A DNA stretch of 64,000 bases, from NCBI GenBank assembly GCA_937862815.1, contig CALMED010000002.1, positions 186,001 to 250,000 on the forward strand, written 5' to 3'. The position numbers and the translations under genes are program-made. The stretch comes from an uncultured Chitinophagaceae bacterium. Its GTDB lineage: Bacteria > Bacteroidota > Bacteroidia > Chitinophagales > Chitinophagaceae. The notes below the pieces were generated by a model, which saw only the letters and a list, made by a program, of their open reading frames with translations, did no database searches and was not told where the DNA came from. Below are positions 1-64,000 of this stretch, piece after piece. Within the stretch, counting starts at the first letter, position 1, and the number at the start of each line of letters is the position of its first letter.

Positions 1-285
1 CTCAGCCAGGAAGTGGCACAGGAAGGGATCACGCTTAACATCCTGGCGCCGGGCTATCACGCCACCCCCGCCATGGACCGCCTCTTCCGCAAGAAAAGCG
101 AACAAACCGGTCTGAGTATGGAAGAAGCCATGCTGCAGTACGTGAGCCAGACACCCGTAGGTTTCCTGGGCGCGGCCGATGATTTTGCCGGCCTTGCCTG
201 CTGGTTGCTGAGCCCGCACAGCCGGTACCTCACCGGGCAAACCATCAGTGTGGACGGGGGTGTGGTACGGGGAACGATGGGGTAA
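1..285 (+). CDS. Short-chain dehydrogenase/reductase, C-terminal part (5' end outside window)
   Basis: The 3' end of a gene that enters from the left edge, open in frame from base 1 with 94 residues visible. They match the C-terminal part of classical short-chain dehydrogenases: the strand NILAPG after the catalytic helix, a variable substrate-loop helix, and the closing YLTGQTISVDGG seen in FabG-like enzymes. The Rossmann glycines and the YxxxK catalytic pair lie outside the window, so the substrate cannot be inferred. It converges on the MATE gene with a 52-base gap. Confidence 0.85.
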   Translation, partial: LSQEVAQEGITLNILAPGYHATPAMDRLFRKKSEQTGLSMEEAMLQYVSQTPVGFLGAADDFAGLACWLLSPHSRYLTGQTISVDGGVVRGTMG

Positions 286-337
286 AGCCTGTCGCCAGAA
301 AATTGATCTTGTTTCAGCAACAACAGGCCTGTGTTTT

Positions 338-1732
338 TTATACGCTGACTTTCTTCCAGCCGCCTTTCCGGAAAAAGTACCAGGCCAGCAGGGCGATGAA
401 GGTTTCGGCCACGGGTATGGCAATGAAAACGCCGGTTTCTTTCCACTGCAGCAATTTGGCCAGCAGGTAGGCCAATGGAACCTGGAAGAACCAAAAGCCA
501 ACCAGGTTGATCCAGGTGGGGGTGCGGGTATCACCGGCACCGTTCAGCGCCTGGGTCATCACCATTCCAATTCCGTAAAAAATATAACCGGCTCCAATGA
601 TCCGCAGGGCCTGGGTGCCGTAGGCGATCACGGCGGGGTCGGGGGAAAAAATCCGGATGATGGGGGCGGCGAAAAAAAGAAACAACAGCATTCCCCCTGC
701 CATAAAAACGGCATTGTACCAAGCCGTGATCCGCACGCTGGCCACGGCCCGGTCTATGGCCCCCGCCCCCAGGTTTTGCCCCACCAGGGTAGCCGCCGCG
801 TTGCTCAGTCCCCACGCTGGTAAAATAAAAAACACCACGTTGCGGATGGCCACCTGGTAGCCGGCCGAAGCAGTGGTGCCGCCGGTTTCGGCCACCAGCC
901 GGGCCAGTACGATCCAGCTGCCGCTGGCAATAATGAACTGGAGGGTGGCGGGCCAGGCGATGTGCACCACGTGCCGCACTTCGGCCCAATGCGGACGAAG
1001 GTAGGGCCAGCGCATCCGCAGTACTCCGTCGCCTTTAAAGAGGTGGTAACATTGATAGGCCACCCCGGTGCTGCGGCCAATAACGGTGGCAATAGCCGCA
1101 CCTTCCAGACCATAGAAGTGAATGAAGATGGGGTCCAGCAAGATGTTGATCAGGCTGGCGATCCAGAGGCTTTTCATGGCCATGGCCGCATCACCCGCGC
1201 CCCGGAAGATACCGTTGATGAGGAAAAGGAAAACCACCGAGCCGCTGCTGCCGAGCATGATGCGGGTAAAAGAGCTGCCTTCGCGTACAACGGCCTCGCT
1301 GGCGCCCATCAGGCGCAGAATGTCGGGCGCCCACCAGGCACCGGCCATGCTCAGTATCACAGTGGCGGCCAAGGCCAGGACCAGCGACTGGGCACCCGAC
1401 TGTGCAGCGGCTTCCGGATTTTTTTCGCCCACGCGCCGGGCCACGATGGCGGTGGCGGCCGTGCTCAACCCGATGGCGATGGAGTACACCAGGGTAGTCA
1501 CCGATTCCGTAAGCCCTACTGTGGCAATGGCATTTTCCCCCAGCTTTCCTACAAAAAACATGTCCACCACGGCAAACACGCTTTCCATGCCCAGCTCCAG
1601 GATCATGGGCAACGCCAGCAGAAAAACAGCCTTGCGGATGCTGCCACGGGTGTAATCATGCACATCGCCCCGCAGCGCTTCCCGTACCAGCCGGTACAAG
1701 CGCTGCAACCGTGAGCGTAAGGAGAACGTCAT
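338..1732 (-). CDS. MATE family multidrug/cation efflux transporter
   Basis: A 464-residue polytopic inner-membrane protein with the two related six-helix bundles of the MATE family (family length about 450). The first bundle begins near residue 33 with AVFLLALPMILELGMESVF and the VDMFFVGKLG loop typical of these antiporters. MATE proteins export cationic drugs or metabolites in exchange for Na+ or H+. Substrate is not predictable here. The ATG at 1732 fits a cytoplasmic N-terminus of about 32 residues. It stands alone on the minus strand, divergent from the secreted-protein gene at 1950. Confidence 0.9.
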   Translation of the reverse strand: MTFSLRSRLQRLYRLVREALRGDVHDYTRGSIRKAVFLLALPMILELGMESVFAVVDMFFVGKLGENAIATVGLTESVTTLVYSIAIGLSTAATAIVARRVGEKNPEAAAQSGAQSLVLALAATVILSMAGAWWAPDILRLMGASEAVVREGSSFTRIMLGSSGSVVFLFLINGIFRGAGDAAMAMKSLWIASLINILLDPIFIHFYGLEGAAIATVIGRSTGVAYQCYHLFKGDGVLRMRWPYLRPHWAEVRHVVHIAWPATLQFIIASGSWIVLARLVAETGGTTASAGYQVAIRNVVFFILPAWGLSNAAATLVGQNLGAGAIDRAVASVRITAWYNAVFMAGGMLLFLFFAAPIIRIFSPDPAVIAYGTQALRIIGAGYIFYGIGMVMTQALNGAGDTRTPTWINLVGFWFFQVPLAYLLAKLLQWKETGVFIAIPVAETFIALLAWYFFRKGGWKKVSV

Positions 1733-1886
1733 AGAAGTGTGATTTAGGCTGTTATGACTGCCCCAAACCCCGGCCGGGGTAATGCGGCAGCCATACGAAC
1801 GTGCAGGCAGGAAAATAGTTACATTGCGCCTCCGTGCCGGTGGGTATTTTGAGGGGGGAATGTCCTTTTCATTGCTTCCTGCACAA

Positions 1887-1894
1887 TAAGTTTG
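1887..1894 (+). promoter_or_regulatory. Bacteroidota -7 box (TAAGTTTG)
   Basis: An exact TAnnTTTG match 55 bases before the ATG at 1950. A TTG lies only 12 bases upstream, shorter than the usual 17-23, so the -33 element is uncertain. Confidence 0.4.
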
Positions 1895-1949
1895 TAATTT
1901 TAGGCATTATTGCATAAACCTGGTACCATTGTCCACAAAAAGCCCTTTC

Positions 1950-2567
1950 ATGAAACAACTCATTGTTCTTTTACTGCTGGTGACGGCAGCCGCACCTGCC
2001 TGGGCGCAGCCGGCCCGGGTTCCGGTAAATGATCCGCCGCCCTCCAATACCAACACCAAGCCCACCACGCAGCCGGTTACCACCCCCACCACCGTAAACA
2101 CCAACGTGGAGCTCACCAAGTACAGCGATCCCCAGGGGCGTTTTACCATTGGTTACCCCGGTAACTGGACGTTCAACGACAAAGCGGAGTCAGCGGTGCT
2201 CCAGATCACCTCTCCCAAAGAAAATGATGCGGATGAGTTCCGGCAGAACCTGAACCTGCAGATCGAGGATATGAGCGGTAAAAGCACAACCGTCGACCAG
2301 TATGTAAAAACCAATATGGATGCCGTAAAGGGGCTCATTAAAGGCTACAGCGAAGTGTCTTCCATGTTCTTCAACCGCAACGGTTCGCGTGCTTACGAAG
2401 TGGTGTACAAAGGCAAATACGGCGAAATGACCTACGACATTAAAATCCGCCAGCTGTTTACCATCGTTAACAGCAAGGCCTACATACTCACCTATGTTTC
2501 CAAGGCCGATGAGCGCGACGCGTTCGAAACAACGGCCAACCGCATCTTCAACTCGTTTAAATACTGA
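1950..2567 (+). CDS. Secreted protein of unknown function (PsbP/DUF1795-like)
   Basis: A 205-residue exported protein. The ATG at 1950 gives a clean Sec signal peptide ending AAPAWAQ; a TTG seven codons earlier would only add a polar extension. A Pro/Thr/Asn-rich linker (about residues 20-55) precedes a compact domain beginning KYSDPQGRFTIGYPGNW. That opening resembles PsbP/DUF1795-type folds, where a Y-S-D-P-x-G-x-F-x-I-x-Y-P strand pair is characteristic. No catalytic motif is visible. The function is unknown; the fold assignment is inference. Confidence 0.7.
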   Translation: MKQLIVLLLLVTAAAPAWAQPARVPVNDPPPSNTNTKPTTQPVTTPTTVNTNVELTKYSDPQGRFTIGYPGNWTFNDKAESAVLQITSPKENDADEFRQNLNLQIEDMSGKSTTVDQYVKTNMDAVKGLIKGYSEVSSMFFNRNGSRAYEVVYKGKYGEMTYDIKIRQLFTIVNSKAYILTYVSKADERDAFETTANRIFNSFKY

Positions 2568-2586
2568 TTCCGGTTCGTTGAAACAG

Positions 2587-2630
2587 AACAGCGGCGGTTC
2601 CGTAAATGGACCGCCGCTGTTTTTTTATTC
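2587..2630 (+). terminator. Rho-independent terminator after the secreted-protein gene
   Basis: A 12-bp GC-rich stem (2587-2598 with 2610-2621), an 11-base loop and a run of T at 2620-2627, starting 19 bases after the stop codon. Confidence 0.85.
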
Positions 2631-2705
2631 CGGGTTTATCTGGTTTCCGGATTGATCCGATAACCTGTGTGCACATGCTTGCATGAGCCACTACAGGGGT
2701 AGAGG

Positions 2706-3461
2706 TTATTTCCGGCTGTTCATTTTAGCCAGCAGGCGCAGAATTTCGAGGTAGAGCCATACCAGGGTGACCAGCAGGCCAAAGGCTCCAAACCATTCCA
2801 TGTACTTGGGCGCTCCCAGGGCGCTGCCTTTTTCAATCATGTCGAAGTCCAGCAGCAGGTTGAGGGCCGCAATGGCAATCACCGCGAGGGAAAACACGAT
2901 GCCGAAGGTGGAGCCGGTGGCAAGAAAAGCGAAATGGATGCCGAAGAAGCCCATCACCCAGCTCAGCAGGTAAAAGACGGCAATGCTGGCGGTGGCGATG
3001 AAGATGATGGAACGCAGTTTCTCCGTAACCTTGATGACCTGCAGGGTGTAGAGCAGGTACATGCTGGCGGCTACGGTGAGGGTGAGCAGCACGGCATGCA
3101 TGATGATATCGGGGTACTTTTCCTGGAAGGCGAAGTTGAAGTAGGCGCTGATCCCTCCGATGAACAGTCCCTGCAGCAGCCCGTATGCCGGCGCCAGGAA
3201 ACCGCTCCATTGCTTTTTGAAAATTATCACGAGGGCTACCACCAGTCCGCCCAATGCCCCGCCCAGCAGCAATGGGGTGATATTTTTTCCGTCGGCAAAC
3301 CATTTCCAGGCATAGGAAGCGCCGGCCAGTACCATCAGCATCAGAAAACCAAACTTATTCATGGTGCCCCGCACCGTCATCGTTTCTTCACCGGGCAGGG
3401 TAAGGGTTTGTTCAAACTGTTTTTCCGACAGGGCGGGATTTCCCGATTTAAAGAGATTCAT
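2706..3461 (-). CDS. Bax inhibitor-1/YccA family membrane protein
   Basis: A 251-residue protein with a soluble N-terminus of about 35 residues (including TMTVRGTMNKFG) followed by seven hydrophobic helices. This is the layout of the Bax1-I/YccA-like branch common in Bacteroidota. Members of the wider TMBIM family are calcium-leak channels or modulators of membrane proteases; the role of this branch is not established. The C-terminal helices contain LNLLLDFDMIEKG, the usual DFD-type signature before the last segment. Start ATG at 3461. Not obviously in an operon. Confidence 0.85.
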   Translation of the reverse strand: MNLFKSGNPALSEKQFEQTLTLPGEETMTVRGTMNKFGFLMLMVLAGASYAWKWFADGKNITPLLLGGALGGLVVALVIIFKKQWSGFLAPAYGLLQGLFIGGISAYFNFAFQEKYPDIIMHAVLLTLTVAASMYLLYTLQVIKVTEKLRSIIFIATASIAVFYLLSWVMGFFGIHFAFLATGSTFGIVFSLAVIAIAALNLLLDFDMIEKGSALGAPKYMEWFGAFGLLVTLVWLYLEILRLLAKMNSRK

Positions 3462-3521
3462 GGTTGAAACATTGGTGAAGCGTGAAAATACACAATCCTT
3501 TCAAGTATTCAGTTAATACGC

Positions 3522-4919
3522 TTACCACATGCACACCCCGTACCCTTTCAACGGTGTTTCGCGGAAATAGAGATACCGGTCGTACCATCTCTCCCGGGCA
3601 AAAGGACTGCCACTCAGGTCGCGGATTTCATAGGTCTGCCCGCGGTATTGCAGCCGGATGTACACCGGTTCCCGCACTTCCCGGGCCCAGTGGGCAGCAC
3701 GCCGCCGGAAGGTCACCAGCGGGTAGGAGAACTGGTGGTAGGTGGTGCCGGTGAAGCGGTGCAGGTTGGGGGAGACTTCACGTAACAGCAGGTAATCTTC
3801 TTCGAAATGAAACAGCTTGGTGTAAGCGGTGTTGATGAGCAGGTGATTGCTGCGGCCCGCTTCGGTAACCAGGTTGCTGTACATGGTAAGCGTGGCCCGG
3901 TTGGTGGTGCCGTAGTAGCATTGGGTGCCCCAGGCCAGCAGCAGAAGGGCGGGAAGCCAGGCACGGAAACGAACAGGGGCCGGCGCCGGCCGGGTAACCG
4001 GCCGGAAGGTCAGCAGCACGCGGCCGGCCATCCAAAGGTAGGGCAGGCAAAAAAGGGCAGAGAAGCCCAGGAAGTAAAGCGACAACCCATCGCCCTCAAA
4101 GCGCAGTCCGCCCACATTGCAAACCAGGTAGGCGGTTGCGGCCAGCGGTACAGTCAACTGCGTATAGCGTTGCAGCGGTTTATACAGGGCGTTAATTGCA
4201 GGCGGCCGGTCAAACGGCAGCAGGCAGGCCGAGAGGAAAAACAGTCCGAAGGACGCAAAATTGGCAAAGCCGAAAAAGCAGAGGTAGGCATGAAAGCCGA
4301 AGAGGAGGGCGACGGCCCAGCGGCGTGTACGGGCAAAAAGCAGTCCAAACGGAACGATGAGTTCCAACAGAAGGGTTCCTCCCTGGAAACTCCGGATGAG
4401 CCAGAGGGGCAACGATTCGGCGTCGCCGCCCAGGTAGCGGAAAAGGTAGTGGTTGATGTGGAGGGCGCAGCTGGTGTCGGCATCAAAAAATCCGCGGTTG
4501 AGCTTGTGGAAGCCGGTGAGGAAATACACCACAACCGCGCTGGTGCAGAAAAGCCGGCTTTTTTCGTCGGGAGTGAACAGCGGTGATCTGCGCCCGGCTG
4601 CATAGCGCAGTACCACGAACAGGATGCCCAGCGAGATGAACAGTTCCAGCGTAGCGTGGTTGGCCAGCTCGGGAAACTTTCCCAACTGTTCCGGCAGGGT
4701 AATGCCCACGCCCAGCAGGGGCCAGATGAGTTGTTGCGGGCGGAGGAGCAGCATGATACAGGCTACCACAAGTACGCCCATTACCACCGGTACCTGGTCG
4801 GGGGCAAAGGCGAAATGCACCAGCTGGGCTACCACAAACAGGTGAAGCAGCAGGTGGCGGTGTGTATACGTTGCAGTAGCGGGGTTTGCAGGACTCATGA
4901 CAGGGGACGCCGGCTGCAT
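3522..4919 (-). CDS. HTTM-domain membrane protein (vitamin K-dependent gamma-carboxylase-like)
   Basis: A 465-residue polytopic membrane protein. Helices in the first 300 residues contain the HTTM-type segment TGFHKLNRGFFD followed by LHINHYLFRYLGG, the region that in vitamin K-dependent carboxylase-like proteins carries conserved His and Lys residues. The last ~130 residues form a soluble tail rich in Trp, Tyr and Arg. Bacterial HTTM proteins are mostly uncharacterised. A thioredoxin- or DCC-type partner often found beside them is absent here. ATG at 4919; an alternative ATG lies at 4898. Confidence 0.75.
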   Translation of the reverse strand: MQPASPVMSPANPATATYTHRHLLLHLFVVAQLVHFAFAPDQVPVVMGVLVVACIMLLLRPQQLIWPLLGVGITLPEQLGKFPELANHATLELFISLGILFVVLRYAAGRRSPLFTPDEKSRLFCTSAVVVYFLTGFHKLNRGFFDADTSCALHINHYLFRYLGGDAESLPLWLIRSFQGGTLLLELIVPFGLLFARTRRWAVALLFGFHAYLCFFGFANFASFGLFFLSACLLPFDRPPAINALYKPLQRYTQLTVPLAATAYLVCNVGGLRFEGDGLSLYFLGFSALFCLPYLWMAGRVLLTFRPVTRPAPAPVRFRAWLPALLLLAWGTQCYYGTTNRATLTMYSNLVTEAGRSNHLLINTAYTKLFHFEEDYLLLREVSPNLHRFTGTTYHQFSYPLVTFRRRAAHWAREVREPVYIRLQYRGQTYEIRDLSGSPFARERWYDRYLYFRETPLKGYGVCMW

Positions 4920-5041
4920 GCCGGCCTGATTGCGTGGCTAAATATAGGAAGGAATGAACAAGGGTTTGCAGCCCGTCCCTTACAGCGGGCAGCCGGTGAA
5001 ATGATTTGGGTCAGTATGCGTTTTTTCATAGCTTTCACGCC

Positions 5042-5049
5042 TAACTTTG
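5042..5049 (+). promoter_or_regulatory. -7 box for korA (TAACTTTG)
   Basis: An exact TAnnTTTG match 18 bases before the korA ATG. No TTG lies at the expected upstream distance. Confidence 0.5.
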
Positions 5050-5067
5050 AACGATTGAAATTTCCAT

Positions 5068-6912
5068 ATGACACGTAAAGAAGAACTGCTCAAAGATGTA
5101 GTGATTAAGTTCGCCGGCGACAGCGGCGACGGCATGCAATTAACCGGCAGCCAGTTTACCAACAATACCGCCCTGCTGGGCATGGACCTGGCCACCTTCC
5201 CCGACTTCCCGGCCGAGATACGGGCACCCCAGGGGACGCTCCCCGGCGTGAGTGGTTACCAGCTGCGCTTCAGCAGCCATCCCGTGTTTACCCCCGGCGA
5301 TGCCTGCGACGTGCTCGTAGCCATGAACGCAGCCGCCCTGAAAGTGAATCTCACCGCCATTAAAAAGGGAGGAAAGATCATCGTCAATACCGATGGGTTT
5401 GATGCCAAGAACCTGCGGCTTGCCAGCTACGCAGAAGGCGAAAACCCGCTGGAAAACGACAGCCTCTCCAACTATGAGGTCATTAAGATGGATGTGACCA
5501 AAATGACCCGCGAGGCGCTGAAGGAGTTTACCATGGGCACCAAGGAAAAAGACCGGGCCAAAAACATGTTTGTGCTGGGTTTCCTGTACTGGATGTACAA
5601 CCGCGATATGGACAGCACCATCCAGTTTCTGAAAGATAAGTTTGGAAAGAAAGACGATATTCTCAACTCCAACATTGCCGCATTGCAGGCCGGATACAAT
5701 TACGGCGACACCACGGAAACCTTCACCACCACTTACAAGGTGGAAAAGGCGAAGATGCAGCCAGGTGTTTACCGGTCCATCATGGGTAACCAGGCGCTGG
5801 CGTACGGCCTCATTGCCGCTTCCGAGAAAAGCGGGCTGCCCTTATTCCTGGGTTCTTATCCCATTACGCCTGCTTCCGATATTTTACACGACCTCAGCAA
5901 GTTTAAACACTTTGGCGTTAAAACCTTCCAGGCGGAAGACGAGATCGCTGCCATCACTTCGGCTATTGGTGCCAGTTATGGCGGGTCGCTGGCGGTGACC
6001 ACCAGCAGCGGCCCTGGTATTGCCCTCAAAACCGAAGCCATGGGCCTGGCGGTGATGCTGGAGATACCGCTGGTGATTGTGAACATACAGCGCGGGGGAC
6101 CGTCCACCGGTCTGCCTACCAAGACCGAGCAGAGCGATCTGCTCCAGGCCTATTACGGACGAAACGGCGAATGTCCCATGCCCGTGATCGCCTCTTCCAC
6201 GCCCAGCGATTGTTTTGATGTGGCCTTTGAAGCCGCCCGCCTCGCGGTGCAACACATGACGCCGGTGATTCTGCTGAGTGACGGCTACATTGCCAACGGA
6301 GCCGAACCCTGGAAGTTTCCTCAATCGGCCGATCTGCCCGAAATACACATCACGTTCAAGAAAGGCCTTGCCGAAGGCGAAGAGAAATACCTGCCCTACA
6401 AACGGGATGAAAAGCTGGTACGTCCCTGGGCCATTCCCGGTACCGCCGGACTGGAACACCGCATCGGCGGCCTGGAAAAGCAGGACGTCACCGGCAACGT
6501 GAGCTACGATGCCGAAAACCACCAGCACATGGTGAAAATCCGGCAGGCCAAAGTGGATGAAATAGCCAATTACATCCCGCAGCAGGAACTGGATGCCGGT
6601 CCCGAAAAGGGAAAAATTCTGGTACTCGGCTGGGGCAGTACGTACGGCGCTATCAAAACCGCGGTGGCCGACCTGCTGGAGCAGGGCCATGCTGTTGCAC
6701 ATGCCCACCTGCGGTACCTCCGCCCCTTCCCCAAAAACCTGGGCAGCATGCTACGCAACTACGAAACCGTACTGGTGCCGGAGATCAACAACGGCCAGCT
6801 GGTGCGGATCATCCGCGACGAATTCTTCGTAGATGCCAAAGGATACCATAAAATCAAAGGAACACCTATTACGCGGGGTGAGCTGTTGGAAGAAATCAGT
6901 AAGTACCTCTGA
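5068..6912 (+). CDS. korA: 2-oxoacid:acceptor oxidoreductase, fused gamma-alpha subunit (KorA type)
   Basis: A 614-residue cytoplasmic protein. Residues ~10-180 are the gamma domain (KFAGDSGDGMQLTG near the start). From about residue 230 comes the pyrimidine-binding alpha domain (GSYPITPASDILHDLS, then a TSSGPGIALKTEAMGLA loop). A transketolase C-terminal-like domain ends the protein. With KorB this subunit oxidises 2-oxoglutarate or a related 2-oxoacid to the acyl-CoA, passing electrons to ferredoxin. The TPP and iron-sulfur binding partner korB usually follows directly. Here a terminator and an opposite-strand gene follow instead, so the partner must lie elsewhere. Confidence 0.92.
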   Translation: MTRKEELLKDVVIKFAGDSGDGMQLTGSQFTNNTALLGMDLATFPDFPAEIRAPQGTLPGVSGYQLRFSSHPVFTPGDACDVLVAMNAAALKVNLTAIKKGGKIIVNTDGFDAKNLRLASYAEGENPLENDSLSNYEVIKMDVTKMTREALKEFTMGTKEKDRAKNMFVLGFLYWMYNRDMDSTIQFLKDKFGKKDDILNSNIAALQAGYNYGDTTETFTTTYKVEKAKMQPGVYRSIMGNQALAYGLIAASEKSGLPLFLGSYPITPASDILHDLSKFKHFGVKTFQAEDEIAAITSAIGASYGGSLAVTTSSGPGIALKTEAMGLAVMLEIPLVIVNIQRGGPSTGLPTKTEQSDLLQAYYGRNGECPMPVIASSTPSDCFDVAFEAARLAVQHMTPVILLSDGYIANGAEPWKFPQSADLPEIHITFKKGLAEGEEKYLPYKRDEKLVRPWAIPGTAGLEHRIGGLEKQDVTGNVSYDAENHQHMVKIRQAKVDEIANYIPQQELDAGPEKGKILVLGWGSTYGAIKTAVADLLEQGHAVAHAHLRYLRPFPKNLGSMLRNYETVLVPEINNGQLVRIIRDEFFVDAKGYHKIKGTPITRGELLEEISKYL

Positions 6913-6929
6913 CGCTTCCGGTTGTCGGG

Positions 6930-6963
6930 ATGGCCTGCACCCTGTATGGGCAGGCCATTTTTA
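6930..6963 (+). terminator. Terminator after korA
   Basis: A 9-bp stem (6930-6938 with 6950-6958) followed by a short T run, 17 bases after the korA stop. It closes a single-gene transcription unit. Confidence 0.75.
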
Positions 6964-7056
6964 ATTACAGATTGTCTTGATGCTTTGTTACATTTCCCGT
7001 AAGGGGACGTGCAGCTCCTGAACCGGTTTAAGCAGCTGCTTGCCACAGCACCGTCG

Positions 7057-7938
7057 TTACGTTGATCTGTAAAGCCGGTGCATCTCCGTCATGTGAGGCA
7101 GCGTTAGTACAGACAACAGGATGAAAAGGGCCGGAAGCCCGTTGTGTTGCAGCCACAGCCCGTTTCCCAACCATACTATCGCTGCGAGAAAGCAAATGGC
7201 TCCCAACGTGGGAACCATTGCTTTCAGTAACATGGTGCGGAAGGGCTCCGCTCCGAAAACCTGTTGCCGGATATGTGTAAGCGCATTGATGCTGTGCCAG
7301 CCGGTGAAGTACAGTACAAAGCCGGTAATGAGCGACGTGTACTGAAGCGTGAACAGAAACAGCAGAAACAGGAAGGTGGGTAACACCGGTATTTGCTTTT
7401 TTTCTCTGCCGGTCCACAACAGCAGGCCGGCAAGTCCCAGCCATGTAAGGTTGGGAACAGTACCTAGCAGGGTAACAACTGCTATTGCCAGTGAGCTTTC
7501 GCGGGAAAGGAGGGCGGTCCAGTACAACAGGGTTTGCTGATCGTGCATCAGCAACCATAAAGCAATGGCCACCCCATAAAGAATAATTTGCCAGCGGGAT
7601 GCCTTCCGGTTACCAAAGCAGGCCAGATCCGTTTCGCCAAAATGCCAGGCTGTAATGAGCAGAAAGAAGAGAAAGGCGAAACCGGGGAGCAACCACCAGA
7701 CCAGCAGGTACAACAGAATAGAGGCCATGTATAACAAGAGATAAGGAACCAGCCGGAACCCCTTTCTTGTGGTGCCGGCAACCAGGTGGTCGAGCGCTCC
7801 ATGCGGAATGCCGGCCAGTACAATGCAAATGGCTGCAACTGCAAACTCGCTCCGCGTGTTTTGCCAGTAGCCGGAGGTGAGGGCAGCAACCAGGGCGGCC
7901 ATCGCCAGCAGTATGATATGGAGCATCGTTTTATTCAC
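7057..7938 (-). CDS. blh: Brp/Blh family beta-carotene 15,15'-dioxygenase
   Basis: A 293-residue polytopic membrane enzyme that cleaves beta-carotene into two retinals, supplying the chromophore of the neighbouring rhodopsin. The family's conserved histidines are visible in order: GIPHGALDHL, AWHFGETD, GWHSINALTHI and LTLPHMTEMH. A GTG start at 7938 overlaps the crtY stop (GTGA), suggesting translational coupling; an ATG lies four codons in. It is last in the rhodopsin-crtY-blh array, where co-location with the opsin is the classic arrangement. Confidence 0.93.
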   Translation of the reverse strand: MNKTMLHIILLAMAALVAALTSGYWQNTRSEFAVAAICIVLAGIPHGALDHLVAGTTRKGFRLVPYLLLYMASILLYLLVWWLLPGFAFLFFLLITAWHFGETDLACFGNRKASRWQIILYGVAIALWLLMHDQQTLLYWTALLSRESSLAIAVVTLLGTVPNLTWLGLAGLLLWTGREKKQIPVLPTFLFLLFLFTLQYTSLITGFVLYFTGWHSINALTHIRQQVFGAEPFRTMLLKAMVPTLGAICFLAAIVWLGNGLWLQHNGLPALFILLSVLTLPHMTEMHRLYRST

Positions 7939-9053
7939 AGCGATTTATGGATGCGTTTCAGAAACGGCCACCACGGCAGTTGTGAAAAGATTTTTATTTC
8001 ATCGCGTAGACAACTGTCTTCATCCAGAAATGTGAGGATTTCGCTGATGCGCCGGTGCTCAAACAGACGTTGAAAAATTGCAACGGCTTTTGCCGGTTCT
8101 TCGCGGATGATGGACAGGAGCAGGCGGTCGTAAAACCTGAACCGGTTGTGCCGCCTCCGCCTTTGTTGCGTTTTGCCGATGCTGGCTGCCAGCAGGCGGG
8201 CGTCTTCTGTCATCCGTTGAAAGGCATATCCCGTGCTGGCCTTGATCATCCCGGCAGACTGCCCGATGGCAAGACTGCCGTCCGGCGCCACTACCGATGG
8301 GGCTTCCTCTATCAGGGGGATGGCACCCCGCTCGGTTTGCAGGCGACGGAACCCCGGACCATATTGTTTCAGAATGTACGCATCGAGCTGTGCTGTGTAG
8401 GTGGCTTCGGGCAGGGTGGAGCCCGAATAGTAGGTGCATTCCACCAATGCTTTTTTTTCGGAAAACGGCAAGACGTAGTAAAAACAGAAGTTGTCTCCGT
8501 GGACTGTAGAAAAGTCCATCAGCACCGCTTTTCCCGGGTCAAACACAGGCGTGTCATATTCAATGAACCAGCCAAAAAAATGCTGCAGCAATCTGTTGTT
8601 TTGTCCGGCCGCCGCCAGGTTGGAAATGACCTGTGATCCGGTATAGCAGCCTGTGGAGGTTTGCACGGTCCATCCATCGTTGTGCTGTGTTGTGCGCACA
8701 ACGGTGTCATTTACGAGCGTAACGTTGGGATGCGCCGGAAAGAATTGCTGGTTGAAATAGTTGTCGAAATCTGCACCCCTGATGCAGCAGTAGGAGTAGG
8801 GGGCAATATTTTCCGATTTGGCATAGCCGGTTCCGGCGAACGAAAGATCGGTCCATTCCTTACAGATCAGGTGTTCAAACGGGTGTGTGTCTTTCTTCCA
8901 GAAGCACCAGGTTTTTTCGTGAATGCGGTTGCCGGATTCAAGCACCAGTATCCTCCAGTTGCGGAAGTAATCTTCCGCACTCAGAAAGTGGAGAAGTATA
9001 CGGCCAGCGGCCCCTCCTCCTGTTATGATAATATCGTAATGGTGATCTTGCAT
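7935..9053 (-). CDS. crtY: Lycopene beta-cyclase
   Basis: A 372-residue flavoprotein that cyclises lycopene to beta-carotene, the substrate of Blh. The N-terminus holds the dinucleotide-binding motif IIITGGGAAG and then EKTWCFW, the WCFW signature of CrtY-type cyclases. The ATG at 9053 is preferred: the in-frame TTG at 9089 lies inside the terminator hairpin upstream. It overlaps blh by four bases. The other carotenoid genes (crtE, crtB, crtI) are not in the window. Confidence 0.92.
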   Translation of the reverse strand: MQDHHYDIIITGGGAAGRILLHFLSAEDYFRNWRILVLESGNRIHEKTWCFWKKDTHPFEHLICKEWTDLSFAGTGYAKSENIAPYSYCCIRGADFDNYFNQQFFPAHPNVTLVNDTVVRTTQHNDGWTVQTSTGCYTGSQVISNLAAAGQNNRLLQHFFGWFIEYDTPVFDPGKAVLMDFSTVHGDNFCFYYVLPFSEKKALVECTYYSGSTLPEATYTAQLDAYILKQYGPGFRRLQTERGAIPLIEEAPSVVAPDGSLAIGQSAGMIKASTGYAFQRMTEDARLLAASIGKTQQRRRRHNRFRFYDRLLLSIIREEPAKAVAIFQRLFEHRRISEILTFLDEDSCLRDEIKIFSQLPWWPFLKRIHKSL

Positions 9054-9063
9054 GGCTGAAAGG

Positions 9064-9097
9064 AAAAAGGCTTGCCGATCTTGCGGCAAGCCTTTTT
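9064..9097. terminator. Strong terminator/attenuator hairpin between rhodopsin and crtY
   Basis: A perfect 14-bp stem (9064-9077 with 9084-9097), six-base loop, with A and T tracts at the ends. It lies 13 bases after the rhodopsin stop and 10 bases before the crtY ATG, in the same transcription direction. It would end most rhodopsin transcripts and let a fraction continue into crtY-blh. Confidence 0.9.
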
Positions 9098-9110
9098 CTT
9101 ATCGGGCTGA

Positions 9111-9857
9111 TCAGGCAGCGGATGATTTGCGGGAAAGTGCGTAAATAACCAGGCCGAAACCGATTTTGTTTACGGCGTCGCCAATGTTATATACGATGTC
9201 CATGGCAGCAGCAGCAGCGGTGCGGTCGGCCACGAGCTCAATGCCAAACAGGCCGCCCTTGGTACCCAGGATGTATCCCAGCGGATAGATCGCCCATCCA
9301 ACCAGTACGAACCAGGCCAGCGTTTTGTTGGCAGATGCAACGGCAGGACCGGCGTTTTGTGCCAGCTTGGCCACTTCACCAAACCAAACCAGGTACACAA
9401 TGTAGAAATAGAAGGCTCCACTGATGGCGCCCCATACCCAGCTTATTGTTTCGGCGGGGTAGATGGCTTCACCGATGTAGCCGGTTACCAGCATGCCTAC
9501 CGATGCCGCAATGAGTTTCCACAGCAAGCCTTGCGTGGCACCGGATTTTTTGGTGATGAGGTAAAATTCCACGCACATCAGGGGTACGGTCAGCAACCAG
9601 TCCACATAACGGAAAAACGTGGGCGATTCGCCGGTTTCCAGGCTGTAACCGCGCATGTAATAATAATGCACGGCTGCAATAAAAGTGATGAGGCCCGAAA
9701 CCAGGACGGATGTGCGCCACTTGGGATCGGTGTTTCCTACTTCGAAGAAGAAGAAAACCGACGCGGCCATCATGGCCATGGTGCCAACGAAAAACGTAAA
9801 GGCGACATAGTTGTCGTTGGCGAGCGGAGTAATCTCCAGAAAAAAGTGCTGTAGCAT
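9111..9857 (-). CDS. Proton-pumping rhodopsin (proteorhodopsin/xanthorhodopsin type)
   Basis: A 248-residue seven-helix protein. Helix C holds RYVDWLLTVPLMCVEFYLI: Asp86 (proton acceptor), Thr90 and Glu97 (proton donor), the DTE pattern of outward proton pumps. His64 in helix B matches the proteorhodopsin histidine paired with the acceptor. Lys231 in DAVNKIGFG binds retinal. Met94 sits at the colour-tuning position (proteorhodopsin 105), consistent with green absorption. In helix E, WGAISGAFYFYIVY aligns without gaps to bacteriorhodopsin from Trp137, putting Gly143 at the Trp138 position. Xanthorhodopsin has Gly there, opening a fenestration for an antenna carotenoid. First gene of the rhodopsin-crtY-blh array. 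Confidence 0.96.
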   Translation of the reverse strand: MLQHFFLEITPLANDNYVAFTFFVGTMAMMAASVFFFFEVGNTDPKWRTSVLVSGLITFIAAVHYYYMRGYSLETGESPTFFRYVDWLLTVPLMCVEFYLITKKSGATQGLLWKLIAASVGMLVTGYIGEAIYPAETISWVWGAISGAFYFYIVYLVWFGEVAKLAQNAGPAVASANKTLAWFVLVGWAIYPLGYILGTKGGLFGIELVADRTAAAAAMDIVYNIGDAVNKIGFGLVIYALSRKSSAA

Positions 9858-10280
9858 ATGCTATGGTTTTTGGTTATGAATACCGTCTATTGTTTAATAG
9901 CCGGGCAATTTGACTTAAACAAAACCGAGCCACAGTCAACTTGTTCGCGGGAGAGGTTAAATTATTTTTTTTGTCGATACTTCTATTCGAAAAGATGCTC
10001 GAAGCATGAACGCTTTTGTTCAGTCCGCCTGCAACACTACTTATTTACACGCAGTGCCGTCCGGTATCGCAGGCGGCGGTATTGTACAGACGTCCGGGTG
10101 ATGGAATAGTGTAGTTATAACCCTGTATACGTATAAATTATTTTACTGGTTGCCGGAAGGCTTCTGGTTTTGAACCTTGTTCGATGATCTGCGGATTTGG
10201 TACAGCATGTGCTGCGTTATTTTGGTTTTACCTGCTGCTTTGCCGGGAAAGGAAACCTTGCGGTAGCGTCGTCTGACTTC
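9858..10280 (-). promoter_or_regulatory. 423-base non-coding region upstream of the rhodopsin gene
   Basis: The only gap over 300 bases in the window. No convincing gene is seen. It must hold the rhodopsin promoter, but no exact TAnnTTTG box reads toward the rhodopsin start. A weak candidate is a TTG 20 bases before TATTAAAC, overlapping the inverted repeat at 9890-9922. A second 8-bp inverted repeat (10025-10032 with 10069-10076) lies further up. The part near 10280 is the downstream flank of nth. Confidence 0.5.
9890..9922. repeat. Inverted repeat TTGTTTAA-N17-TTAAACAA, possible operator
   Basis: Two perfect 8-base half-sites (9890-9897 and 9915-9922) with centres 25 bases apart, 33-65 bases before the rhodopsin ATG. 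Position and symmetry suggest a dimeric regulator site overlapping the promoter. The regulator is unknown; the low-complexity half-site could occur by chance. Confidence 0.4.
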
Positions 10281-10925
10281 TTATGCTTTACGCCTGCTGT
10301 AATAGCGGCATGCCTGCTGCAACCCGCATTTTCCACATTGCGGATTACGTGCAGTACAGGTATAGCGACCATGCAGAATGAGCCAGTGATGGGCTTTGTG
10401 GATGAGATCCCCGGGAATTTCTTTTACCAGTTGCTTTTCCACCGCTAATGGTGTTTTGGCCGTGGAAGTGACCAGTCCCAACCGGTGGCTTACCCGGAAC
10501 ACATGGGTGTCAACTGCCATGTTGGGCTGGGCGTCAATTACCGAGGTGATCACGTTGGCGGTCTTGCGCCCCACTCCCGGCAAGGTCACCAGTTCTTCCA
10601 CCGTCAGTGGCACCTGGCCCTTAAATTCCTGTACCAGCTTCCGGCCAAGACCCAGCAGGTGCTTGGTTTTGTTGTTGGGGTAAGAGATGCTGCGGATAAG
10701 CGGAAAAAGTTCGTCAAAACTGGCCTTGCTCAGGCTTTCGGGGTCGGGGAAGCGTTCAAACAGGGCCGGGGTGGTAAGGTTCACCCGTTTATCGGTGCAC
10801 TGGGCCGATAGTACCACGGCCACCAGCAATTGATAGGGGTTGTCGTACAACAACTCCGTCTCCGCTTCGGGCACATGGGTGTTGAAATAATCCAGTACGT
10901 ACCGGTAACGCTCCTTTCGGGTCAT
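10281..10925 (-). CDS. nth: Endonuclease III
   Basis: A 214-residue DNA glycosylase/AP lyase for oxidised pyrimidines. The helix-hairpin-helix LPGVGRK (115-121) ends in the catalytic Lys121. Asp139 in VDTHVFR is the second catalytic residue. The C-terminus carries the [4Fe-4S] cysteine pattern C-x6-C-x2-C-x5-C (190, 197, 200, 206). The ATG at 10925 is chosen over a TTG two codons upstream. Length is standard. Confidence 0.97.
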   Translation of the reverse strand: MTRKERYRYVLDYFNTHVPEAETELLYDNPYQLLVAVVLSAQCTDKRVNLTTPALFERFPDPESLSKASFDELFPLIRSISYPNNKTKHLLGLGRKLVQEFKGQVPLTVEELVTLPGVGRKTANVITSVIDAQPNMAVDTHVFRVSHRLGLVTSTAKTPLAVEKQLVKEIPGDLIHKAHHWLILHGRYTCTARNPQCGKCGLQQACRYYSRRKA

Positions 10926-10974
10926 AGACAATTGAGGGAGCGTGCAATTTAATGGATCAGGAGGATTTCACCGC

Positions 10975-11214
10975 TTAATTCGGGTGCTGCAGCAATTGGC
11001 TGTCGGTTGCGTAATGCAACACTTTTAAGACGGTTTCTGTGCGGGGCGAACAACGGAAAGCTTCCAGTCGCCGCTGGGCCGATTGCAGTACCTCCAGCTT
11101 TTCCCGCAGGGTCCAGTCTTCGGTGAGAGCCTGTTCAATGGCGGCCGTCTCTTCAGGCGAGGTTTCTTTGTAGAGATACTGTAGCAAGTCTTCCGGCGTA
11201 AATTTTGAAGTCAT
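10975..11214 (-). CDS. Small anti-sigma-like protein of unknown function
   Basis: A 79-residue acidic, helical protein with no membrane segment. Its first half (LLQYLYKETSPEETAAIEQALTE) follows the pattern of the N-terminal domain of Bacteroidota anti-sigma factors: an L-x-Y-x-[DE] start, a Pro/Ser turn, a long helix and a second helix. The zinc-binding Cys and His of ZAS domains are absent. The same pattern occurs twice in the anti-sigma-like gene at 23669-24721. It lies between nth and the DivIC-like gene. The function is unknown. Confidence 0.7.
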   Translation of the reverse strand: MTSKFTPEDLLQYLYKETSPEETAAIEQALTEDWTLREKLEVLQSAQRRLEAFRCSPRTETVLKVLHYATDSQLLQHPN

Positions 11215-11308
11215 AAGCGATCCTTTTAAGCGTACACGATGATGGTTTTTCCAGGATGCTTTCCACTATAAACGGCCGGAAAACGGGGATATTGTGCGGG
11301 GCTGAAAT

Positions 11309-11602
11309 TTATTCGTCGAAGACAAAGAGGTCTTCTTTGTCCTTTTTCATGAAGTATTTTTCACGGGCGATGCGCTCGAAGGCAGTAGGATCGGTCTTCC
11401 TGCGCTCCAGTTCGGCCCGGGCTTCTTCAATCCGCTGGTCGTAATAAGCGCTGCTGCTCTTCAGTTCCCGCAGTTTCTGGAAGCGGTTAAACTGCGAAAA
11501 AAGGTCGTTGCGGTCGAAAAACAGCATCCAGGCCCCCAGGCCTATCAGGGTGAGGACGTACTTGTTGGTCAGTACAGACGGGATGCGGGCCAGGAACTGC
11601 AT
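11309..11602 (-). CDS. Septum formation initiator (DivIC/FtsB-like) protein
   Basis: A 97-residue bitopic protein: a short cytoplasmic start, one membrane helix (about 12-28), then a coiled coil rich in Glu, Arg and Lys (RFQKLRELKSSSAYYDQRIEEAR) ending YFMKKDKEDLFVF. This is the layout of FtsB/DivIC proteins that link the early and late divisome. It lies downstream of eno, a common neighbour in Bacteroidota. The gap to eno is enlarged by a repeat-bounded insert at 11628-11760. Confidence 0.85.
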   Translation of the reverse strand: MQFLARIPSVLTNKYVLTLIGLGAWMLFFDRNDLFSQFNRFQKLRELKSSSAYYDQRIEEARAELERRKTDPTAFERIAREKYFMKKDKEDLFVFDE

Positions 11603-11627
11603 AGGCGAAATGGTTGATTCCGGGGGT

Positions 11628-11760
11628 GTGAGGCTGTCGTAAAGCGGTATGAAAATGCGAAGGATTGGGATGCAGGGAGATGGTGATCAGGTTTCTTTTC
11701 TCCGTGTTTCTCCGTTTCTCAACCCCTCCGTGTGCTCACGATTTTTTACGACAGCCTCAC
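11628..11760. mobile_element. Candidate MITE-like element with 16-bp terminal inverted repeats
   Basis: A perfect 16-base inverted repeat (11628-11643 with 11745-11760) bounds a 133-base non-coding segment between eno and the DivIC-like gene. The interior has partial direct repeats of TTTCTCCG (about 11693-11718), similar in style to interspersed repeats seen in many bacteria. No coding sequence and no clear target-site duplication are visible. It may be a miniature transposable element or a large structured intergenic hairpin. Confidence 0.45.
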
Positions 11761-11775
11761 CCGGATGGTACTAGT

Positions 11776-13086
<1,311 letters not shown>

Positions 13087-13233
13087 TTAATGAGAAGGAT
13101 GATGGCTGAAGGTACCCGGGCGGGCTGTTTCAGCAGGTGCAAAGAAACGACTTTCGGGGGGAGCCGCAAAGAACCGGTATCAGTGCCTTTTGTATTTTTT
13201 ATCAGGAACAAACGCTTGTTTGCAGTCTGCGTT

Positions 13234-14157
13234 TTACAACGGTGATTCCGCAGGCGCTGCGGTCAGTTGGCGGAAGATCTCTTCCAGGCTGTTGCTGCCG
13301 CTCTGCAGGGCTTCGATGTTGAGTTGCTGTTCCAGCGCCAGGCGCAGCAGGGCCTGTCGTACGGCTTCGGGGTCGCTGCAGGTCAGTTCCCACTGCCGGG
13401 GACTGCTGGCATACACCTGCTGTACCCCCGGTAGCCGCTCCAGCCAGGCAGGTTCAAGGGATTCACGGAAGCGTACCTGCACCGTTTGATTGTGGCCTGC
13501 CTGCTGCAGGTTGCTCAGCAGGTCGTTGGCCACCAAACCGCCCTTGTTGATGATGAGCACACGGTCGCAGATGGCTTCCACTTCCTGCAGGATGTGGGAG
13601 GAAAACAGAACGGTTTTATTTGCGCCCTGCCGGCGGATCACTTCACGTATTTCGATGATCTGGTTGGGGTCAAGACCGGAGGTAGGCTCATCCAGGATCA
13701 GGACCTCCGGATCATGCAAAAGGGCGGCTGCAATGCCCACCCGTTGTTTATAGCCTTTCGACAGCTGGTGAATTTTTTTGTTGGCTTCCGGCTTGAGTCC
13801 CACTGTTTCAATGGCCCATTCCACAGCTGCCCGGCGTTGGGGCAGGCGGTGCAGTTCGGCCAGGAAACCCAGGTATTCCCGTACATAGAGGTCGCTGTAG
13901 AGGGCATTGCTCTCGGGCAGGTAACCGATTTTCTGCCGTACGGCCACCGGGTTCTGCTGTACATCCAGCCCGCACACCCGCACCGTGCCCGCATCGGGCT
14001 GCAGGTAACCGGTAATCATTTTCATGGTGGTGCTTTTACCCGCCCCGTTGGGCCCCAGGAAACCCACAATCTCACCCCGGTTTACCCGGAACGTCAGATC
14101 GTTGACGGCCCGTTGACTTCCGTATGCTTTCACCAGGTTACTTACTTCAATGGACAT
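13234..14157 (-). CDS. gldA: Gliding-motility ABC transporter ATP-binding protein GldA
   Basis: A 307-residue ABC ATPase with Walker A GPNGAGKST (35-43), a signature LSKGYKQR and Walker B LILDEPTSGLD. The C-terminal ~90 residues are the extension typical of GldA-type subunits. In gliding Bacteroidota GldA pairs with the membrane proteins GldF and GldG. Those are not next to it here, as in some species where gldA stands apart. Alternative: a related ABC-2 exporter ATPase. Upstream on the same strand lies the porin-MFS operon, separated by a terminator. Confidence 0.85.
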   Translation of the reverse strand: MSIEVSNLVKAYGSQRAVNDLTFRVNRGEIVGFLGPNGAGKSTTMKMITGYLQPDAGTVRVCGLDVQQNPVAVRQKIGYLPESNALYSDLYVREYLGFLAELHRLPQRRAAVEWAIETVGLKPEANKKIHQLSKGYKQRVGIAAALLHDPEVLILDEPTSGLDPNQIIEIREVIRRQGANKTVLFSSHILQEVEAICDRVLIINKGGLVANDLLSNLQQAGHNQTVQVRFRESLEPAWLERLPGVQQVYASSPRQWELTCSDPEAVRQALLRLALEQQLNIEALQSGSNSLEEIFRQLTAAPAESPL

Positions 14158-14206
14158 GCGGTTTTCTTTGCGTCAAAAATACGGCAAAACAGGCGGGGAA
14201 AAAGAA

Positions 14207-14232
14207 AGGCCTCTGCTGAAGAGCGGAGGCCT
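14207..14232 (-). terminator. Terminator after the porin-MFS-small membrane protein operon
   Basis: A 7-bp stem (14207-14213 with 14226-14232) followed on the minus strand by a T-rich tract, between the 95-residue membrane protein gene and gldA. Confidence 0.65.
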
Positions 14233-14340
14233 GTATAACCAACCATATACAGACAAAAACAGTAGTTATATGACCGCAAAGCAGCGATGTACGCTGCATC
14301 CCGGCCCATCGCAATGGAAAATTTCCCGTATTTGTCAGGA

Positions 14341-14628
14341 TCAGTCGAGTGTGCCGGCCTCGTAATCTTTTTCCAGTTCTTCCGAACTTTCGGGCAGATG
14401 GTCGTATTCACCTTTGAGGGCATAGAAGCCAAACAGACACATGCCAATGGCAATGGGTATGAAAACCCCGATAAATACACCCCATTGAATTTTGGTGTCA
14501 ATAACCGGGTTTTTGGCCACTTCCGCCAGGCCGGTCTGTACCAGGTAAAACAGACCCACCGGACCGGCCGACATCCAGAGAATGCCCGACCAGCGTTTGA
14601 TTTGGTTGATGGTATGGGGAGAAAACAT
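14341..14628 (-). CDS. Small two-helix membrane protein, third gene of the transporter operon
   Basis: A 95-residue protein with two membrane helices (about 17-35 and 48-70) and an acidic tail (DHLPESSEELEKDYEAG). It begins 11 bases after the MFS gene on the same strand. No motif with a known function is visible. The tight linkage suggests it is an accessory or stabilising partner of the MFS carrier; that is inference from position only. Confidence 0.75.
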   Translation of the reverse strand: MFSPHTINQIKRWSGILWMSAGPVGLFYLVQTGLAEVAKNPVIDTKIQWGVFIGVFIPIAIGMCLFGFYALKGEYDHLPESSEELEKDYEAGTLD

Positions 14629-14639
14629 GGTAAAAGGGT

Positions 14640-16181
14640 TTAGTCGTTAACGTTGGGGTCTATCTTATTGCTGATGTAGAGGCTGCCAATCACCAGGCAC
14701 ACCACAGCCACCAGGATCGGGTACATAAGCCCCGAAAGTTTATCATCAACATAAATGGTGGTCAGCAACGTGGCAATGAACGGCGTAAGTCCGCCAAACA
14801 CACCGTTGCCGATGTGGTAGGGGAGCGACATGGAGGTATAGCGGATCTTGGTGGGAAAGAGTTCCACCAGGAAGGCCGCGATGGGGCCATACACCATGGT
14901 TACATATAAAATCATGATGAACACAAGGACCACCATGGACCAGTAGCTGCTGCTGCCGATGGTTTTGTTGATTTTGACAACAGGCTTCAGGGTGGTTTTG
15001 CCGGCATCCGCGTACAGGGTGTCGGTACGGGTTTCCGTCAGCTGCATGCCATCTTCATAGTGCGACACTGTAATGGTTTTCCGCAGCGAATCGGCACTTC
15101 CGGCCAGGGGCTGCAGGGTGATTTGCAGGGTGCGTTTTTCGGTTAATTCGGTTTTTTCCGAAGGGTCGGCCAGGTGGTACAGCTGCGAAAACAGGGGGCG
15201 GTATGTAAAAATAGCCAGCGCCATACCCACCATCATGATCCATTTACGGCCCACTTTATCGCTCCACCCGCCAAATACCACAAAGAAAGGAGTGGCAAAG
15301 AGGATGGCCCAGATGAGCAGGGTACGGCTCTGGTCAAAATCAACCTTACACACATTTTCAATAAACGACTGCGCATAAAACTGGCCGGTGTACCACACCA
15401 CCCCCTGGCCCATGGTGGCACCAAACAGCGCCAGCAATACCATCTTCAGGTTGGCCTTGTGTACAAAGCTTTCCCTGAGGGGGTTGACCGAAGTTTTGCC
15501 TTCTTTTTTGAGTTTGGCAAACAGGGGTGATTCGTTCATCTTCAGCCGGATGTAAATGGATACAATCACCAGCAGAATGGAAACAAGGAAGGGGATGCGC
15601 CAGCCCCAGTCGTTGAACTTGGCGATGGACTGCTGCGGGTCGCTGTCGAGGCTGTGCCGGGTGAGCAGGATCACGCCCAGCGACACGAAGAGCCCCAATG
15701 TGGCGGTGGTCTGGATCCAGGAGGTGTAAAAGCCCCGTTTGTTGGCCGGGGCGTGTTCGGCCACATAGGTGGCGGCGCCCCCGTATTCACCCCCCAGTGC
15801 CAGGCCCTGCATTAACCGCAGGATCAGTACCAGGATGGGGGCTGCAAAACCGATGCGGTCGTAGCCCGGCACCAACCCAATGGCAAAGGTGGAGCCCCCC
15901 ATGATGACCAGCGTGAGCAGAAACGTGTATTTGCGACCCACAATATCCCCCAGCCGGCCAAATACCAGCGCACCGAAAGGCCGCACGATGAACCCGGCGG
16001 CAAAAGTGGCCAGGGTTGACAGCAAGGCGGCCGTTGGATTTGTTTGGGGAAAAAACTGGTTGGCGATCACAACGGCGAGTGAGCCGAAGATGTAAAAGTC
16101 GTACCACTCAATGAGGGTGCCCACCGAGGAGGCGCCGATCACTTTCCAGATACCTTTTTCTTCTTGTTTGTCTGTTTGCAT
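14640..16181 (-). CDS. MFS metabolite:H+ symporter (MHS family) with an inserted loop
   Basis: A 513-residue carrier of the metabolite:H+ symporter branch (ProP/ShiA-like). The N-terminal signature GTLIEWYDFYIFGSLA, the loop GRLGDIVGRKYTF and GLALGGEYGGAATYVAE are all present. Between the predicted eighth and ninth helices lies an extra hydrophilic segment of about 80 residues (about 330-412), rich in Thr, Glu and Lys; typical members are ~430-450 residues. It starts 19 bases after the porin gene. With the porin and divergent acs, uptake of acetate or another small carboxylate is a reasonable inference. Confidence 0.87.
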   Translation of the reverse strand: MQTDKQEEKGIWKVIGASSVGTLIEWYDFYIFGSLAVVIANQFFPQTNPTAALLSTLATFAAGFIVRPFGALVFGRLGDIVGRKYTFLLTLVIMGGSTFAIGLVPGYDRIGFAAPILVLILRLMQGLALGGEYGGAATYVAEHAPANKRGFYTSWIQTTATLGLFVSLGVILLTRHSLDSDPQQSIAKFNDWGWRIPFLVSILLVIVSIYIRLKMNESPLFAKLKKEGKTSVNPLRESFVHKANLKMVLLALFGATMGQGVVWYTGQFYAQSFIENVCKVDFDQSRTLLIWAILFATPFFVVFGGWSDKVGRKWIMMVGMALAIFTYRPLFSQLYHLADPSEKTELTEKRTLQITLQPLAGSADSLRKTITVSHYEDGMQLTETRTDTLYADAGKTTLKPVVKINKTIGSSSYWSMVVLVFIMILYVTMVYGPIAAFLVELFPTKIRYTSMSLPYHIGNGVFGGLTPFIATLLTTIYVDDKLSGLMYPILVAVVCLVIGSLYISNKIDPNVND

Positions 16182-16200
16182 GTGGTTGGTTGTTGTGTGA

Positions 16201-17607
16201 TCAGAGAAAAATCTGCAGCTGCAGTAAAAGTTCGCCCCTGGTTCCGTCTTTTACACGTTGCCCGTTGCGCAGGTAGTACAGCGGCCGTGTGCTGTACTGG
16301 GGTGTGATTTTGGCATGGTGTCCGTCAATGAAAAAATTTGCGCCTATGTCGAAATAACTGCCGGGCTCATCCAGGTAACGCAATTGCTTCCAGGTATAGG
16401 CGCCAAAGGGTTGCACACGCACTTTATTTTTGGCCCCTTTGGGCAGCAGTAATCCCGTTTGTACATAAGCAATATTGCCCGTTCCAATGAACATACGTGC
16501 ATCACCTGGTCCGTTAAGCGTACGGGAGACGGCAGCTAAACCCGGGTCAAAGCCGCTGGCCGTATTCATAATGCCGATGGTGCGCCAGTAGTTAGGGCCG
16601 AAGTTGTAGTTGTAAAAAACGCCATAGGCCGTTAAGGCCATGTTGCGGGACTTGTTGCCTACCGGCAGATCGGCAAACACATCGGCCCCCAGCAGGGTGA
16701 TGTTGTGCTGCTCCATCACTCCATTGCCGTCAATACTCTTTGTGCCGTTTTTATTGTGATAGAAGCCGGCTCCTATATTGAACACTTTCTTTGTTCCCAC
16801 ATAGGTTCCTACCCGAAACGGGAGTACGTTGGATTCCTGGCCGAGAAACTGGTAATCGAAATACCCCTGCAGGGCCGCCCGGGCGTCGCCGTTGTTATCC
16901 ACCGCCACCCGCTGTTGTTTAACAGCGTCAAATACGGGGGTGTTGTTGGTGGCAAAGGGCTTGTTTACAGCTACTGAATAGTTCAGTTTGCCCAGGTGTC
17001 CTTTGGCATACAGGCCAAACTGCCGAACAAACTGATCGCTGAACTCCACCAGGGGCCAGTTAATGATGGGCGCATCAATGGTGAGGAAATTGAGTGTGCT
17101 GGCGCTGCTCATGCGGCTGATGCCCCACCAGTAATGCAGGCCGCCTCCGATGTACAGGTTGTATTTATTTTTCTTGCCCGTGGCCGGGTTGGTTGCAGGA
17201 ATCACGGCAAATTCGTTCCAGGCATCGTGTATAAATAACTGGGGTTTTTTACCCGCACCGTACGGCCCTGTACCTCCCGAGCCGCTGCCGCCACCGGTAG
17301 CAAAACTCTGGTTGTTGATTCCGAAATGGGTAACAATAAGATAGCGGGGACTTATTTGTGCATAGGCCAGCATCCGCAGGCGGCGGGCGCCAATATCCCA
17401 GGTGTTGTTGCGCACTTCATTGTTGATAACGGTACCCGGGTTGTTTTGCTGGCTGCGCAGCCAGATCTGGTTCCAGGTCATAAAGCGTATGAACCGGGTG
17501 GTATCGCCGCCAATGTTCAGTTTCATTCCCGCCTGGTACTCCTGTGATCCCTGGCCGGCAGCGGACAGGATACACAGCGACAAACAAGCAGCCAGTAGAT
17601 ATTTCAT
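16201..17607 (-). CDS. Outer-membrane porin
   Basis: A 468-residue protein with a Sec signal peptide (cut near SAAGQG) followed by many alternating amphipathic strands and a C-terminus ending in a hydrophobic residue pattern (LLLQLQIFL), typical of outer-membrane beta-barrels. Segments such as FIRFMTWNQIWLRSQQ and YNLYIGGGLHYWWG suggest a porin family seen in Bacteroidota beside carboxylate carriers. It is first in the porin-MFS-small protein operon and divergent from acs. The substrate is inferred from neighbours only. Confidence 0.8.
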   Translation of the reverse strand: MKYLLAACLSLCILSAAGQGSQEYQAGMKLNIGGDTTRFIRFMTWNQIWLRSQQNNPGTVINNEVRNNTWDIGARRLRMLAYAQISPRYLIVTHFGINNQSFATGGGSGSGGTGPYGAGKKPQLFIHDAWNEFAVIPATNPATGKKNKYNLYIGGGLHYWWGISRMSSASTLNFLTIDAPIINWPLVEFSDQFVRQFGLYAKGHLGKLNYSVAVNKPFATNNTPVFDAVKQQRVAVDNNGDARAALQGYFDYQFLGQESNVLPFRVGTYVGTKKVFNIGAGFYHNKNGTKSIDGNGVMEQHNITLLGADVFADLPVGNKSRNMALTAYGVFYNYNFGPNYWRTIGIMNTASGFDPGLAAVSRTLNGPGDARMFIGTGNIAYVQTGLLLPKGAKNKVRVQPFGAYTWKQLRYLDEPGSYFDIGANFFIDGHHAKITPQYSTRPLYYLRNGQRVKDGTRGELLLQLQIFL

Positions 17608-17747
17608 GAAGGGAGGTAAGGGTTGTGACGGCTAAAATACTATTCCCCGTAAGAATACAAATTTCTGTTCAAATTATCGTTGGCAAAGTTGTACAACAAA
17701 TTACCGGGTTTTCGGCTGCCCCTGCTAAGGGTGTGCCTGTTGTGAAC

Positions 17748-17778
17748 TTGGGTATTTGTGCAGATCGGTGTATCTTTT
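17748..17778 (+). promoter_or_regulatory. acs promoter (TTG-N20-TATCTTTT)
   Basis: A TTG at 17748-17750 and a one-mismatch -7 box at 17771-17778 with the preferred 20-base spacing, 21 bases before the acs ATG. It lies in the 192-base divergent region shared with the porin gene. Confidence 0.6.
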
Positions 17779-17799
17779 CGGCTCTCAAAATGAATTGCT

Positions 17800-19743
17800 A
17801 TGTCATACCCTTATCAGATACGTTCGCTTGAGCAATACAAAGAAGCGTACCGCAGGAGTGTGGAAGAGCCGGAGGCTTTCTGGGCCGAAGTGGCAGAACA
17901 CTTTCACTGGCGGAAAAAGTGGGACAACGTTCTTGACTGGAATTTTAAAGAACCCCGTGTACGCTGGTTCGAGGGAGCCAAACTCAACATCACTGAGAAC
18001 TGCATTGACCGTCACCTCGAAGCCCTGGGCGATAAACCCGCCATCATCTGGGAACCCAACGACCCGGCCGACCGGGTACGCATCGTTACGTACAACCGCC
18101 TGCACAAGCGGGTATGCCAGGTAGCGCAGATGCTCACCAACCTTGGCGTTAAGAAAGGCGACCGGGTGTGCATTTATATGGGTATGGTACCCGAGCTGGC
18201 GTACGCCGTATTGGGCTGTGCCCGTATCGGCGCTATCCACAGCGTCATCTTCGGCGGCTTCAGCGCCCAGAGCATTGCCGACCGGCTTTACGATGCACAG
18301 GCGGAGTACATCATTACCTGTGACGGCGCTTACCGCGGCGGCAAAGACATCCCGCTTAAGAGCGTAATTGACGATGCCCTCATTGGCAACCGCATCGTAA
18401 AAAAAGTGATTGTGTACACCCGCACCCGTACCGCGGTTTCCATGATCAAGGGCCGCGATGTGTGGTGGGAAGATGAAATGGAACATGCAGAGCACGAAGT
18501 TGAAAAGGAAGGTAAGGTCACCTTCCCCGCAGTGGAAATGGATGCCGAAGACCCGCTGTTCATTCTCTATACCTCTGGCAGCACCGGCAAGCCCAAGGGG
18601 GTGGTACACAGCACGGCGGGGTATATGATGTGGACCAACTACACGTTTGTAAACGTGTTCCAGTACCAGCCCGGCGATGTACATTTTTGCACGGCCGATA
18701 TCGGATGGATCACCGGGCACAGTTACATCCTCTACGGACCACTCAGCGCCGGCGGCACCTCCCTCATGTTTGAGGGAATTCCCACCTGGCCCGACGCCGG
18801 GCGTTTCTGGGATATTGTGGACCGGCATAAAGTGAATATTCTCTATACAGCACCAACGGCCATCCGCAGCCTCATGGGCTTTGGGCTGGAGCCGCTGAAG
18901 GGTAAAGATCTTTCTTCGCTAAAAGTGCTGGGCACCGTGGGCGAACCCATCAACGAGGAGGCCTGGCACTGGTACTATAAAAATATTGGTAAGGAACGCT
19001 GCCCGGTGGTGGATACCTGGTGGCAAACTGAAACGGGCGGATGCCTCATCAGCAACCTGGCCGGCGTAACGCCCGAAAAACCCAGCTGGGCCACGCTGCC
19101 GATGCCGGGTGTGCAGCCCTTACTGGTGGATGAGAACGGAAACGAGGTAACGGGAGCCGATGAGAACGGCATCGTAAAAGGCAATCTCTGCATCCGGGCA
19201 CCCTGGCCCTCCACCATCCGTACCACCTACGGCGATCACGAGCGCTGCCGCCAGAATTATTTTGCTGCCTACGACAACCTGTATTTCACCGGCGACGGTG
19301 CGCTGCGGGATGCCGATGGCAACTACCGGATTACGGGACGGGTGGATGATGTACTCAATGTGAGCGGCCACCGCCTGGGCACCGCCGAGATTGAAAACGC
19401 CATTAATATGCACGCAGGCGTGGTGGAAAGCGCCGTCGTGGGCTATCCGCACGACGTGAAGGGGCAGGGCGTATACGCCTTTGTGATTTATGAGCACCAT
19501 CACAGCAACGACCCCAACCTCACCCGGCAGGATATCCTGCAAACGGTTACCCGCATGATTGGCCCCATTGCCAAACCCGATAAAATTCAGTTTGTAAGCG
19601 GCTTACCCAAAACCCGAAGCGGCAAGATCATGCGCCGCATCCTGCGGAAGATTGCCGAGGGAGACCTCGGTAGCGTAGGCGATACCACCACGCTGCTCGA
19701 TCCGGCGGTGGTGGAGGAAATTGCAAACGGCCGCATTGCCTGA
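17800..19743 (+). CDS. acs: Acetyl-CoA synthetase
   Basis: A 647-residue AMP-forming acetate-CoA ligase of standard length. It has the adenylate loop YTSGSTGKPKGV, the acetate-pocket region DTWWQTETGG, GDGALRDADGNYRITGR, and the C-terminal KTRSGKIMRRILRK. The Lys after SG in that last motif is the one regulated by acetylation in other bacteria. It activates acetate for central metabolism. Divergent from the porin-MFS operon, which probably feeds it. Confidence 0.97.
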   Translation: MSYPYQIRSLEQYKEAYRRSVEEPEAFWAEVAEHFHWRKKWDNVLDWNFKEPRVRWFEGAKLNITENCIDRHLEALGDKPAIIWEPNDPADRVRIVTYNRLHKRVCQVAQMLTNLGVKKGDRVCIYMGMVPELAYAVLGCARIGAIHSVIFGGFSAQSIADRLYDAQAEYIITCDGAYRGGKDIPLKSVIDDALIGNRIVKKVIVYTRTRTAVSMIKGRDVWWEDEMEHAEHEVEKEGKVTFPAVEMDAEDPLFILYTSGSTGKPKGVVHSTAGYMMWTNYTFVNVFQYQPGDVHFCTADIGWITGHSYILYGPLSAGGTSLMFEGIPTWPDAGRFWDIVDRHKVNILYTAPTAIRSLMGFGLEPLKGKDLSSLKVLGTVGEPINEEAWHWYYKNIGKERCPVVDTWWQTETGGCLISNLAGVTPEKPSWATLPMPGVQPLLVDENGNEVTGADENGIVKGNLCIRAPWPSTIRTTYGDHERCRQNYFAAYDNLYFTGDGALRDADGNYRITGRVDDVLNVSGHRLGTAEIENAINMHAGVVESAVVGYPHDVKGQGVYAFVIYEHHHSNDPNLTRQDILQTVTRMIGPIAKPDKIQFVSGLPKTRSGKIMRRILRKIAEGDLGSVGDTTTLLDPAVVEEIANGRIA

Positions 19744-19786
19744 TACGTTCTCCTGCCAGGGCATCTGACTGAAAACGTTATGAATC

Positions 19787-19816
19787 AAAAAGGTCCTGTT
19801 TTACCAGGACCTTTTT
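19787..19816. terminator. Bidirectional terminator between acs and the 19840 gene
   Basis: A perfect 12-bp stem (19787-19798 with 19805-19816), six-base loop, A and T runs at both ends. It serves the two convergent genes. Confidence 0.9.
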
Positions 19817-19839
19817 GTTGATTTAAAACCTCCCGCAGA

Positions 19840-21474
19840 TTATTCCAGTGGCATTTTAGCGAACCAAAGGGTCTTCCCGTTTTTGTTTTCACCGAGAAAC
19901 ACCAGCTCGTTTTTACCGATGGGAAGTAAGGGGTATTTGTTATTGACGTAGTAGTCAGTTTTTCCCTGCCCAAACTGTACAAACTCGCCAATAGCGGCGC
20001 TGTTGATGTCAATTTTGGAAACGCTGGGGTACACCAGGGCTTTGAATTTGCTGGTGCCAAGTTCTTTTTCCGCACGCAGTCCTGCCATCTCCATGATCAT
20101 CCAGTACAGCTTGCTGCCGTCCTTGCTGAACTCCAGCAACTGCGTATTGGGCATGCCGCTGCTTCCCTTGCTGTTTTCTTCACGCCGTACGCCGTAGGCT
20201 GCTTTGAGAGCACCGCCGTTGTTGAAGTGCATCATAATGATGTCTTCATAAAAGGTGCCGTTTTTGTTTTTGTTGAATTTTTGTCCGGCTACAAAAAAAT
20301 CACCGTTGGGAGCAAGCTTCATGTCTTGTACCCGGAAGCGTTTACCCGTATATTCGGGTTTCTTTTTTTGCGAAGGAGGTGTTTTGGCCTTGGCTTCAAA
20401 TTCGGCCAGCGTGGTGATAGTGGCATAGGCTACTTTGCCGCCCGATATTTTTACAATCTGAAATCCTTTGGCCTTGAAATTGTCTGATTGCAAGCTACGT
20501 CCAACCGAGTTGGGTTGCGCATCGGCAAACGACTCGTTGTAATAACTTTTATCACCGCCTCCTGTGGCTCCGATGATGTACACATCTGAACCAGACACCA
20601 AAAACATATCACCGTTGAACACTGGTGCTTTGGAGGGTACGCTGATGCGCTCTTTAATCTTTCCGTCATAACCTACGCGTACAAATGTGTAATTCGTAGC
20701 AGCGGGGTCGGCAATTTTCTTAAACATGGCGCCTCCTGCCGGGGCAAACAGCATCAGGATATCGTCCTGCCCCGTGGTTTCTTCGGCGTCTTCGGCCGCA
20801 TCACCTTCTCCTTCATCGGTACCCATGGAATTGATGCCCACCAGGTATTGCGGCGTTTCAAATTTGATCACTTCATCGGCCACCCGGTTAAGGTCGCGGT
20901 CGTACCGCAGTACGTGGAACTCTTTGTATTGCCGCCACGGATCTTCCCGTACGGCGCCTTTGGCACCGGCAATGATCAGTACCGTTTCCAGTTCATCCTG
21001 CTGGGTGTGGGCGATGTACACCATTTTATCGCCCTCCTCGGTTTTGGGTTTGAGCTTCTCGGCCAGTTTGATTTTTGATTCATAGCCACCCCAGAACCAG
21101 TTCCACTTACGGGTAATAATTTTGCGGCGGAGCACCAGGGTACCCAGCAGGTTGGATTCCACTGTTACAGCATTCAGCGTATATTCATCCCCCTTGTACC
21201 CTTTGATTTTCTCCAGGGGCACTTCACTTTCTTCCATGCCTTTGAAAGTAAAATCAAGGTCAAACCGGTAGGTTTCAAACTTCGCTTTCTTTCCGCTGGC
21301 CTTGGTGACGTAGGTCATTTCCAGCTCCTTTTTTTCCTCGTTGATTTTTGGTTCGTAGAGATAGCCTTTGTTGGCTTTTTTGGAGATGTCGTGGGTGCCC
21401 TCCTTGCTCAGTTGCTGGGAGGTGCCGGTCTGCAACAGGAAGCCGGTTGCAGCAAGTAAAAGCAGTTGTTTCAT
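19840..21474 (-). CDS. Exported protein of unknown function
   Basis: A 544-residue protein with a Sec signal peptide (MKQLLLLAATGFLLQTGTSQ) and no later membrane segment. No lipobox. The body is rich in short strand-forming segments with repeated Asp-Gly-x-hydrophobic turns (NGDMFLVSGSDVYIIG, APNGDFFVAGQKFN), which suggests a beta-propeller-like fold; this is inference. An acidic stretch rich in Glu, Asp and Ala (around residues 215-235) breaks the pattern. No catalytic motif is recognised. It is a single gene. Confidence 0.75.
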   Translation of the reverse strand: MKQLLLLAATGFLLQTGTSQQLSKEGTHDISKKANKGYLYEPKINEEKKELEMTYVTKASGKKAKFETYRFDLDFTFKGMEESEVPLEKIKGYKGDEYTLNAVTVESNLLGTLVLRRKIITRKWNWFWGGYESKIKLAEKLKPKTEEGDKMVYIAHTQQDELETVLIIAGAKGAVREDPWRQYKEFHVLRYDRDLNRVADEVIKFETPQYLVGINSMGTDEGEGDAAEDAEETTGQDDILMLFAPAGGAMFKKIADPAATNYTFVRVGYDGKIKERISVPSKAPVFNGDMFLVSGSDVYIIGATGGGDKSYYNESFADAQPNSVGRSLQSDNFKAKGFQIVKISGGKVAYATITTLAEFEAKAKTPPSQKKKPEYTGKRFRVQDMKLAPNGDFFVAGQKFNKNKNGTFYEDIIMMHFNNGGALKAAYGVRREENSKGSSGMPNTQLLEFSKDGSKLYWMIMEMAGLRAEKELGTSKFKALVYPSVSKIDINSAAIGEFVQFGQGKTDYYVNNKYPLLPIGKNELVFLGENKNGKTLWFAKMPLE

Positions 21475-21546
21475 GTTTGATTAATTTGCAACGAATGTAG
21501 CCAATGACATTCGGCATGCCAATACCTAGTATTGGGTATTTGTGTT

Positions 21547-22104
21547 TCAGGGTTGTATCTGGACTTCCGTACCCACGGGCAGCAGGTCGTACAGTTCACG
21601 GGCATACGAGCGCTTGGTGGAGATGCAGCCCAGGGTCCAGTTGTAAAAGTAGTCTACAAAGCGGTCTTCGTTCTTCCGCGTGGCGTGGATACCGATGCCG
21701 CCTCCCGGGCGGGCATGGGCAGGGATGAGTCCCGCCCGCTGCCGCTCCCGGAATTTTTCAAGGTCGCTGCTGTTGGGATAGTCCAGCAGCAGGAAGTGAC
21801 CCCATTCCGGGTGCATTTTTTTGTGTACGATTTTGTAGGCTCCTTCGGGTGTCATGCGGTCGCCCTCCATCATCTTATCCCGCAACTCGCTGCTGCCAAA
21901 CACCACCGGGTAGGTGGCCAGCCAGCCGGAAGCATCAAACAGCCGGAGTTCATAGGCGCTTTTTACAATCACCACTTTGTAGGGCGGAGTGCCGGAGATT
22001 GGTTCGGGGTAAGTTGCTGTGCGGTGGGCTGCACCTTGACGAAACGCGGTGGTTCCCAGGACGCTAAGGAAAAGAACCAGGAATAAAAGGCCGGTTTTGT
22101 TCAT
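21547..22104 (-). CDS. L,D-transpeptidase (YkuD) family protein
   Basis: A 185-residue exported protein; the ATG at 22104 gives a signal peptide, and upstream in-frame codons add only a polar leader. The YkuD catalytic region is present: GGGIGIHATR with the His, and LGCISTKRSYARELYDLL with the nucleophilic Cys. The usual S-x-GC-[IV]-R reads T-L-GC-I-S, so the Arg is replaced. Such enzymes form 3-3 cross-links in peptidoglycan or attach proteins to it. Fold and Cys/His support the family; specificity is open. Confidence 0.85.
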   Translation of the reverse strand: MNKTGLLFLVLFLSVLGTTAFRQGAAHRTATYPEPISGTPPYKVVIVKSAYELRLFDASGWLATYPVVFGSSELRDKMMEGDRMTPEGAYKIVHKKMHPEWGHFLLLDYPNSSDLEKFRERQRAGLIPAHARPGGGIGIHATRKNEDRFVDYFYNWTLGCISTKRSYARELYDLLPVGTEVQIQP

Positions 22105-22191
22105 GGTGACGGAGCGTTTACCATCAAACGGAAAAAAGCAGGCCGCATTTTTCCGGCAGGGTTGAATTAACAATCCGTTACGGCCGGTTGC

Positions 22192-22217
22192 AAAAAAAAC
22201 CGCCGGTTCGCGGCGGT
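22192..22217 (-). terminator. Terminator after the DUF4332 gene
   Basis: A 6-bp GC stem (22199-22204 with 22212-22217) followed on the minus strand by eight T, 23 bases after the DUF4332 stop. Confidence 0.65.
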
Positions 22218-22239
22218 GAAAGCTGTTATTGTGGGGCTG

Positions 22240-22647
22240 TTAATGGAACACTTTCTGATCCATGGTTCCTGCCTGGTTGATCATATCCTGCAGTTGATCC
22301 GCAGAAGGAACTTTGCCGGTGAGTCCGAATTTTTCATTGGTCTCCACCATTTTCTGGTGCAGGTTGGCTGCATTCCGCTGGGCCAGTTCTTTTACGGTAT
22401 CTACGCCGGCAGCTTCCAGCAGTTCGGCATACTGGCCGGCCACACCGTTAATGCGGCAGAGATCGGCATGGTTCACCCAGGTGAGGATCAGGCTTTCCGG
22501 AATCTCCGTATTGGCTGCCAGTTCCACCCGTCCTTTCTTGGTGCCTGCCTTCTCCAGCAGATCAATGGTGGTTCGTACACCCTGTTGTTCCAGTTTGGCG
22601 CCGTAATTGGGGCCGATGCCTTCTATATCAATGATTTTGTATTGCAT
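22240..22647 (-). CDS. DUF4332 helix-hairpin-helix protein
   Basis: A 135-residue cytoplasmic protein with two helix-hairpin-helix units, each built on an I-x-G-[IV]-[GA] turn: DIEGIGPNYGAKLEQQGV near the start and INGVAGQYAELLEAAGV in the middle. This is the DUF4332 architecture, related to DNA-binding HhH repeats. The biochemical role is unestablished; nucleic-acid binding is the usual guess. It has its own terminators on both sides. Confidence 0.85.
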   Translation of the reverse strand: MQYKIIDIEGIGPNYGAKLEQQGVRTTIDLLEKAGTKKGRVELAANTEIPESLILTWVNHADLCRINGVAGQYAELLEAAGVDTVKELAQRNAANLHQKMVETNEKFGLTGKVPSADQLQDMINQAGTMDQKVFH

Positions 22648-22701
22648 GGTGATTTGTTTTCCGCAGCAAAGTAAATGATTTCTCCTGCAACAGCCATAAA
22701 G

Positions 22702-22746
22702 AAAAACAGCCCCCCCTCTGCCGGAGAGCAGGGGGGAGCTGTTTTT
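22702..22746 (-). terminator. Terminator after the sigma/anti-sigma/barrel operon
   Basis: A long imperfect hairpin (outer arms 22702-22710 and 22738-22746, with C6/G6 inner arms) and flanking A and T tracts, just after the stop of the outer-membrane gene at 22768. Confidence 0.75.
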
Positions 22747-22767
22747 GCCATTGAATAAAATAATTAC

Positions 22768-23640
22768 TTACCAACTGCTCAACCGCAGGCCAACTGTGTA
22801 AGGAGTCTGGTCCAGCCCGCTGCGGAACATATTATTGAGGGCATAGCTCCCGTAGAGCCGGGCAGCACCCAGGTTAAGTTCGCCGATGGCGGAGAGTTTC
22901 CAGGGCTGCAGGTTGAAATCGTTGCGGATTTTTTCCTTGCCATTCTCTCCGCTCACCAGTTTCTGGCGGGCGCTGTACAGGTAGCCGGCACTCACACCTG
23001 CGCTGAAGCCGTAGCCGTTCTTTTTCTGCGGTGTGAAGTTGAAGTTGAGCATAACGGGTAGTGTAACGTAATCGGCTGCAAGTTTGTTTTTTCTGTACGA
23101 GGCCACCAGGGGATCGCGTTCAATAAAGTCGGCAGGGTCGTAACGGAAGCGTACATTTTTTTCAAACCGGTAGTTGTTCAGCTCCACACCCAAACCATAT
23201 TGCAGATTCACCACGTGTTTGATCATATTAACGCGTTGCTGGAAAAACCAGATGTTCACATTAACCGACTTGCCATTGCGTAAGCTCATTTCGTTGCGGC
23301 TGCCGCCCGGGAAATAGCCACCAGGACCGGTTACGGCAGCAGATGCGTAGTCGGTCTGGTCGTTCACGTTGGCAAAGCCCAGGTCCAGTATCCACCAGTT
23401 GGTACTCACGTTGGAAGGCTTGTGGGATTTGCGTTTTTTGATTTCAATCTGTACTTCCCGGTCCGTTTCTTTTTTCTCCCCGGGTTGGTCGGCTTTTTCC
23501 TTTCCATCGTGCTTTTTGATGATGATCATGTTGCCCACTTTGATGGTGTCGGTACCGGTAGGCTTACCGGTGGTGTCGGTTTGAGCGAGGCTGGCCAGGC
23601 AAACGGCTGTTCCCAGCAATGCAAGGTACATTCCCTTCAT
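22768..23640 (-). CDS. Outer-membrane beta-barrel protein, third gene of the ECF sigma operon
   Basis: A 290-residue protein with a signal peptide, a charged Lys/Glu-rich linker (about 35-75, including KKHDGKEKADQPGEKK) and a C-terminal barrel of alternating strands ending VGLRLSSW, with a terminal aromatic residue typical of barrels. It resembles the PorT-like outer-membrane barrel group. It starts 28 bases after the anti-sigma-like gene, so it probably belongs to the same operon. Function unknown. Confidence 0.75.
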   Translation of the reverse strand: MKGMYLALLGTAVCLASLAQTDTTGKPTGTDTIKVGNMIIIKKHDGKEKADQPGEKKETDREVQIEIKKRKSHKPSNVSTNWWILDLGFANVNDQTDYASAAVTGPGGYFPGGSRNEMSLRNGKSVNVNIWFFQQRVNMIKHVVNLQYGLGVELNNYRFEKNVRFRYDPADFIERDPLVASYRKNKLAADYVTLPVMLNFNFTPQKKNGYGFSAGVSAGYLYSARQKLVSGENGKEKIRNDFNLQPWKLSAIGELNLGAARLYGSYALNNMFRSGLDQTPYTVGLRLSSW

Positions 23641-23668
23641 GGTCTTTTTCTTTTTTACGGTTCTGAAA

Positions 23669-24721
23669 TTAATGTGTGTTCACGGCAAACACAGCAAAAC
23701 GTACGGTGGCATCGCCTGCCTGAATTCCGGTTCGGCGTTCAATGGTGCGGCGGGCTTTTTTCAGGAATCCTTTCAGGCCGCTGCGGCGTTGCTGCTCTTC
23801 TGTAAGGAGGCCTTCATCTTCGTCGTCATCCCCCTCATCGGTGTAAACGGTATATCCGGTGGAGGCGGCTGTGTTTGTTATAGCTAATACGGGAGAGGGT
23901 TCTGTTTTGTTACGCAATTCCTGATTTTTTTCCGGCTGCAGGGGTGTTTCCACCGCGACCATCACGTCGGGGTATTGCTGCTGCGACGTTGTTTCCGGCG
24001 TTTCCTTTACAATTGCGGCCGGCGTTTCCGGGGAAGTGTTGTTGTCACGGAGGCTCGCCAGCCGGGCACTTGTGACAGGCTGTGGGCCATTTGCCTCTTC
24101 TGCCGGGTCCGGGCCCATGGCATTGTGCTGGTAGTCTGCCGGTGGTACGGTGCCAGCACCCGGCACTGGTTGCGCCGGTGTTTTCACATCGGTTTGTTGG
24201 GCCAGGTTCCCGGTGTTGTTTGCGGGGCGGAGCAGCCACCAGCCGGTGCTGAGCAGCAGTACCACAGCGGCAGCCGCAGCCATTCTGCGGGTGAAATTTC
24301 CGAGGAAGAACACCCGCCCCCCCGGCTGACGGCGGTATAAAATGGATTTGTCGGGAAAGGCCAGTGCCAGGTCGGGTTCAAACCGGGCTTTTTGCAGCAG
24401 GCGCAGTTCTTTTTCGAGCGCGGGATCAACGGCCAGCACTGCTTCCACTTCCCGGCGGCCCGGGACGTCCAGTTCTTTATCGGCGTATAACAGCAACTGT
24501 TCTTCGGTTATTACAGGTTCCGGGCGCTTCAGACCGGCCAGAAAGGCCGGATCCAGCCGCTCATCGCTTTGAAGCCGGGTTTGCTCCAACAGCTGCAGGT
24601 CGGCCTGCAGGTCAGGGTGGGCGGCTGCAAATTCTTCCACCATCAAACGTTCGGCAGCGCTTAGCTCCCGGTCTGCATACAGCAGAAAAAACGTTTCGTA
24701 ATTATGGCGGTTGATATTCAT
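23669..24721 (-). CDS. Anti-sigma factor-like membrane protein with duplicated N-terminal domain
   Basis: A 350-residue bitopic protein directly downstream of the ECF sigma gene (12-base gap). Residues ~10-55 and ~75-115 are two copies of the same motif: LLYADRELSAAERLMVEEF and LLYADKELDVPGRREVEAV, each followed by a PxLxxxLxLLxxxR helix. Neither has zinc-binding Cys or His. One membrane helix follows (AAAAAVVLLLSTGWWLL), then a Pro/Thr/Glu-rich periplasmic part with an acidic patch (DEGDDDEDEGLLTEE). Position and topology make it the likely anti-sigma factor for the neighbour. Confidence 0.75.
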   Translation of the reverse strand: MNINRHNYETFFLLYADRELSAAERLMVEEFAAAHPDLQADLQLLEQTRLQSDERLDPAFLAGLKRPEPVITEEQLLLYADKELDVPGRREVEAVLAVDPALEKELRLLQKARFEPDLALAFPDKSILYRRQPGGRVFFLGNFTRRMAAAAAVVLLLSTGWWLLRPANNTGNLAQQTDVKTPAQPVPGAGTVPPADYQHNAMGPDPAEEANGPQPVTSARLASLRDNNTSPETPAAIVKETPETTSQQQYPDVMVAVETPLQPEKNQELRNKTEPSPVLAITNTAASTGYTVYTDEGDDDEDEGLLTEEQQRRSGLKGFLKKARRTIERRTGIQAGDATVRFAVFAVNTH

Positions 24722-24733
24722 TTTACTTTTGTG

Positions 24734-25219
24734 TTATAAGACCGATTCCACGTTTACCAGGTATTTTTTCAGCTGCAACCGGGCCCGGTGTAAATATACT
24801 TTCACCTGGCTTTCGTTCAACCCGGTAATGGTGCCTATTTCTTCATAGCTGTATCCTTCATAGTCTTTCAGCAACACCAGGCTGCGGGCAGTATCGTTCA
24901 GCCGGTCCAGGGCGGCCTCCAGCACTTGTTTCAGGTTGTTGCCGGAGTGGTTCACCACTTTCAGGTCTTCCCGGAATTCCTCCTGCAACTGTACCCGCTT
25001 CTGCTTGCGGATGTGATCAATCATCTGGTTATAAGCAATGGTGAACAGGTACGACTTACTCCGGTCGGCCTCCACCTGCCCGCGGTTGAGCCACAGTTTT
25101 TCAAACGCACTCTGCACCACATCCTTTGTATCCTCTTCATGCCCCAGGTTCTTGAGGATAAAGCGGTATACATGATCGGCGTGCCTTGTTACACAGTCGT
25201 TGTATTCTCGGACAGTCAT
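24734..25219 (-). CDS. RNA polymerase ECF sigma factor
   Basis: A 161-residue sigma-70 family ECF protein. Region 2 covers HVYRFILKNLGHEEDTKDVVQ through YLFTIAYNQMIDHIRKQKR. Region 4 carries the helix-turn-helix YSYEEIGTITGLNESQVKVYLHRAR. The ATG at 25219 is chosen over a TTG nine codons upstream. It is the first gene of an operon with an anti-sigma-like protein and an outer-membrane barrel, so it probably responds to an envelope signal. Confidence 0.93.
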   Translation of the reverse strand: MTVREYNDCVTRHADHVYRFILKNLGHEEDTKDVVQSAFEKLWLNRGQVEADRSKSYLFTIAYNQMIDHIRKQKRVQLQEEFREDLKVVNHSGNNLKQVLEAALDRLNDTARSLVLLKDYEGYSYEEIGTITGLNESQVKVYLHRARLQLKKYLVNVESVL

Positions 25220-25306
25220 AAAACAGTTGCGGGCTGGGTGCTTCAAGGCACACTGCCCTTACACTACGTAGCAGGAAAGTAAAAAGTTACAGGAGGATCA
25301 AAAAAA

Positions 25307-25498
25307 TCAGAGGATGCCTGAAAACGAATCAGTTATAAAGAAACCGGTACCAGGGGCCACGGGTGCTTTGTTGCCACACTTACTGGAGCAGCTCTGCTTC
25401 TTCCCGGTCTGCTCATCTTCCGTGCGGGCACCCCGTCCCAGCAACCAAACACCCCCCAGCAGGAGCAAACCAACAGCGAAAAGCAGCATACGTTTCAT
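25307..25498 (-). CDS. Small membrane-anchored Cys-containing protein
   Basis: A 63-residue protein with one N-terminal hydrophobic helix (LLFAVGLLLLGGVWLLG), then a charged segment with a Cys pair (QSCSSKCGNK) and a Gly/Phe-rich end. No known domain. It lies upstream of the ECF sigma operon with an 87-base gap. It has a plausible ATG and a signal-anchor-like start, but it is short and could be a chance frame. Confidence 0.5.
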   Translation of the reverse strand: MKRMLLFAVGLLLLGGVWLLGRGARTEDEQTGKKQSCSSKCGNKAPVAPGTGFFITDSFSGIL

Positions 25499-25603
25499 GA
25501 GCCTGGTTTTTGTGTGTGAGACGAAGATACGCAGTGGTTTGTTACAAACCGGTCACATATTTCTGTGATAATTTGTTTTTTAAGGGATATTTGTCCGGTT
25601 CCC

Positions 25604-26524
25604 ATGTCGCCCAACGATTTTATAGAACAGCTTAACCGCTCCGAATGTTTGGCGGCCGCCTCCCGGTTGCGCCGCTGGTTGCACCACCCGCTGCGCTATA
25701 CCTGGGCCATCGGCTTCCGGGAACTGCTCTATCCCCGTTTACGCAAAGGATATCGCACCCATGCCCGCCTCATCACCGGCCACCGGGTTGCCATTGAACT
25801 GCCCTCGGCCACCGACCTCTACCTGCTGGGCTGCAAGACGCATCCCTCCGAACTCCGCCTCAGCCGTTACCTCATCCGGCACCTCGCACCCGGCGATGTG
25901 TTCCTAGATGCCGGCGCCCACCTGGGCTATTTCTCCCTGCTGGCCTCCACCCTGGTGGGTTCCCGCGGCAGGGTAGTGGCCGTGGAACCCGCCCCCGACA
26001 CGTTCCCGCTCCTTGCCGCCAATCTCCAACAGGCGCCCAACTGCAGCAGCTACAACCTGCTGCTGGATGCAGCGGCGGGGGAAACCGACTTTTACACCTT
26101 CCCGGTGCAGTTTGCCGAATACAACTCAACGGATCCCCTTCAATATGAAACGGAACCCTGGTACCGTTCCCATCCCCCCATCCGCCACCGCCTGCAAGCG
26201 GTTACCGGCGACCAGTTGCTGCAGGAAACCGGGTTGGTGCCCACCTGCATCAAGATGGATGTGGAGGGCAGTGAGCCGGCCGTTTTGCAGGGCCTTCAAC
26301 AGACCCTCGGGCGTCATGCACCTGTGGTGATACTGGAGTATGTGCACAACGGCGCCCCGCACCGGGAAGCGGAAAACCTGCTCCTGCAGCAGGGCTATAC
26401 CACCCATGCCATCAACGCGGCCGGTGTCCCGGTACTCCTCTCCTGTACGGCGAACGATTACGTGGCCGGAACGGGCTTGCGGAGCGATAATATTGTCTTT
26501 AGCCGGATGCGCCCGATCCTGTAG
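25604..26524 (+). CDS. FkbM family methyltransferase
   Basis: A 306-residue SAM-dependent methyltransferase. The fold starts near residue 100 with DVFLDAGAHLGYFSLLAS (motif I), then VVAVEPAPDTFPLLAANL with the acidic ribose ligand, and the FkbM hallmark CIKMDVEGSEPAVLQGL. FkbM enzymes O-methylate sugars or polyketides. The GTG at 25565 is rejected in favour of ATG at 25604. The kbl -7 box overlaps its stop codon, so the two genes are adjacent but separately promoted. Confidence 0.88.
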   Translation: MSPNDFIEQLNRSECLAAASRLRRWLHHPLRYTWAIGFRELLYPRLRKGYRTHARLITGHRVAIELPSATDLYLLGCKTHPSELRLSRYLIRHLAPGDVFLDAGAHLGYFSLLASTLVGSRGRVVAVEPAPDTFPLLAANLQQAPNCSSYNLLLDAAAGETDFYTFPVQFAEYNSTDPLQYETEPWYRSHPPIRHRLQAVTGDQLLQETGLVPTCIKMDVEGSEPAVLQGLQQTLGRHAPVVILEYVHNGAPHREAENLLLQQGYTTHAINAAGVPVLLSCTANDYVAGTGLRSDNIVFSRMRPIL

Positions 26525-26529
26525 CTTTG
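26522..26529 (+). promoter_or_regulatory. -7 box for kbl (TAGCTTTG), overlapping the upstream stop codon
   Basis: Exact TAnnTTTG match whose TAG is also the stop of the FkbM gene, 19 bases before the kbl ATG. Confidence 0.5.
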
Positions 26530-26548
26530 TGCTTCAGAAACCACGTGT

Positions 26549-27751
26549 ATGAACGAACAGTTTACCCAACGCATTGCCGCCGAGCTGGAAGAGATCAAAG
26601 CCGCCGGCCTGTTTAAAACCGAACGCATCATCGAAAGCCCGCAGGGACCCGAAATACGGGTCAACGGCAAAATCGTCCTCAACTTCTGCGCTAATAACTA
26701 CCTCGGCTTGTCGGCGCACCCCAAGGTGATTGATGCCGCAAAAAAATACATTGATCTCCGGGGTTATGGTATGAGCAGCGTGCGCTTTATATGCGGCACG
26801 CAGGACATTCACAAGGAGCTGGAGGCTAAAATTTCAACCTTCCTCGGCACCGAAGACACCATCCTTTACGCCGCCGCCTTTGATGCCAACGGTGGGGTGT
26901 TTGAGCCGCTCTTCAACGAGCAGGATGCCATCATAAGCGATGCGCTCAATCATGCATCTATTATTGACGGCGTTCGCCTGTGCAAGGCCCAGCGTTACCG
27001 CTACGAACACAACAACATGGAAGACCTGGAGCGTCAACTCCAGGCAGCCGCCGGTGCCCGCAGCCGCATCATCGTTACCGACGGCAGCTTCAGTATGGAT
27101 GGCACCATTGCCCAGCTGGATAAAATTGTGGAGCTGGCAGAAAAATATGACGCCATCATTATGGTGGACGAGTGCCATTCCAGCGGCTTCCTGGGCAAGA
27201 CGGGCCGCGGCACCCACGAATACCGCGGCGTAATGGGTAAGATTGACATCATCACCGGTACCCTTGGCAAAGCCCTGGGCGGCGCCAGTGGCGGTTTCAC
27301 CAGCGGCCGCAAAGAAATCATTGAAATGCTGCGCCAGCGTTCGCGCCCGTACCTCTTCTCCAACACCCTCGCTCCCAGCATCGTAGGGGCTTCCATCGCC
27401 GTGATGGACCTGCTGAGTGAGACCACCGAGTTGCGGGATCAGCTGGAAGAAAACACCCGCTACTTCCGCACTCAAATGACAGCCGCCGGCTTCGACATTA
27501 AGCCAGGCGAGCATCCCATCGTTCCCATTATGCTGTACGATGCCGTGGTGGCCCAGCAGTTCGCCGCCCGCCTGCTTGATGAAGGCATTTACGTGATCGG
27601 CTTCTTCTTCCCCGTGGTGCCCAAGGGCCAGGCACGCATACGGGTACAACTCAGCGCTGCCCACGAAAGGTCCCACCTCGACCGGGCCATCGCCGCCTTT
27701 ACGAAAGTGGGCCGCGAACTGGGCGTTTTACCGGTATCCACCCCTGTTTAA
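26549..27751 (+). CDS. kbl: Glycine C-acetyltransferase (2-amino-3-ketobutyrate CoA ligase)
   Basis: A 400-residue PLP enzyme of the alpha-oxoamine synthase family that cleaves 2-amino-3-ketobutyrate with CoA to glycine and acetyl-CoA in threonine breakdown. Seen: [35 protein letters not shown] with the PLP-ring Asp, and the Schiff-base Lys in [14 protein letters not shown]. Length and the near-identity of these motifs to Kbl favour it over BioF, HemA or SPT. The usual partner tdh is not adjacent. Confidence 0.93.
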
Positions 27752-27766
27752 CCCCTTCTGCCAACC

Positions 27767-28294
27767 ATGCGCATCACCTGCATTCTTCTCTTCCTGTTGC
27801 TGAGCCTGGGTATACAGGCGCAGCAAGCCCAAAAGGTTGTGTTTCCCCGCGACTTCCTGGGCAATTGGAAAGGAACGCTTTCCTGGGAGGTGCCCGGAAA
27901 ACCATCCCGCAGCTTTGCCATGCGCCTGCAGGTACTACCGGCCGACAGTGGCCGCTATATCTGGCAGATCAGGTACGGGGATGACGGATCCGACAACCGC
28001 CCTTATCTGCTCGTGCCGGCAGACAGCAGCAAAGGACACTGGAGAATTGATGAGCGGAACGGTATTGTACTGGATGCCTGGTGGATCGGGCAGCAACTCG
28101 TCAGCGTTTTCAGCGTTGAGGGGAACTCCGTTATAACCCGGTATCAGCTCGATACCCGGGGGTTGCAGGTTGAGATGATCTCCTTCCCGGCAAGGGCAAC
28201 TTCCACGACGGGTGGTAAGCACAACATCCCTCCTGTAGACAATTATTCCATCCAAAGTATACAGCACGGGGTGCTGCAAAAAATGAAACCATGA
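27767..28294 (+). CDS. Exported protein of unknown function upstream of the beta-lactamase
   Basis: A 175-residue protein with a signal peptide (ILLFLLLSLGIQAQQ) and a strand-rich body (WKGTLSWEVPGKPSRSF, WQIRYGDDG, GHWRIDERNG, LDAWWIGQQLVSVF) that looks like a lipocalin- or fatty-acid-binding-like barrel. The fold is inference. It lies 15 bases after kbl and overlaps the class D beta-lactamase gene by four bases (ATGA), so it is translationally coupled to that gene. Confidence 0.75.
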   Translation: MRITCILLFLLLSLGIQAQQAQKVVFPRDFLGNWKGTLSWEVPGKPSRSFAMRLQVLPADSGRYIWQIRYGDDGSDNRPYLLVPADSSKGHWRIDERNGIVLDAWWIGQQLVSVFSVEGNSVITRYQLDTRGLQVEMISFPARATSTTGGKHNIPPVDNYSIQSIQHGVLQKMKP

Positions 28295-29145
28295 ATACAA
28301 ATCCGATCACATCTTTTCCATTGCGCCTTTTTCTTTCGCTGCTCGTATCTGTGGCCCTGCTTCAGGGGTGTTCCATCAATAATATCCGCATTGACAAGAA
28401 CCTCAAAACCTATTTCGACCAATACGAGGCCACGGGCAGCTTTGCCCTGTTCGACAATGCACAGGCGAAGTTCACCATCTACGACTCCGCAGCCTTCCGC
28501 AAGCGTTATGCACCCGCTTCCACCTTTAAAATCGTCAACTCCCTCATTGGAGTGGAAACCGGTGTGATCAGCAGTGAAAACATGACCCTGCCCTGGGACG
28601 GAGTGTACCGTACCGGTCCCGGCGGCGACACGCTCCACAACTGGAACCGCGAGCTTACCATGGCCGAAGCCTTCCGCGTATCGGCGGTGCCCTATTTCCA
28701 GGAAGTGGCCCGCCGCATTGGCCGCGATACCCTGCAGCGGTACCTCGATACGCTTTCCTACGGCAATAAGAACTGCAGCGGATCTATTGACTCATTCTGG
28801 CTCAACCAGACCCTGCTCATCTCGCCCGACGAGCAACTGGGCCTGGTGAAACGCCTTTACTTCGACCAGCTTCCCTTTCAGAAGCGTACCCAGCAACTCG
28901 TGCGCAAGGTGATGCTGCAGGAAGACAACACCCTCTACAAGCTGAGTTACAAAACCGGCTGGGGCCGCGATGCCGCCGGTCGCCACACCGGCTGGGTTGT
29001 GGGCTGGATCGAAGAAAACCGTCGCCCCTACTTTTTTGTACTGCTGTTGCAGGCGGACCAGCCGGGGTACGACATGGTGGGCCGGCGCATTGCCCTGCTC
29101 AAAACCATCCTGTCCCATTACGATTTCATGAAAGGAAAAAAGTAA
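28291..29145 (+). CDS. Class D beta-lactamase/penicillin-binding-type lipoprotein
   Basis: A 284-residue lipoprotein: lipobox LLQGC with Cys27, then a serine-active penicillin-recognising domain. All class D elements are visible: S77-T-F-K80, S131-A-V, Y157-G-N159, K221-T-G223, and HTGWVVGWIEEN after it. This is the OXA-type pattern. Such proteins hydrolyse beta-lactams or act as sensors; the gene has no adjacent BlaR/BlaI regulators. Overlaps the preceding exported protein by ATGA. Whether it gives resistance cannot be told from sequence. Confidence 0.9.
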   Translation: MNTNPITSFPLRLFLSLLVSVALLQGCSINNIRIDKNLKTYFDQYEATGSFALFDNAQAKFTIYDSAAFRKRYAPASTFKIVNSLIGVETGVISSENMTLPWDGVYRTGPGGDTLHNWNRELTMAEAFRVSAVPYFQEVARRIGRDTLQRYLDTLSYGNKNCSGSIDSFWLNQTLLISPDEQLGLVKRLYFDQLPFQKRTQQLVRKVMLQEDNTLYKLSYKTGWGRDAAGRHTGWVVGWIEENRRPYFFVLLLQADQPGYDMVGRRIALLKTILSHYDFMKGKK

Positions 29146-29189
29146 AGCCGGTTGTGGTTTGATTTTTGCCGGAACCTCACGGACCGCAC

Positions 29190-30212
29190 ATGCCGCTCTC
29201 ATTTGCCCATACGGAATACCTGCTGCTCTTATTGCTGCTCCTGCCCGCCGGCTGGTGGATCTACCGCAACCTGCAATGGAAGCAGAAGGTACGCCGCCAG
29301 TTGGGCGATACCGGGCTGGTGGAACAGCTGACGGCCGGCTACAGTCATAAACGCTACCGCTGGCAATACCGGGGTCTGCTGGCTGGCTGCTGCCTGCTGA
29401 TCCTCGCCCTGGCCCAACCGCGCCTGCGGGGCACAGGGGAGGCGCCGGTTCGCAGCGGCCGGGATGTGCTGGTGGTGCTGGATGTGAGCCGGAGCATGCT
29501 GGCCACCGACGTCAAGCCAAGCCGGTTGGAAAAGGCGAAACAGTTCGTTGCCCGCCTCAGCGACCGGCTTACCGACGACCGCACCGGCCTGCTTCTTTTT
29601 GCCGGTAACGCCTACCTGGCCATGCCGCTTACGGCCGACCAGGGCGCTGTGCGTCTCTTCCTGCAGGCGGCCACGCCCGATGCCGTACCGCTGCAGGGAA
29701 CAGTTATCGGCCAGGCACTCACGCTGGCCGCTCAAAGCTTTCCCCGCCATTCCAGCCGCCACCAGATCGTGGTGCTGCTCACCGATGGCGAAGACCACGA
29801 TGCCACGGCCATGGAAGCGGCTACGGCTCTCCGGGAGCAGGGCATCCAACTACTCGTGCTGGGATTGGGCACAGCAGAGGGCGCCCAACTGGTGGATCCA
29901 GCCACCGGCGGGCAGAAGAAAGACCGCCAGGGGCAGGTGGTGGTGAGCAAGCTCAACGAGCCGTTGCTGCGGGAGATGGCGGCCGCGGCGGGGGGCATGT
30001 ACGGCAACCTGCAACAAACCGATGTCCTTTTGCAGGAGGTGGTGGAGGTGGTGGAACAGTTTCAGAAAAAAGCAGCCGCCGGCGAAACAGCCACAGCTGT
30101 TTACCTGCCACTCTTTCCCTGGCTGCTGGCCCTGGCCCTGGTCTTGCTGGTAGCTGCCACGCTGCTGCCGGAACGGAAAGCTACGTCGCAGGCAGAAGGC
30201 CGCTTAACCTGA
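29190..30212 (+). CDS. VWA-domain membrane protein (BatB-like)
   Basis: A 340-residue membrane protein: helices near residues 8-24 and 57-75, a von Willebrand A domain with an intact MIDAS (DVSRSM, then the TxxG region and LLTDGEDHD), and a C-terminal helix (LFPWLLALALVLLVAATLL). This is the Bat (Bacteroides aerotolerance) layout. The ATG at 29190 is chosen over a TTG eight codons earlier. The next gene is a BatC-like TPR protein, 24 bases away. Confidence 0.87.
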   Translation: MPLSFAHTEYLLLLLLLLPAGWWIYRNLQWKQKVRRQLGDTGLVEQLTAGYSHKRYRWQYRGLLAGCCLLILALAQPRLRGTGEAPVRSGRDVLVVLDVSRSMLATDVKPSRLEKAKQFVARLSDRLTDDRTGLLLFAGNAYLAMPLTADQGAVRLFLQAATPDAVPLQGTVIGQALTLAAQSFPRHSSRHQIVVLLTDGEDHDATAMEAATALREQGIQLLVLGLGTAEGAQLVDPATGGQKKDRQGQVVVSKLNEPLLREMAAAAGGMYGNLQQTDVLLQEVVEVVEQFQKKAAAGETATAVYLPLFPWLLALALVLLVAATLLPERKATSQAEGRLT

Positions 30213-30236
30213 CAAAAAAACGGAAAAGCGAAAAAT

Positions 30237-30839
30237 ATGTACCGCATTTTCTTTCTCCTGCTACTGCCCTTGCAGCTCCCGGCGCAAACGACCCGGCTGC
30301 AGGAGGGCAACCGTGCGTATAAAGCGGGCGACTATCCTGCGGCCGCGGCCGCCTACCGCCAGGCCCTTGCCGGTGGGGGCGCTCCCCCAGCGCAATACAA
30401 CCTGGGCAACGCCCTGTTCCAACAGCAGGTTTTTGATGAGGCCCTGGCTGCCTACGAAGCTGTGATTGCTGCCGGCAACCGCAACCTGCGGGTAAAAGCC
30501 CTCTACAACAAAGGGGTGGTGCACCACAACCGTAACGAATTGCCGGCTGCCATTGAAGCCTACAAGGAAGCGCTGCGGCTTGCCCCGGGGGATGCGGAGA
30601 TCCGCACCAACCTCCAGCTGGCCCTCACCGCCCGCCGGAAACAGCAACAGCAGGAGCAACAACAGCAACAACCGCAGCCCAAAGAACAGCAGCAACCGCA
30701 GCCATGCCCGGCCGCATCCAAACTCAACCGGCGCCAGGCGGAACAATACCTCAAGGCATTGGAACAAAAGGAGCGGGAGTTGCAGGAAAAAATGCAGAAA
30801 AAAGCCGGCGGTTTGGCCCAGCCGGATAAAGACTGGTAA
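30237..30839 (+). CDS. TPR protein (BatC-like), secreted
   Basis: A 200-residue periplasmic protein: signal peptide ending LQLPAQ, three tetratricopeptide-like repeats (GNRAYKAGDYPAAAAAYRQA, LGNALFQQQVFDEALAAYEA, NKGVVHHNRNELPAAIEAYK), then a Gln-rich low-complexity stretch (about 137-160), and a C-terminal coiled coil (AEQYLKALEQKERELQEKMQK). It matches the BatC companion of VWA Bat proteins. BatA, BatD and BatE are not in this window. Confidence 0.85.
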   Translation: MYRIFFLLLLPLQLPAQTTRLQEGNRAYKAGDYPAAAAAYRQALAGGGAPPAQYNLGNALFQQQVFDEALAAYEAVIAAGNRNLRVKALYNKGVVHHNRNELPAAIEAYKEALRLAPGDAEIRTNLQLALTARRKQQQQEQQQQQPQPKEQQQPQPCPAASKLNRRQAEQYLKALEQKERELQEKMQKKAGGLAQPDKDW

Positions 30840-30876
30840 TCTCCCCGACGCCCCAACCTTAGCAGGCTTTCTTTGT

Positions 30877-30884
30877 TACCTTTG
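30877..30884 (+). promoter_or_regulatory. -7 box for ispG (TACCTTTG)
   Basis: Exact TAnnTTTG match 39 bases before the ispG ATG, in the gap after the BatC-like gene. No TTG at the expected distance. Confidence 0.5.
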
Positions 30885-30923
30885 CGGCAACCGGCCATCA
30901 ACCGGTATAAAATCCATTTTTTC

Positions 30924-32966
30924 ATGTTGTTGTACGCTCCCTCTCTCACCCGTTACCAACGCCTGGCCACCCGCGAAGTGCGCATCGGCGACCTGCTGCT
31001 GGGCAATTTTCATCCCATCCGGGTCCAGACCATGACCACCACCGACACCCTCGACACCCGGGCAACGGTGGAGCAGAGCATCCGGTGCATTGAGGCCGGC
31101 GCCGAGCTGGTTCGCATCACCGCCCCCTCCCGCAAGGAAGCAGGAAACCTGCAGGCCATCAAAGACGAACTGCGGAAACGCGGTTACAATACACCGTTAG
31201 TCGCCGATATCCACTTCACCCCTAATGCGGCGGAAATTGCCGCCCGCATCGTGGAGAAAGTGCGGGTAAACCCCGGCAACTACGTAGACAAAAAGAAGTT
31301 TGAACAAATTGAATACACCGATGCGGAGTACGCCGAAGAGATTGACCGCATCCGCGAACGGTTCACCCCGTTGGTGCGCATCTGCAAGGAGCATGGCACC
31401 GCCCTGCGCATCGGCACCAACCATGGTTCCCTGAGCGACCGCATCATGAGCCGCTACGGCGATACGGCCATCGGCATGGTGGAAAGTGCCATGGAATTCC
31501 TGCGCATTGCCCGCGATGAATCGTTTCACAACACCGTCCTCAGCATGAAGAGCAGTAACCCACAGGTGATGGTACAGGCCTACCGCCTGCTGGTTACCAC
31601 CATGCTGCAGGAATTTGGTGAGGCATACCCCCTGCACCTTGGCGTTACTGAAGCGGGCGACGGGGAAGATGGCCGGGTGAAAAGCGCCGCCGGCATCGGC
31701 ACCTTGCTGGAAGACGGCATTGGAGATACCGTACGCGTGAGCCTCACCGAAGATCCCGAGCTGGAAATACCGGTATGCCGCGACCTCGTGAAGCGCTACA
31801 CCACTCCCCCCGAAATGCAGCACTGCACCCTCGGCGTGGTGCCGGCCATCAGTGCTCCGCTGCCGTATGATCCGTATGCCTACAAACGTCGTGAAACCTT
31901 TGCGGTGAGCAACATCGGGGGTACCCAGGTGCCCGTGGTGGTGGCCGACCTCAGCAAAATACCCGCTATTACACCGCTGCACCTGGAAGCGGTAGGTTAC
32001 CGCTACGACGAACCCACCGATAAATGGAGCATCGGCGACATGGCGGCCGATTATATTTTTACCGGCCACCAACTGCTCCGTTTTGAACTACCCGGCACGC
32101 TCAAAGTGCTGGTGTATCCCGAAACCTGGAAGGACGCTTCCCGCACCCCGGCCGGTGAGGACAAATATTTTCCGCTGTTTATGGACAGTGGGTACGCCAC
32201 CGCCGAAGCAAAAAGCAACCTGCTCAACTTTGTAATGGTGGATTGCTTCAACGACGAAACACCGCTCAACGACTATACCTACTTCGACCAGTTGGGCAAC
32301 GACCCCGCCGTGGTGCTCTGCCTCAGCAGTACCAACCGCAACGCCATGCAGAGTGTGCGCCGCATGTTCATTGAACTGCTGCAACGCGGCATCCGCAACC
32401 CGGTGGTCCTGATGACCGACAGTTACTGGAACACCACCGATGAACACCTCATCCACTTTACCACCGAAACCGGGGCGCTCCTGCTCGACGGACTGGGCGA
32501 CGGTCTCTGCCTGGGCCTTAACAGCAACAGCTACCGTCTGCTGGCCGACTCGTACGAACAGGTCAATGCCAGCGGCCGGAACTACCTGAACAATCAAAGC
32601 CCCGAACAATTCATCAACAACACCGCTTTCAGCATCCTCCAGGCCACCCGCACCCGCATATCTAAAACCGAATACATTTCCTGTCCCAGCTGCGGCCGTA
32701 CCCTCTTCGACCTGCAGGAGACCACCGCTAAAATTCGGGCCGTGACCCACCACCTTAAAGGCGTGAAGATTGCCATCATGGGCTGCATCGTAAACGGTCC
32801 GGGCGAAATGGCCGATGCCGACTTTGGCTATGTGGGAAGCGGACCGGGTAAGATCACGCTTTACAAAGGCAAGGAAATTGTAAAACGCAACATCGACAGC
32901 GAAGTGGCGGTGCAGGAACTCATCAACCTGCTGAAAGAATACGATGCCTGGGTGGAACCTGCCTGA
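30924..32966 (+). CDS. ispG: 4-Hydroxy-3-methylbut-2-enyl diphosphate synthase, long form
   Basis: A 680-residue iron-sulfur enzyme of the MEP isoprenoid pathway that reductively opens the cyclic diphosphate MEcPP to HMBPP. The N-terminal TIM barrel (VQTMTTTDTLDTRATVEQ, LVADIHFTPNAA, RIGTNHGSLSDRI) is followed by an extra central domain (about 270-560) absent from the 370-residue E. coli enzyme and typical of plant and Bacteroidota proteins. The C-terminal cluster domain has SCPSCGRTLFDL and GCIVNGPGEM. The ATG at 30924 is preferred. It supplies precursors for carotenoids, among others. Confidence 0.96.
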   Translation: MLLYAPSLTRYQRLATREVRIGDLLLGNFHPIRVQTMTTTDTLDTRATVEQSIRCIEAGAELVRITAPSRKEAGNLQAIKDELRKRGYNTPLVADIHFTPNAAEIAARIVEKVRVNPGNYVDKKKFEQIEYTDAEYAEEIDRIRERFTPLVRICKEHGTALRIGTNHGSLSDRIMSRYGDTAIGMVESAMEFLRIARDESFHNTVLSMKSSNPQVMVQAYRLLVTTMLQEFGEAYPLHLGVTEAGDGEDGRVKSAAGIGTLLEDGIGDTVRVSLTEDPELEIPVCRDLVKRYTTPPEMQHCTLGVVPAISAPLPYDPYAYKRRETFAVSNIGGTQVPVVVADLSKIPAITPLHLEAVGYRYDEPTDKWSIGDMAADYIFTGHQLLRFELPGTLKVLVYPETWKDASRTPAGEDKYFPLFMDSGYATAEAKSNLLNFVMVDCFNDETPLNDYTYFDQLGNDPAVVLCLSSTNRNAMQSVRRMFIELLQRGIRNPVVLMTDSYWNTTDEHLIHFTTETGALLLDGLGDGLCLGLNSNSYRLLADSYEQVNASGRNYLNNQSPEQFINNTAFSILQATRTRISKTEYISCPSCGRTLFDLQETTAKIRAVTHHLKGVKIAIMGCIVNGPGEMADADFGYVGSGPGKITLYKGKEIVKRNIDSEVAVQELINLLKEYDAWVEPA

Positions 32967-32967
32967 G

Positions 32968-32975
32968 TATCTTTG
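32968..32975 (+). promoter_or_regulatory. -7 box for the lipoprotein gene (TATCTTTG)
   Basis: Exact TAnnTTTG match beginning two bases after the ispG stop, 22 bases before the ATG at 32998. Confidence 0.5.
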
Positions 32976-32997
32976 CTATACCAATAACACAACGTAC

Positions 32998-33801
32998 ATG
33001 CATCTTTATTCCCTCAGTTCCCGCCATCACTTTCGGCCGGCATTACTGCTGTTTGCTTTTATCGCATTGCTCAGCTCCTGCAGCATGCACGAAGAAATTG
33101 ATCTCAGTGTCAACGGTAATGGCTCGTACGAATCCCGCATAGATATGAGTCCCATGCTGGAGCTGATGGCCGGTATTTCTAACCAGCCCGACAGTATCAT
33201 GAATGAGGTTCGTGATACGATCCTCCCGCTTCATGCGATGGCAGCGGGCATGGAAAACGATCTTACCCCGCAGGAGCTGGCTTATCTCAGCAATACCGTG
33301 TTGCGGATGCAGGTAGATATGAAGGAAAAGAAAATGGAGATTCGCGTGAAGTCGCCCGTAAAAAATGCGGCCGATCTCAGGGATTACTTCAGGGCTCTTC
33401 AACGACTCGATTCGCTGATGGCGGTTAAAAAGCGGGAGGAACCGCAGCAGGATGCAAGCGGGCAGATGCCCAACCTGCTCTCCTCATTAGGCGGGAGTAT
33501 GCCGGGAGGTAACGCTCTCCCCTTTAAGCCGTCCCCTTATGTTGTAACAGATACCTCCATTGAACGCCTCACGGTATCAGCCGATGAGTTAATGAACGAA
33601 ATGGGCGATCAGGCACAGGGTGCTGCCATGTTTTTCAGCCAGGTGAATTACACCACCACCATCAAACTGCCCCGCGTGGTGAAACGGGTGGAAGGCAAAA
33701 ACCTGAAACTGGGCGGGGATAAGCGCTCTCTTTTTTTCTCCGCTTCACTGCAGGACCTGGTAGACAATCCCGCAGCCGGTGCATTTAAAGTGGTGTTCTG
33801 A
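32998..33801 (+). CDS. Lipoprotein of unknown function
   Basis: A 267-residue lipoprotein with lipobox LLSSC near residue 29. The mature part begins with strand-like EIDLSVNGNGSYESRIDMS, then a helical middle and a Pro/Gly/Met-rich linker (about 160-190), ending VNYTTTIKLPRVVKRVEGKN. The overall pattern recalls small LppM-like or DUF-type envelope lipoproteins, but no family is recognised with confidence. The ATG at 32998 places the signal peptide correctly. Confidence 0.7.
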   Translation: MHLYSLSSRHHFRPALLLFAFIALLSSCSMHEEIDLSVNGNGSYESRIDMSPMLELMAGISNQPDSIMNEVRDTILPLHAMAAGMENDLTPQELAYLSNTVLRMQVDMKEKKMEIRVKSPVKNAADLRDYFRALQRLDSLMAVKKREEPQQDASGQMPNLLSSLGGSMPGGNALPFKPSPYVVTDTSIERLTVSADELMNEMGDQAQGAAMFFSQVNYTTTIKLPRVVKRVEGKNLKLGGDKRSLFFSASLQDLVDNPAAGAFKVVF

Positions 33802-33897
33802 CCCGTAAGGGCGGAGTGGTATCCCATGTTTAACACAAGGGTCGCGTAAAGACTACGGATTTCGTATCGCACAAAAAGTGCGCACAAAGCTGATTGT

Positions 33898-35502
33898 ATG
33901 CAAACAGATATTCTCGTCATTGGCTCCGGAATTGCGGGCCTCACCTTTGCCATCAAAATAGCGGAGGCCTGCCCGGATAAGCAGGTGCTGGTGGTAACCA
34001 AGGCCCGGGCCGATGAAACCAATACCAAGTATGCCCAGGGGGGCATTGCCGTGGTAAATGACCTGGAAAACGACAGCTTCGATAAGCACATTGACGATAC
34101 ACTTATAGCCGGCGATGGCCTCTGCAACAAAGAGGTGGTGGAGCTTGTGGTGAAGGAAGGCCCGCAACGGGTGCATGAAATCATTGAATGGGGAGCCCGT
34201 TTCGATAAAGGTCAGGACGGCGACTATGCCCTGGGTCGCGAAGGCGGACACAGCGAGCACCGCATCCTGCACCACAAAGATGTAACCGGCGCCGAAATGG
34301 AACGGGCCCTGCTGGAAACCGTACGCCGCCTGTCTAATTTAACCATGGTGAGCCACTACTTTGTGGTGGACCTCATCACCCAGCACCACCTGGGCTATCT
34401 TGTTACCAAGTCCACCCCCGATGTGCAATGCTACGGCGTGTATGCGCTCAACCTGCAGACCAATCACATTGAAATTTTGCAGGCAACGGTTACCCTGCTG
34501 GCCACCGGTGGTAACGGGCAGGTGTACCGCACCACCACCAATCCCTCCATCGCCACCGGCGACGGTGTGGCCATGGTGTACCGGGCTAAAGGCCGGATCG
34601 AAAACATGGAATTCATCCAGTTTCATCCCACTGCGCTTTTTGAAGCCGGGCAGAAAGGACAGGCTTTTCTCATCACCGAAGCGGTGCGGGGCGATGGCGG
34701 TATCCTGCGCAACCACAAGGGTGAGGCGTTTATGGAGCGGTACGATGAGCGCAAAGACCTGGCCCCCCGTGATATCGTGGCCCGCGCCATTGACAACGAA
34801 ATGAAGATCAACGGTACCGAGCATGTATGGCTCGATTGCCGCCACATGGGCCTCGACCAGTTTGTGCATCATTTTCCCAACATCTATGAAAAGTGCAAAA
34901 ACCTGGGCATTGATGTAACGCAACAAATGATACCGGTGGCGCCTGCTGCTCACTACAGTTGCGGCGGGATTAAAACAGACGCCTGGGGCCGCACTTCCAT
35001 CCGCAACCTGTACGCCGCCGGCGAATGTGCCAGCACCGGTTTACACGGCGCCAACCGGCTCGCCAGCAATTCGCTGCTCGAAGCCATGGTATTTGCCCAC
35101 CGCAGCTGCCTCGATGCGGTGGAGACGCTCAAGCGCCCCCAACCGTCACAACCGGTACAATTGCCGGAATGGAATGCTAAAGGTACCAGCGCTCCCCGGG
35201 AGATGATCCTGCTGACGCAAAGCCTCAAAGAATTGCAGCAGGTGATGAGCGATTACGTGGGCATCGTGCGCAACACCGTGCGTCTGCAACGGGCCAGTCG
35301 CCGGCTCGACCTGCTCTGGGAAGAAACGGAAGCGTTGTACCGAAGTACCGTGATCTCACCCCAGATCATGGAACTGCGTAACATGATCACCATCGGCTAC
35401 CTCATCACCAAGGGTGCTTCCTTCCGCAAGGAAAGCCGTGGTTTGCATTTCAATACCGATTTCCCGGAAAAGAGCGGACTGGTTCAGCATATTGTACTAT
35501 AG
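33898..35502 (+). CDS. nadB: L-aspartate oxidase
   Basis: A 534-residue flavoprotein, first enzyme of de novo NAD synthesis, oxidising aspartate to iminoaspartate. FAD motif VIGSGIAGLTFAIKIA at the N-terminus, substrate-region EGGHSEHRILHHKDVTGAEM, ATGGNGQVYRTTTNPSIATGDG, HPTALFE, and SCGGIKTDAWGRTS with the C-terminal capping helices. nadA and nadC are not adjacent. It precedes the acyltransferase gene by 30 bases. Confidence 0.95.
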   Translation: MQTDILVIGSGIAGLTFAIKIAEACPDKQVLVVTKARADETNTKYAQGGIAVVNDLENDSFDKHIDDTLIAGDGLCNKEVVELVVKEGPQRVHEIIEWGARFDKGQDGDYALGREGGHSEHRILHHKDVTGAEMERALLETVRRLSNLTMVSHYFVVDLITQHHLGYLVTKSTPDVQCYGVYALNLQTNHIEILQATVTLLATGGNGQVYRTTTNPSIATGDGVAMVYRAKGRIENMEFIQFHPTALFEAGQKGQAFLITEAVRGDGGILRNHKGEAFMERYDERKDLAPRDIVARAIDNEMKINGTEHVWLDCRHMGLDQFVHHFPNIYEKCKNLGIDVTQQMIPVAPAAHYSCGGIKTDAWGRTSIRNLYAAGECASTGLHGANRLASNSLLEAMVFAHRSCLDAVETLKRPQPSQPVQLPEWNAKGTSAPREMILLTQSLKELQQVMSDYVGIVRNTVRLQRASRRLDLLWEETEALYRSTVISPQIMELRNMITIGYLITKGASFRKESRGLHFNTDFPEKSGLVQHIVL

Positions 35503-35532
35503 CAGGCACACAAAAGGAATTACTTTTATACC

Positions 35533-36435
35533 ATGTATTACCTGGTGTATTTCCTACTCAAAGCGCTTTCGCTCTTGCCCTTACGGGTGCTCTACCTGCT
35601 GAGTGATACCATATATGTACTCATGGTTTATGTTTTTGGCTACCGCCGCAGCATCGTGGAGCAAAACCTGCTCACGGCTTTCCCGGAAAAATCAGCAACA
35701 GAGCGCCGCCGCATCCTGAAAGCGTTTTACCACAATCTGTGCGACACGTTTGTGGAAATTATCAAACTGCTGAGCTGGGACCGCGAAGAGATCCTGCGCC
35801 GGATGGAAGGCAATATCAGCCTGCTGAATGCCCGGGAAGGCGGGGAGCAAAGCGTACAGTTGATGTCGGGACATTTCTTTAACTGGGAAATAGCCAACCT
35901 CGCGGTGGCCGCCCGTTGCCGCCTGCCTTTTCTGGGTGTTTACATGCCCCTCACCAGTAAAGTGATGGACCGCATCTTCCGGGACTTCCGTACGAAAACC
36001 GGCACCATCCTTATTCCCGCCACCGACTTTAAAAACAATGCAGGCGAATACCTGCGGAAGCAGTACGCCCTCATCCTGGTGGGCGACCAGAACCCAGGCA
36101 ACCCCGGCAACGCCTGGTGGCTGCATTTCTTCGACAGGCCTGCACCGTTTGTAAAAGGACCCGCCAAAGGCGCAATCAGTCGCAACACGGTGGTGCTTTA
36201 CGCCGACTTCTACAAAATAAAACGCGGGTACTACCGGTTTGACATTGAACTGGTAACCGACCAGCCCGGCAAATTCACGGAAGAGGAATTAACCCGCCTG
36301 CTGGTGCGCCGGGTGGAAGCATCGGTGCGGCAACGGCCCGATAATTATCTCTGGAGCCACCGCCGCTGGAAGCACAGCTGGAAACCGGAGTATTCCACCA
36401 ACTGGATTGATACCACGCCGCCGCCGGCTCCTTAG
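35533..36435 (+). CDS. Lipid A biosynthesis acyltransferase (LpxL/HtrB family)
   Basis: A 300-residue membrane-associated acyltransferase that adds a secondary acyl chain to lipid A. One N-terminal helix, then the catalytic H-x4-E in GHFFNWE, followed by a typical GVYMPLTSKVMDRIF and a GDQNPGNPGNAWWLHFFDR loop with the FFGR-like substrate region. Standard length. A one-mismatch -7 box (TACTTTTA) ends five bases before the ATG. Its stop overlaps that of the converging persulfide dioxygenase gene by four bases. Confidence 0.9.
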   Translation: MYYLVYFLLKALSLLPLRVLYLLSDTIYVLMVYVFGYRRSIVEQNLLTAFPEKSATERRRILKAFYHNLCDTFVEIIKLLSWDREEILRRMEGNISLLNAREGGEQSVQLMSGHFFNWEIANLAVAARCRLPFLGVYMPLTSKVMDRIFRDFRTKTGTILIPATDFKNNAGEYLRKQYALILVGDQNPGNPGNAWWLHFFDRPAPFVKGPAKGAISRNTVVLYADFYKIKRGYYRFDIELVTDQPGKFTEEELTRLLVRRVEASVRQRPDNYLWSHRRWKHSWKPEYSTNWIDTTPPPAP

Positions 36436-37814
36436 TTGAGCGCTGCTTTTTCCTGAACGGTTTCAATCTTTTCTTCCCGTATTCGCCCCCAGCCGCCGTC
36501 AACCAACCGCAGGTTGTGAAATCCCTGCCGTTTCAGGAGGGAGCAGGCGATGGCACTGCGGTACCCGTCGGAGCAGTGCAGGTACAGGTTGTCGCGTTCG
36601 TCAATATTGGCCAGGAGAGCGGGATCGTTGATCTCGCTGAGGGGCAGATGCACGGCATCTTTCACATGGCCGGATGCATACTCGGCTTCGCTGCGTACAT
36701 CCACCACAATGAGGTAGTCGTCGTGCGGCAGGTCCATGGCCAACTCATCCGCTTCCACCGTAATGTAGAGGTCGCAGGGCTCACCCGCTTCTTTCCAGGA
36801 AGCATAACCGCCCGCCAGGTAACCCACGGCTTCTTCAATACCCACCCGGGCCAACTGTAGCAGTACATCGGCTTCCCGTCCGGGTTCACACACCAGCAGC
36901 AGGCGGCTACCGGGGGGTAACAGCAGGCCTGCCCAGCGGGCAAAGCGGTCTTCGAGCCCAATCCAGGCAGAACCCGGAATCATGCCATCCGCTGCCTGTT
37001 CCTGCGGTCGGGTATCGAGTACCAGGCTGCCTTCGCCAGCCAGGGCTGCCTTAAAAGCGGACACATCCAGCGGGATGAGCCCCTGCTCCAGTACGCCCGC
37101 CAGGATGGAGGAACCCGTTTTGTTGCGGGCGGCATTGCGCTGAAAATAGCCCGGTACCGGTGGGTTGTTTTTCAAAACAAAGCGGATGAATTCTTCCGTT
37201 CCTTCCTGCTGCAGGGCTGGTGCTGATGTACGCACGGAACCGACTGTGCTGCGCAGTTCCGCTTCCGATTCGCAGGGCCGGCCATGTGCCGGGTAAACGA
37301 TAACACGGTCGGGCAAGGCCAGCAACTGCTGCATGGACCCGTAGAGTTGTGCGGCCAGGGCAGCGGCACCCTGCTCGTCGCATTGTGCCGGATCGGGTCG
37401 CCCTGCATCGTCGGTCAGCAGGGTGTCGCCGCTGAACAGGCAACAGGGGTTGTCATTTTCGTCCCGCAGCAGCAGGCACAGGCTTTCGGGTGTATGTCCC
37501 GGTGTGTGCAGCGCTTCCACAGTGAGTGCTCCCAGCAAAAACCGCTCACCGGGTTGGGCAATGTGCCCGGAAAGTCCCCCGGGTCCAAACACCACCGGCG
37601 CACCTGTGGCGCGGGCCAACTCGGGGTGGCCGCTCACAAAATCGGAGTGATAGTGGGTTTCAAAAATGTAACGGATGGAGGCGCCCCGTTCCTGTGCAAA
37701 TTGCAGGTAGGTGGCGGCGTCCCGCAGGGGATCTATCACGGCTGCTTCGCCGTTGCTTTCAAGGTAATAGGATGCCTGCTGGAGCGCCGGCGTATAGAAT
37801 TGACGGATGTACAT
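36432..37814 (-). CDS. Persulfide dioxygenase-rhodanese fusion (CstB/ETHE1-like)
   Basis: A 460-residue three-domain protein. Residues 1-200 are a metallo-beta-lactamase fold with H54-x-H56-x-D58-F, H107, D130 and H177; the mono-iron persulfide dioxygenases use this site to oxidise low-molecular-weight persulfides. Residues ~245-345 and ~355-450 are two rhodanese domains, each with a loop Cys (C309 in VCEPGRE and C414 in HCSDGYRS). This is the CstB layout for sulfide detoxification. ATG at 37814, reading just beyond a -7 box. Confidence 0.88.
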   Translation of the reverse strand: MYIRQFYTPALQQASYYLESNGEAAVIDPLRDAATYLQFAQERGASIRYIFETHYHSDFVSGHPELARATGAPVVFGPGGLSGHIAQPGERFLLGALTVEALHTPGHTPESLCLLLRDENDNPCCLFSGDTLLTDDAGRPDPAQCDEQGAAALAAQLYGSMQQLLALPDRVIVYPAHGRPCESEAELRSTVGSVRTSAPALQQEGTEEFIRFVLKNNPPVPGYFQRNAARNKTGSSILAGVLEQGLIPLDVSAFKAALAGEGSLVLDTRPQEQAADGMIPGSAWIGLEDRFARWAGLLLPPGSRLLLVCEPGREADVLLQLARVGIEEAVGYLAGGYASWKEAGEPCDLYITVEADELAMDLPHDDYLIVVDVRSEAEYASGHVKDAVHLPLSEINDPALLANIDERDNLYLHCSDGYRSAIACSLLKRQGFHNLRLVDGGWGRIREEKIETVQEKAALN

Positions 37815-37828
37815 GCAGAAAATTTCGG

Positions 37829-37836
37829 CAAAGGTA
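37829..37836 (-). promoter_or_regulatory. -7 box for the persulfide dioxygenase gene (TACCTTTG)
   Basis: Exact TAnnTTTG on the minus strand, 14 bases before the ATG at 37814. It lies between the ArsR gene and this gene, so the enzyme can be transcribed apart from its neighbour. Confidence 0.5.
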
Positions 37837-37905
37837 CGAAGGGTGGGCGAGGGGCATATGCGCTGTGGGGGGCAGGCAATAAGCCTGTGCGTTTTTGGTG
37901 AAAGG

Positions 37906-38232
37906 TTATTTCTGCAACAGCATCCGCAGCACTGCATGCATCTGCTCCATGCGAACAGGGTTGATCATGTACCACACAAATTTTCCCTCGCGCTTGGTGG
38001 AGACGAAGCCCGTTCGCCGAAGGATGGCGAGGTGCTGGGAGGCGACCGACTGCTCAAGCAACAGGGCCTGGAACAGCTCCGTAACCGTCATGGGGCCTTC
38101 TTCCAGCAGCCGCTGCAGGATTTGCTGCCGCAGTTTATGGTTGAGTGCCCGGAAGATGAGCGAGGTTTTCCGTACCGCGTGAAAATCGGGGAGGGCGACA
38201 GGTTCGGTGGAAGGTGCGGCGGGTTGCGACAT
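37906..38232 (-). CDS. ArsR/SmtB family transcriptional regulator without cysteines
   Basis: A 108-residue winged-helix repressor: NHKLRQQILQRLL, recognition region MTVTELFQALLLEQSVASQHLAILR and wing FVSTKREGKFVWYMI. It has no Cys at all, so it cannot sense persulfides by a Cys pair as BigR/SqrR do, nor metals through Cys. It lies 91 bases upstream of the persulfide dioxygenase gene on the same strand. Regulating that gene is a natural guess from position. A one-mismatch -7 box lies at 38254-38261. Confidence 0.9.
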   Translation of the reverse strand: MSQPAAPSTEPVALPDFHAVRKTSLIFRALNHKLRQQILQRLLEEGPMTVTELFQALLLEQSVASQHLAILRRTGFVSTKREGKFVWYMINPVRMEQMHAVLRMLLQK

Positions 38233-38280
38233 GCGGGGTTTTTGAAACGGATGTAAAAGTAAACAATTGATCGCTCCTTT

Positions 38281-38976
38281 TTACGACCTGGCAGACGGTC
38301 CGCTCTGGAATGCTTTTACGTACAACGGAGCTGTATAGGCCACATCATCAAACTGCCGGGCTTCCCACCGTTGCCGGGCAAGGGGCAGGGCATCGGCTGC
38401 GTTCCAGTCCAACGGAGTAAATATCGCCCCTGTATGGGTACAGTGGGGTTGCCATTTATCAGCTCCGCAGCCAAAGAACCAGGTACGGGGTGCGGGCGGC
38501 AACGCCTGGTAAGCCGTTGCGTCGAGTACGAGGGCGTGAGGCGTCACCAGTTCTGTTCCATCTGTTGTGTAAACAGCCGTAAAAACTTCCATGCGGCGGG
38601 CGTCAATCATGGGTACCAGCAGCGCTTCGTTAACGGAGGGGTATTGCTGTTGCAGGCGGCAGCGGGCGGCAGCGGCCATCACTTCCAGTGTACCGATGCC
38701 TATCAGGGGAAGCTGCAAGGCATAGCAGAGTCCCTTGGCGGAGGCCAGTCCCACCCGCAACCCGGTATAAGAGCCTGGTCCAAGTGTTACGGCCACCGCA
38801 TCCAGGTCGGATGGTTTTACTCCCCGGGCCTGCAGCAATTCCCGGATGGCCGGCTGTACAAACGCGGCCTGTTCTTTCTGCGCATGGCAGGTGCGCAGGC
38901 CGGGCGGGGCGATGCCGTCGCCCAGGGCAACCGACGCATGGGAGGTAGAGGTGTCAACGCTTAGCAGCAGCGGCAT
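38281..38976 (-). CDS. tsaB: tRNA threonylcarbamoyladenosine biosynthesis protein TsaB
   Basis: A 231-residue ASKHA-fold protein, the non-catalytic partner of TsaD in making the t6A modification of ANN-decoding tRNAs. N-terminus LLLSVDTSTSHASVALG, then AVTLGPGSYTGLRVGLASAKGLCYAL, both diagnostic. Its start overlaps the end of the upstream 3-hydroxyacyl-CoA dehydrogenase-like gene by 23 bases on the same strand, so the pair is co-transcribed. Confidence 0.93.
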   Translation of the reverse strand: MPLLLSVDTSTSHASVALGDGIAPPGLRTCHAQKEQAAFVQPAIRELLQARGVKPSDLDAVAVTLGPGSYTGLRVGLASAKGLCYALQLPLIGIGTLEVMAAAARCRLQQQYPSVNEALLVPMIDARRMEVFTAVYTTDGTELVTPHALVLDATAYQALPPAPRTWFFGCGADKWQPHCTHTGAIFTPLDWNAADALPLARQRWEARQFDDVAYTAPLYVKAFQSGPSARS

Positions 38977-39607
38977 TGTTCACCCGTTTAATCAATTCTT
39001 TGGCAGGGGTATAACGTTCCCGTGTTTGGGCGAGCTTTTCCAGGAGGGCCAGCACGCGTTTGGGGCCTATTTTTTCGAACCAGTCGAAGGGCCCGATGGG
39101 GTAGTTGGCTGCCTGCCGCATGGCCAGGTCAATGGTCTGGGCCGACGCCACGCGTTCGCCGAGGGTGCGGTAGGCTTCATTGATAACGGTCATGGCAATG
39201 CGGGAGCTGAGAAAGCCGGGCACGTCGGGGGCGTCGTGGAAGGCGAGCAACACTTCATCCATCAGATCGGTCATCTTGGTACGGTGTGAACGGGGAAGGG
39301 ATAGCTCGGTGATGGGCCGTTCCACAAAAGTGGGCCAGTGGTTCATGCGGCCGATGGGCAGGTGGGTGACTCCCAGTTCTTCCAGGGTGTGCACCACTTC
39401 TCCCAGCAATACGGGTCGGGTGGTTTCACGGTAGAAATCAATGCGGCTGTGGTCGTCTTCCACGGTCCAGTCCACAATCAGGTCGGCTTTTTCCAGCACG
39501 TCCCATCCGGGCCGTTCGCGGTACCAGCTGAAGGAGGCAATGCTGTATTTGTAGAAGGCCTCCACCGGTTCGCCTTCGTGAATGACAACCACTTGTTTCT
39601 TGTGCAT
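38954..39607 (-). CDS. 3-Hydroxyacyl-CoA dehydrogenase-like protein with degenerate NAD domain
   Basis: A 217-residue protein. From about residue 125 the sequence matches the C-terminal domain of 3-hydroxyacyl-CoA dehydrogenases: DVPGFLSSRIAMTVINEAYRTLGE and YPIGPFDWFEKIGPKRVLALLE. The first 120 residues are short, start VVVIHEGEPVEAFY and lack the GxGxxG NAD loop, though a GRMNHWPTFVE segment matches the family's pre-hinge region. Full enzymes need ~280 residues. It may bind acyl-CoA without oxidising it. Overlaps tsaB by 23 bases. Confidence 0.8.
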   Translation of the reverse strand: MHKKQVVVIHEGEPVEAFYKYSIASFSWYRERPGWDVLEKADLIVDWTVEDDHSRIDFYRETTRPVLLGEVVHTLEELGVTHLPIGRMNHWPTFVERPITELSLPRSHRTKMTDLMDEVLLAFHDAPDVPGFLSSRIAMTVINEAYRTLGERVASAQTIDLAMRQAANYPIGPFDWFEKIGPKRVLALLEKLAQTRERYTPAKELIKRVNNAAAAKR

Positions 39608-39611
39608 ACCA

Positions 39612-39619
39612 CAAATTTA
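39612..39619 (-). promoter_or_regulatory. -7 box four bases before the dehydrogenase-like start (TAAATTTG)
   Basis: Exact TAnnTTTG reading leftward; its last base is followed by four bases and then the ATG at 39607, so transcription should start at or next to the start codon. Confidence 0.55.
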
Positions 39620-39651
39620 AAAGGATACCCGCGGGCCGGGCGAAAAAATTT

Positions 39652-39659
39652 TAAGTTTG
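39652..39659 (+). promoter_or_regulatory. -7 box four bases before ridA (TAAGTTTG)
   Basis: Exact TAnnTTTG with four bases to the ridA ATG at 39664. It is the mirror of the box at 39612-39619 in a 56-base divergent region. Confidence 0.55.
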
Positions 39660-39663
39660 CTGT

Positions 39664-40044
39664 ATGGAAAAACAGATCATTCAAACCAATGCGGCGCCGG
39701 CCCCCATCGGCCCCTACAGCCAGGCCGTGAAAGTCAACGGGCTGCTCTTTATCTCCGGCCAGGTGTGCATCAACCCGGCCACCGGGGAGCTCAACAATGC
39801 CGATGTAACCACCGAAGCGCACCAGGTGATGCGCAACCTCCGGGTACTGCTGCAGGAGGCGGGGATGGATTTCAGCCATGTGGTGAAGACCACCATCTTC
39901 CTGAGCGACATGGCCTTGTTCAACGAAGTGAACCAGGTGTACGGCAGCTATTTCAGCGGCAGCTTTCCGGCCCGCGAAACTGTGGCGGCGAAAGGACTGC
40001 CCCGGAACGTGAACGTGGAGATCAGCGTGATTGCCGCGGCTTAA
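39664..40044 (+). CDS. ridA: RidA family reactive-intermediate deaminase
   Basis: A 126-residue trimeric enzyme that hydrolyses reactive enamine/imine intermediates such as 2-aminoacrylate. Signature segments: APAPIGPYSQAVKVNG, FISGQVCINPATGEL, VVKTTIFLSDMALFNEVN, and FPARETVAAKGLPRNVNVEIS with the key Arg104. Length is standard. Divergent from the dehydrogenase-like gene, single transcription unit with a strong terminator after it. Confidence 0.95.
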   Translation: MEKQIIQTNAAPAPIGPYSQAVKVNGLLFISGQVCINPATGELNNADVTTEAHQVMRNLRVLLQEAGMDFSHVVKTTIFLSDMALFNEVNQVYGSYFSGSFPARETVAAKGLPRNVNVEISVIAAA

Positions 40045-40052
40045 GGAAAAAT

Positions 40053-40094
40053 ATGCATAAAAAAACCGGCCCAGCAGCCGGTTTTTTTATGCAT
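40053..40094. terminator. Bidirectional terminator between ridA and the RNase E/G gene
   Basis: A perfect 18-bp stem (40053-40070 with 40077-40094) with a six-base loop and internal A7 and T7 tracts. It serves the convergent genes ridA and RNase E/G. Confidence 0.92.
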
Positions 40095-40106
40095 TCTTTT
40101 CAGTAG

Positions 40107-41657
40107 TTACATCAATTTAATCTCCTCTTCGTTTCCATCATAAAAGTGGTACTCGGTGAGCTGGTAGTTGGTGTTGCTTTTCAGGTGTATGTTTTGTTTG
40201 TATTTCCAGCTCCACTTCCGCCGTTTGGAGATGAGCCCCTTCCTGAGGTATGCTTCGAGGATGGGATGCACCACCAGGGTCAGTTGACGGTGTTTCTGCA
40301 TGATAAGATAGCTGAGGTTCTTTTCAATTTCATCTTCCAGGATGAGAGTGGATGACACCTTGCCCGTTCCGTTACAACTGGGACACACTTCCTGTGTGTT
40401 GATGTTCACCTCGGGTTTCATCCGTTGGCGGGTAATCTGCATGATCCCGAACTTGGAGATGGGCAGGATGGCGTGTTTGGCACGGTCCTGCTTCATAAAG
40501 TTTTCCATGGCTTCGGCAAGGCGGCGTTTGTTTTCGGGGAGTTTCATGTCTATGAAGTCCACCACAATGATGCCGCCGATGTCCCGCAAGCGCAACTGAC
40601 GGGCAATTTCCTCTGCTGCTTCGAGGTTGGTTTGCAGGGCGTTTTCTTCCTGGTTGGCGCTTACACTCTTATAGCCGCTGTTCACATCAATCACATGCAG
40701 GGCTTCGGTATGTTCAATGATGAGGTAGGCACCGCTGGACATGTTCACCGTCTTGCCAAAGGAAGCTTTCACCTGCTTGGTGATGCCAAAACTGTCGAAG
40801 ATAGGAGCGCCGTTCTGGTAAAAACTCACGATTTCGGCCTTCTCAGGCGAAATCTTCTGGATATAGGTACGGGCGTCGTTATAAATGTTTTTATCGTTGA
40901 CCACAATGCGGTTGAAGTCGGCACTCAGCAGGTCCCGCAGGATGCTGGTGGTTTTGTCTTTTTCGCCCAGGATTTTGGCAGGCGGCGTGGCGCTTTTAAG
41001 ATTGCGCTGGATTTGCTGCCAGGTAGCCACCAGGTTACTCAGATCGTCGTGCAACTCGGCCGTGTTCTTGCCTTCTGCCGCCGTGCGCACAATCACTCCG
41101 AAGTTTTTGGGCTTGATGGCTTCCACAATCTTCTGAAGGCGCTTGCGTTCGTCGCCGGAATGGATTTTGCGGGAAACGGCCACAATGTCGTTGAAAGGGG
41201 TTACCACCACAAATCGGCCGGGCAGGGAGATTTCGCAGCTGAGGCGCGGACCCTTGGCCGCAATGGGCTCTTTGAGGATTTGTACGAGAATATTGGGCTT
41301 GCCGTTGAGTACTTCGCCGATCTTGCCGGTCTTCACGATCTCGGCTTCGTTCTGGAAGCGTCCAAAATCAAAAAGCCCTTCGCTCTTGTCGGCCACCGAC
41401 TGGGTGGTGAATTTGAGCAGGGAGCGGATGTACGGACTCAGGTCGGTGTAGTGCAGAAAGCCATCCTTTTCGAACCCCACATCCACAAATGCGGCGTTCA
41501 TGCCGGGTACCAGCTTCTTAACTTTTCCGAGATACAGGTCGCCCACGGTGAAACTGGCATCATGACTTTCCTGATGCAGTTCGACCAGTTTCCTGTCTTC
41601 TAATAAAGCGATTTCCACCCCGCTTGGGGCGGCGTTAATGATCAGTTCCTTGTTCAC
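40107..41657 (-). CDS. rng: Ribonuclease E/G family endoribonuclease
   Basis: A 516-residue RNase G-type enzyme: S1 domain at residues ~38-130 (VGDLYLGKVKKLVPGMNAAFVDVGFEKDG), then the catalytic domain with VDVNSG and IVVDFIDM (metal Asp residues) and the zinc-link CPSCNGTGK, and a compact C-terminal part. It lacks the long scaffold tail of RNase E. It processes rRNA and mRNA. The 31-residue basic protein gene lies upstream on the same strand. Confidence 0.95.
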   Translation of the reverse strand: MNKELIINAAPSGVEIALLEDRKLVELHQESHDASFTVGDLYLGKVKKLVPGMNAAFVDVGFEKDGFLHYTDLSPYIRSLLKFTTQSVADKSEGLFDFGRFQNEAEIVKTGKIGEVLNGKPNILVQILKEPIAAKGPRLSCEISLPGRFVVVTPFNDIVAVSRKIHSGDERKRLQKIVEAIKPKNFGVIVRTAAEGKNTAELHDDLSNLVATWQQIQRNLKSATPPAKILGEKDKTTSILRDLLSADFNRIVVNDKNIYNDARTYIQKISPEKAEIVSFYQNGAPIFDSFGITKQVKASFGKTVNMSSGAYLIIEHTEALHVIDVNSGYKSVSANQEENALQTNLEAAEEIARQLRLRDIGGIIVVDFIDMKLPENKRRLAEAMENFMKQDRAKHAILPISKFGIMQITRQRMKPEVNINTQEVCPSCNGTGKVSSTLILEDEIEKNLSYLIMQKHRQLTLVVHPILEAYLRKGLISKRRKWSWKYKQNIHLKSNTNYQLTEYHFYDGNEEEIKLM

Positions 41658-41769
41658 TCAGTGTGTCTTTAAGTTGAACCATCTTACTTCACCTGATCAG
41701 GAAGGAATGCGTTGGACGCAGGTATTTATACAAGCAACCAGTAAAATCCTGCAACGCAAAAGAAAGCGA

Positions 41770-41793
41770 AGTCCCGCAAACCAGGGCGGGACT
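41770..41793 (-). terminator. Weak terminator-like hairpin after the 31-residue basic protein gene
   Basis: An 8-bp GC-rich stem (41770-41777 with 41786-41793), but the following minus-strand sequence has only an interrupted T tract. It may attenuate read-through into the RNase gene. Confidence 0.4.
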
Positions 41794-41811
41794 CCGTTCA
41801 AAAAAAGAAGC

Positions 41812-41907
41812 TTATTTGTTCTTCTTCTTATGACGGTTCTTTCTCAGACGCTTCTTACGCTTGTGCGTCGCAATTTTATGACGCTTTCTTTTTTTACCGC
41901 AAGGCAT
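41812..41907 (-). CDS. 31-residue ultrabasic protein, probable ribosome-associated protein
   Basis: A 31-codon frame starting MPCGKKRKRHKIATHK with 18 Lys/Arg and 3 His. Almost the same small protein is known across Bacteroidota, usually annotated as hypothetical. Its charge and size match small ribosomal proteins such as bL36, bTHX or the Bacteroidota-specific bL38; identity with the last is my inference and not verified. It lies between the TPR protein and RNase E/G genes, all on the minus strand. Confidence 0.75.
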   Translation of the reverse strand: MPCGKKRKRHKIATHKRKKRLRKNRHKKKNK

Positions 41908-41944
41908 ACTTAATAAGATTTACGTTCGGTTATGAAAAATTAGG

Positions 41945-42829
41945 TTACAATGTCTTTATATGTGCTTCAATCTGTTGGAGCATCTGCGGGTTGCTACGAA
42001 ACTTGCCGGTCTGCTCCAGCCGTTTCACGAGTAACAGAAACTGCTGGTACTGCATTTTGGCTGCCGCCTTGTCGCCGTTCTGCTCCAGCGCATCGGCCAG
42101 TCGCAGCAGGGCTTCCAGGTTGTCGGGTTGCAGTGCCACCACCCGTTCCCAGCGTTCGATGGCTTTGGGCCATTGGCGGCTGATGCCCGCCCCCACTCCC
42201 AGCATGTACTGGGCATAGACGAAGGTGGAATCTTTTTCGGCCACTTCCCGGATGTAACCGATTCCCTTCATCGGGGGCTCGCTGCCGCCTCCCCCGAAGA
42301 AGAAGCAGCCTCCGAGTCCCACTTTGGTGGAATCGTTGGCGGGATTAAGGGCCAGGGCCTTTTCAAACAACTCTTTGGCTTCCACAGCCATCCATGTTTG
42401 CAGGGGCGCTTCGGTCACCGTTTGTGCCTCTGCCAACAGCAAATGGGCTGCAAAGGTGAGGTTTTTCTCCGAATTTTCCAACTTAGCAGCTTCGCCCAGG
42501 TATTTGGCGTAGGGAACAAAGGCGCCGATGCTGTCCATCCAGAAGCGGGCCAGTTGGCGGTACACGGTGATCTGCTGTTCTTTTACATTGCCCCGCACCA
42601 CGGTTTGCTCCCAGTTGGTCACCTTGGTGAGCTGGTCGGGCGTAAGGCGCTTTTTTGCCAGTCCCAGCATGGTGGGAAAGTCCAACGCCTGTTGCTGCCC
42701 TGCCGCCGGGGCGCCGTGGTCGTGCCCGTCGCCTTCGGTATGGGGCGGGGGTACCGTACGCCCGAAAAAGAACAAAAGAAAAACCGCAAGAACTGCGGTT
42801 ATTACAAGGATCATTTGTTGCCTGTTCAC
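41945..42829 (-). CDS. Membrane-anchored TPR protein
   Basis: A 294-residue protein with an N-terminal anchor helix (MILVITAVLAVFLLFFFG), a Gly/His-rich linker (GDGHDHGAPAAGQQQ) and tetratricopeptide-like repeats in the second half (LEALLRLADALEQNGDKAAAKMQYQQF is cleanest). A start at GTG 42829 is supported by the -7 box upstream; an ATG lies five codons in. Similar cytochrome c biogenesis-type TPR proteins exist, but no function is assigned. Confidence 0.75.
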   Translation of the reverse strand: MNRQQMILVITAVLAVFLLFFFGRTVPPPHTEGDGHDHGAPAAGQQQALDFPTMLGLAKKRLTPDQLTKVTNWEQTVVRGNVKEQQITVYRQLARFWMDSIGAFVPYAKYLGEAAKLENSEKNLTFAAHLLLAEAQTVTEAPLQTWMAVEAKELFEKALALNPANDSTKVGLGGCFFFGGGGSEPPMKGIGYIREVAEKDSTFVYAQYMLGVGAGISRQWPKAIERWERVVALQPDNLEALLRLADALEQNGDKAAAKMQYQQFLLLVKRLEQTGKFRSNPQMLQQIEAHIKTL

Positions 42830-42848
42830 GCTTTTCAGAATTGAAATG

Positions 42849-42856
42849 CAAAGCTA
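42849..42856 (-). promoter_or_regulatory. -7 box for the TPR gene (TAGCTTTG)
   Basis: Exact TAnnTTTG on the minus strand, 19 bases before the GTG at 42829. Confidence 0.5.
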
Positions 42857-42891
42857 CAGGATCACGGCCGTATTCGCGGTAAAACCGAGGA

Positions 42892-43188
42892 TCAGCTTTC
42901 CGGTTCCCGGCGCTGGTCCTTGATTTCCTGCACAAATTCCTTGGCCGGCTTGAAGGCGGGGATGAAATGCTCCGGAATATGCACCGCCGTATTCCGCTTG
43001 ATATTGCGCCCGATCTTGGCGGCCCGCTTCTTGGTGATGAAGCTGCCAAAGCCCCGGATGTAGATGTTTTCACCCTTACCCAGGGAGTCTTTGATTTCTT
43101 TGAACATGGTTTCCAGGGTAATGAGCACATCCACCTTGGGAATCCCCGTTTTTTCTGAGATTTGATTAACGAGATCTGCTTTTCGCAT
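42892..43188 (-). CDS. HU/IHF family DNA-binding protein
   Basis: A 98-residue nucleoid protein: RKADLVNQISEKTGI, dimer helix, then GFGSFITKKRAAKIGRN, the DNA-wrapping arm (NTAVHIPEHFIPAFKPAKEF; the usual RNP loop is NTAVHIPEH here) and an acidic/basic tail. ATG at 43188. A 190-base AT-rich gap separates it from mutY and holds both promoters. Confidence 0.95.
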   Translation of the reverse strand: MRKADLVNQISEKTGIPKVDVLITLETMFKEIKDSLGKGENIYIRGFGSFITKKRAAKIGRNIKRNTAVHIPEHFIPAFKPAKEFVQEIKDQRREPES

Positions 43189-43378
43189 GTAGAACAGTTT
43201 GGGGTTAAAGAATCAGCTGTCTTTCACTGGTAAGCGAAAATAAAGATGATAAAAAAAAACCAGATTCCGAAAAAAAATATCCTGTAACTGGTTGATTATG
43301 AGTTGAAAAACAAAAACCGCGGGTTCTGTTTAATTCTGAATTAAATCGAATTCAACAAAATCTGTTATTTCGTACCGT

Positions 43379-44473
43379 ATGTCTATAAAACCCGAGCGAT
43401 ATTTTCAACAAAAGCTATTGCGTTGGCACCACGATGAAAACCGGAGGGAGTTGCCCTGGAAGGGTGAGAAAGATGTGTACCGCATCTGGCTCAGCGAAAT
43501 CATTCTCCAGCAAACCCGGGCCGGGCAGGGATGGGCGTATTATGAACGCTTTGTGGCCGCCTACCCCACGGTGCAGCAGCTGGCTGCCGCACCGCAGGAA
43601 TCGGTGTATAAACTCTGGGAGGGACTGGGCTATTACACCCGCTGTAAAAACCTGCATGCCACGGCCCGCCGCATTGTGGCCGGTCACGAGGGTCGCTTTC
43701 CCGCTTCCTATGAAGGTCTGCTGGCACTTCCGGGCATTGGTCCATACACCGCCGCCGCCATCGCTTCCTTCGGATTCGGGCTGCCGCATGCGGTGGTGGA
43801 CGGAAATGTATACCGGGTGCTGAGTCGTTTTTTTGGGGAAGAGACCCCGGTGGACAGTACCGCGGGAAAAAAACGCTTTGCCCAACTGGCCGCCGCCTGC
43901 CTGGCCACCGATGCGCCCGCCGCTTATAACCAGGCCATCATGGACTTTGGCGCCACGGTGTGTACACCCGATCAGCCGCGCTGCACCACTTGTCCGCTGC
44001 GGCGAAAGTGCCGGGCCCTGGCAACCGGGCAGGTGAGCCGGCTCCCCGTAAAAGAAAAGCAAACCCGGCAGCGCGACCGCTGGTTCGTTTATTATATCCT
44101 GCAGCATCGCCGGCAGTTTGCAGTGCAGCAGCGCACGGCGGCCGATGTGTGGCAGCAACTCTGGGAGTTTCCCCAGAAGGAACTTACGGCCGCAGCCTGG
44201 CAGGAGCTGCAGCAGCACCGCGACCCGCTGCGGTCCTCCCCGCTGCCGATTTCCCGGGCCCGTCTGCTGGGGCGCACCAAAACGGTCACCCAGCAACTTT
44301 CCCACCAAACCATTCACGCTTTCGCCCTGTTGCTGCAACTGCCCGGCAGACCTTCACGTTCTGCAGGATGGACCTGGCTGGATGCTGCAAAACTGCAGGA
44401 GCTGGCTTTTCCCCGCCTCATCCACCGCCTGTTTACACCCGAAACAAGGGAATTATTTCAGCGGAACGCGTAA
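43379..44473 (+). CDS. mutY: A/G-specific adenine glycosylase
   Basis: A 364-residue base-excision enzyme removing A mispaired with 8-oxoG. Seen: SEIILQQTRAGQGWAYYERF with the catalytic Glu, HhH LPGIGPYTAAAIASFGFG, VDGNVYRVLSRFFG with catalytic Asp, [4Fe-4S] pattern C-x6-C-x2-C-x5-C (CTPDQPRC...C), and a C-terminal NUDIX-like 8-oxoG recognition domain. Second DNA glycosylase in the window after nth. Followed by ssb, gldE and gldD, a conserved Bacteroidota order. Confidence 0.96.
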   Translation: MSIKPERYFQQKLLRWHHDENRRELPWKGEKDVYRIWLSEIILQQTRAGQGWAYYERFVAAYPTVQQLAAAPQESVYKLWEGLGYYTRCKNLHATARRIVAGHEGRFPASYEGLLALPGIGPYTAAAIASFGFGLPHAVVDGNVYRVLSRFFGEETPVDSTAGKKRFAQLAAACLATDAPAAYNQAIMDFGATVCTPDQPRCTTCPLRRKCRALATGQVSRLPVKEKQTRQRDRWFVYYILQHRRQFAVQQRTAADVWQQLWEFPQKELTAAAWQELQQHRDPLRSSPLPISRARLLGRTKTVTQQLSHQTIHAFALLLQLPGRPSRSAGWTWLDAAKLQELAFPRLIHRLFTPETRELFQRNA

Positions 44474-44547
44474 AGAAATGCATCAAATCCTGTAATTTAG
44501 GAGGGAAGCGGCGGATCTTACTGCCGGCCTGCAAAAATCAAACATCT

Positions 44548-44979
44548 ATGAGAGGGGTTAACAGGGTTATGTTGATTGGCAACCTGGGCAAGGACCCGGA
44601 CGTACAGGTGCTGGATGGAAATGTGGCCGTTGCCAAGTTTCCACTGGCCACCACCGAAACCTTTAAAGACCGCACCGGCAAAGCGGTCAGCCAAACCGAA
44701 TGGCATACGGTGGTGCTCTGGCGGGGACTGGCAGAACTGGCGCAGAAATACCTCCACAAAGGCAGCCTCGTGTACATTGAAGGACGTCTCAAAACCCGCA
44801 GCTGGGAAGACAAGGAAGGGATGAAAAAATTTACAACCGAAGTGATCGGCGATAACCTGATCATGCTAGATAAGCGCACTGATGGCCCGGCACAACGTCC
44901 CGACGCTCCCGATACCATGGGCGGCTACCAGGGCGACCTGCCGCCACTGGGCGAACCGGCAGATGACCTGCCCTTCTGA
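44548..44979 (+). CDS. ssb: Single-stranded DNA-binding protein
   Basis: A 143-residue OB-fold protein: MRGVNRVMLIGNLGKDPDVQ start, FPLATTETFKD, TEWHTVVLWRGLAELAQKYL, KGSLVYIEGRLKTRSW. A Gly/Pro linker leads to an acidic tip ending DDLPF, the contact for partner proteins. The ATG at 44548 gives the classic N-terminus; longer in-frame extensions overlap mutY and are not credible. Sits 74 bases after mutY. Confidence 0.96.
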   Translation: MRGVNRVMLIGNLGKDPDVQVLDGNVAVAKFPLATTETFKDRTGKAVSQTEWHTVVLWRGLAELAQKYLHKGSLVYIEGRLKTRSWEDKEGMKKFTTEVIGDNLIMLDKRTDGPAQRPDAPDTMGGYQGDLPPLGEPADDLPF

Positions 44980-44997
44980 GGGTTGTCCGGGAACCTC

Positions 44998-45005
44998 TAT
45001 TTTTG
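44998..45005 (+). promoter_or_regulatory. -7 box for gldE (TATTTTTG)
   Basis: Exact TAnnTTTG, 35 bases before the TTG start of gldE, 18 bases after the ssb stop. Confidence 0.45.
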
Positions 45006-45040
45006 CGCCCGGCACCCATTACTGAACAAAAACATTTGCA

Positions 45041-46387
45041 TTGGATTCCTTTCTTGCGCACCAGCTTCCTGTTCTTTCACTGCAACCCGTTCTGCTGGCT
45101 GTAAACAGCCAGGGACTCACGGTGCTGGTGATCATCTTCCTTGTACTGCTGTTTCTTTCCTTTGTGGTGTCCGGGGCCGAAGTTGCTTTTTTCTCCCTCA
45201 AGTACAAGGACATGAACATGCTCAAAACGAAAAGCGACAGTTCGGCCCGCCGCATCGTACAGTTATTGGAGCAGCCCAAGGTACTTATGGGCAGCATGCT
45301 CAGCGCCAATACATTTTTCAACCTTGGCATCATCTTCATCGCCAACCTGCTCATTGATGAGTTCCTGGACCTGCAGCATTCACACCTCTGGGCGGAAGTG
45401 GCGCTTAAAACGCTGGTGATCGGGTTGCTCATCCTGCTGTTCTGCGAGATTCTGCCCAAGGTATGGGCCTCCCAGAACAACCTCTTCTTTGTATTTTTTG
45501 CCGCCTGGTGGCTCGACGCTGTAGTGTTCCCCCTGTTTAAAAATGTGGGGCAATGGCTATCGGCCTACACCGACAGCATTGAAAAACGCCTGGCGCGGTA
45601 CCAGACTTCCTCCCTCAAAGCGGAGGAGCTCGACTACGCCATTGACCTGATGAGCGAAGAAGAGGCGACCATTGAAGAAAAACAGATACTGAAAGGCATC
45701 CAGAAGTTCAGCAATATCACGGTAAAACAGGTCATGCGCTCGCGGCTCGACGTATCGGGTATTGAATTCAACACCACTTTTCCCGATGTGATGCGGAAAG
45801 TGACCGAGCTTCATTACAGCCGCCTGCCTGTGTACAAAAAAAACCTCGATGAGGTGGTGGGCCTGCTGCAGACCAAGGACCTGCTGCCGCACCTGCACGA
45901 TGCCGACCATTTCAACTGGCACCAGCTCATGCGCACGCCTTATTTTGTTCCCGAACACAAGCTGATTGACGACCTGCTGAAAGAGTTTCAGCAGAAGCGC
46001 ATCCACTTTGCGGTGGTGGTGGATGAATTCGGCGGCACCAGCGGCATTGTGACCATGGAAGATATTCTCGAGGAAATCATCGGCGAAATCAAGGATGAGT
46101 TCGACGACGAAGAATCGGTGAACAGAAAGCTCGACGATTACAATTACATCTTCGAAGGAAAAACCATGATTCACGATGTGTGCAAAATCATGAACCTGCC
46201 GCCCGAAACTTTCGACGGGGTGAAGGGGGAGAGTGAATCGCTGGCCGGATTGGTGCTGGAACTGGCCGAGCGGTTGCCCAAGGTGAATGAAGAAGTGGAA
46301 AGCGGCGACTTCCGCTTTACCGTGCTGGAGATCGGCCGCAACCGGATCCAGAAAATCAAAGTAACCATTAAACCGATGCAAGACTGA
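45041..46387 (+). CDS. gldE: Gliding-motility-associated protein GldE (CNNM/CBS family)
   Basis: A 448-residue membrane protein: a DUF21/CNNM helical domain (about 25-170, with EVAFFSLKYKDMNML), then two CBS domains (VKQVMRSRLDVSGIEFN... and TPYFVPEHKLIDDLLKEF...VVDEFGGTSGIVTMEDILEEIIGEI), and a CorC/HlyC-type C-terminal domain. The best start is TTG at 45041; no ATG lies earlier in frame without overlapping ssb. It is followed by gldD one base later, as in other gliding Bacteroidota. Confidence 0.92.
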   Translation: MDSFLAHQLPVLSLQPVLLAVNSQGLTVLVIIFLVLLFLSFVVSGAEVAFFSLKYKDMNMLKTKSDSSARRIVQLLEQPKVLMGSMLSANTFFNLGIIFIANLLIDEFLDLQHSHLWAEVALKTLVIGLLILLFCEILPKVWASQNNLFFVFFAAWWLDAVVFPLFKNVGQWLSAYTDSIEKRLARYQTSSLKAEELDYAIDLMSEEEATIEEKQILKGIQKFSNITVKQVMRSRLDVSGIEFNTTFPDVMRKVTELHYSRLPVYKKNLDEVVGLLQTKDLLPHLHDADHFNWHQLMRTPYFVPEHKLIDDLLKEFQQKRIHFAVVVDEFGGTSGIVTMEDILEEIIGEIKDEFDDEESVNRKLDDYNYIFEGKTMIHDVCKIMNLPPETFDGVKGESESLAGLVLELAERLPKVNEEVESGDFRFTVLEIGRNRIQKIKVTIKPMQD

Positions 46388-46388
46388 T

Positions 46389-46979
46389 ATGGCTATCCGC
46401 CTTTACCTGCTGGCTGCCTTGCTGTACCTGGCTGCCTGTAACGATACAACCGTACCCAAACCCCGGGGTTATTTTCACATCCCGCTGCCCGAAAAGAAGT
46501 ACCAGGCTTATGCGGAGCCGGGCTATCCCTACACGTTCGAGTATCCGGTCTACGGCCGGGTGGTGAAAGACAGTACGTTCTTCGACGACCAGCCGGAGAA
46601 TCCCTTCTGGATCAATATAGACTTCCCCGGTTTTGATGCCCGCATTCACATCAGTTACAAATCCATCGGCGGAACTAACCGCTTTGAGACCCTGGTGGAA
46701 GACGCTTTTAAGATGTCTTCTAAACACAGCATTAAAGCCAGTTCCATTGATGAAATACCCGTACAGGGTGGCCCCGGCGTGCAGGGTTTCATTTTTGATG
46801 TGGGCGGCAATGCGGCTACGGGAAAACAGTTTTTTGTAACCGACAGCCTGCGCCACTTTCTCCGCGGGGCGCTCTATTTCAACGCCACTCCCAACTACGA
46901 TTCCATCCAACCCGTGGAACAGTTTCTGTATGAAGATATGCAGCACCTGATCCGGACCCTGCGCTGGCGCAACGGTTGA
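46389..46979 (+). CDS. gldD: Gliding-motility lipoprotein GldD
   Basis: A 196-residue outer-membrane or inner-membrane lipoprotein with lipobox YLAAC near residue 17. The mature start PKPRGYFHIPLPEKKYQ is characteristic of GldD. GldD is required for gliding and is linked to the Gld/Spr machinery, though its exact role is unknown. It begins one base after the gldE stop, so the two are co-translated. Confidence 0.93.
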   Translation: MAIRLYLLAALLYLAACNDTTVPKPRGYFHIPLPEKKYQAYAEPGYPYTFEYPVYGRVVKDSTFFDDQPENPFWINIDFPGFDARIHISYKSIGGTNRFETLVEDAFKMSSKHSIKASSIDEIPVQGGPGVQGFIFDVGGNAATGKQFFVTDSLRHFLRGALYFNATPNYDSIQPVEQFLYEDMQHLIRTLRWRNG

Positions 46980-47009
46980 TGCACGGCAGCAGCGGGTTCG
47001 TTACCTTTG
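46976..47009 (+). promoter_or_regulatory. Promoter for the DUF3109 gene (TTG-N23-TACCTTTG)
   Basis: TTG at 46976-46978 and an exact -7 box at 47002-47009, spacing 23, which is the upper limit for the phylum. The -7 box ends 13 bases before the GTG start at 47023. Confidence 0.45.
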
Positions 47010-47022
47010 TTAAAAGCGATAC

Positions 47023-47616
47023 GTGATTGTAATTGACGATATCTACATCAGCGACGAAGTGGTGCAGGAACAGTTTGTGTGCGATCTGCAGCGCTGCAAA
47101 GGTGGCTGCTGCGTGGAAGGTGATGCCGGCGCTCCGCTCACCGATGCTGAAAAGCAGGAAGTGGAGCAGGCTTATGCGGTAGTGGCACACCGTCTCACCC
47201 CCGAAGGACGGGAGGTGGTGGCCCGCGGTGGGTACTTCGTGTACAACCAGGAATTTGGCTGGGTAACGCCCACCATTTCCAACGGCATGTGCGCCTACGG
47301 TACCGTGGATGCGCAGGGCCTGGTAAAATGTTCCTTTGAAGAAGCCCACCGCGAAGGCCTTCTGCAATGGAAAAAACCACTCTCCTGTCACCTCTTTCCC
47401 GTCAAGATCACCCGCAGCCGGCATGCAGATCACGAATACGTTAATTACGAACCACGGCCCGGCCTTTGCAATCCCGGTTGTACACTGGGACAGCAACTCA
47501 AAATGCCGGTATACGTTTTTCTGAAAGAAGCCCTCGTGCGGAAGTACGGGGAAGATTTTTATGAAGTGCTGACGCAGATCGCGTCGCAGTATTACGAAAC
47601 CACTCCCTCCCCCTAA
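47023..47616 (+). CDS. DUF3109 family Cys-rich protein
   Basis: A 197-residue protein of the YkgJ/DUF3109 kind, with clustered Cys: CDLQRCKGGCCVEGD near residue 20, then MCAYG, CSFEEAH, SCHLFPVK and CNPGC. Such spacing suggests zinc or iron-sulfur binding. A GTG start is supported by the promoter just upstream. The function is unknown. It precedes lutB by four bases, so it is likely co-transcribed with it. Confidence 0.88.
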   Translation: MIVIDDIYISDEVVQEQFVCDLQRCKGGCCVEGDAGAPLTDAEKQEVEQAYAVVAHRLTPEGREVVARGGYFVYNQEFGWVTPTISNGMCAYGTVDAQGLVKCSFEEAHREGLLQWKKPLSCHLFPVKITRSRHADHEYVNYEPRPGLCNPGCTLGQQLKMPVYVFLKEALVRKYGEDFYEVLTQIASQYYETTPSP

Positions 47617-47620
47617 GGAT

Positions 47621-49006
47621 ATGCAGGACACCCATTCCCGTTTCTTGGCCAAGAGTACGATCCGGTCGGCCGATCTCGATCACCGGCGTACCATCAACTT
47701 CAACATCGGAAAGTACAATGCCAAAGTACCTGAGGGGAAGTTGCAGTTCAGCCGTTTGCTCACAGCGCGGGAGCGGGCAAAGAACGTCAAGTGGAGGGCG
47801 TTGGAAACCCTCGACCAGCAGCTCGAGGAGTTTGAACTGCAGTTCACCCGCCGTGGCGGAAAAGTGATCTGGGCCGAAACCCCGCAACAGGCCTGCGAAG
47901 AGATACTGGCCATCTGCCGCCGGGTGGAATGCCGCACGCTCGTAAAGAGTAAAAGCATGGTCACCGAAGAAATACACCTCAACGAATTTCTGCAGCAACA
48001 GGGGATCGAAAGCGTGGAGACCGACCTGGGCGAATACATCCAACAGCTTGATGAGGAACCGCCGTACCACATCGTAACCCCGGCCATGCACAAAAGCAAG
48101 GAGGATGTGGCCAAACTGTTTGCCCGCAAGCTGGGCACCGATCCGCATGCCACGCCCGAACAACTCACCCTCACAGCCAGGGCCCTGCTCCGGGAAAAAT
48201 ATGTGCAGGCAGAAGTGGGTGTTACCGGTGCCAACTTCCTGCTGGCCGATGTGGGCGGTATTGCCGTCACCGAAAACGAAGGCAACGCCCGCCTCAGCTG
48301 CGCTTTCCCCAAAGTGCACATCGTGGTGGTGGGTATTGAAAAGGTGCTGCCCTCGCTGGCGGACCTTGCTTTGTTCTGGCCGCTGCTGGCCACTTACGGT
48401 ACCGGCCAGCAGCTGACGGTGTACAACAGCGTGGTGCTGGGTCCCCGCCAGCCGGGCGAGACCGACGGCCCTGAAGAAATGGTGGTGATTCTGCTTGATA
48501 ACGGCCGTACCAATGTGCTGCAGAACCCCGCCACCCGCGAAAGCCTGTACTGCATCCGTTGCGGGGCCTGCCTCAACGCCTGCCCGGTGTACAAAAACAT
48601 CGGCGGCCACAGTTACGATACCACCTACAGCGGCCCCATCGGCAAAGTGATCACACCGCATTTACGAGGCCTGGATGAATACAAGCATCTCAGTTATGCC
48701 TCCTCCCTCTGCGGCAACTGCACCGAAGTGTGCCCGGTGCGCATCAACCTCCACGAGTTGCTGCTCGAAAACCGCAAAGAAGCGGTGGAGGCCGGTTTCA
48801 GCTCTTTTGGCGAACGCATGGCCTGGAAGGTCTGGAAGCAGGTGTCGCTCAGCCGCCGCCTCATGAACGCCGGCAACCAACGCATCAAAAACTGGATGAT
48901 CAATACGTTTGTAAAAGACTGGACCCGCCACCGCGGACCGCTCCATTTTCCCGAAAAGAGTTTCAACCAGCTCTGGCGGGAACAGCGTGAACAAAAGGCA
49001 TCCTGA
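47621..49006 (+). CDS. lutB: LutB-type iron-sulfur lactate-utilisation protein
   Basis: A 461-residue protein: an N-terminal LUD domain (about 60-300, with VTGANFLLADVGGIAVTENEG), then two [4Fe-4S] motifs, CIRCGACLNACPVY and CGNCTEVCPVRINLHELL. LutB works with LutA and LutC in L-lactate oxidation; neither lies in the window. Its stop overlaps the start of the deacetylase gene (TGATG), so they are coupled. Confidence 0.9.
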   Translation: MQDTHSRFLAKSTIRSADLDHRRTINFNIGKYNAKVPEGKLQFSRLLTARERAKNVKWRALETLDQQLEEFELQFTRRGGKVIWAETPQQACEEILAICRRVECRTLVKSKSMVTEEIHLNEFLQQQGIESVETDLGEYIQQLDEEPPYHIVTPAMHKSKEDVAKLFARKLGTDPHATPEQLTLTARALLREKYVQAEVGVTGANFLLADVGGIAVTENEGNARLSCAFPKVHIVVVGIEKVLPSLADLALFWPLLATYGTGQQLTVYNSVVLGPRQPGETDGPEEMVVILLDNGRTNVLQNPATRESLYCIRCGACLNACPVYKNIGGHSYDTTYSGPIGKVITPHLRGLDEYKHLSYASSLCGNCTEVCPVRINLHELLLENRKEAVEAGFSSFGERMAWKVWKQVSLSRRLMNAGNQRIKNWMINTFVKDWTRHRGPLHFPEKSFNQLWREQREQKAS

Positions 49007-50313
49007 TGCTGCTTTTCACCCCGCATATCACCCCCCGCCTGTCTTACGTGGTGCAGTACCTCAACGAACAGCTGGGGTGGGAAGCACAGCTCACCACCGA
49101 TGAACAACTCTTCCGCAGCCACCGCACCGAAAAACTGAACTATTCCCACCTGCCGCTTACACCGGATGCATTCCACATAAAGCCGGTTGGGTTATTGGCA
49201 GCGGAAGGTATCCGGCGGCAGACGATTGCGTGCTTTCCATGGGCCGGCACCCTGGCCTTCTTTAAAACGGAAGAAGATGACCTCGGCTTTGATCTCTTCT
49301 CCGCCCTCTTTTACCTGCTCAGCCGGTACGAAGAGTACAACGAGTACGAACCCGATGCTTACGGGCGTTATGCGCACACCAACGCGCTGGCATGGAAAGA
49401 GGGGGTGCTCAACCAGCCGCTGGTGGACCAGTGGCTGCAGGTTTTCCGCCGGCGCCTGCAACAGAAATTGCCGCACCTGAAACTCCGGCAACAGGTCTTT
49501 TCCTTCTTGCCTACCTACGATATTGATATTGCCTGGAGCTGGCGCGAAAAAGCCTGGTGGCGACTCCTCGGCGGAGCCCTCCGGGAGCCCCGCAGCATTC
49601 CGAACCGCTTACAGGTATTGCTGGGCCGGCACGCGGATCCCTATGATTGCTATAGCTGGCTGGATGAGCAGCACCGACACCACCAGTTGCAGCCACTTTA
49701 TTTTTTTCTCATGGCGCGGCAACGCGACGGGCTCGATAAAAACATTCATCCCCGCAATTCCTCCCTCCGCCGGCTCATCATCCATACCGCTGAAACAGCC
49801 GCCGTGGGACTTCATCCATCCGTCTTCAGCAATACCCATCCCGGTGCCTTACCGGAGGAGAAGCAACTGCTGGAACAGGTGACCGGCCACGCCGTTACCT
49901 GCAGCCGGCATCACTACCTGCGGGTCCAGCTCCCCCATTCGTACCGCCAGCTCCTCGCTGCCGGTATCACCCACGATTACAGCATGGGCTATGGTACGGT
50001 CAATGGTTTCCGGGCCTCCACCTCCCGTTCTTTTCTGTGGTACGATCTGGAGCAGGAACAAACGACACAACTGCGGGTGCATCCCCTTGCTTTTATGGAT
50101 GCCAACGCGTTGTACGAAGCCGGGCAAACACCGGGTGAGGCGTTGCAGGAACTAACGGAAATGTATAACCGGATTAAAGAAGTGCAGGGTACCTGCATCA
50201 CCGTTTTTCACAATCACATCCTGGGAACGGGCGCCGACATGGCGGGATGGCGGGAGATGTATGCTGCTTTCCTGGAAGAAGTAGCCGGTGCAACGTCAGT
50301 AACCCATCTTTAA
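49006..50313 (+). CDS. Polysaccharide deacetylase-like protein
   Basis: A 435-residue cytoplasmic-looking protein (no signal peptide). The first ~160 residues form a separate N-terminal domain common in Bacteroidota homologues. From about residue 165 a NodB-like fold follows: FLPTYDIDIAW holds the metal Asp pair, GLHPSVFSNTHPG the His/Ser region, and FHNHILG a late His. It would remove N- or O-acetyl groups from glycans. ATG overlaps the lutB stop; the gene converges on rluF with a 4-base overlap. Confidence 0.82.
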   Translation: MLLFTPHITPRLSYVVQYLNEQLGWEAQLTTDEQLFRSHRTEKLNYSHLPLTPDAFHIKPVGLLAAEGIRRQTIACFPWAGTLAFFKTEEDDLGFDLFSALFYLLSRYEEYNEYEPDAYGRYAHTNALAWKEGVLNQPLVDQWLQVFRRRLQQKLPHLKLRQQVFSFLPTYDIDIAWSWREKAWWRLLGGALREPRSIPNRLQVLLGRHADPYDCYSWLDEQHRHHQLQPLYFFLMARQRDGLDKNIHPRNSSLRRLIIHTAETAAVGLHPSVFSNTHPGALPEEKQLLEQVTGHAVTCSRHHYLRVQLPHSYRQLLAAGITHDYSMGYGTVNGFRASTSRSFLWYDLEQEQTTQLRVHPLAFMDANALYEAGQTPGEALQELTEMYNRIKEVQGTCITVFHNHILGTGADMAGWREMYAAFLEEVAGATSVTHL

Positions 50314-51047
50314 CCTTCGCTGCGGGAGTCCTTCAGTTGCTGCTGCATCTCTTCCATTTCCGGTGCGCTGAGGTAGCGCCATTTTCCCACGGCGATGTTG
50401 CCAAGGCGGATGTGCATGATGCGGGTGCGTTGCAGGCGTACCACTTCGTAGCCCAGGGCGTGGCACATGCGCCGGATCTGCCGGTTTAATCCCTGTGTAA
50501 GGATGATGGAAAATGATTTGCTGCCCAGCACTTTCACTTTGCAGGGGAGGGTGGTGGTGTCCAGTATGCGTACACCCCGGCTCATGGTGGCTGCGAAATC
50601 GGGGCCCAGTTTTTTGTTGACGGCAACAATATATTCCTTTTCGTGCCGGTTGCCGGCCCGCAGGATCTTGTTCACCAGGTCGCCGTCGTTGGTGAGAAAG
50701 ATGAGTCCCTCCGAATCCTTATCGAGCCGCCCGATGGGGAAAATGCGTTTGGGGTGATTAATGAAACGGATGATGTTGGAAGGATCTTTTTCATCGGTGG
50801 TGGACGTGATGTTCACCGGTTTATTGAATGCTATGATGAAGGAGTCCTGTTTGCCGGCCGGTTTCTTTTTCAGCAGTTCATCATCCACATACACTTTGTC
50901 CCCGGGCAACACCCGTGCACCGGGCAGGGCGATGTTGCCGTTAATGGCCACCCGCCCCTGTTCAATGAGTCGGTCGGCTTCGCGGCGGGAGCAGTAGCCG
51001 CTGCTGCTGATGTATTTGTTGAGTTGAACGGGATCGGTGGAAGACAT
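50310..51047 (-). CDS. rluF: 23S rRNA pseudouridine synthase RluF
   Basis: A 245-residue enzyme: S4 RNA-binding domain (LNKYISSSGYCSRREADRLIEQG), then the RsuA/RluB/RluF catalytic domain with Asp in GRLDKDSEGLIFLTNDG. The segment PVNITSTTDEKDPSNII favours RluF (position 2604) over RluB. It modifies the ribosome near the peptidyl-transferase centre. Last gene of a minus-strand group with comEC, purH and the EamA carrier. Confidence 0.9.
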   Translation of the reverse strand: MSSTDPVQLNKYISSSGYCSRREADRLIEQGRVAINGNIALPGARVLPGDKVYVDDELLKKKPAGKQDSFIIAFNKPVNITSTTDEKDPSNIIRFINHPKRIFPIGRLDKDSEGLIFLTNDGDLVNKILRAGNRHEKEYIVAVNKKLGPDFAATMSRGVRILDTTTLPCKVKVLGSKSFSIILTQGLNRQIRRMCHALGYEVVRLQRTRIMHIRLGNIAVGKWRYLSAPEMEEMQQQLKDSRSEG

Positions 51048-51058
51048 GAGATAGTTGA

Positions 51059-52063
51059 TTAGTGGTCCGTCTCCGCCGGGAACTTGCCGGCTTCTTTCTT
51101 AAAGGCTATGTTCACCAGGTACACGCCGTAAAGAGTAACCAGGCCGCCGGCCATCAGGATCAGGGTCAGCTTTTCGTTAAGCAAAAGGGCGCCCAGCAAC
51201 ACGGCAACGATGGGGTTGATGTAGGCATAGATACTGGCCTGCTCCGTAGGCAGGTGTTGCAGGGAGTAGAGGTAGGCGATGAAGGCCAGCAGGGAGCCAA
51301 ACACCACCAGGTAGGCGATGGACCACCAGGAGGCAGCTGGAATGGCCGTGAGCGGAAGAAAGTTGGGGTCGGCTGTGGAAATCCCCAGCAGTACGGATCC
51401 GGCTATTACCATCTGGAACCCCAGCCCGAAATAGGGGTTGAACCGGGCGGCCTGCTTCTTGGTGTACAGGGAGCCAAAGGCCCAGGTCCAGGTGGCGATG
51501 AGCGACAGCAGAATACCGAAGCGGAAGTCGGCATTAAAAAAATCCTCGAGGTGTTCATAAAAAATGATGCACACCCCGCCAAAGCCCAGCACCAGTCCCA
51601 GGATGGCTTTCGGCGGAATCCGGTCGCTGCCGCTGAAGAACCCGATCACCACCATCCACAGCGGGAAGATAGCGCCAATGATGGATGCCAGTCCGGCCGA
51701 AATGTATTTCACGCCCCAGGTGCTGAGGCCGTTGCTGAACACAAAATTGAGAAAGGCCAGTACCACCAATGGTCCCAGTTCTTTCCACTTGGGCAAGGTG
51801 GCGCCCCGGGCAAAAAAATAAACCAGGTAAATAGAGCCGCCAATCAGCTGCCGGATGCCGGCCAGCTCCAGTGCCGGCATGTGCCGCACCCCTTCCTTCG
51901 ACGCCAGCCAGGTGGTGCCCCAGAGGATGCACACCACCGCCAGTGCAAACAACGCTTTGGCACGGGTGCTCTTGCGGTGAATGGTAAGCGGGTTCAGTCC
52001 GTTCAGCTGCCGCAGGGCGGCTGACGAAAGCGGGGCGATAGAGGGGCGGCCGGGTCTGGTCAT
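51059..52063 (-). CDS. EamA/DMT family transporter
   Basis: A 334-residue protein with two EamA repeats of five helices each. The first opens with ALFALAVVCILWGTTWLASKEGV, the second with FGILLSLIATWTWAFGSLYTKKQA; both have the usual family pattern of an early Trp and Gly/Ala-rich helix ends. It exports or imports metabolites of unknown identity. It lies 14 bases after purH and 11 before rluF on the same strand. Confidence 0.88.
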   Translation of the reverse strand: MTRPGRPSIAPLSSAALRQLNGLNPLTIHRKSTRAKALFALAVVCILWGTTWLASKEGVRHMPALELAGIRQLIGGSIYLVYFFARGATLPKWKELGPLVVLAFLNFVFSNGLSTWGVKYISAGLASIIGAIFPLWMVVIGFFSGSDRIPPKAILGLVLGFGGVCIIFYEHLEDFFNADFRFGILLSLIATWTWAFGSLYTKKQAARFNPYFGLGFQMVIAGSVLLGISTADPNFLPLTAIPAASWWSIAYLVVFGSLLAFIAYLYSLQHLPTEQASIYAYINPIVAVLLGALLLNEKLTLILMAGGLVTLYGVYLVNIAFKKEAGKFPAETDH

Positions 52064-52077
52064 GCGGTGGCGGCTTA

Positions 52078-53580
52078 TTAGTGCTTGAAATGCCGCATGC
52101 CCGTAATAACCAGCGCCAGGTTGTTTTGTTGGCAGTAGTTGATGGAATCCTGGTCGCGGATGGACCCTCCGGGTTGGACAAAGGCGGTAATGCCGGCCTG
52201 GTGTCCCAGCTGCACACAGTCATCGAAGGGGAAGAAGGCGTCGCTGGCCAGAACGGCTCCCTGCAGATCAAAACCAAACTGCCGTGCTTTTTCCACCGAC
52301 TGGCGCAGGGCATCGATCCGGCTGGTTTGCCCGCAGCCCTTACCCACCAGCTGGCGGTCTTTCGCCAGTGCAATGGCATTCGACTTCAGGTGCTTGCATA
52401 CCAGGTTGGCAAAAAGCAGGTCTTCTTTTTCTGTGTCTGTTGCCGCTCGTCCGCCGGCCTCGGTCCAGGTTGTAAAATTACCCTCGTCGGGATCCTGCAC
52501 CAGCAGGCCGTTCAGGAGCGAACGCGACTGCATAACGCCCGTGGGTTGTTGCAGCAGTTGCAGCAGGATGCGGTTCTTTTTGGTGCGCAGCAGGGCCAGG
52601 GCTTCTTCGCTGAAGGCCGGCGCGATGAGCACTTCAAAAAATAGTTCATGGATGGCTTCGGCCGTGGCTTTGTCGATGGTACCATTGCACACCAGCACAC
52701 CCCCGAAGGCGCTTTCCGGATCACCCGCCAGTGCGGCCTGCCAGCTTTCGTGTACGGTTGACCGTTGGGCCACCCCGCACACATTGGTGTGTTTGATGAT
52801 GGCAAAGGTGGTGGCGCCGAATTCGCGGATCAGCTGCAGGGCCGCGTCCACATCCACCAGGTTGTTGTACGACAGTTCCTTGCCGTTCAGCTGCTTGAAC
52901 AGCTCGTTGAGGTGGCCGAAGAAGCGGGCCGCCTGGTGGGGGTTTTCGCCGTAGCGCAGTACTTTCTCCTCTTTGTGGAAGGGCGTGGCGATACGGGTCT
53001 GGTGAAAGTAGTTGGAGATGGCGGTATCGTAGGCGGTGCACACATCAAATGCCTTGCGGGCAAAATCCCGCCGCTGATCGTAGCTGGTGGCGCCGTCCTG
53101 TTCCCGCAGCAGTTGTTCCAGTACGGCGTATTCTTTTTTGGCGGCCAGCACCACCACGTCGCGGTGGTTTTTGGCGGCGGCGCGGATCATGGAGGGCCCG
53201 CCGATGTCAATCTTTTCGATGATGGCCGCTTCATCGGTGGTGGAGGCTACGGTCTCTTCAAACGGGTAGAGATCCACTATCACCAGGTCCATTTCCGGGA
53301 TGCCGTACTGCTGCATCTCGGCGTGGTGCTGTTCATCGTCCCGCTTGCCCAGGATGCCCCCGAACACCGACGGGTGCAGGGTTTTCACCCGTCCGCCCAG
53401 GATGGAGGGATAGCTGGTCAGTTGCTCCACCGGTACCACGGGGATGCCCAGCTGCTCAATGAACTGCCGGGTGCCGCCGGTGGAATAGAGGGTTACGTTT
53501 TGCTGGTGCAGGAGTTGTACAAGGGAATCCAGCCCGTCTTTATAGAAAACGGAAATCAGCGCGGTTTGAATCTTTTTCAT
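52078..53580 (-). CDS. purH: Bifunctional AICAR transformylase/IMP cyclohydrolase
   Basis: A 500-residue enzyme catalysing the last two steps of IMP synthesis. N-terminal IMP cyclohydrolase (LYSTGGTRQFIEQLGI, ILGGRVKTLHPSVFGGIL), then the AICAR transformylase with AIIKHTNVCGVA (the K-H pair), and a C-terminal QPGGSIRDQDSI, LVITGMRHFKH. Second nucleotide-biosynthesis gene in the region with carB. ATG at 53580. Confidence 0.97.
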   Translation of the reverse strand: MKKIQTALISVFYKDGLDSLVQLLHQQNVTLYSTGGTRQFIEQLGIPVVPVEQLTSYPSILGGRVKTLHPSVFGGILGKRDDEQHHAEMQQYGIPEMDLVIVDLYPFEETVASTTDEAAIIEKIDIGGPSMIRAAAKNHRDVVVLAAKKEYAVLEQLLREQDGATSYDQRRDFARKAFDVCTAYDTAISNYFHQTRIATPFHKEEKVLRYGENPHQAARFFGHLNELFKQLNGKELSYNNLVDVDAALQLIREFGATTFAIIKHTNVCGVAQRSTVHESWQAALAGDPESAFGGVLVCNGTIDKATAEAIHELFFEVLIAPAFSEEALALLRTKKNRILLQLLQQPTGVMQSRSLLNGLLVQDPDEGNFTTWTEAGGRAATDTEKEDLLFANLVCKHLKSNAIALAKDRQLVGKGCGQTSRIDALRQSVEKARQFGFDLQGAVLASDAFFPFDDCVQLGHQAGITAFVQPGGSIRDQDSINYCQQNNLALVITGMRHFKH

Positions 53581-53609
53581 GAATGGGAAAGGAGCAGTGG
53601 TGAAGGCTG

Positions 53610-53617
53610 CAAAGATA
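53610..53617 (-). promoter_or_regulatory. -7 box for purH (TATCTTTG)
   Basis: Exact TAnnTTTG on the minus strand 29 bases before the purH ATG; a TTG lies 15 bases upstream, slightly short. Confidence 0.5.
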
Positions 53618-53669
53618 AATGAAGCCCGCGTGCAAGGGAGGAAAAACTGTTACCAGTTCAGACGGGTTG

Positions 53670-55739
53670 CTACCTGCCAAGGTCCAGCACAAAAGCCCCC
53701 GCTTCGCGGGTGTTGTGACAGGGCAGGCGCAGCGAATCGCATTCCCGTTTCCAGCGTTCGGCTGCCCGCTGCGAGTTGGAACCGTCTATTACCACTGTTT
53801 CCACCCGCAGGCGCTGCGCCAACTCGCTCAGCCGGATGCGGGAGTTGTGGGAGAGTACCACAACGGCAGGAACGCCCGTTGCTTGTAGTTCCTCCGGCCG
53901 GAAGTGCCGGTCGGCCAGCACCACCTGCCGTCCCTGCAGCTGCCAGTCAGGCCGGGCCGCCGGTACGAATTGCAGCGGTTGGTTGTACACACCAAAACGT
54001 ATGCGGGAGGGTTTGAGGTGAAAGTTGCGCAGGAAACCGTCTGCCAGCAGCGCGGTGTCGCCCCGGAAATAACACCGCCGTCCCAGCATCAGGTCCACGG
54101 CCTGGTGGCGCGGCAGGTTGTATACGATGAGCCGTTGTTGCTGGTGCTGCCGGAAAGCCTGTTGCACGTCCATCACCCCAAACACCAGCAAAGAACCCAG
54201 CATCCATTTCACTGCGCCGGCGTCTTTGTGCAGCAGCCAGCGGCTTGCAGCGGCAATCACCGCAAACAGCGCAATGGTTTGCAGGGGATGATGCGAGATG
54301 CCGTCGGTAACAGAAAACACAAAGCGGTCTATCCACAGGATGCAGGTGTTGAGGATTTGCAGGAGCTGCGAAAGCAGGCCGCCCAGTGTGGTGGCCAGTG
54401 GCGGCAGCAACGAGGCAGGCAGGAGGGTCAGGGATCCGTACAGACTGAGCGTTCCCAGCGGCACCGCCACCAGGTTGGCCGGCAGGAAGAGGTTGGGGCT
54501 CTGGTGAAAATGATACATGCACAAGGGCAGGGTCAGGATCTGGGCGGAAAGGGTGACGGCATTCAGCTGCCAGATTTTATCGAGCAGGGGGTTGCGCACC
54601 AGCAACAGGTTGCAGATGGGTTGCTGAAAGGTGACGATGCTCAGCACTGCGGCATAGGAGAGCTGAAAACCCACATCCCAGAGCAGGAACGGATTCCAGC
54701 ACAGCAGCAGGAAGGCCGATGCGGCCAGGCTGTTGTACACCGTTCCCCTGCGTTGCAGCCACTCGCCGCCGGCCAGGAAGCTGAACAGGATCACAGCCCG
54801 CAACACGGAAGCGGATGCGCCGGTATAAAGACTGAAGATCCACAGCAGTGCCACCACCAGCACCATGCGGAAGCGCCAGTGCCGCAGCGGGCGCAGCAGG
54901 AAGAGGAGCAGCACATAGATCAGTCCCAGGTGCATGCCACTGATGGCGATGATGTGCACCACACCCCCGTTGCTGTAGGCCTGCACCAGGTCGCGGTCGA
55001 GGTCGTCGCGGTAGCCTGCCAGCAGGGCTTCGGCAATGGCGGCCGCGTCGGGATCGGGTATGTAGCGTTGCAGGGTGGCCAGCACAAAACTGCGTGCCCG
55101 GAAGAGACCGGCCCGGAATGCGTTACCGCTGCGGTGCGGGGCGATGTGGTAAAGGCCTTCTTGCAGGAAGAGCTGGTGGGTGATCCCCTGGAACAGGGCG
55201 TAGCGTTGGTAATCGAAGCCGCCGGGATTGCCGGCGTTGGTGATGGGCTGCGGGGCCGTGCGGGTGTAGAGCACGGATCCGTACGACAGGTGCCGGGGAA
55301 AACGGTCTTTGGGAAAGTAAAGGAGGAGCTTGCCGCTTACCCTGACCGATCGTTCTGTGCCGTAGAGGGCAACGGCCTCTGCCACCACTTTGAAGGTGTT
55401 GGGCCGCTCCTGGGGAGGTTCCAGCAGGTGCAGTTCAACAACATCATCTGCCTGCAGCCGGTGCCCCAGCCAGCGGGGGTCGTGCTGCGGCAACTGCAGG
55501 GCTACCAGCAACACACCCACACCAAAGGGCAGCAACTGCAGCCCGGCACCACCCAGCCACCGCAGGGAATAGTTGCGGTAAGCAGGAACATAGCGGGAAA
55601 CAAGGGACAGACAGGTACCGGCCAGGATCGGCCAACAGCCACTCCCGGCAGGGAGCGATACGTACCAGGCCACCAGGATGCCGGCAGCCAGGGGCAGCAA
55701 CAACCGCAGGAACGGTGCGGTCTTCCAGGGAAGAATCAT
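53670..55739 (-). CDS. comEC: ComEC/Rec2-type DNA uptake membrane protein
   Basis: A 689-residue polytopic protein: a DUF4131-like N-terminal part with three helices and a soluble OB-like domain, then the competence domain with SNGGVVHIIAISGMHLGLIYVLL and the multi-helix channel. The end of typical ComEC holds a metallo-beta-lactamase domain with HxHxDH; here ~170 soluble residues remain but that motif is absent. It may conduct single-stranded DNA during uptake. A one-mismatch -7 box (TACCTTTC) precedes the ATG at 55739. Confidence 0.88.
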   Translation of the reverse strand: MILPWKTAPFLRLLLPLAAGILVAWYVSLPAGSGCWPILAGTCLSLVSRYVPAYRNYSLRWLGGAGLQLLPFGVGVLLVALQLPQHDPRWLGHRLQADDVVELHLLEPPQERPNTFKVVAEAVALYGTERSVRVSGKLLLYFPKDRFPRHLSYGSVLYTRTAPQPITNAGNPGGFDYQRYALFQGITHQLFLQEGLYHIAPHRSGNAFRAGLFRARSFVLATLQRYIPDPDAAAIAEALLAGYRDDLDRDLVQAYSNGGVVHIIAISGMHLGLIYVLLLFLLRPLRHWRFRMVLVVALLWIFSLYTGASASVLRAVILFSFLAGGEWLQRRGTVYNSLAASAFLLLCWNPFLLWDVGFQLSYAAVLSIVTFQQPICNLLLVRNPLLDKIWQLNAVTLSAQILTLPLCMYHFHQSPNLFLPANLVAVPLGTLSLYGSLTLLPASLLPPLATTLGGLLSQLLQILNTCILWIDRFVFSVTDGISHHPLQTIALFAVIAAASRWLLHKDAGAVKWMLGSLLVFGVMDVQQAFRQHQQQRLIVYNLPRHQAVDLMLGRRCYFRGDTALLADGFLRNFHLKPSRIRFGVYNQPLQFVPAARPDWQLQGRQVVLADRHFRPEELQATGVPAVVVLSHNSRIRLSELAQRLRVETVVIDGSNSQRAAERWKRECDSLRLPCHNTREAGAFVLDLGR

Positions 55740-55937
55740 AGGTTGAGCGACAGGTGTTTACGGAAAGGTACGAAAACTAACGGTGTTGCCGAAACAGGCG
55801 CCTTGCCCGGTTTCCACATAAAAGTAATGGACCTGCACAACTATCGAATTGAAGGGAGTGGGCGTGGTTTACGCTGGTTACAGGCACACCTATCCTGCTG
55901 TACAGGCATTACACGGTAACAGCAAGTCCTCCGTTGG

Positions 55938-57131
55938 TTATTTACTCAGGTACATGCTCCGGTCTTTGTACAGCTGCCGGAACCAGGGATCCCGCAGGTC
56001 TTTGATGAAGCGGATGGCTTCGCCGGTGCTTTTCATCTCCGGACCCAGTTCTTTGTTCACGTTGGGAAATTTGTTGAAGCTGAACACCGGTTCTTTGACG
56101 GCGTAGCCTGTGAGCTTTTTCTCAAACGTGAAATCGGACAGTTTGTTGGCGCCCAGCATCACTTTGGTGGCGATGTTGAGGTAGGGAATCTGATAGGCTT
56201 TGGCAATGAAAGGCGTGGTGCGGGAAGCGCGGGGGTTGGCTTCAATCACATACACTTTGCCGTCTTTGATGGCAAACTGGATGTTGATGAGCCCGCGGAT
56301 GTCCAGCGCTTTGGCAATGCGTTTGGCATATTCTTCCATGGTGGCCACCACCAGCGGGGTGAGGTTAAATTCGGGTAACACTGCATGGCTGTCGCCGCTG
56401 TGGATGCCGGCCGGCTCAATGTGCTCCATCACTCCCATCACATGGAATTCTTCTCCATCGTAAATAGCATCTATTTCCGCTTCCTGGCAGCGGTCGAGGA
56501 AATGATCAATCAGAATTTTATTGCCGGGGATGTGTTTCAGCAGGCTCAGGACCGCTTTTTCCAGTTCATCATCGTTGATCACAATGCGCATACGCTGTCC
56601 GCCCAGTACATAACTGGGGCGTACCAGTACCGGGTAGCCCACTTCTTTGGCCACTTCCATGGCTTCGTCGGTGGTGAAGGCGGTTCCGTAGCGGGGATAA
56701 GGGATATCGAGTTCTTTCAGCAGATCGCTGAAGCGGCCGCGGTCTTCGGCAATGTCCATGTTGTCGAAGGAGGTGCCGATGATGCGGATGCCTTTTTCGT
56801 GCAGGCGTTTGGCCAGCTTGAGGGCCGTCTGACCGCCCAGCTGCACAATCACGCCGTAGGGTTGTTCCAGTTCAATGATTTCCCAGAGGTGTTCCCAGTA
56901 CACCGGTTCGAAATACAGCTTATCGGCCATATCAAAATCGGTACTAACGGTCTCGGGGTTGCAGTTTACCATGATCGCTTCGTATCCGCACTCTTTAATG
57001 GCGAGTAGTCCGTGCACGCAGCAGTAGTCAAACTCAATACCCTGGCCAATGCGGTTGGGACCGCTGCCCAGTACAATCACTTTTTTTCGGGAGGAGGGGA
57101 TGGACTCGTTGTGTACAACTGTATTTGCCAT
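55938..57131 (-). CDS. carB: Carbamoyl phosphate synthetase large subunit, C-terminal half as a separate gene
   Basis: A 397-residue protein equal to the second ATP-grasp half (carbamate kinase site) of CarB: KKVIVLGSGPNRIGQGIEFDY, MVNCNPETVSTDFD, VRPSYVLGGQRM, EPAGIHSGDSHAVLP, ANPRASRTTPF. Its first residues include HNESIPSSRKK, resembling the linker that joins the halves in whole CarB proteins. It ends soon after ELGPEMKSTGEAI, so the allosteric MGS-like domain of E. coli CarB (last ~140 residues) is missing. The other half is at 60249-61889, three genes away. It has its own promoter, so it is a real separate gene, not a broken piece. Confidence 0.93.
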   Translation of the reverse strand: MANTVVHNESIPSSRKKVIVLGSGPNRIGQGIEFDYCCVHGLLAIKECGYEAIMVNCNPETVSTDFDMADKLYFEPVYWEHLWEIIELEQPYGVIVQLGGQTALKLAKRLHEKGIRIIGTSFDNMDIAEDRGRFSDLLKELDIPYPRYGTAFTTDEAMEVAKEVGYPVLVRPSYVLGGQRMRIVINDDELEKAVLSLLKHIPGNKILIDHFLDRCQEAEIDAIYDGEEFHVMGVMEHIEPAGIHSGDSHAVLPEFNLTPLVVATMEEYAKRIAKALDIRGLINIQFAIKDGKVYVIEANPRASRTTPFIAKAYQIPYLNIATKVMLGANKLSDFTFEKKLTGYAVKEPVFSFNKFPNVNKELGPEMKSTGEAIRFIKDLRDPWFRQLYKDRSMYLSK

Positions 57132-57138
57132 GGCGGTG

Positions 57139-57169
57139 CAAAGGTAGGGTCCGGCAGAAAACGGCACAA
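57139..57169 (-). promoter_or_regulatory. Promoter of the CarB C-terminal half (TTG-N20-TACCTTTG)
   Basis: On the minus strand, TTG (57169-57167), a 20-base spacer and an exact -7 box (57146-57139), ending seven bases before the ATG at 57131. It is among the best promoter matches in the window and predicts a very short leader. Confidence 0.7.
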
Positions 57170-57193
57170 GCAAAATACCGGCTGTGCACAAAT

Positions 57194-58747
57194 TTATTGC
57201 AGCACCCGGTAGAGGCGTATGCCGGCGGTGTCGGCTGTCAGCTGCAGGAACGCAAGGGTGTCCAGCTGTTGCCGGATGGTGTGGTGGTCGGGGGTAAGCA
57301 CCACCCATCGGGGAGTAATCCGGCGGATGAGTCCTTCCCGGCTGCTGTCACCTTCCGGGGCGAAAAACTGCCGCAACTCCTCCCGCCGGGCATCGTTATC
57401 GGTTATCCAGTAGGCCGGAAAAACGCTGGCCACCACCCGGGCGCCGTAGCCGGGGAGGTAGCGGTTGCAGGTACTGTCGGCCAGTACCAGGTCGCCATAG
57501 CCGATGTAATGGCTGATGCTCCCCAGCCGGTGCGCCACACAGGCCGGAGGCAGCAGGCCAAAGGGTTCGCCCGGTAGTGCTTTACAGGTGACCACCGGGG
57601 TGACACTGGTGCGGTAATTGGTTGCAAGGGCCGGCAGTGCATACGGCAGGCAGAGCAGGAGGGCGGCGGCCGGCAGGATAAAGGAAGGCCGTTGCTGGTA
57701 GCGGTGCAGGGTTTCCCGCAAAAAAACCAGCTGGCCCAGCACAGCCAGGAAGGCAACCATGCGGCCCCAGCCATAAGCTCCGGTGAAATAACCATAAAAA
57801 AACAAGAGGGCCAGCGGCAGGGCTGCCAGCAGCAACGGGAGATGACGACGTACTCCGGGTTTACCATTCAGCAGCAGCAGAATCAACGGCAAGGCAAGTG
57901 GATACAGCTCCAGGTAGATGTTGGAATACAGTTCCCGGCTGTCGCTGTGAAACTGGTGACCGGCTCCGGCATACCCCAGCAGGCTGTAAAAGGGGTACCA
58001 GGGCCAGAGCCCGGCAACGACAAAGGGAAGCACCAGCACCGCCGCCAACCAGGGCAGCCACTGCCGCAGGGGGATCTTGGTCTGCAGGCCGGCAGCGAAC
58101 AGCAGGGAGCCCAGGAACAGGAAGGTGAGCGGGTGGGTCAGCAACACCACGCTACCGGTGAGTAACAGCAGAAGGGAAAGGGCGCCCTTTTGCCATTTTC
58201 TACCCGGCCGGGAGATCAATTGCTGGAAGAGTCCCGCAGCCAGCACCGCTCCCACGAAGCTGAATGTGGAAGGATAACCCAGGCTGTAGGGAAAGGCCCG
58301 CAGGTGGAAAAAGGAGCTGAAAAAGGGTGGATCCACCCCCCAGCAGACCAGCAAGGTTAACAGCAGGAGCGTAAACGAACGACCGGGCGGTCCGGGTGGA
58401 AGAAAAAGGCGGGCCAGGATGCCTACGGCTGCGAAGAACAGCAGGAGGTTGAGCAGCGACAGCAGGTTCAGCAGGGTGGCGGCATCAAGCTGCAGGAGAT
58501 GACCCAGTCCGCCCGCTGCCATGAGGTAGGGGGAGAAAAATGCATGGGGTTGATTGGCTGCCACGATGGGGTGCGCCGGGTGCAGGGGCTGGCGGATCAG
58601 TTCGTTCAGCACGGCCCGGTGCTCCCAGTAATCGCCCACCCAGGGAGCTTGCCGGATGTAGAGCCCTTGTTGTGCCAGCAGGAGCAGGCAAAGCAGGAGG
58701 GCGGCCATCTGCCAGGCTCGCTGGTTAGTGAAAAGGGTGCTGCGCAT
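57194..58747 (-). CDS. Polytopic membrane protein of unknown function (possible GT-C fold)
   Basis: A 517-residue inner-membrane protein with about 11 hydrophobic helices and a short C-terminal soluble part (VVLTPDHHTIRQQLDTLAFLQL). The first large loop has GDYWEHRAVLNELIRQPLHPAHP, an acidic pair soon after helix 1 that recalls GT-C glycosyltransferases (lipid-linked sugar transferases); this is inference. It lies with DUF5989 and the SGNH hydrolase between the two carB halves. No named family is recognised. Confidence 0.7.
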   Translation of the reverse strand: MRSTLFTNQRAWQMAALLLCLLLLAQQGLYIRQAPWVGDYWEHRAVLNELIRQPLHPAHPIVAANQPHAFFSPYLMAAGGLGHLLQLDAATLLNLLSLLNLLLFFAAVGILARLFLPPGPPGRSFTLLLLTLLVCWGVDPPFFSSFFHLRAFPYSLGYPSTFSFVGAVLAAGLFQQLISRPGRKWQKGALSLLLLLTGSVVLLTHPLTFLFLGSLLFAAGLQTKIPLRQWLPWLAAVLVLPFVVAGLWPWYPFYSLLGYAGAGHQFHSDSRELYSNIYLELYPLALPLILLLLNGKPGVRRHLPLLLAALPLALLFFYGYFTGAYGWGRMVAFLAVLGQLVFLRETLHRYQQRPSFILPAAALLLCLPYALPALATNYRTSVTPVVTCKALPGEPFGLLPPACVAHRLGSISHYIGYGDLVLADSTCNRYLPGYGARVVASVFPAYWITDNDARREELRQFFAPEGDSSREGLIRRITPRWVVLTPDHHTIRQQLDTLAFLQLTADTAGIRLYRVLQ

Positions 58748-58822
58748 GAAAGTGTTGATGCATGAAACAGAAAGTACCTGCAGGTCTTCGGGCCAGTATT
58801 CATCCGCCGGGATGTACAGGTA

Positions 58823-58975
58823 TCAGAACAGCGTGTAAATGAAAGGCGCCACCGCCGAACTGCCGCCGAAGATCAGCAACACGCCCAACAGGAGCAGGAA
58901 AATGATGATAGGCGCCAGCCACCATTTTTTCCGTTCTTTCATGTACAGCCAGAGATCGTTTAGTAGTTCCCGCAT
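58823..58975 (-). CDS. DUF5989 family single-helix membrane protein
   Basis: A 50-residue protein: a basic amphipathic start (LLNDLWLYMKERKKWW) and one helix (LAPIIIFLLLLGVLLIFGG), ending SSAVAPFIYTLF. This is the full DUF5989 pattern. Such proteins are usually found beside SGNH hydrolases, SxtJ-like proteins and carbamoyltransferases in envelope or natural-product loci; their role is unknown. It has its own promoter. It is shorter than most annotation cut-offs but the match is clear. Confidence 0.88.
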   Translation of the reverse strand: MRELLNDLWLYMKERKKWWLAPIIIFLLLLGVLLIFGGSSAVAPFIYTLF

Positions 58976-58997
58976 TGGATTGTTTTAAGCGTCTTTA

Positions 58998-59029
58998 CAA
59001 ATGTAAGAAAGCGGCGGGTCAAAATGCAA
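58998..59029 (-). promoter_or_regulatory. Promoter of the DUF5989 gene (TTG-N21-TACATTTG)
   Basis: On the minus strand, TTG (59029-59027), a 21-base spacer and an exact -7 box (59005-58998), 22 bases before the ATG. It should drive DUF5989 and probably the membrane protein after it. Confidence 0.65.
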
Positions 59030-59049
59030 GCTAACCGGTAAATGCGGTT

Positions 59050-60147
59050 TTACTGCAGGCAGGCCTCCTGCAGCACCGGCGCAAGCTCCTTTGCCAGGAT
59101 GGCCGCCACCGCTGCGGCACCCTGCTTATTAAAGTGGATGAAATCGTAGAAAAGGCCGGGATCTTTGGGGAGGAGACGGGCCAGGTCCACCACCGGTACC
59201 GAACCGGCAAAAGAACGCACCACATCATTGTACTGCTCCAGGATTTGCTCCTGCAGCAGGTTGTTCCGCACCGGGGTAAAGCCGGGGAGGTATTTGAGGC
59301 GCAGGTCGTTTCCGTTGCGGTCCTGCACGGCGCCGTACAGTGAGGGCTGGGTGAGCAGGATGGGGGTGATGCCCTGCTCCCGGCAGAGGTTGGTGATGAC
59401 CTGCAACCGTTGCCGGTAGCCGGGCAGAAAGGCTTGTTGCCGGGCTACCTGCTCCTGCCGGTAAGCCGGCGAAAGCAGGGTGTCGGGCAATGCGGAGGGG
59501 TTCACTTCTTTGTGGATGAGGCCTTTCCTGTAGGCCAGCCTGATGCTGTAGAGCTGGAAGAGGGTGGCGCCGGTGGCGGTTTTCTGCAGCAGGGATTTGA
59601 TCAGCTGCCCGGGGGAGCCGGTGTGCAGTTTGTTTTCCTGCAGCAGGTCGAAGGATTCGGGGCGTTCCGTTTCCACGTCGTTCACGCCGGTGAGCAGGAG
59701 CACAAAGCGGGGACGGAGGCGAACAATGTATTCCCGCACCAGCAACTGGTGACCAAAGGTGGAGTGTCCGTCCATGCCGGCGTTGTTCACCCAGCTGCGG
59801 GGTACAGTTTTCTGCAGGTGTTGCCCCAGCAAGTAGGGCCAGGTGTCGGCATCGCTCAGGAAACGGCATTCGGTGGTGCTGCCGCCGATGCAGATCACGG
59901 AGCAGAGCCGGTTGATGCTGTCGGTGGGCAGCGGACCACGGAAGCCCAGGGCATTGCGGCTGTAGTGGATTTTTTCGTCCAGCTGCCCGATCCATTTGTT
60001 GTGGAATACGGCTTCCTGCTGCGCCGGCCAGATCAGCGAACCCTGCCGGTTGAACCGCATAACCGGGTTGTAGATGCGGAGGACGAGTTCGCACAGCAGC
60101 AAGGCTGCCAGCAAACCGAAAAGCAGGGCCGTGAGATTCTTCCGCAT
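59050..60147 (-). CDS. SGNH/GDSL hydrolase with N-terminal membrane anchor
   Basis: A 365-residue protein anchored by one helix (LTALLFGLLAALLLCELVLRIY). The SGNH blocks are complete: IGGSTTE with the nucleophilic Ser, NAGMDGHSTFG with Gly, LTGVNDVE with Asn, and DFIHFNKQG with the Asp-x-x-His. It would act in the periplasm on O-acyl groups of a glycan or lipid; the substrate is unknown. The ATG at 60147 is preferred over upstream in-frame codons that overlap the carB terminator. It is the first of the three genes between the carB halves. Confidence 0.88.
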   Translation of the reverse strand: MRKNLTALLFGLLAALLLCELVLRIYNPVMRFNRQGSLIWPAQQEAVFHNKWIGQLDEKIHYSRNALGFRGPLPTDSINRLCSVICIGGSTTECRFLSDADTWPYLLGQHLQKTVPRSWVNNAGMDGHSTFGHQLLVREYIVRLRPRFVLLLTGVNDVETERPESFDLLQENKLHTGSPGQLIKSLLQKTATGATLFQLYSIRLAYRKGLIHKEVNPSALPDTLLSPAYRQEQVARQQAFLPGYRQRLQVITNLCREQGITPILLTQPSLYGAVQDRNGNDLRLKYLPGFTPVRNNLLQEQILEQYNDVVRSFAGSVPVVDLARLLPKDPGLFYDFIHFNKQGAAAVAAILAKELAPVLQEACLQ

Positions 60148-60198
60148 GAAGTGAAGGTATTTAAAAACCGTTGGAAGGACGAGGTGCAGGACCACAAG

Positions 60199-60228
60199 AA
60201 AAAAGCAGGAAGAAATCCCCCTGCTTTT
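60199..60228 (-). terminator. Terminator after the CarB N-terminal half
   Basis: A 9-bp stem (60201-60209 with 60220-60228), ten-base loop and a T6 tract on the minus strand, 20 bases after the stop of carB N-half. It shows that this half ends its own transcript. Confidence 0.75.
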
Positions 60229-60248
60229 CGTACGCTTTCTCTGATTAT

Positions 60249-61889
60249 TTATTCAAATGTACTGTAGAAATAAGGGGTCTTGGCCTCAAACTCGGCACTG
60301 CAGGTATCCACCATTTTGTACACCCGTGTGATGCCCAGTGCTTTCCTTTTTTCGTACACCGCTTCGTCGGTGCCGTCTTTGATGATATGGGCAATCTGCT
60401 CGTCGCCAAAGCCCATCCGCTTGGCTTCCCGCAGCAGGGATTCGGGCAGCGATTGCAGGTCGTGTTTGGCCAGTTCCTTTTCCATGTTCACAATATCCTG
60501 GATCTGGTAAATAAACCAGCGGTCAATTTTGGTGGCTTCCACGATGGTTTTCACGCTCACCCCGGCCATCAGGGCGTCTTTGATGCGGAAGATGCGGTCC
60601 CACTTCGGCGTTTTGATGTATTCGATCAGTTCTTCGGCCCGCATGAGGCTCAGGCCGTAGTAGCCCAGTCCCACCGCGTTGTTCTCCAGGCTCTGGCAGG
60701 CTTTCTGTACGGCTTCGGTGAAACTGCGGCCAATGGACATCACCTCACCCACACTTTTCATCTGCAGGCCCAGCCGGTCGTCGGCTCCCTTGAATTTATC
60801 AAAGTTCCAGCGCGGCATTTTTACAATCACGTAATCCAGCGCCGGTTCAAAGTAGGCGGAGGTGGTTTGCGTAATCTGGTTCTTCAGCTCGTCCAGCGTA
60901 TAACCGATGGCCAGTTTGGCGGCAATCTTGGCAATGGGGTAACCCGTGGCCTTGCTGGCCAGCGCCGAGGAGCGGCTCACCCGCGGGTTGATTTCCACGG
61001 AAATGATTTCTTCTGTTTCGGGATTCAGGGCAAACTGCACGTTGCAGCCGCCGGCGAAATTGCCCAGGCTGCGCATCATTTTGATGGCCATGTTGCGCAT
61101 GTTCTGGAAGGCGGTATCGCTGAGGGTCATGGCCGGGGCCACGGTGATGCTGTCGCCCGTGTGCACGCCCATGGGGTCGAAGTTCTCCACCGTACAAATG
61201 ATCACCACGTTGTCGTTCTTATCCCGCAGCAGCTCCAGTTCAAACTCCTTCCAGCCGAGCAGGGCTTTTTCCACCAACACTTCATGGATGGGACTGGCCT
61301 GCAGTCCCCGTTCGAGGGCCGCGTCCAGTTCGTCCTTGGTATTGACAAAACCGCCGCCGGTACCGCCCAGGGTAAAAGAAGGGCGGATCACCAGCGGAAC
61401 GCCGATCTCTTGCGCAAATTCCTTGCCCTCCAGCAGTGAGTTGGCCACCTTGCTGGGCGCAACACCAATGCCGATCCGGATCATCAGCTGGCGGAACTTT
61501 TCCCGGTCTTCGGCCGTATCAATGGCCTTCACATCCACGCCAATCATCCGCACGCCATATTTCTCCCACACACCCAACTCATCGGCTTCCTTGCAGAGGT
61601 TGAGCGCGGTTTGTCCGCCCATGGTGGGCAGTACAGCGTCTATCTGGTTTTCTTCCAGGATCTGTTCAATGCTTTCCACGGTGAGGGGTAGCAGGTATAC
61701 TTTATCGGCCATCATGGGGTCGGTCATGATGGTGGCCGGGTTACTGTTGATGAGGATTACGCGGATGCCCTCCTCCCGCAGACTGCGGGCTGCCTGGGAG
61801 CCGGAATAGTCGAATTCGCAGGCCTGCCCGATGATGATGGGGCCGCTTCCTACGATTAAAACTGATTGAATGGAGGTATCTCTGGGCAT
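60249..61889 (-). CDS. carB: Carbamoyl phosphate synthetase large subunit, N-terminal half as a separate gene
   Basis: A 546-residue protein equal to residues 1 to about 553 of E. coli CarB: the carboxyphosphate ATP-grasp domain ([49 protein letters not shown]) and the oligomerisation domain, ending [20 protein letters not shown]. In whole CarB this last segment runs straight on into the second half; here a stop follows. CarB uses ammonia from CarA and bicarbonate to make carbamoyl phosphate for pyrimidines and arginine. The two halves must assemble as separate chains. carA is not in the window. Confidence 0.95.
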
Positions 61890-61905
61890 GGGGTGAATTT
61901 GGCTG

Positions 61906-61913
61906 CAAAAGTA
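61906..61913 (-). promoter_or_regulatory. -7 box for the CarB N-terminal half (TACTTTTG)
   Basis: Exact TAnnTTTG on the minus strand, 16 bases before the ATG at 61889. No TTG is seen at the usual upstream distance. Confidence 0.5.
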
Positions 61914-62024
61914 TTGGATTGAAAGGATTGACTGCCCGATTTTTTTGCACCCGTTGCCGGCCCTGCCCAATGGGTTTTAACGCTTCCACCGCACACAGTT
62001 CCCGGCACACTCCCCGGGCTTCGT

Positions 62025-62032
62025 TATTTTTG
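62025..62032 (+). promoter_or_regulatory. -7 box four bases before the M23 peptidase gene (TATTTTTG)
   Basis: Exact TAnnTTTG with only four bases to the ATG at 62037; predicts a leaderless transcript. Confidence 0.5.
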
Positions 62033-62036
62033 CCGC

Positions 62037-63743
62037 ATGCGCCAACCCATTTTAATTCTTTTATTCTTCGTTAGCATAGCTTCCGCCGCGGAGGCCCAGC
62101 TCTTCCCGCCGTTGAATTACCCCTCACATTACTTCCGCTATCCACTGGATATACCGGTGAAACTCAACGCCAACTTCGGTGAAATGCGTCCCAACCATTT
62201 TCACATGGGTCTTGACCTCTTTACCGAACGCCGCGAAAACCTGCCGGTCTATGCGGCAGCCGACGGATGGGTTTCCAAAATCAAAATAGACCCCAACGGC
62301 TTTGGCAATGCCATCTACCTCGACCATCCCAACGGCTTCACCACCCTCTACGCCCATATGAACACCTTCCCGCCGCAAACGCTGGAGGCCATCGAAGAAG
62401 GACAATACGCGAAGGAAAGCTGGAAGGGCGATGTGGTGTTTGAGCCGGGTCGCTTCCCGGTGAAAAAAGGGCAGTTCATTGGCTACAGTGGCAATACCGG
62501 GGCTTCGGCCGGTCCGCATGTGCATTACGAAATCCGCCGCACGGCCGACGACGCCTGTCTCAACGCCCTGCTGTTTCACAAGGTGTACGACGTGACCCCG
62601 CCCGACATTACCCGGCTGGCCGTGTACGACCGCACCAAAAGCACCTACGAACAAACGCCCCGCACCCTGGCGCCCGTGCGGGCAGGCAGCGGGTACACCG
62701 TCCCCGGCGGCTTGATAACGGTCACCAGTAACCGCATCAGCTTTGCGTTGGTGGCCACCGACCGGGTGACCGGCGTACCCAACAACAACGGTATATTTGA
62801 GGCGGTGGTGTACGTGGACGATGAGCCTGTGAGCGGCTTCCGCATAGACGGGGTGGATTACCTGCAGACCCGGTATCTCAACGCACACATTGATTACCGC
62901 ATCCGTTCCGCCGGCGGATCCTACCTGCAGCACCTCACACCCCTGCCCGGCGACCGCCTGCCCATTTACTACCGCAAAGGGGACGGGGTGATCCGGCTCG
63001 ACGATACCGCCCGCCACCAGGTATCCATCGTGGTGAAGGATGCCAACGGCAATGCCTCTACATTGCGCTTTCAGCTGCAGCGCACGGGACAGCCTGCTCC
63101 TGCGGTTAATGTGCAGCAGGACAGCCGCTACATGCTGCCCAACCAGATCAATGTGTTTGAACGCGACGATGTGCAGGTGGTAAGCACCGAAAACAGCTTT
63201 TACGATGCCTTCCGGCTGGTGTACAACTACAAAACCAATGCGGCCGCCGTTTCCAACGTGCACGTGCTGCACACGCCCGTTATACCGGTGCACGACTCCA
63301 TGACCTTCCGCATCCGTCCCGTTAAACCGGTGTCCGAAAGCGGGCAGCAGCGCGTGGTGATACACAAGCTGGCAAAAGGCCGCACCGATGTGGCCCGGGC
63401 CCGCCTGGTAAACGGCTGGTACGAAGCCCGGTTCCGCGAGTGGGGCGAATACTGGCTGGAAGTGGATGAAGTACCGCCCACGCTGGCGGTGGCAGGTGTT
63501 ACCGACGGCGGGGTGGTGAGCGCCGGCACCCTCATCACCTGCACCGTGGCCGACGACCGCAAAAAGATCCGCAGCTTCCGCGCCGAACTGAACGGGAACT
63601 GGCTGATGTTTTCCGGGCTGGGACCGGTGTTCCGCTACCGGGTGGATAAACATTGTCCGCCGGGCGAGCACGAACTGAAGCTGCTGGTGGAGGATGAGGC
63701 CGGTAACACCACCCAACGCATCATCCGGTTTTCCCGGCGTTGA
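62037..63743 (+). CDS. M23 family zinc metallopeptidase
   Basis: A 568-residue exported protein (signal peptide ending SAAEAQ). The LytM/M23 domain is at about residues 40-180: FGEMRPNHFHMGLDLF with the first His and Asp, TLYAHMNTFP, and GPHVHYEIRR with the HxH pair. All zinc ligands are present, so it should be active on peptidoglycan or another Gly-rich peptide. The long C-terminus has repeated strand-rich Ig-like segments (VDEVPPTLAVAGVTDGG near the end). It is divergent from carB N-half. Confidence 0.92.
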   Translation: MRQPILILLFFVSIASAAEAQLFPPLNYPSHYFRYPLDIPVKLNANFGEMRPNHFHMGLDLFTERRENLPVYAAADGWVSKIKIDPNGFGNAIYLDHPNGFTTLYAHMNTFPPQTLEAIEEGQYAKESWKGDVVFEPGRFPVKKGQFIGYSGNTGASAGPHVHYEIRRTADDACLNALLFHKVYDVTPPDITRLAVYDRTKSTYEQTPRTLAPVRAGSGYTVPGGLITVTSNRISFALVATDRVTGVPNNNGIFEAVVYVDDEPVSGFRIDGVDYLQTRYLNAHIDYRIRSAGGSYLQHLTPLPGDRLPIYYRKGDGVIRLDDTARHQVSIVVKDANGNASTLRFQLQRTGQPAPAVNVQQDSRYMLPNQINVFERDDVQVVSTENSFYDAFRLVYNYKTNAAAVSNVHVLHTPVIPVHDSMTFRIRPVKPVSESGQQRVVIHKLAKGRTDVARARLVNGWYEARFREWGEYWLEVDEVPPTLAVAGVTDGGVVSAGTLITCTVADDRKKIRSFRAELNGNWLMFSGLGPVFRYRVDKHCPPGEHELKLLVEDEAGNTTQRIIRFSRR

Positions 63744-63799
63744 TCCGCGGGATGAACAATCAGATGTGTTGCCTGTTTTGAATGGTACAAAAAAATTAT

Positions 63800-64000
63800 A
63801 TGGCAACAACGAAAAAGACCGTGGCAAAGAAAGCGGCTCGTGGTAAGAAAGCCGCAGCCCCTGCCCGCAAAGCAGCCTTGCCGGCAAAGAAGTCCGCCGC
63901 TAAAAAAGAACCGTTCCGCAATCACATAACCCGGCTCAAGGCGGGTGACAAAGCACCGGCCTTTAAAGGGGTGGACCAGGACGGTAAGTTGATCAACGCA
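63800..64000 (+). CDS. Peroxiredoxin (Bcp/PrxQ type) with a Lys/Ala-rich N-terminal tail, 3' end outside window
   Basis: The first 67 residues of a gene that runs off the right edge. Residues 1-37 are a histone-H1-like tail of Lys, Ala, Arg and Pro (TTKKTVAKKAARGKKAAAP). From about residue 48 the sequence LKAGDKAPAFKGVDQDGK matches the start of the AhpC/TSA fold of thiol peroxidases of the Bcp type. The peroxidatic Cys lies beyond the window. A second in-frame ATG at 63782 would add six residues. The family call rests on the short visible domain start. Confidence 0.7.
   Translation, partial: MATTKKTVAKKAARGKKAAAPARKAALPAKKSAAKKEPFRNHITRLKAGDKAPAFKGVDQDGKLINA

What the first reader, a model, noticed from the sequence alone, without database searches (positions are those of the whole stretch)
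55938..61889. Carbamoyl phosphate synthetase large subunit split into two genes with three unrelated genes between them
CarB is normally one chain of ~940-1,070 residues. Here the N-half (60249-61889) ends exactly at the linker (…YFYSTFE, then stop), and the C-half (55938-57131) begins within that linker (…NESIPSSRKK). Between them lie an SGNH hydrolase, a DUF5989 protein and a polytopic membrane protein, all on the same strand. The N-half has its own -7 box and a terminator; the C-half has a TTG-N20-TACCTTTG promoter. All ATP-grasp motifs are intact in both halves. This is not a frameshift but a stable two-gene form, as known in a few deep lineages (Aquifex, Methanocaldococcus). It suggests that insertion of a cassette at a domain boundary was tolerated because a promoter and a start codon were available.
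Basis: partly seen in the sequence, partly recalled or inferred. Interest (0 to 1): 0.8.

Follow-up and report, generated by a model that had tools for sequence, protein, structure and literature searches.

The report
Split carB around a carbamoyltransferase cassette
In this bacterium the gene for the enzyme that makes carbamoyl phosphate is cut into two genes, and what lies between them is the remnant of a gene set that uses carbamoyl phosphate; relatives carry the whole set in the same spot, and it seems to have entered that spot more than once.

Summary
In detail: carB is two genes (N-half 546 aa, C-half 397 aa), cut at the linker between the oligomerisation and carbamoyl-phosphate domains, and no intact copy was found in the genome. 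The interpretation needs three changes. (1) A split carB is common in this family: of 147 genomes, 54 are split, 81 fused, 12 incomplete or unclear; in 47 of the 54 the halves lie at least 36 kb apart or on different contigs. Fused looks ancestral. (2) The genes between are not unrelated. In other Lacibacter genomes and some distant relatives the gap holds an O-carbamoylation cassette: SGNH hydrolase, NodU/CmcH carbamoyltransferase, DUF5989, SxtJ, sometimes a GT-C-like membrane protein. The window keeps the SGNH, DUF5989 and membrane genes and lacks the carbamoyltransferase and SxtJ. A consumer of carbamoyl phosphate sat between the halves of its producer. (3) The same SGNH subfamily occupies this site in at least three, probably four, carB lineages. 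In LIN-48 both carB halves group with fused relatives while the insert groups with Ferruginibacter's, so the insert moved without its flanks. Whether insertion caused the split in Lacibacter or followed it is open. Split synthetases are known (Aquifex); this nested, recurrent arrangement I did not find in my paper searches.

The parts
60249..61889 (-). carB N-half (carboxyphosphate and oligomerisation domains), 546 aa
   Evidence: Pfam, E. coli CarB 1-548, coordinates
55938..57131 (-). carB C-half (carbamoyl-phosphate domain, no MGS domain), 397 aa
   Evidence: Pfam, E. coli CarB 554-919, coordinates
59050..60147 (-). SGNH hydrolase of the subfamily found between carB halves (SGNH1), 365 aa from ATG
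   Evidence: PF13472; clade of in-carB SGNH1, on a long branch of its own
58823..58975 (-). DUF5989 protein, 50 aa, the only one found in this genome
   Evidence: PF19451; own-genome search
57194..58747 (-). polytopic membrane protein, 517 aa, GT-C-like; homologues (34-37%) at the same place in L181, L182, L186
   Evidence: AlphaFold2 model pLDDT 69, Foldseek best ArnT 5f15 E 8e-4; no Pfam hit
57139..57169 (-). promoter-like TTG-N20-TACCTTTG, 7 nt before the C-half ATG
   Evidence: a -7 box at the same distance in the six other Lacibacter-clade genomes
58998..59005 (-). TACATTTG box upstream of DUF5989
61906..61913 (-). TACTTTTG box upstream of the N-half
60200..60229 (-). terminator-like hairpin right after the N-half stop
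   Evidence: RNA fold -17.1 kcal/mol; not listed by the scan
62037..63743 (+). M23-type peptidase gene, a conserved neighbour upstream of carB
   Evidence: cluster c2, 48 entries; 32 of 65 fused loci; name by eye from the sequence
53670..55739 (-). ComEC-type gene, a conserved neighbour downstream of carB
   Evidence: cluster c3, 31 entries; name by eye from the sequence
52078..53580 (-). purH-type gene, next conserved neighbour
   Evidence: cluster c9, 14 entries; name by eye from the sequence

Best explanation
The two halves are the two chains of a working carbamoyl phosphate synthetase large subunit: the N-chain makes carboxyphosphate and carbamate with CarA's ammonia, the C-chain phosphorylates carbamate, and they assemble without a covalent link. 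The cut lies in a permissive linker. The genes between the halves are the decayed remains of an O-carbamoylation cassette (SGNH hydrolase, NodU/CmcH carbamoyltransferase, DUF5989, SxtJ, GT-C-like membrane protein), which in relatives probably decorates a surface glycan with carbamoyl groups drawn from carbamoyl phosphate. The cassette has come to lie at this site in several carB lineages, at least once by horizontal transfer. The C-half is read from a promoter of its own or from upstream, so the split does little harm. The cassette can then decay or the halves drift apart while the split persists, because precise re-joining is unlikely. Shown: anatomy, synteny, recurrence, decay states. Inferred: assembly of the chains, glycan role, route of transfer, expression, irreversibility.
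For: Both halves complete with active-site motifs; no other carB found; a single carA, on another contig. Flanks: the window has M23-N ... C-ComEC-PurH, and fused relatives have M23-carB-ComEC/PurH. Gap content: L179 SGNH1-CTase-SGNH2-DUF5989-SxtJ; L188 the same without SGNH2; L180 likewise, with an unmatched 1.1 kb; L181, L182 and L186 also have the membrane protein; L185 SGNH1-CTase-SxtJ-DUF5989; L183 and L187 SGNH1 alone. G027 has SGNH1-CTase-DUF5989-SxtJ, packed closely: 3 nt from N stop to SGNH start, and SxtJ and C-half frames abut. L183 keeps what looks like the promoter, start and end of a deleted DUF5989 just before its C-half (by eye). SGNH1 tree: 11 in-carB rows plus stand-alone L184 are one clade, 99/99. 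carB of nine carriers held as one clade is rejected, p-AU 2e-41; careful tree: four places. L187: N and C each reject one clade with L183/L185 (p 4e-7, 0.0015) and sit with fused G127/G035 (91/82 and 92/80, not starred; 99/97 on both halves), but its SGNH1 nests with L185 (96/90). A -7 box lies within 60 nt of 38 of 50 C-half starts, against 16 of 1210 internal Met controls.
Against: No biochemistry: assembly of the chains rests on analogy with Aquifex. No recombination tracts were visible in the DNA flanks (too diverged), nothing convincing in the junction repeats of three loci, and no integrase was looked for. L187 plus G027 as one clade is not rejected (p 0.0875), so the entries may be three, not four. 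In the window the carbamoyltransferase is absent from the gap, so the pairing is not live here; the copy on C12 is of another branch. Quick tree searches missed better trees, and the p rests on a quick search. The SGNH1 tree warns of long branches and of odd letter make-up of the window's row. The scan used two peptide patterns of this subfamily, so it favours close relatives.
Confidence: 0.75

Rival explanations
1. Split first, insertion later: carB broke by a small change at the linker (adjacent halves), and the cassette later landed in the new intergenic gap, where insertion is harmless.
For: Adjacent halves without the cassette exist (G045, G134, G082, G011; G045's gap is 17 nt, read). Lacibacter with dispersed groups A and B as one clade is not rejected (p 0.65), and the careful tree joins Lacibacter to group A weakly (82/75). 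Lacibacter C-halves share the NESIPS start with most dispersed ones.
Against: L187, L183/L185 and G027 have fused nearest relatives. NESIPS also occurs in G027, G001, G111 and G045, so it is a weak mark.
Confidence: 0.45
2. The insertion of the cassette itself split carB, separately in each carrier lineage.
For: Carriers L187, L183/L185 and G027 sit among fused genomes in the careful tree. C-half starts of L183, L185 and L187 keep the fused-type NESKVS motif. Where the flanks were seen, the halves remain at the ancestral place.
Against: Not resolved for Lacibacter. No junction signature found in the three loci tried.
Confidence: 0.45
3. Selection for coupling: the cassette is kept inside carB because co-expression of carbamoyl phosphate synthesis and use is an advantage.
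For: CmcH/NodU enzymes use carbamoyl phosphate (PMC6022934 passages). Close packing in G027. Recurrence at one site.
Against: In the window, L183 and L187 no carbamoyltransferase is found in the gap. The C-half has its own -7 box in the Lacibacter clade and in G027, and the window's N-half is followed by a terminator-like hairpin. Of 20 family hits at 55% identity or more only G083 and G027 are in carB; the other 18 loci show no carB half.
Confidence: 0.2
4. One ancient in-carB cassette in the family ancestor, lost with precise re-fusion in all fused lineages.
For: In-carB SGNH1 rows are nearly one clade.
Against: Needs many exact re-fusions. Listed outgroup genomes of the class are nearly all fused. 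L187's SGNH1 conflicts with both of its carB halves.
Confidence: 0.05
5. Misassembly or binning artefact.
For: The window genome is a 47-contig assembly with 8.5% contamination.
Against: The same arrangement in L. cauensis and L. luteus records and in MAGs, on contigs from 87 kb to 3.1 Mb.
Confidence: 0.01

Closest known systems
Aquifex aeolicus carbamoyl phosphate synthetase (CPS.A, CPS.B, GLN; Ahuja et al. 2001, seen only as cited in PMC6022934)
   Same: Large subunit in two chains from separate genes.
   Different: The Aquifex sequence was not compared here. Here the split recurs within one family and encloses a carbamoyl-phosphate-using cassette or its remains.
Methanocaldococcus-type split carB1/carB2 (recalled, not tested)
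   Same: Two-gene large subunit.
   Different: Archaeal; no comparison made here.
NodU/CmcH O-carbamoyltransferases and their SxtJ/DUF5989 neighbours
   Same: The in-carB CTases of L. cauensis and G027 match PF02543 and PF16861, with DUF5989 and SxtJ beside them.
   Different: In 18 other family loci the CTase is not at carB (SxtJ near in 17, DUF5989 in 16); here the set lies between carB halves, and in the window the CTase is missing.

Membership tests
CarB, carbamoyl phosphate synthetase large subunit | two preATP-grasp/ATP-grasp units plus oligomerisation domain | tested here: met
   one unit and the oligomerisation domain in the N-half, one unit in the C-half
CarB, carbamoyl phosphate synthetase large subunit | one covalent chain | tested here: not met
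   two open frames 3.1 kb apart; so it would work like CarB in two chains, as in Aquifex
CarB, carbamoyl phosphate synthetase large subunit | C-terminal MGS allosteric domain | tested here: not met
   the C-half match ends at E. coli residue 919 of 1073 and Pfam lists no MGS domain; most frames listed for the class are also about 940-1000 aa
split (two-chain) CPS of Aquifex type | cut between the two synthetase halves, after the oligomerisation domain | tested here: met
   E. coli 548 / 554; that Aquifex is cut there is recalled
split (two-chain) CPS of Aquifex type | chains assemble into an active enzyme with the glutaminase | not testable with these tools
   needs co-expression and assay
O-carbamoylation cassette (SGNH1, NodU/CmcH, DUF5989, SxtJ) | NodU/CmcH carbamoyltransferase present | tested here: not met
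   no hit at this locus; present in L. cauensis and G027. The window copy is a remnant
O-carbamoylation cassette (SGNH1, NodU/CmcH, DUF5989, SxtJ) | SGNH1 and DUF5989 in that order, same strand | tested here: met
GT-C glycosyltransferase (membrane protein) | GT-C fold | tested here: inconclusive
   pLDDT 69; Foldseek ArnT E 8e-4, TM 0.50

The most novel reading that the evidence does not exclude
A carbamoyl-phosphate-consuming cassette moves between bacteria by homing, through flanking homology, into the gene of the carbamoyl-phosphate-producing enzyme. It splits that essential gene at a permissive linker, supplies the second half with a promoter, and places producer and consumer in one operon. 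Each entry leaves a lasting split carB even after the cassette decays.
Probability: 0.25. Interest if true: 0.82.

Novelty: new variant of a known kind. Interest (0 to 1): 0.62.

Why it matters
Splitting of a housekeeping enzyme is usually treated as a rare, old event (my recollection of the field). This family is a natural experiment with fused, adjacent, interrupted and dispersed carB side by side, so it can be asked what a covalent link buys an enzyme that passes unstable intermediates from one active site to the next. If the cassette really targets or is favoured at carB, it is a case of a consumer gene set lodging inside the gene of its supplier, which would make the coupling of supply and use directly testable.

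Tried and rejected
Frameshift or assembly error: rejected by the same arrangement in independent records. Intact second carB: none found. One clade for nine cassette carriers: rejected (quick tree); one clade for L183/L185/L187/G027: rejected (p 3e-7). One clade L183/L185/L187: rejected on the joint alignment and on N and C separately. Lacibacter, groups A and B and G027 as one clade: rejected (p 4e-4). The quick trees' counts (9 changes, 6 forced; 12 and 11; N alone 9, C alone 11) are therefore not leaned on; the careful tree gives at least 10 changes, 8 forced, over 58 rows that I chose out of 113. Recombination tracts in the flanks: none visible. Junction repeats: nothing convincing in the three loci tried. 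Tandem repeats in window 55000-63000: none. Sigma-70 scan: 2 sites, no more than chance. Literature: searches listed no paper, judged by title and start of abstract, on split carB in Bacteroidota or on a carbamoyltransferase inside carB; only open-access papers are held. Of papers I saw passages of PMC6022934 and PMC11237513 (no mention of carbamoyl) and search listings of the rest.
Full report
OBSERVATION. The window is G000:C2:186001-250000 of a 3.89 Mb, 47-contig assembly, 100% complete and 8.5% contaminated. The genus is taken to be Lacibacter (Chitinophagaceae): the same-genus genome G083 has a contig of the same length as Lacibacter cauensis NZ_VLLE01000003.1. The N-half matches E. coli CarB 1-548, the C-half 554-919. 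PF02786 has seven hits in the genome, two of them the halves; the five others were not identified one by one, but each half has only one strong match in the genome. carA is single and on another contig.

HOW COMMON IS IT. The N-half and the C-half were each searched in 147 genomes of the family, 100 genera. By open-frame length and place, 81 are fused, 54 have both halves as separate genes, 3 show only one half and 9 cannot be classed (lists typed from the two tables; in G073 and G112 the C-half match is incomplete). Of the 54, 4 are adjacent, 3 lie within 6 kb (window, G083, G027) and 47 are at least 36 kb apart or on different contigs. Genomes with both halves far apart on one long contig, such as G018, G055, G067, G114, G116 and G141, show that true separation occurs. 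In the class (295 genomes, 275 with a strong match, table cut before its end) the listed genomes outside the family have fused-size frames except three of family f12 and G238. In these four the C-half is a separate gene: about 1 kb away in G429, with two small genes between that are unrelated to the cassette, and on another contig in G356, G407 and G238; G238 may be a contig break. Lack of the MGS domain looks general, not part of the split.

POLARITY. Gene-order clusters were made over 106 genomes (107 entries). In the 65 fused loci, 33 have the M23 gene or its peroxiredoxin-like neighbour, 25 have ComEC, PurH or four other genes (c5-c8) that often come first, and 19 have both sides (names by eye). 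Of 34 dispersed genomes, 20 keep the M23 or peroxiredoxin-like gene near the N-half and 12 keep ComEC, PurH or c5-c8 near the C-half; none has ComEC or PurH near the N-half or the M23 or peroxiredoxin-like gene near the C-half. So fused at that place looks ancestral, and dispersal is fission plus rearrangement. A gene for about 1100 residues (c11) follows the N-half in nine dispersed genomes (directly in seven, one gene on in two) and is in no fused locus. One clade for the two dispersed groups is not rejected (p 0.53), so they may share one fission.

WHAT LIES BETWEEN. In the window: SGNH hydrolase, DUF5989, membrane protein. In L. cauensis: SGNH, a 620-aa carbamoyltransferase with PF02543 and PF16861, a second SGNH, DUF5989 and SxtJ. 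In G027, from another part of the family: SGNH, carbamoyltransferase, DUF5989 and SxtJ, closely packed. A pattern scan of the 84,980-species genome collection with the SGNH alignment gave 22 loci. In 9 of the 22 the SGNH lies between carB halves: six Lacibacter-clade loci, L185 and L183 (Ferruginibacter MAGs) and L187 (MAG LIN-48). L181, L182 and L186 also carry the window's membrane protein just before the C-half, at 34-37% identity. The window is thus this cassette without its carbamoyltransferase and SxtJ. tblastn finds no trace of them there (none at E 1e-5 for the first, none at 1e-3 for the second). The only DUF5989 found in the genome is the one in carB. Its only carbamoyltransferase hit is on C12, beside SxtJ, and belongs to another branch of the family. 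L183 shows decay too: what look like the promoter, start codon and last codons of DUF5989 remain just before the C-half, against the intact gene in L185 (by eye). The membrane protein model (pLDDT 69) gives weak GT-C matches, ArnT first, which fits a surface-glycan role; this is inference.

RECURRENCE. The 11 in-carB SGNH1 proteins and one stand-alone protein (L184), out of 28 rows, form one clade, 99/99; the window's row is long and of odd make-up. In the carbamoyltransferase tree the in-carB rows need two changes and are less clearly placed. The carB proteins of the carriers are not one clade: holding nine of them together costs 304 log units, p-AU 2e-41, by a quick search. In the careful tree of 58 chosen rows the carriers stand in four places (Lacibacter; L183 with L185; L187; G027), and the split state needs at least 10 changes, 8 of them forced by well-supported branches. 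L187 with G027 as one clade is not rejected (p 0.0875), so at least three entries. The sharpest case is L187: its N and C halves each reject one clade with L183 and L185 (p 4e-7 and 0.0015) and sit with fused G127 and G035 (91/82 and 92/80; 99/97 for both halves together), yet its SGNH nests with L185 (96/90). The insert moved into the same site of a different carB. The cassette also stands away from carB in a genome with a fused carB: G059, whose other contig carries SGNH1-CTase-DUF5989-SxtJ (L184, L171).

EXPRESSION. 38 of 50 C-half starts in split genomes have a TANNTTTG box within 60 nt, against 16 of 1210 internal Met codons; 38 of 50 N-half starts have one too (G083 and L179, the same genome, are both in the 50). 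A TTG 17-24 nt further up was found for only 10 of the 50 C-half starts. The 12 without the box are the four adjacent pairs, L183, L185, L187, and five dispersed genomes (G066, G015, G098, G001, G075). G027, though packed like an operon, does have the box. The window's N-half is followed by a strong hairpin with a U run, so here N-half, cassette remnant and C-half look like separate units.

MECHANISM AND LIMITS. [quoted passage not shown] CmcH/NodU enzymes take their carbamoyl group from carbamoyl phosphate (same source). How the cassette finds the site is unknown: no flanking tracts or clear repeats were found. Whether insertion made the split in Lacibacter or followed it is open.

VERDICT. 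The finding is larger than stated: a common, repeated split, and a cassette of the product's consumer lodged between the halves in several lineages. As a split CPS it is a new variant of a known kind.

Noticed in passing
L159 (G090): One family member has a single CarB frame of 1104 aa, only about 48-55% identical to the window's halves and long enough to carry the MGS domain: probably a foreign carB.
   Followed up: no
L076, L077, L078 (G070): Two N-half genes on different contigs but one C-half among the listed matches.
   Followed up: no
L185:7273-8909: The N-half of this Ferruginibacter MAG matches in two pieces in different frames, so it is broken or mis-sequenced.
   Followed up: partly
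L161 (G000:C12:172360): The genome's only carbamoyltransferase hit lies with an SGNH-like match and SxtJ but no DUF5989, while the genome's only DUF5989 sits in carB; the two remnants may complement each other in trans.
   Followed up: partly
table: Several carbamoyltransferase homologues of about 40-45% identity are listed with an in-frame stop.
   Followed up: no
cluster c11 in L044, L050, L054, L083 and others: A gene for about 1100 residues lies just downstream of the carB N-half in nine dispersed split genomes and in no fused locus; it may mark a shared fission.
   Followed up: partly
L202 (G429):7658-8646: In another family of the class two small genes with lipoprotein-like starts lie between the carB halves, unrelated to the cassette.
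   Followed up: partly
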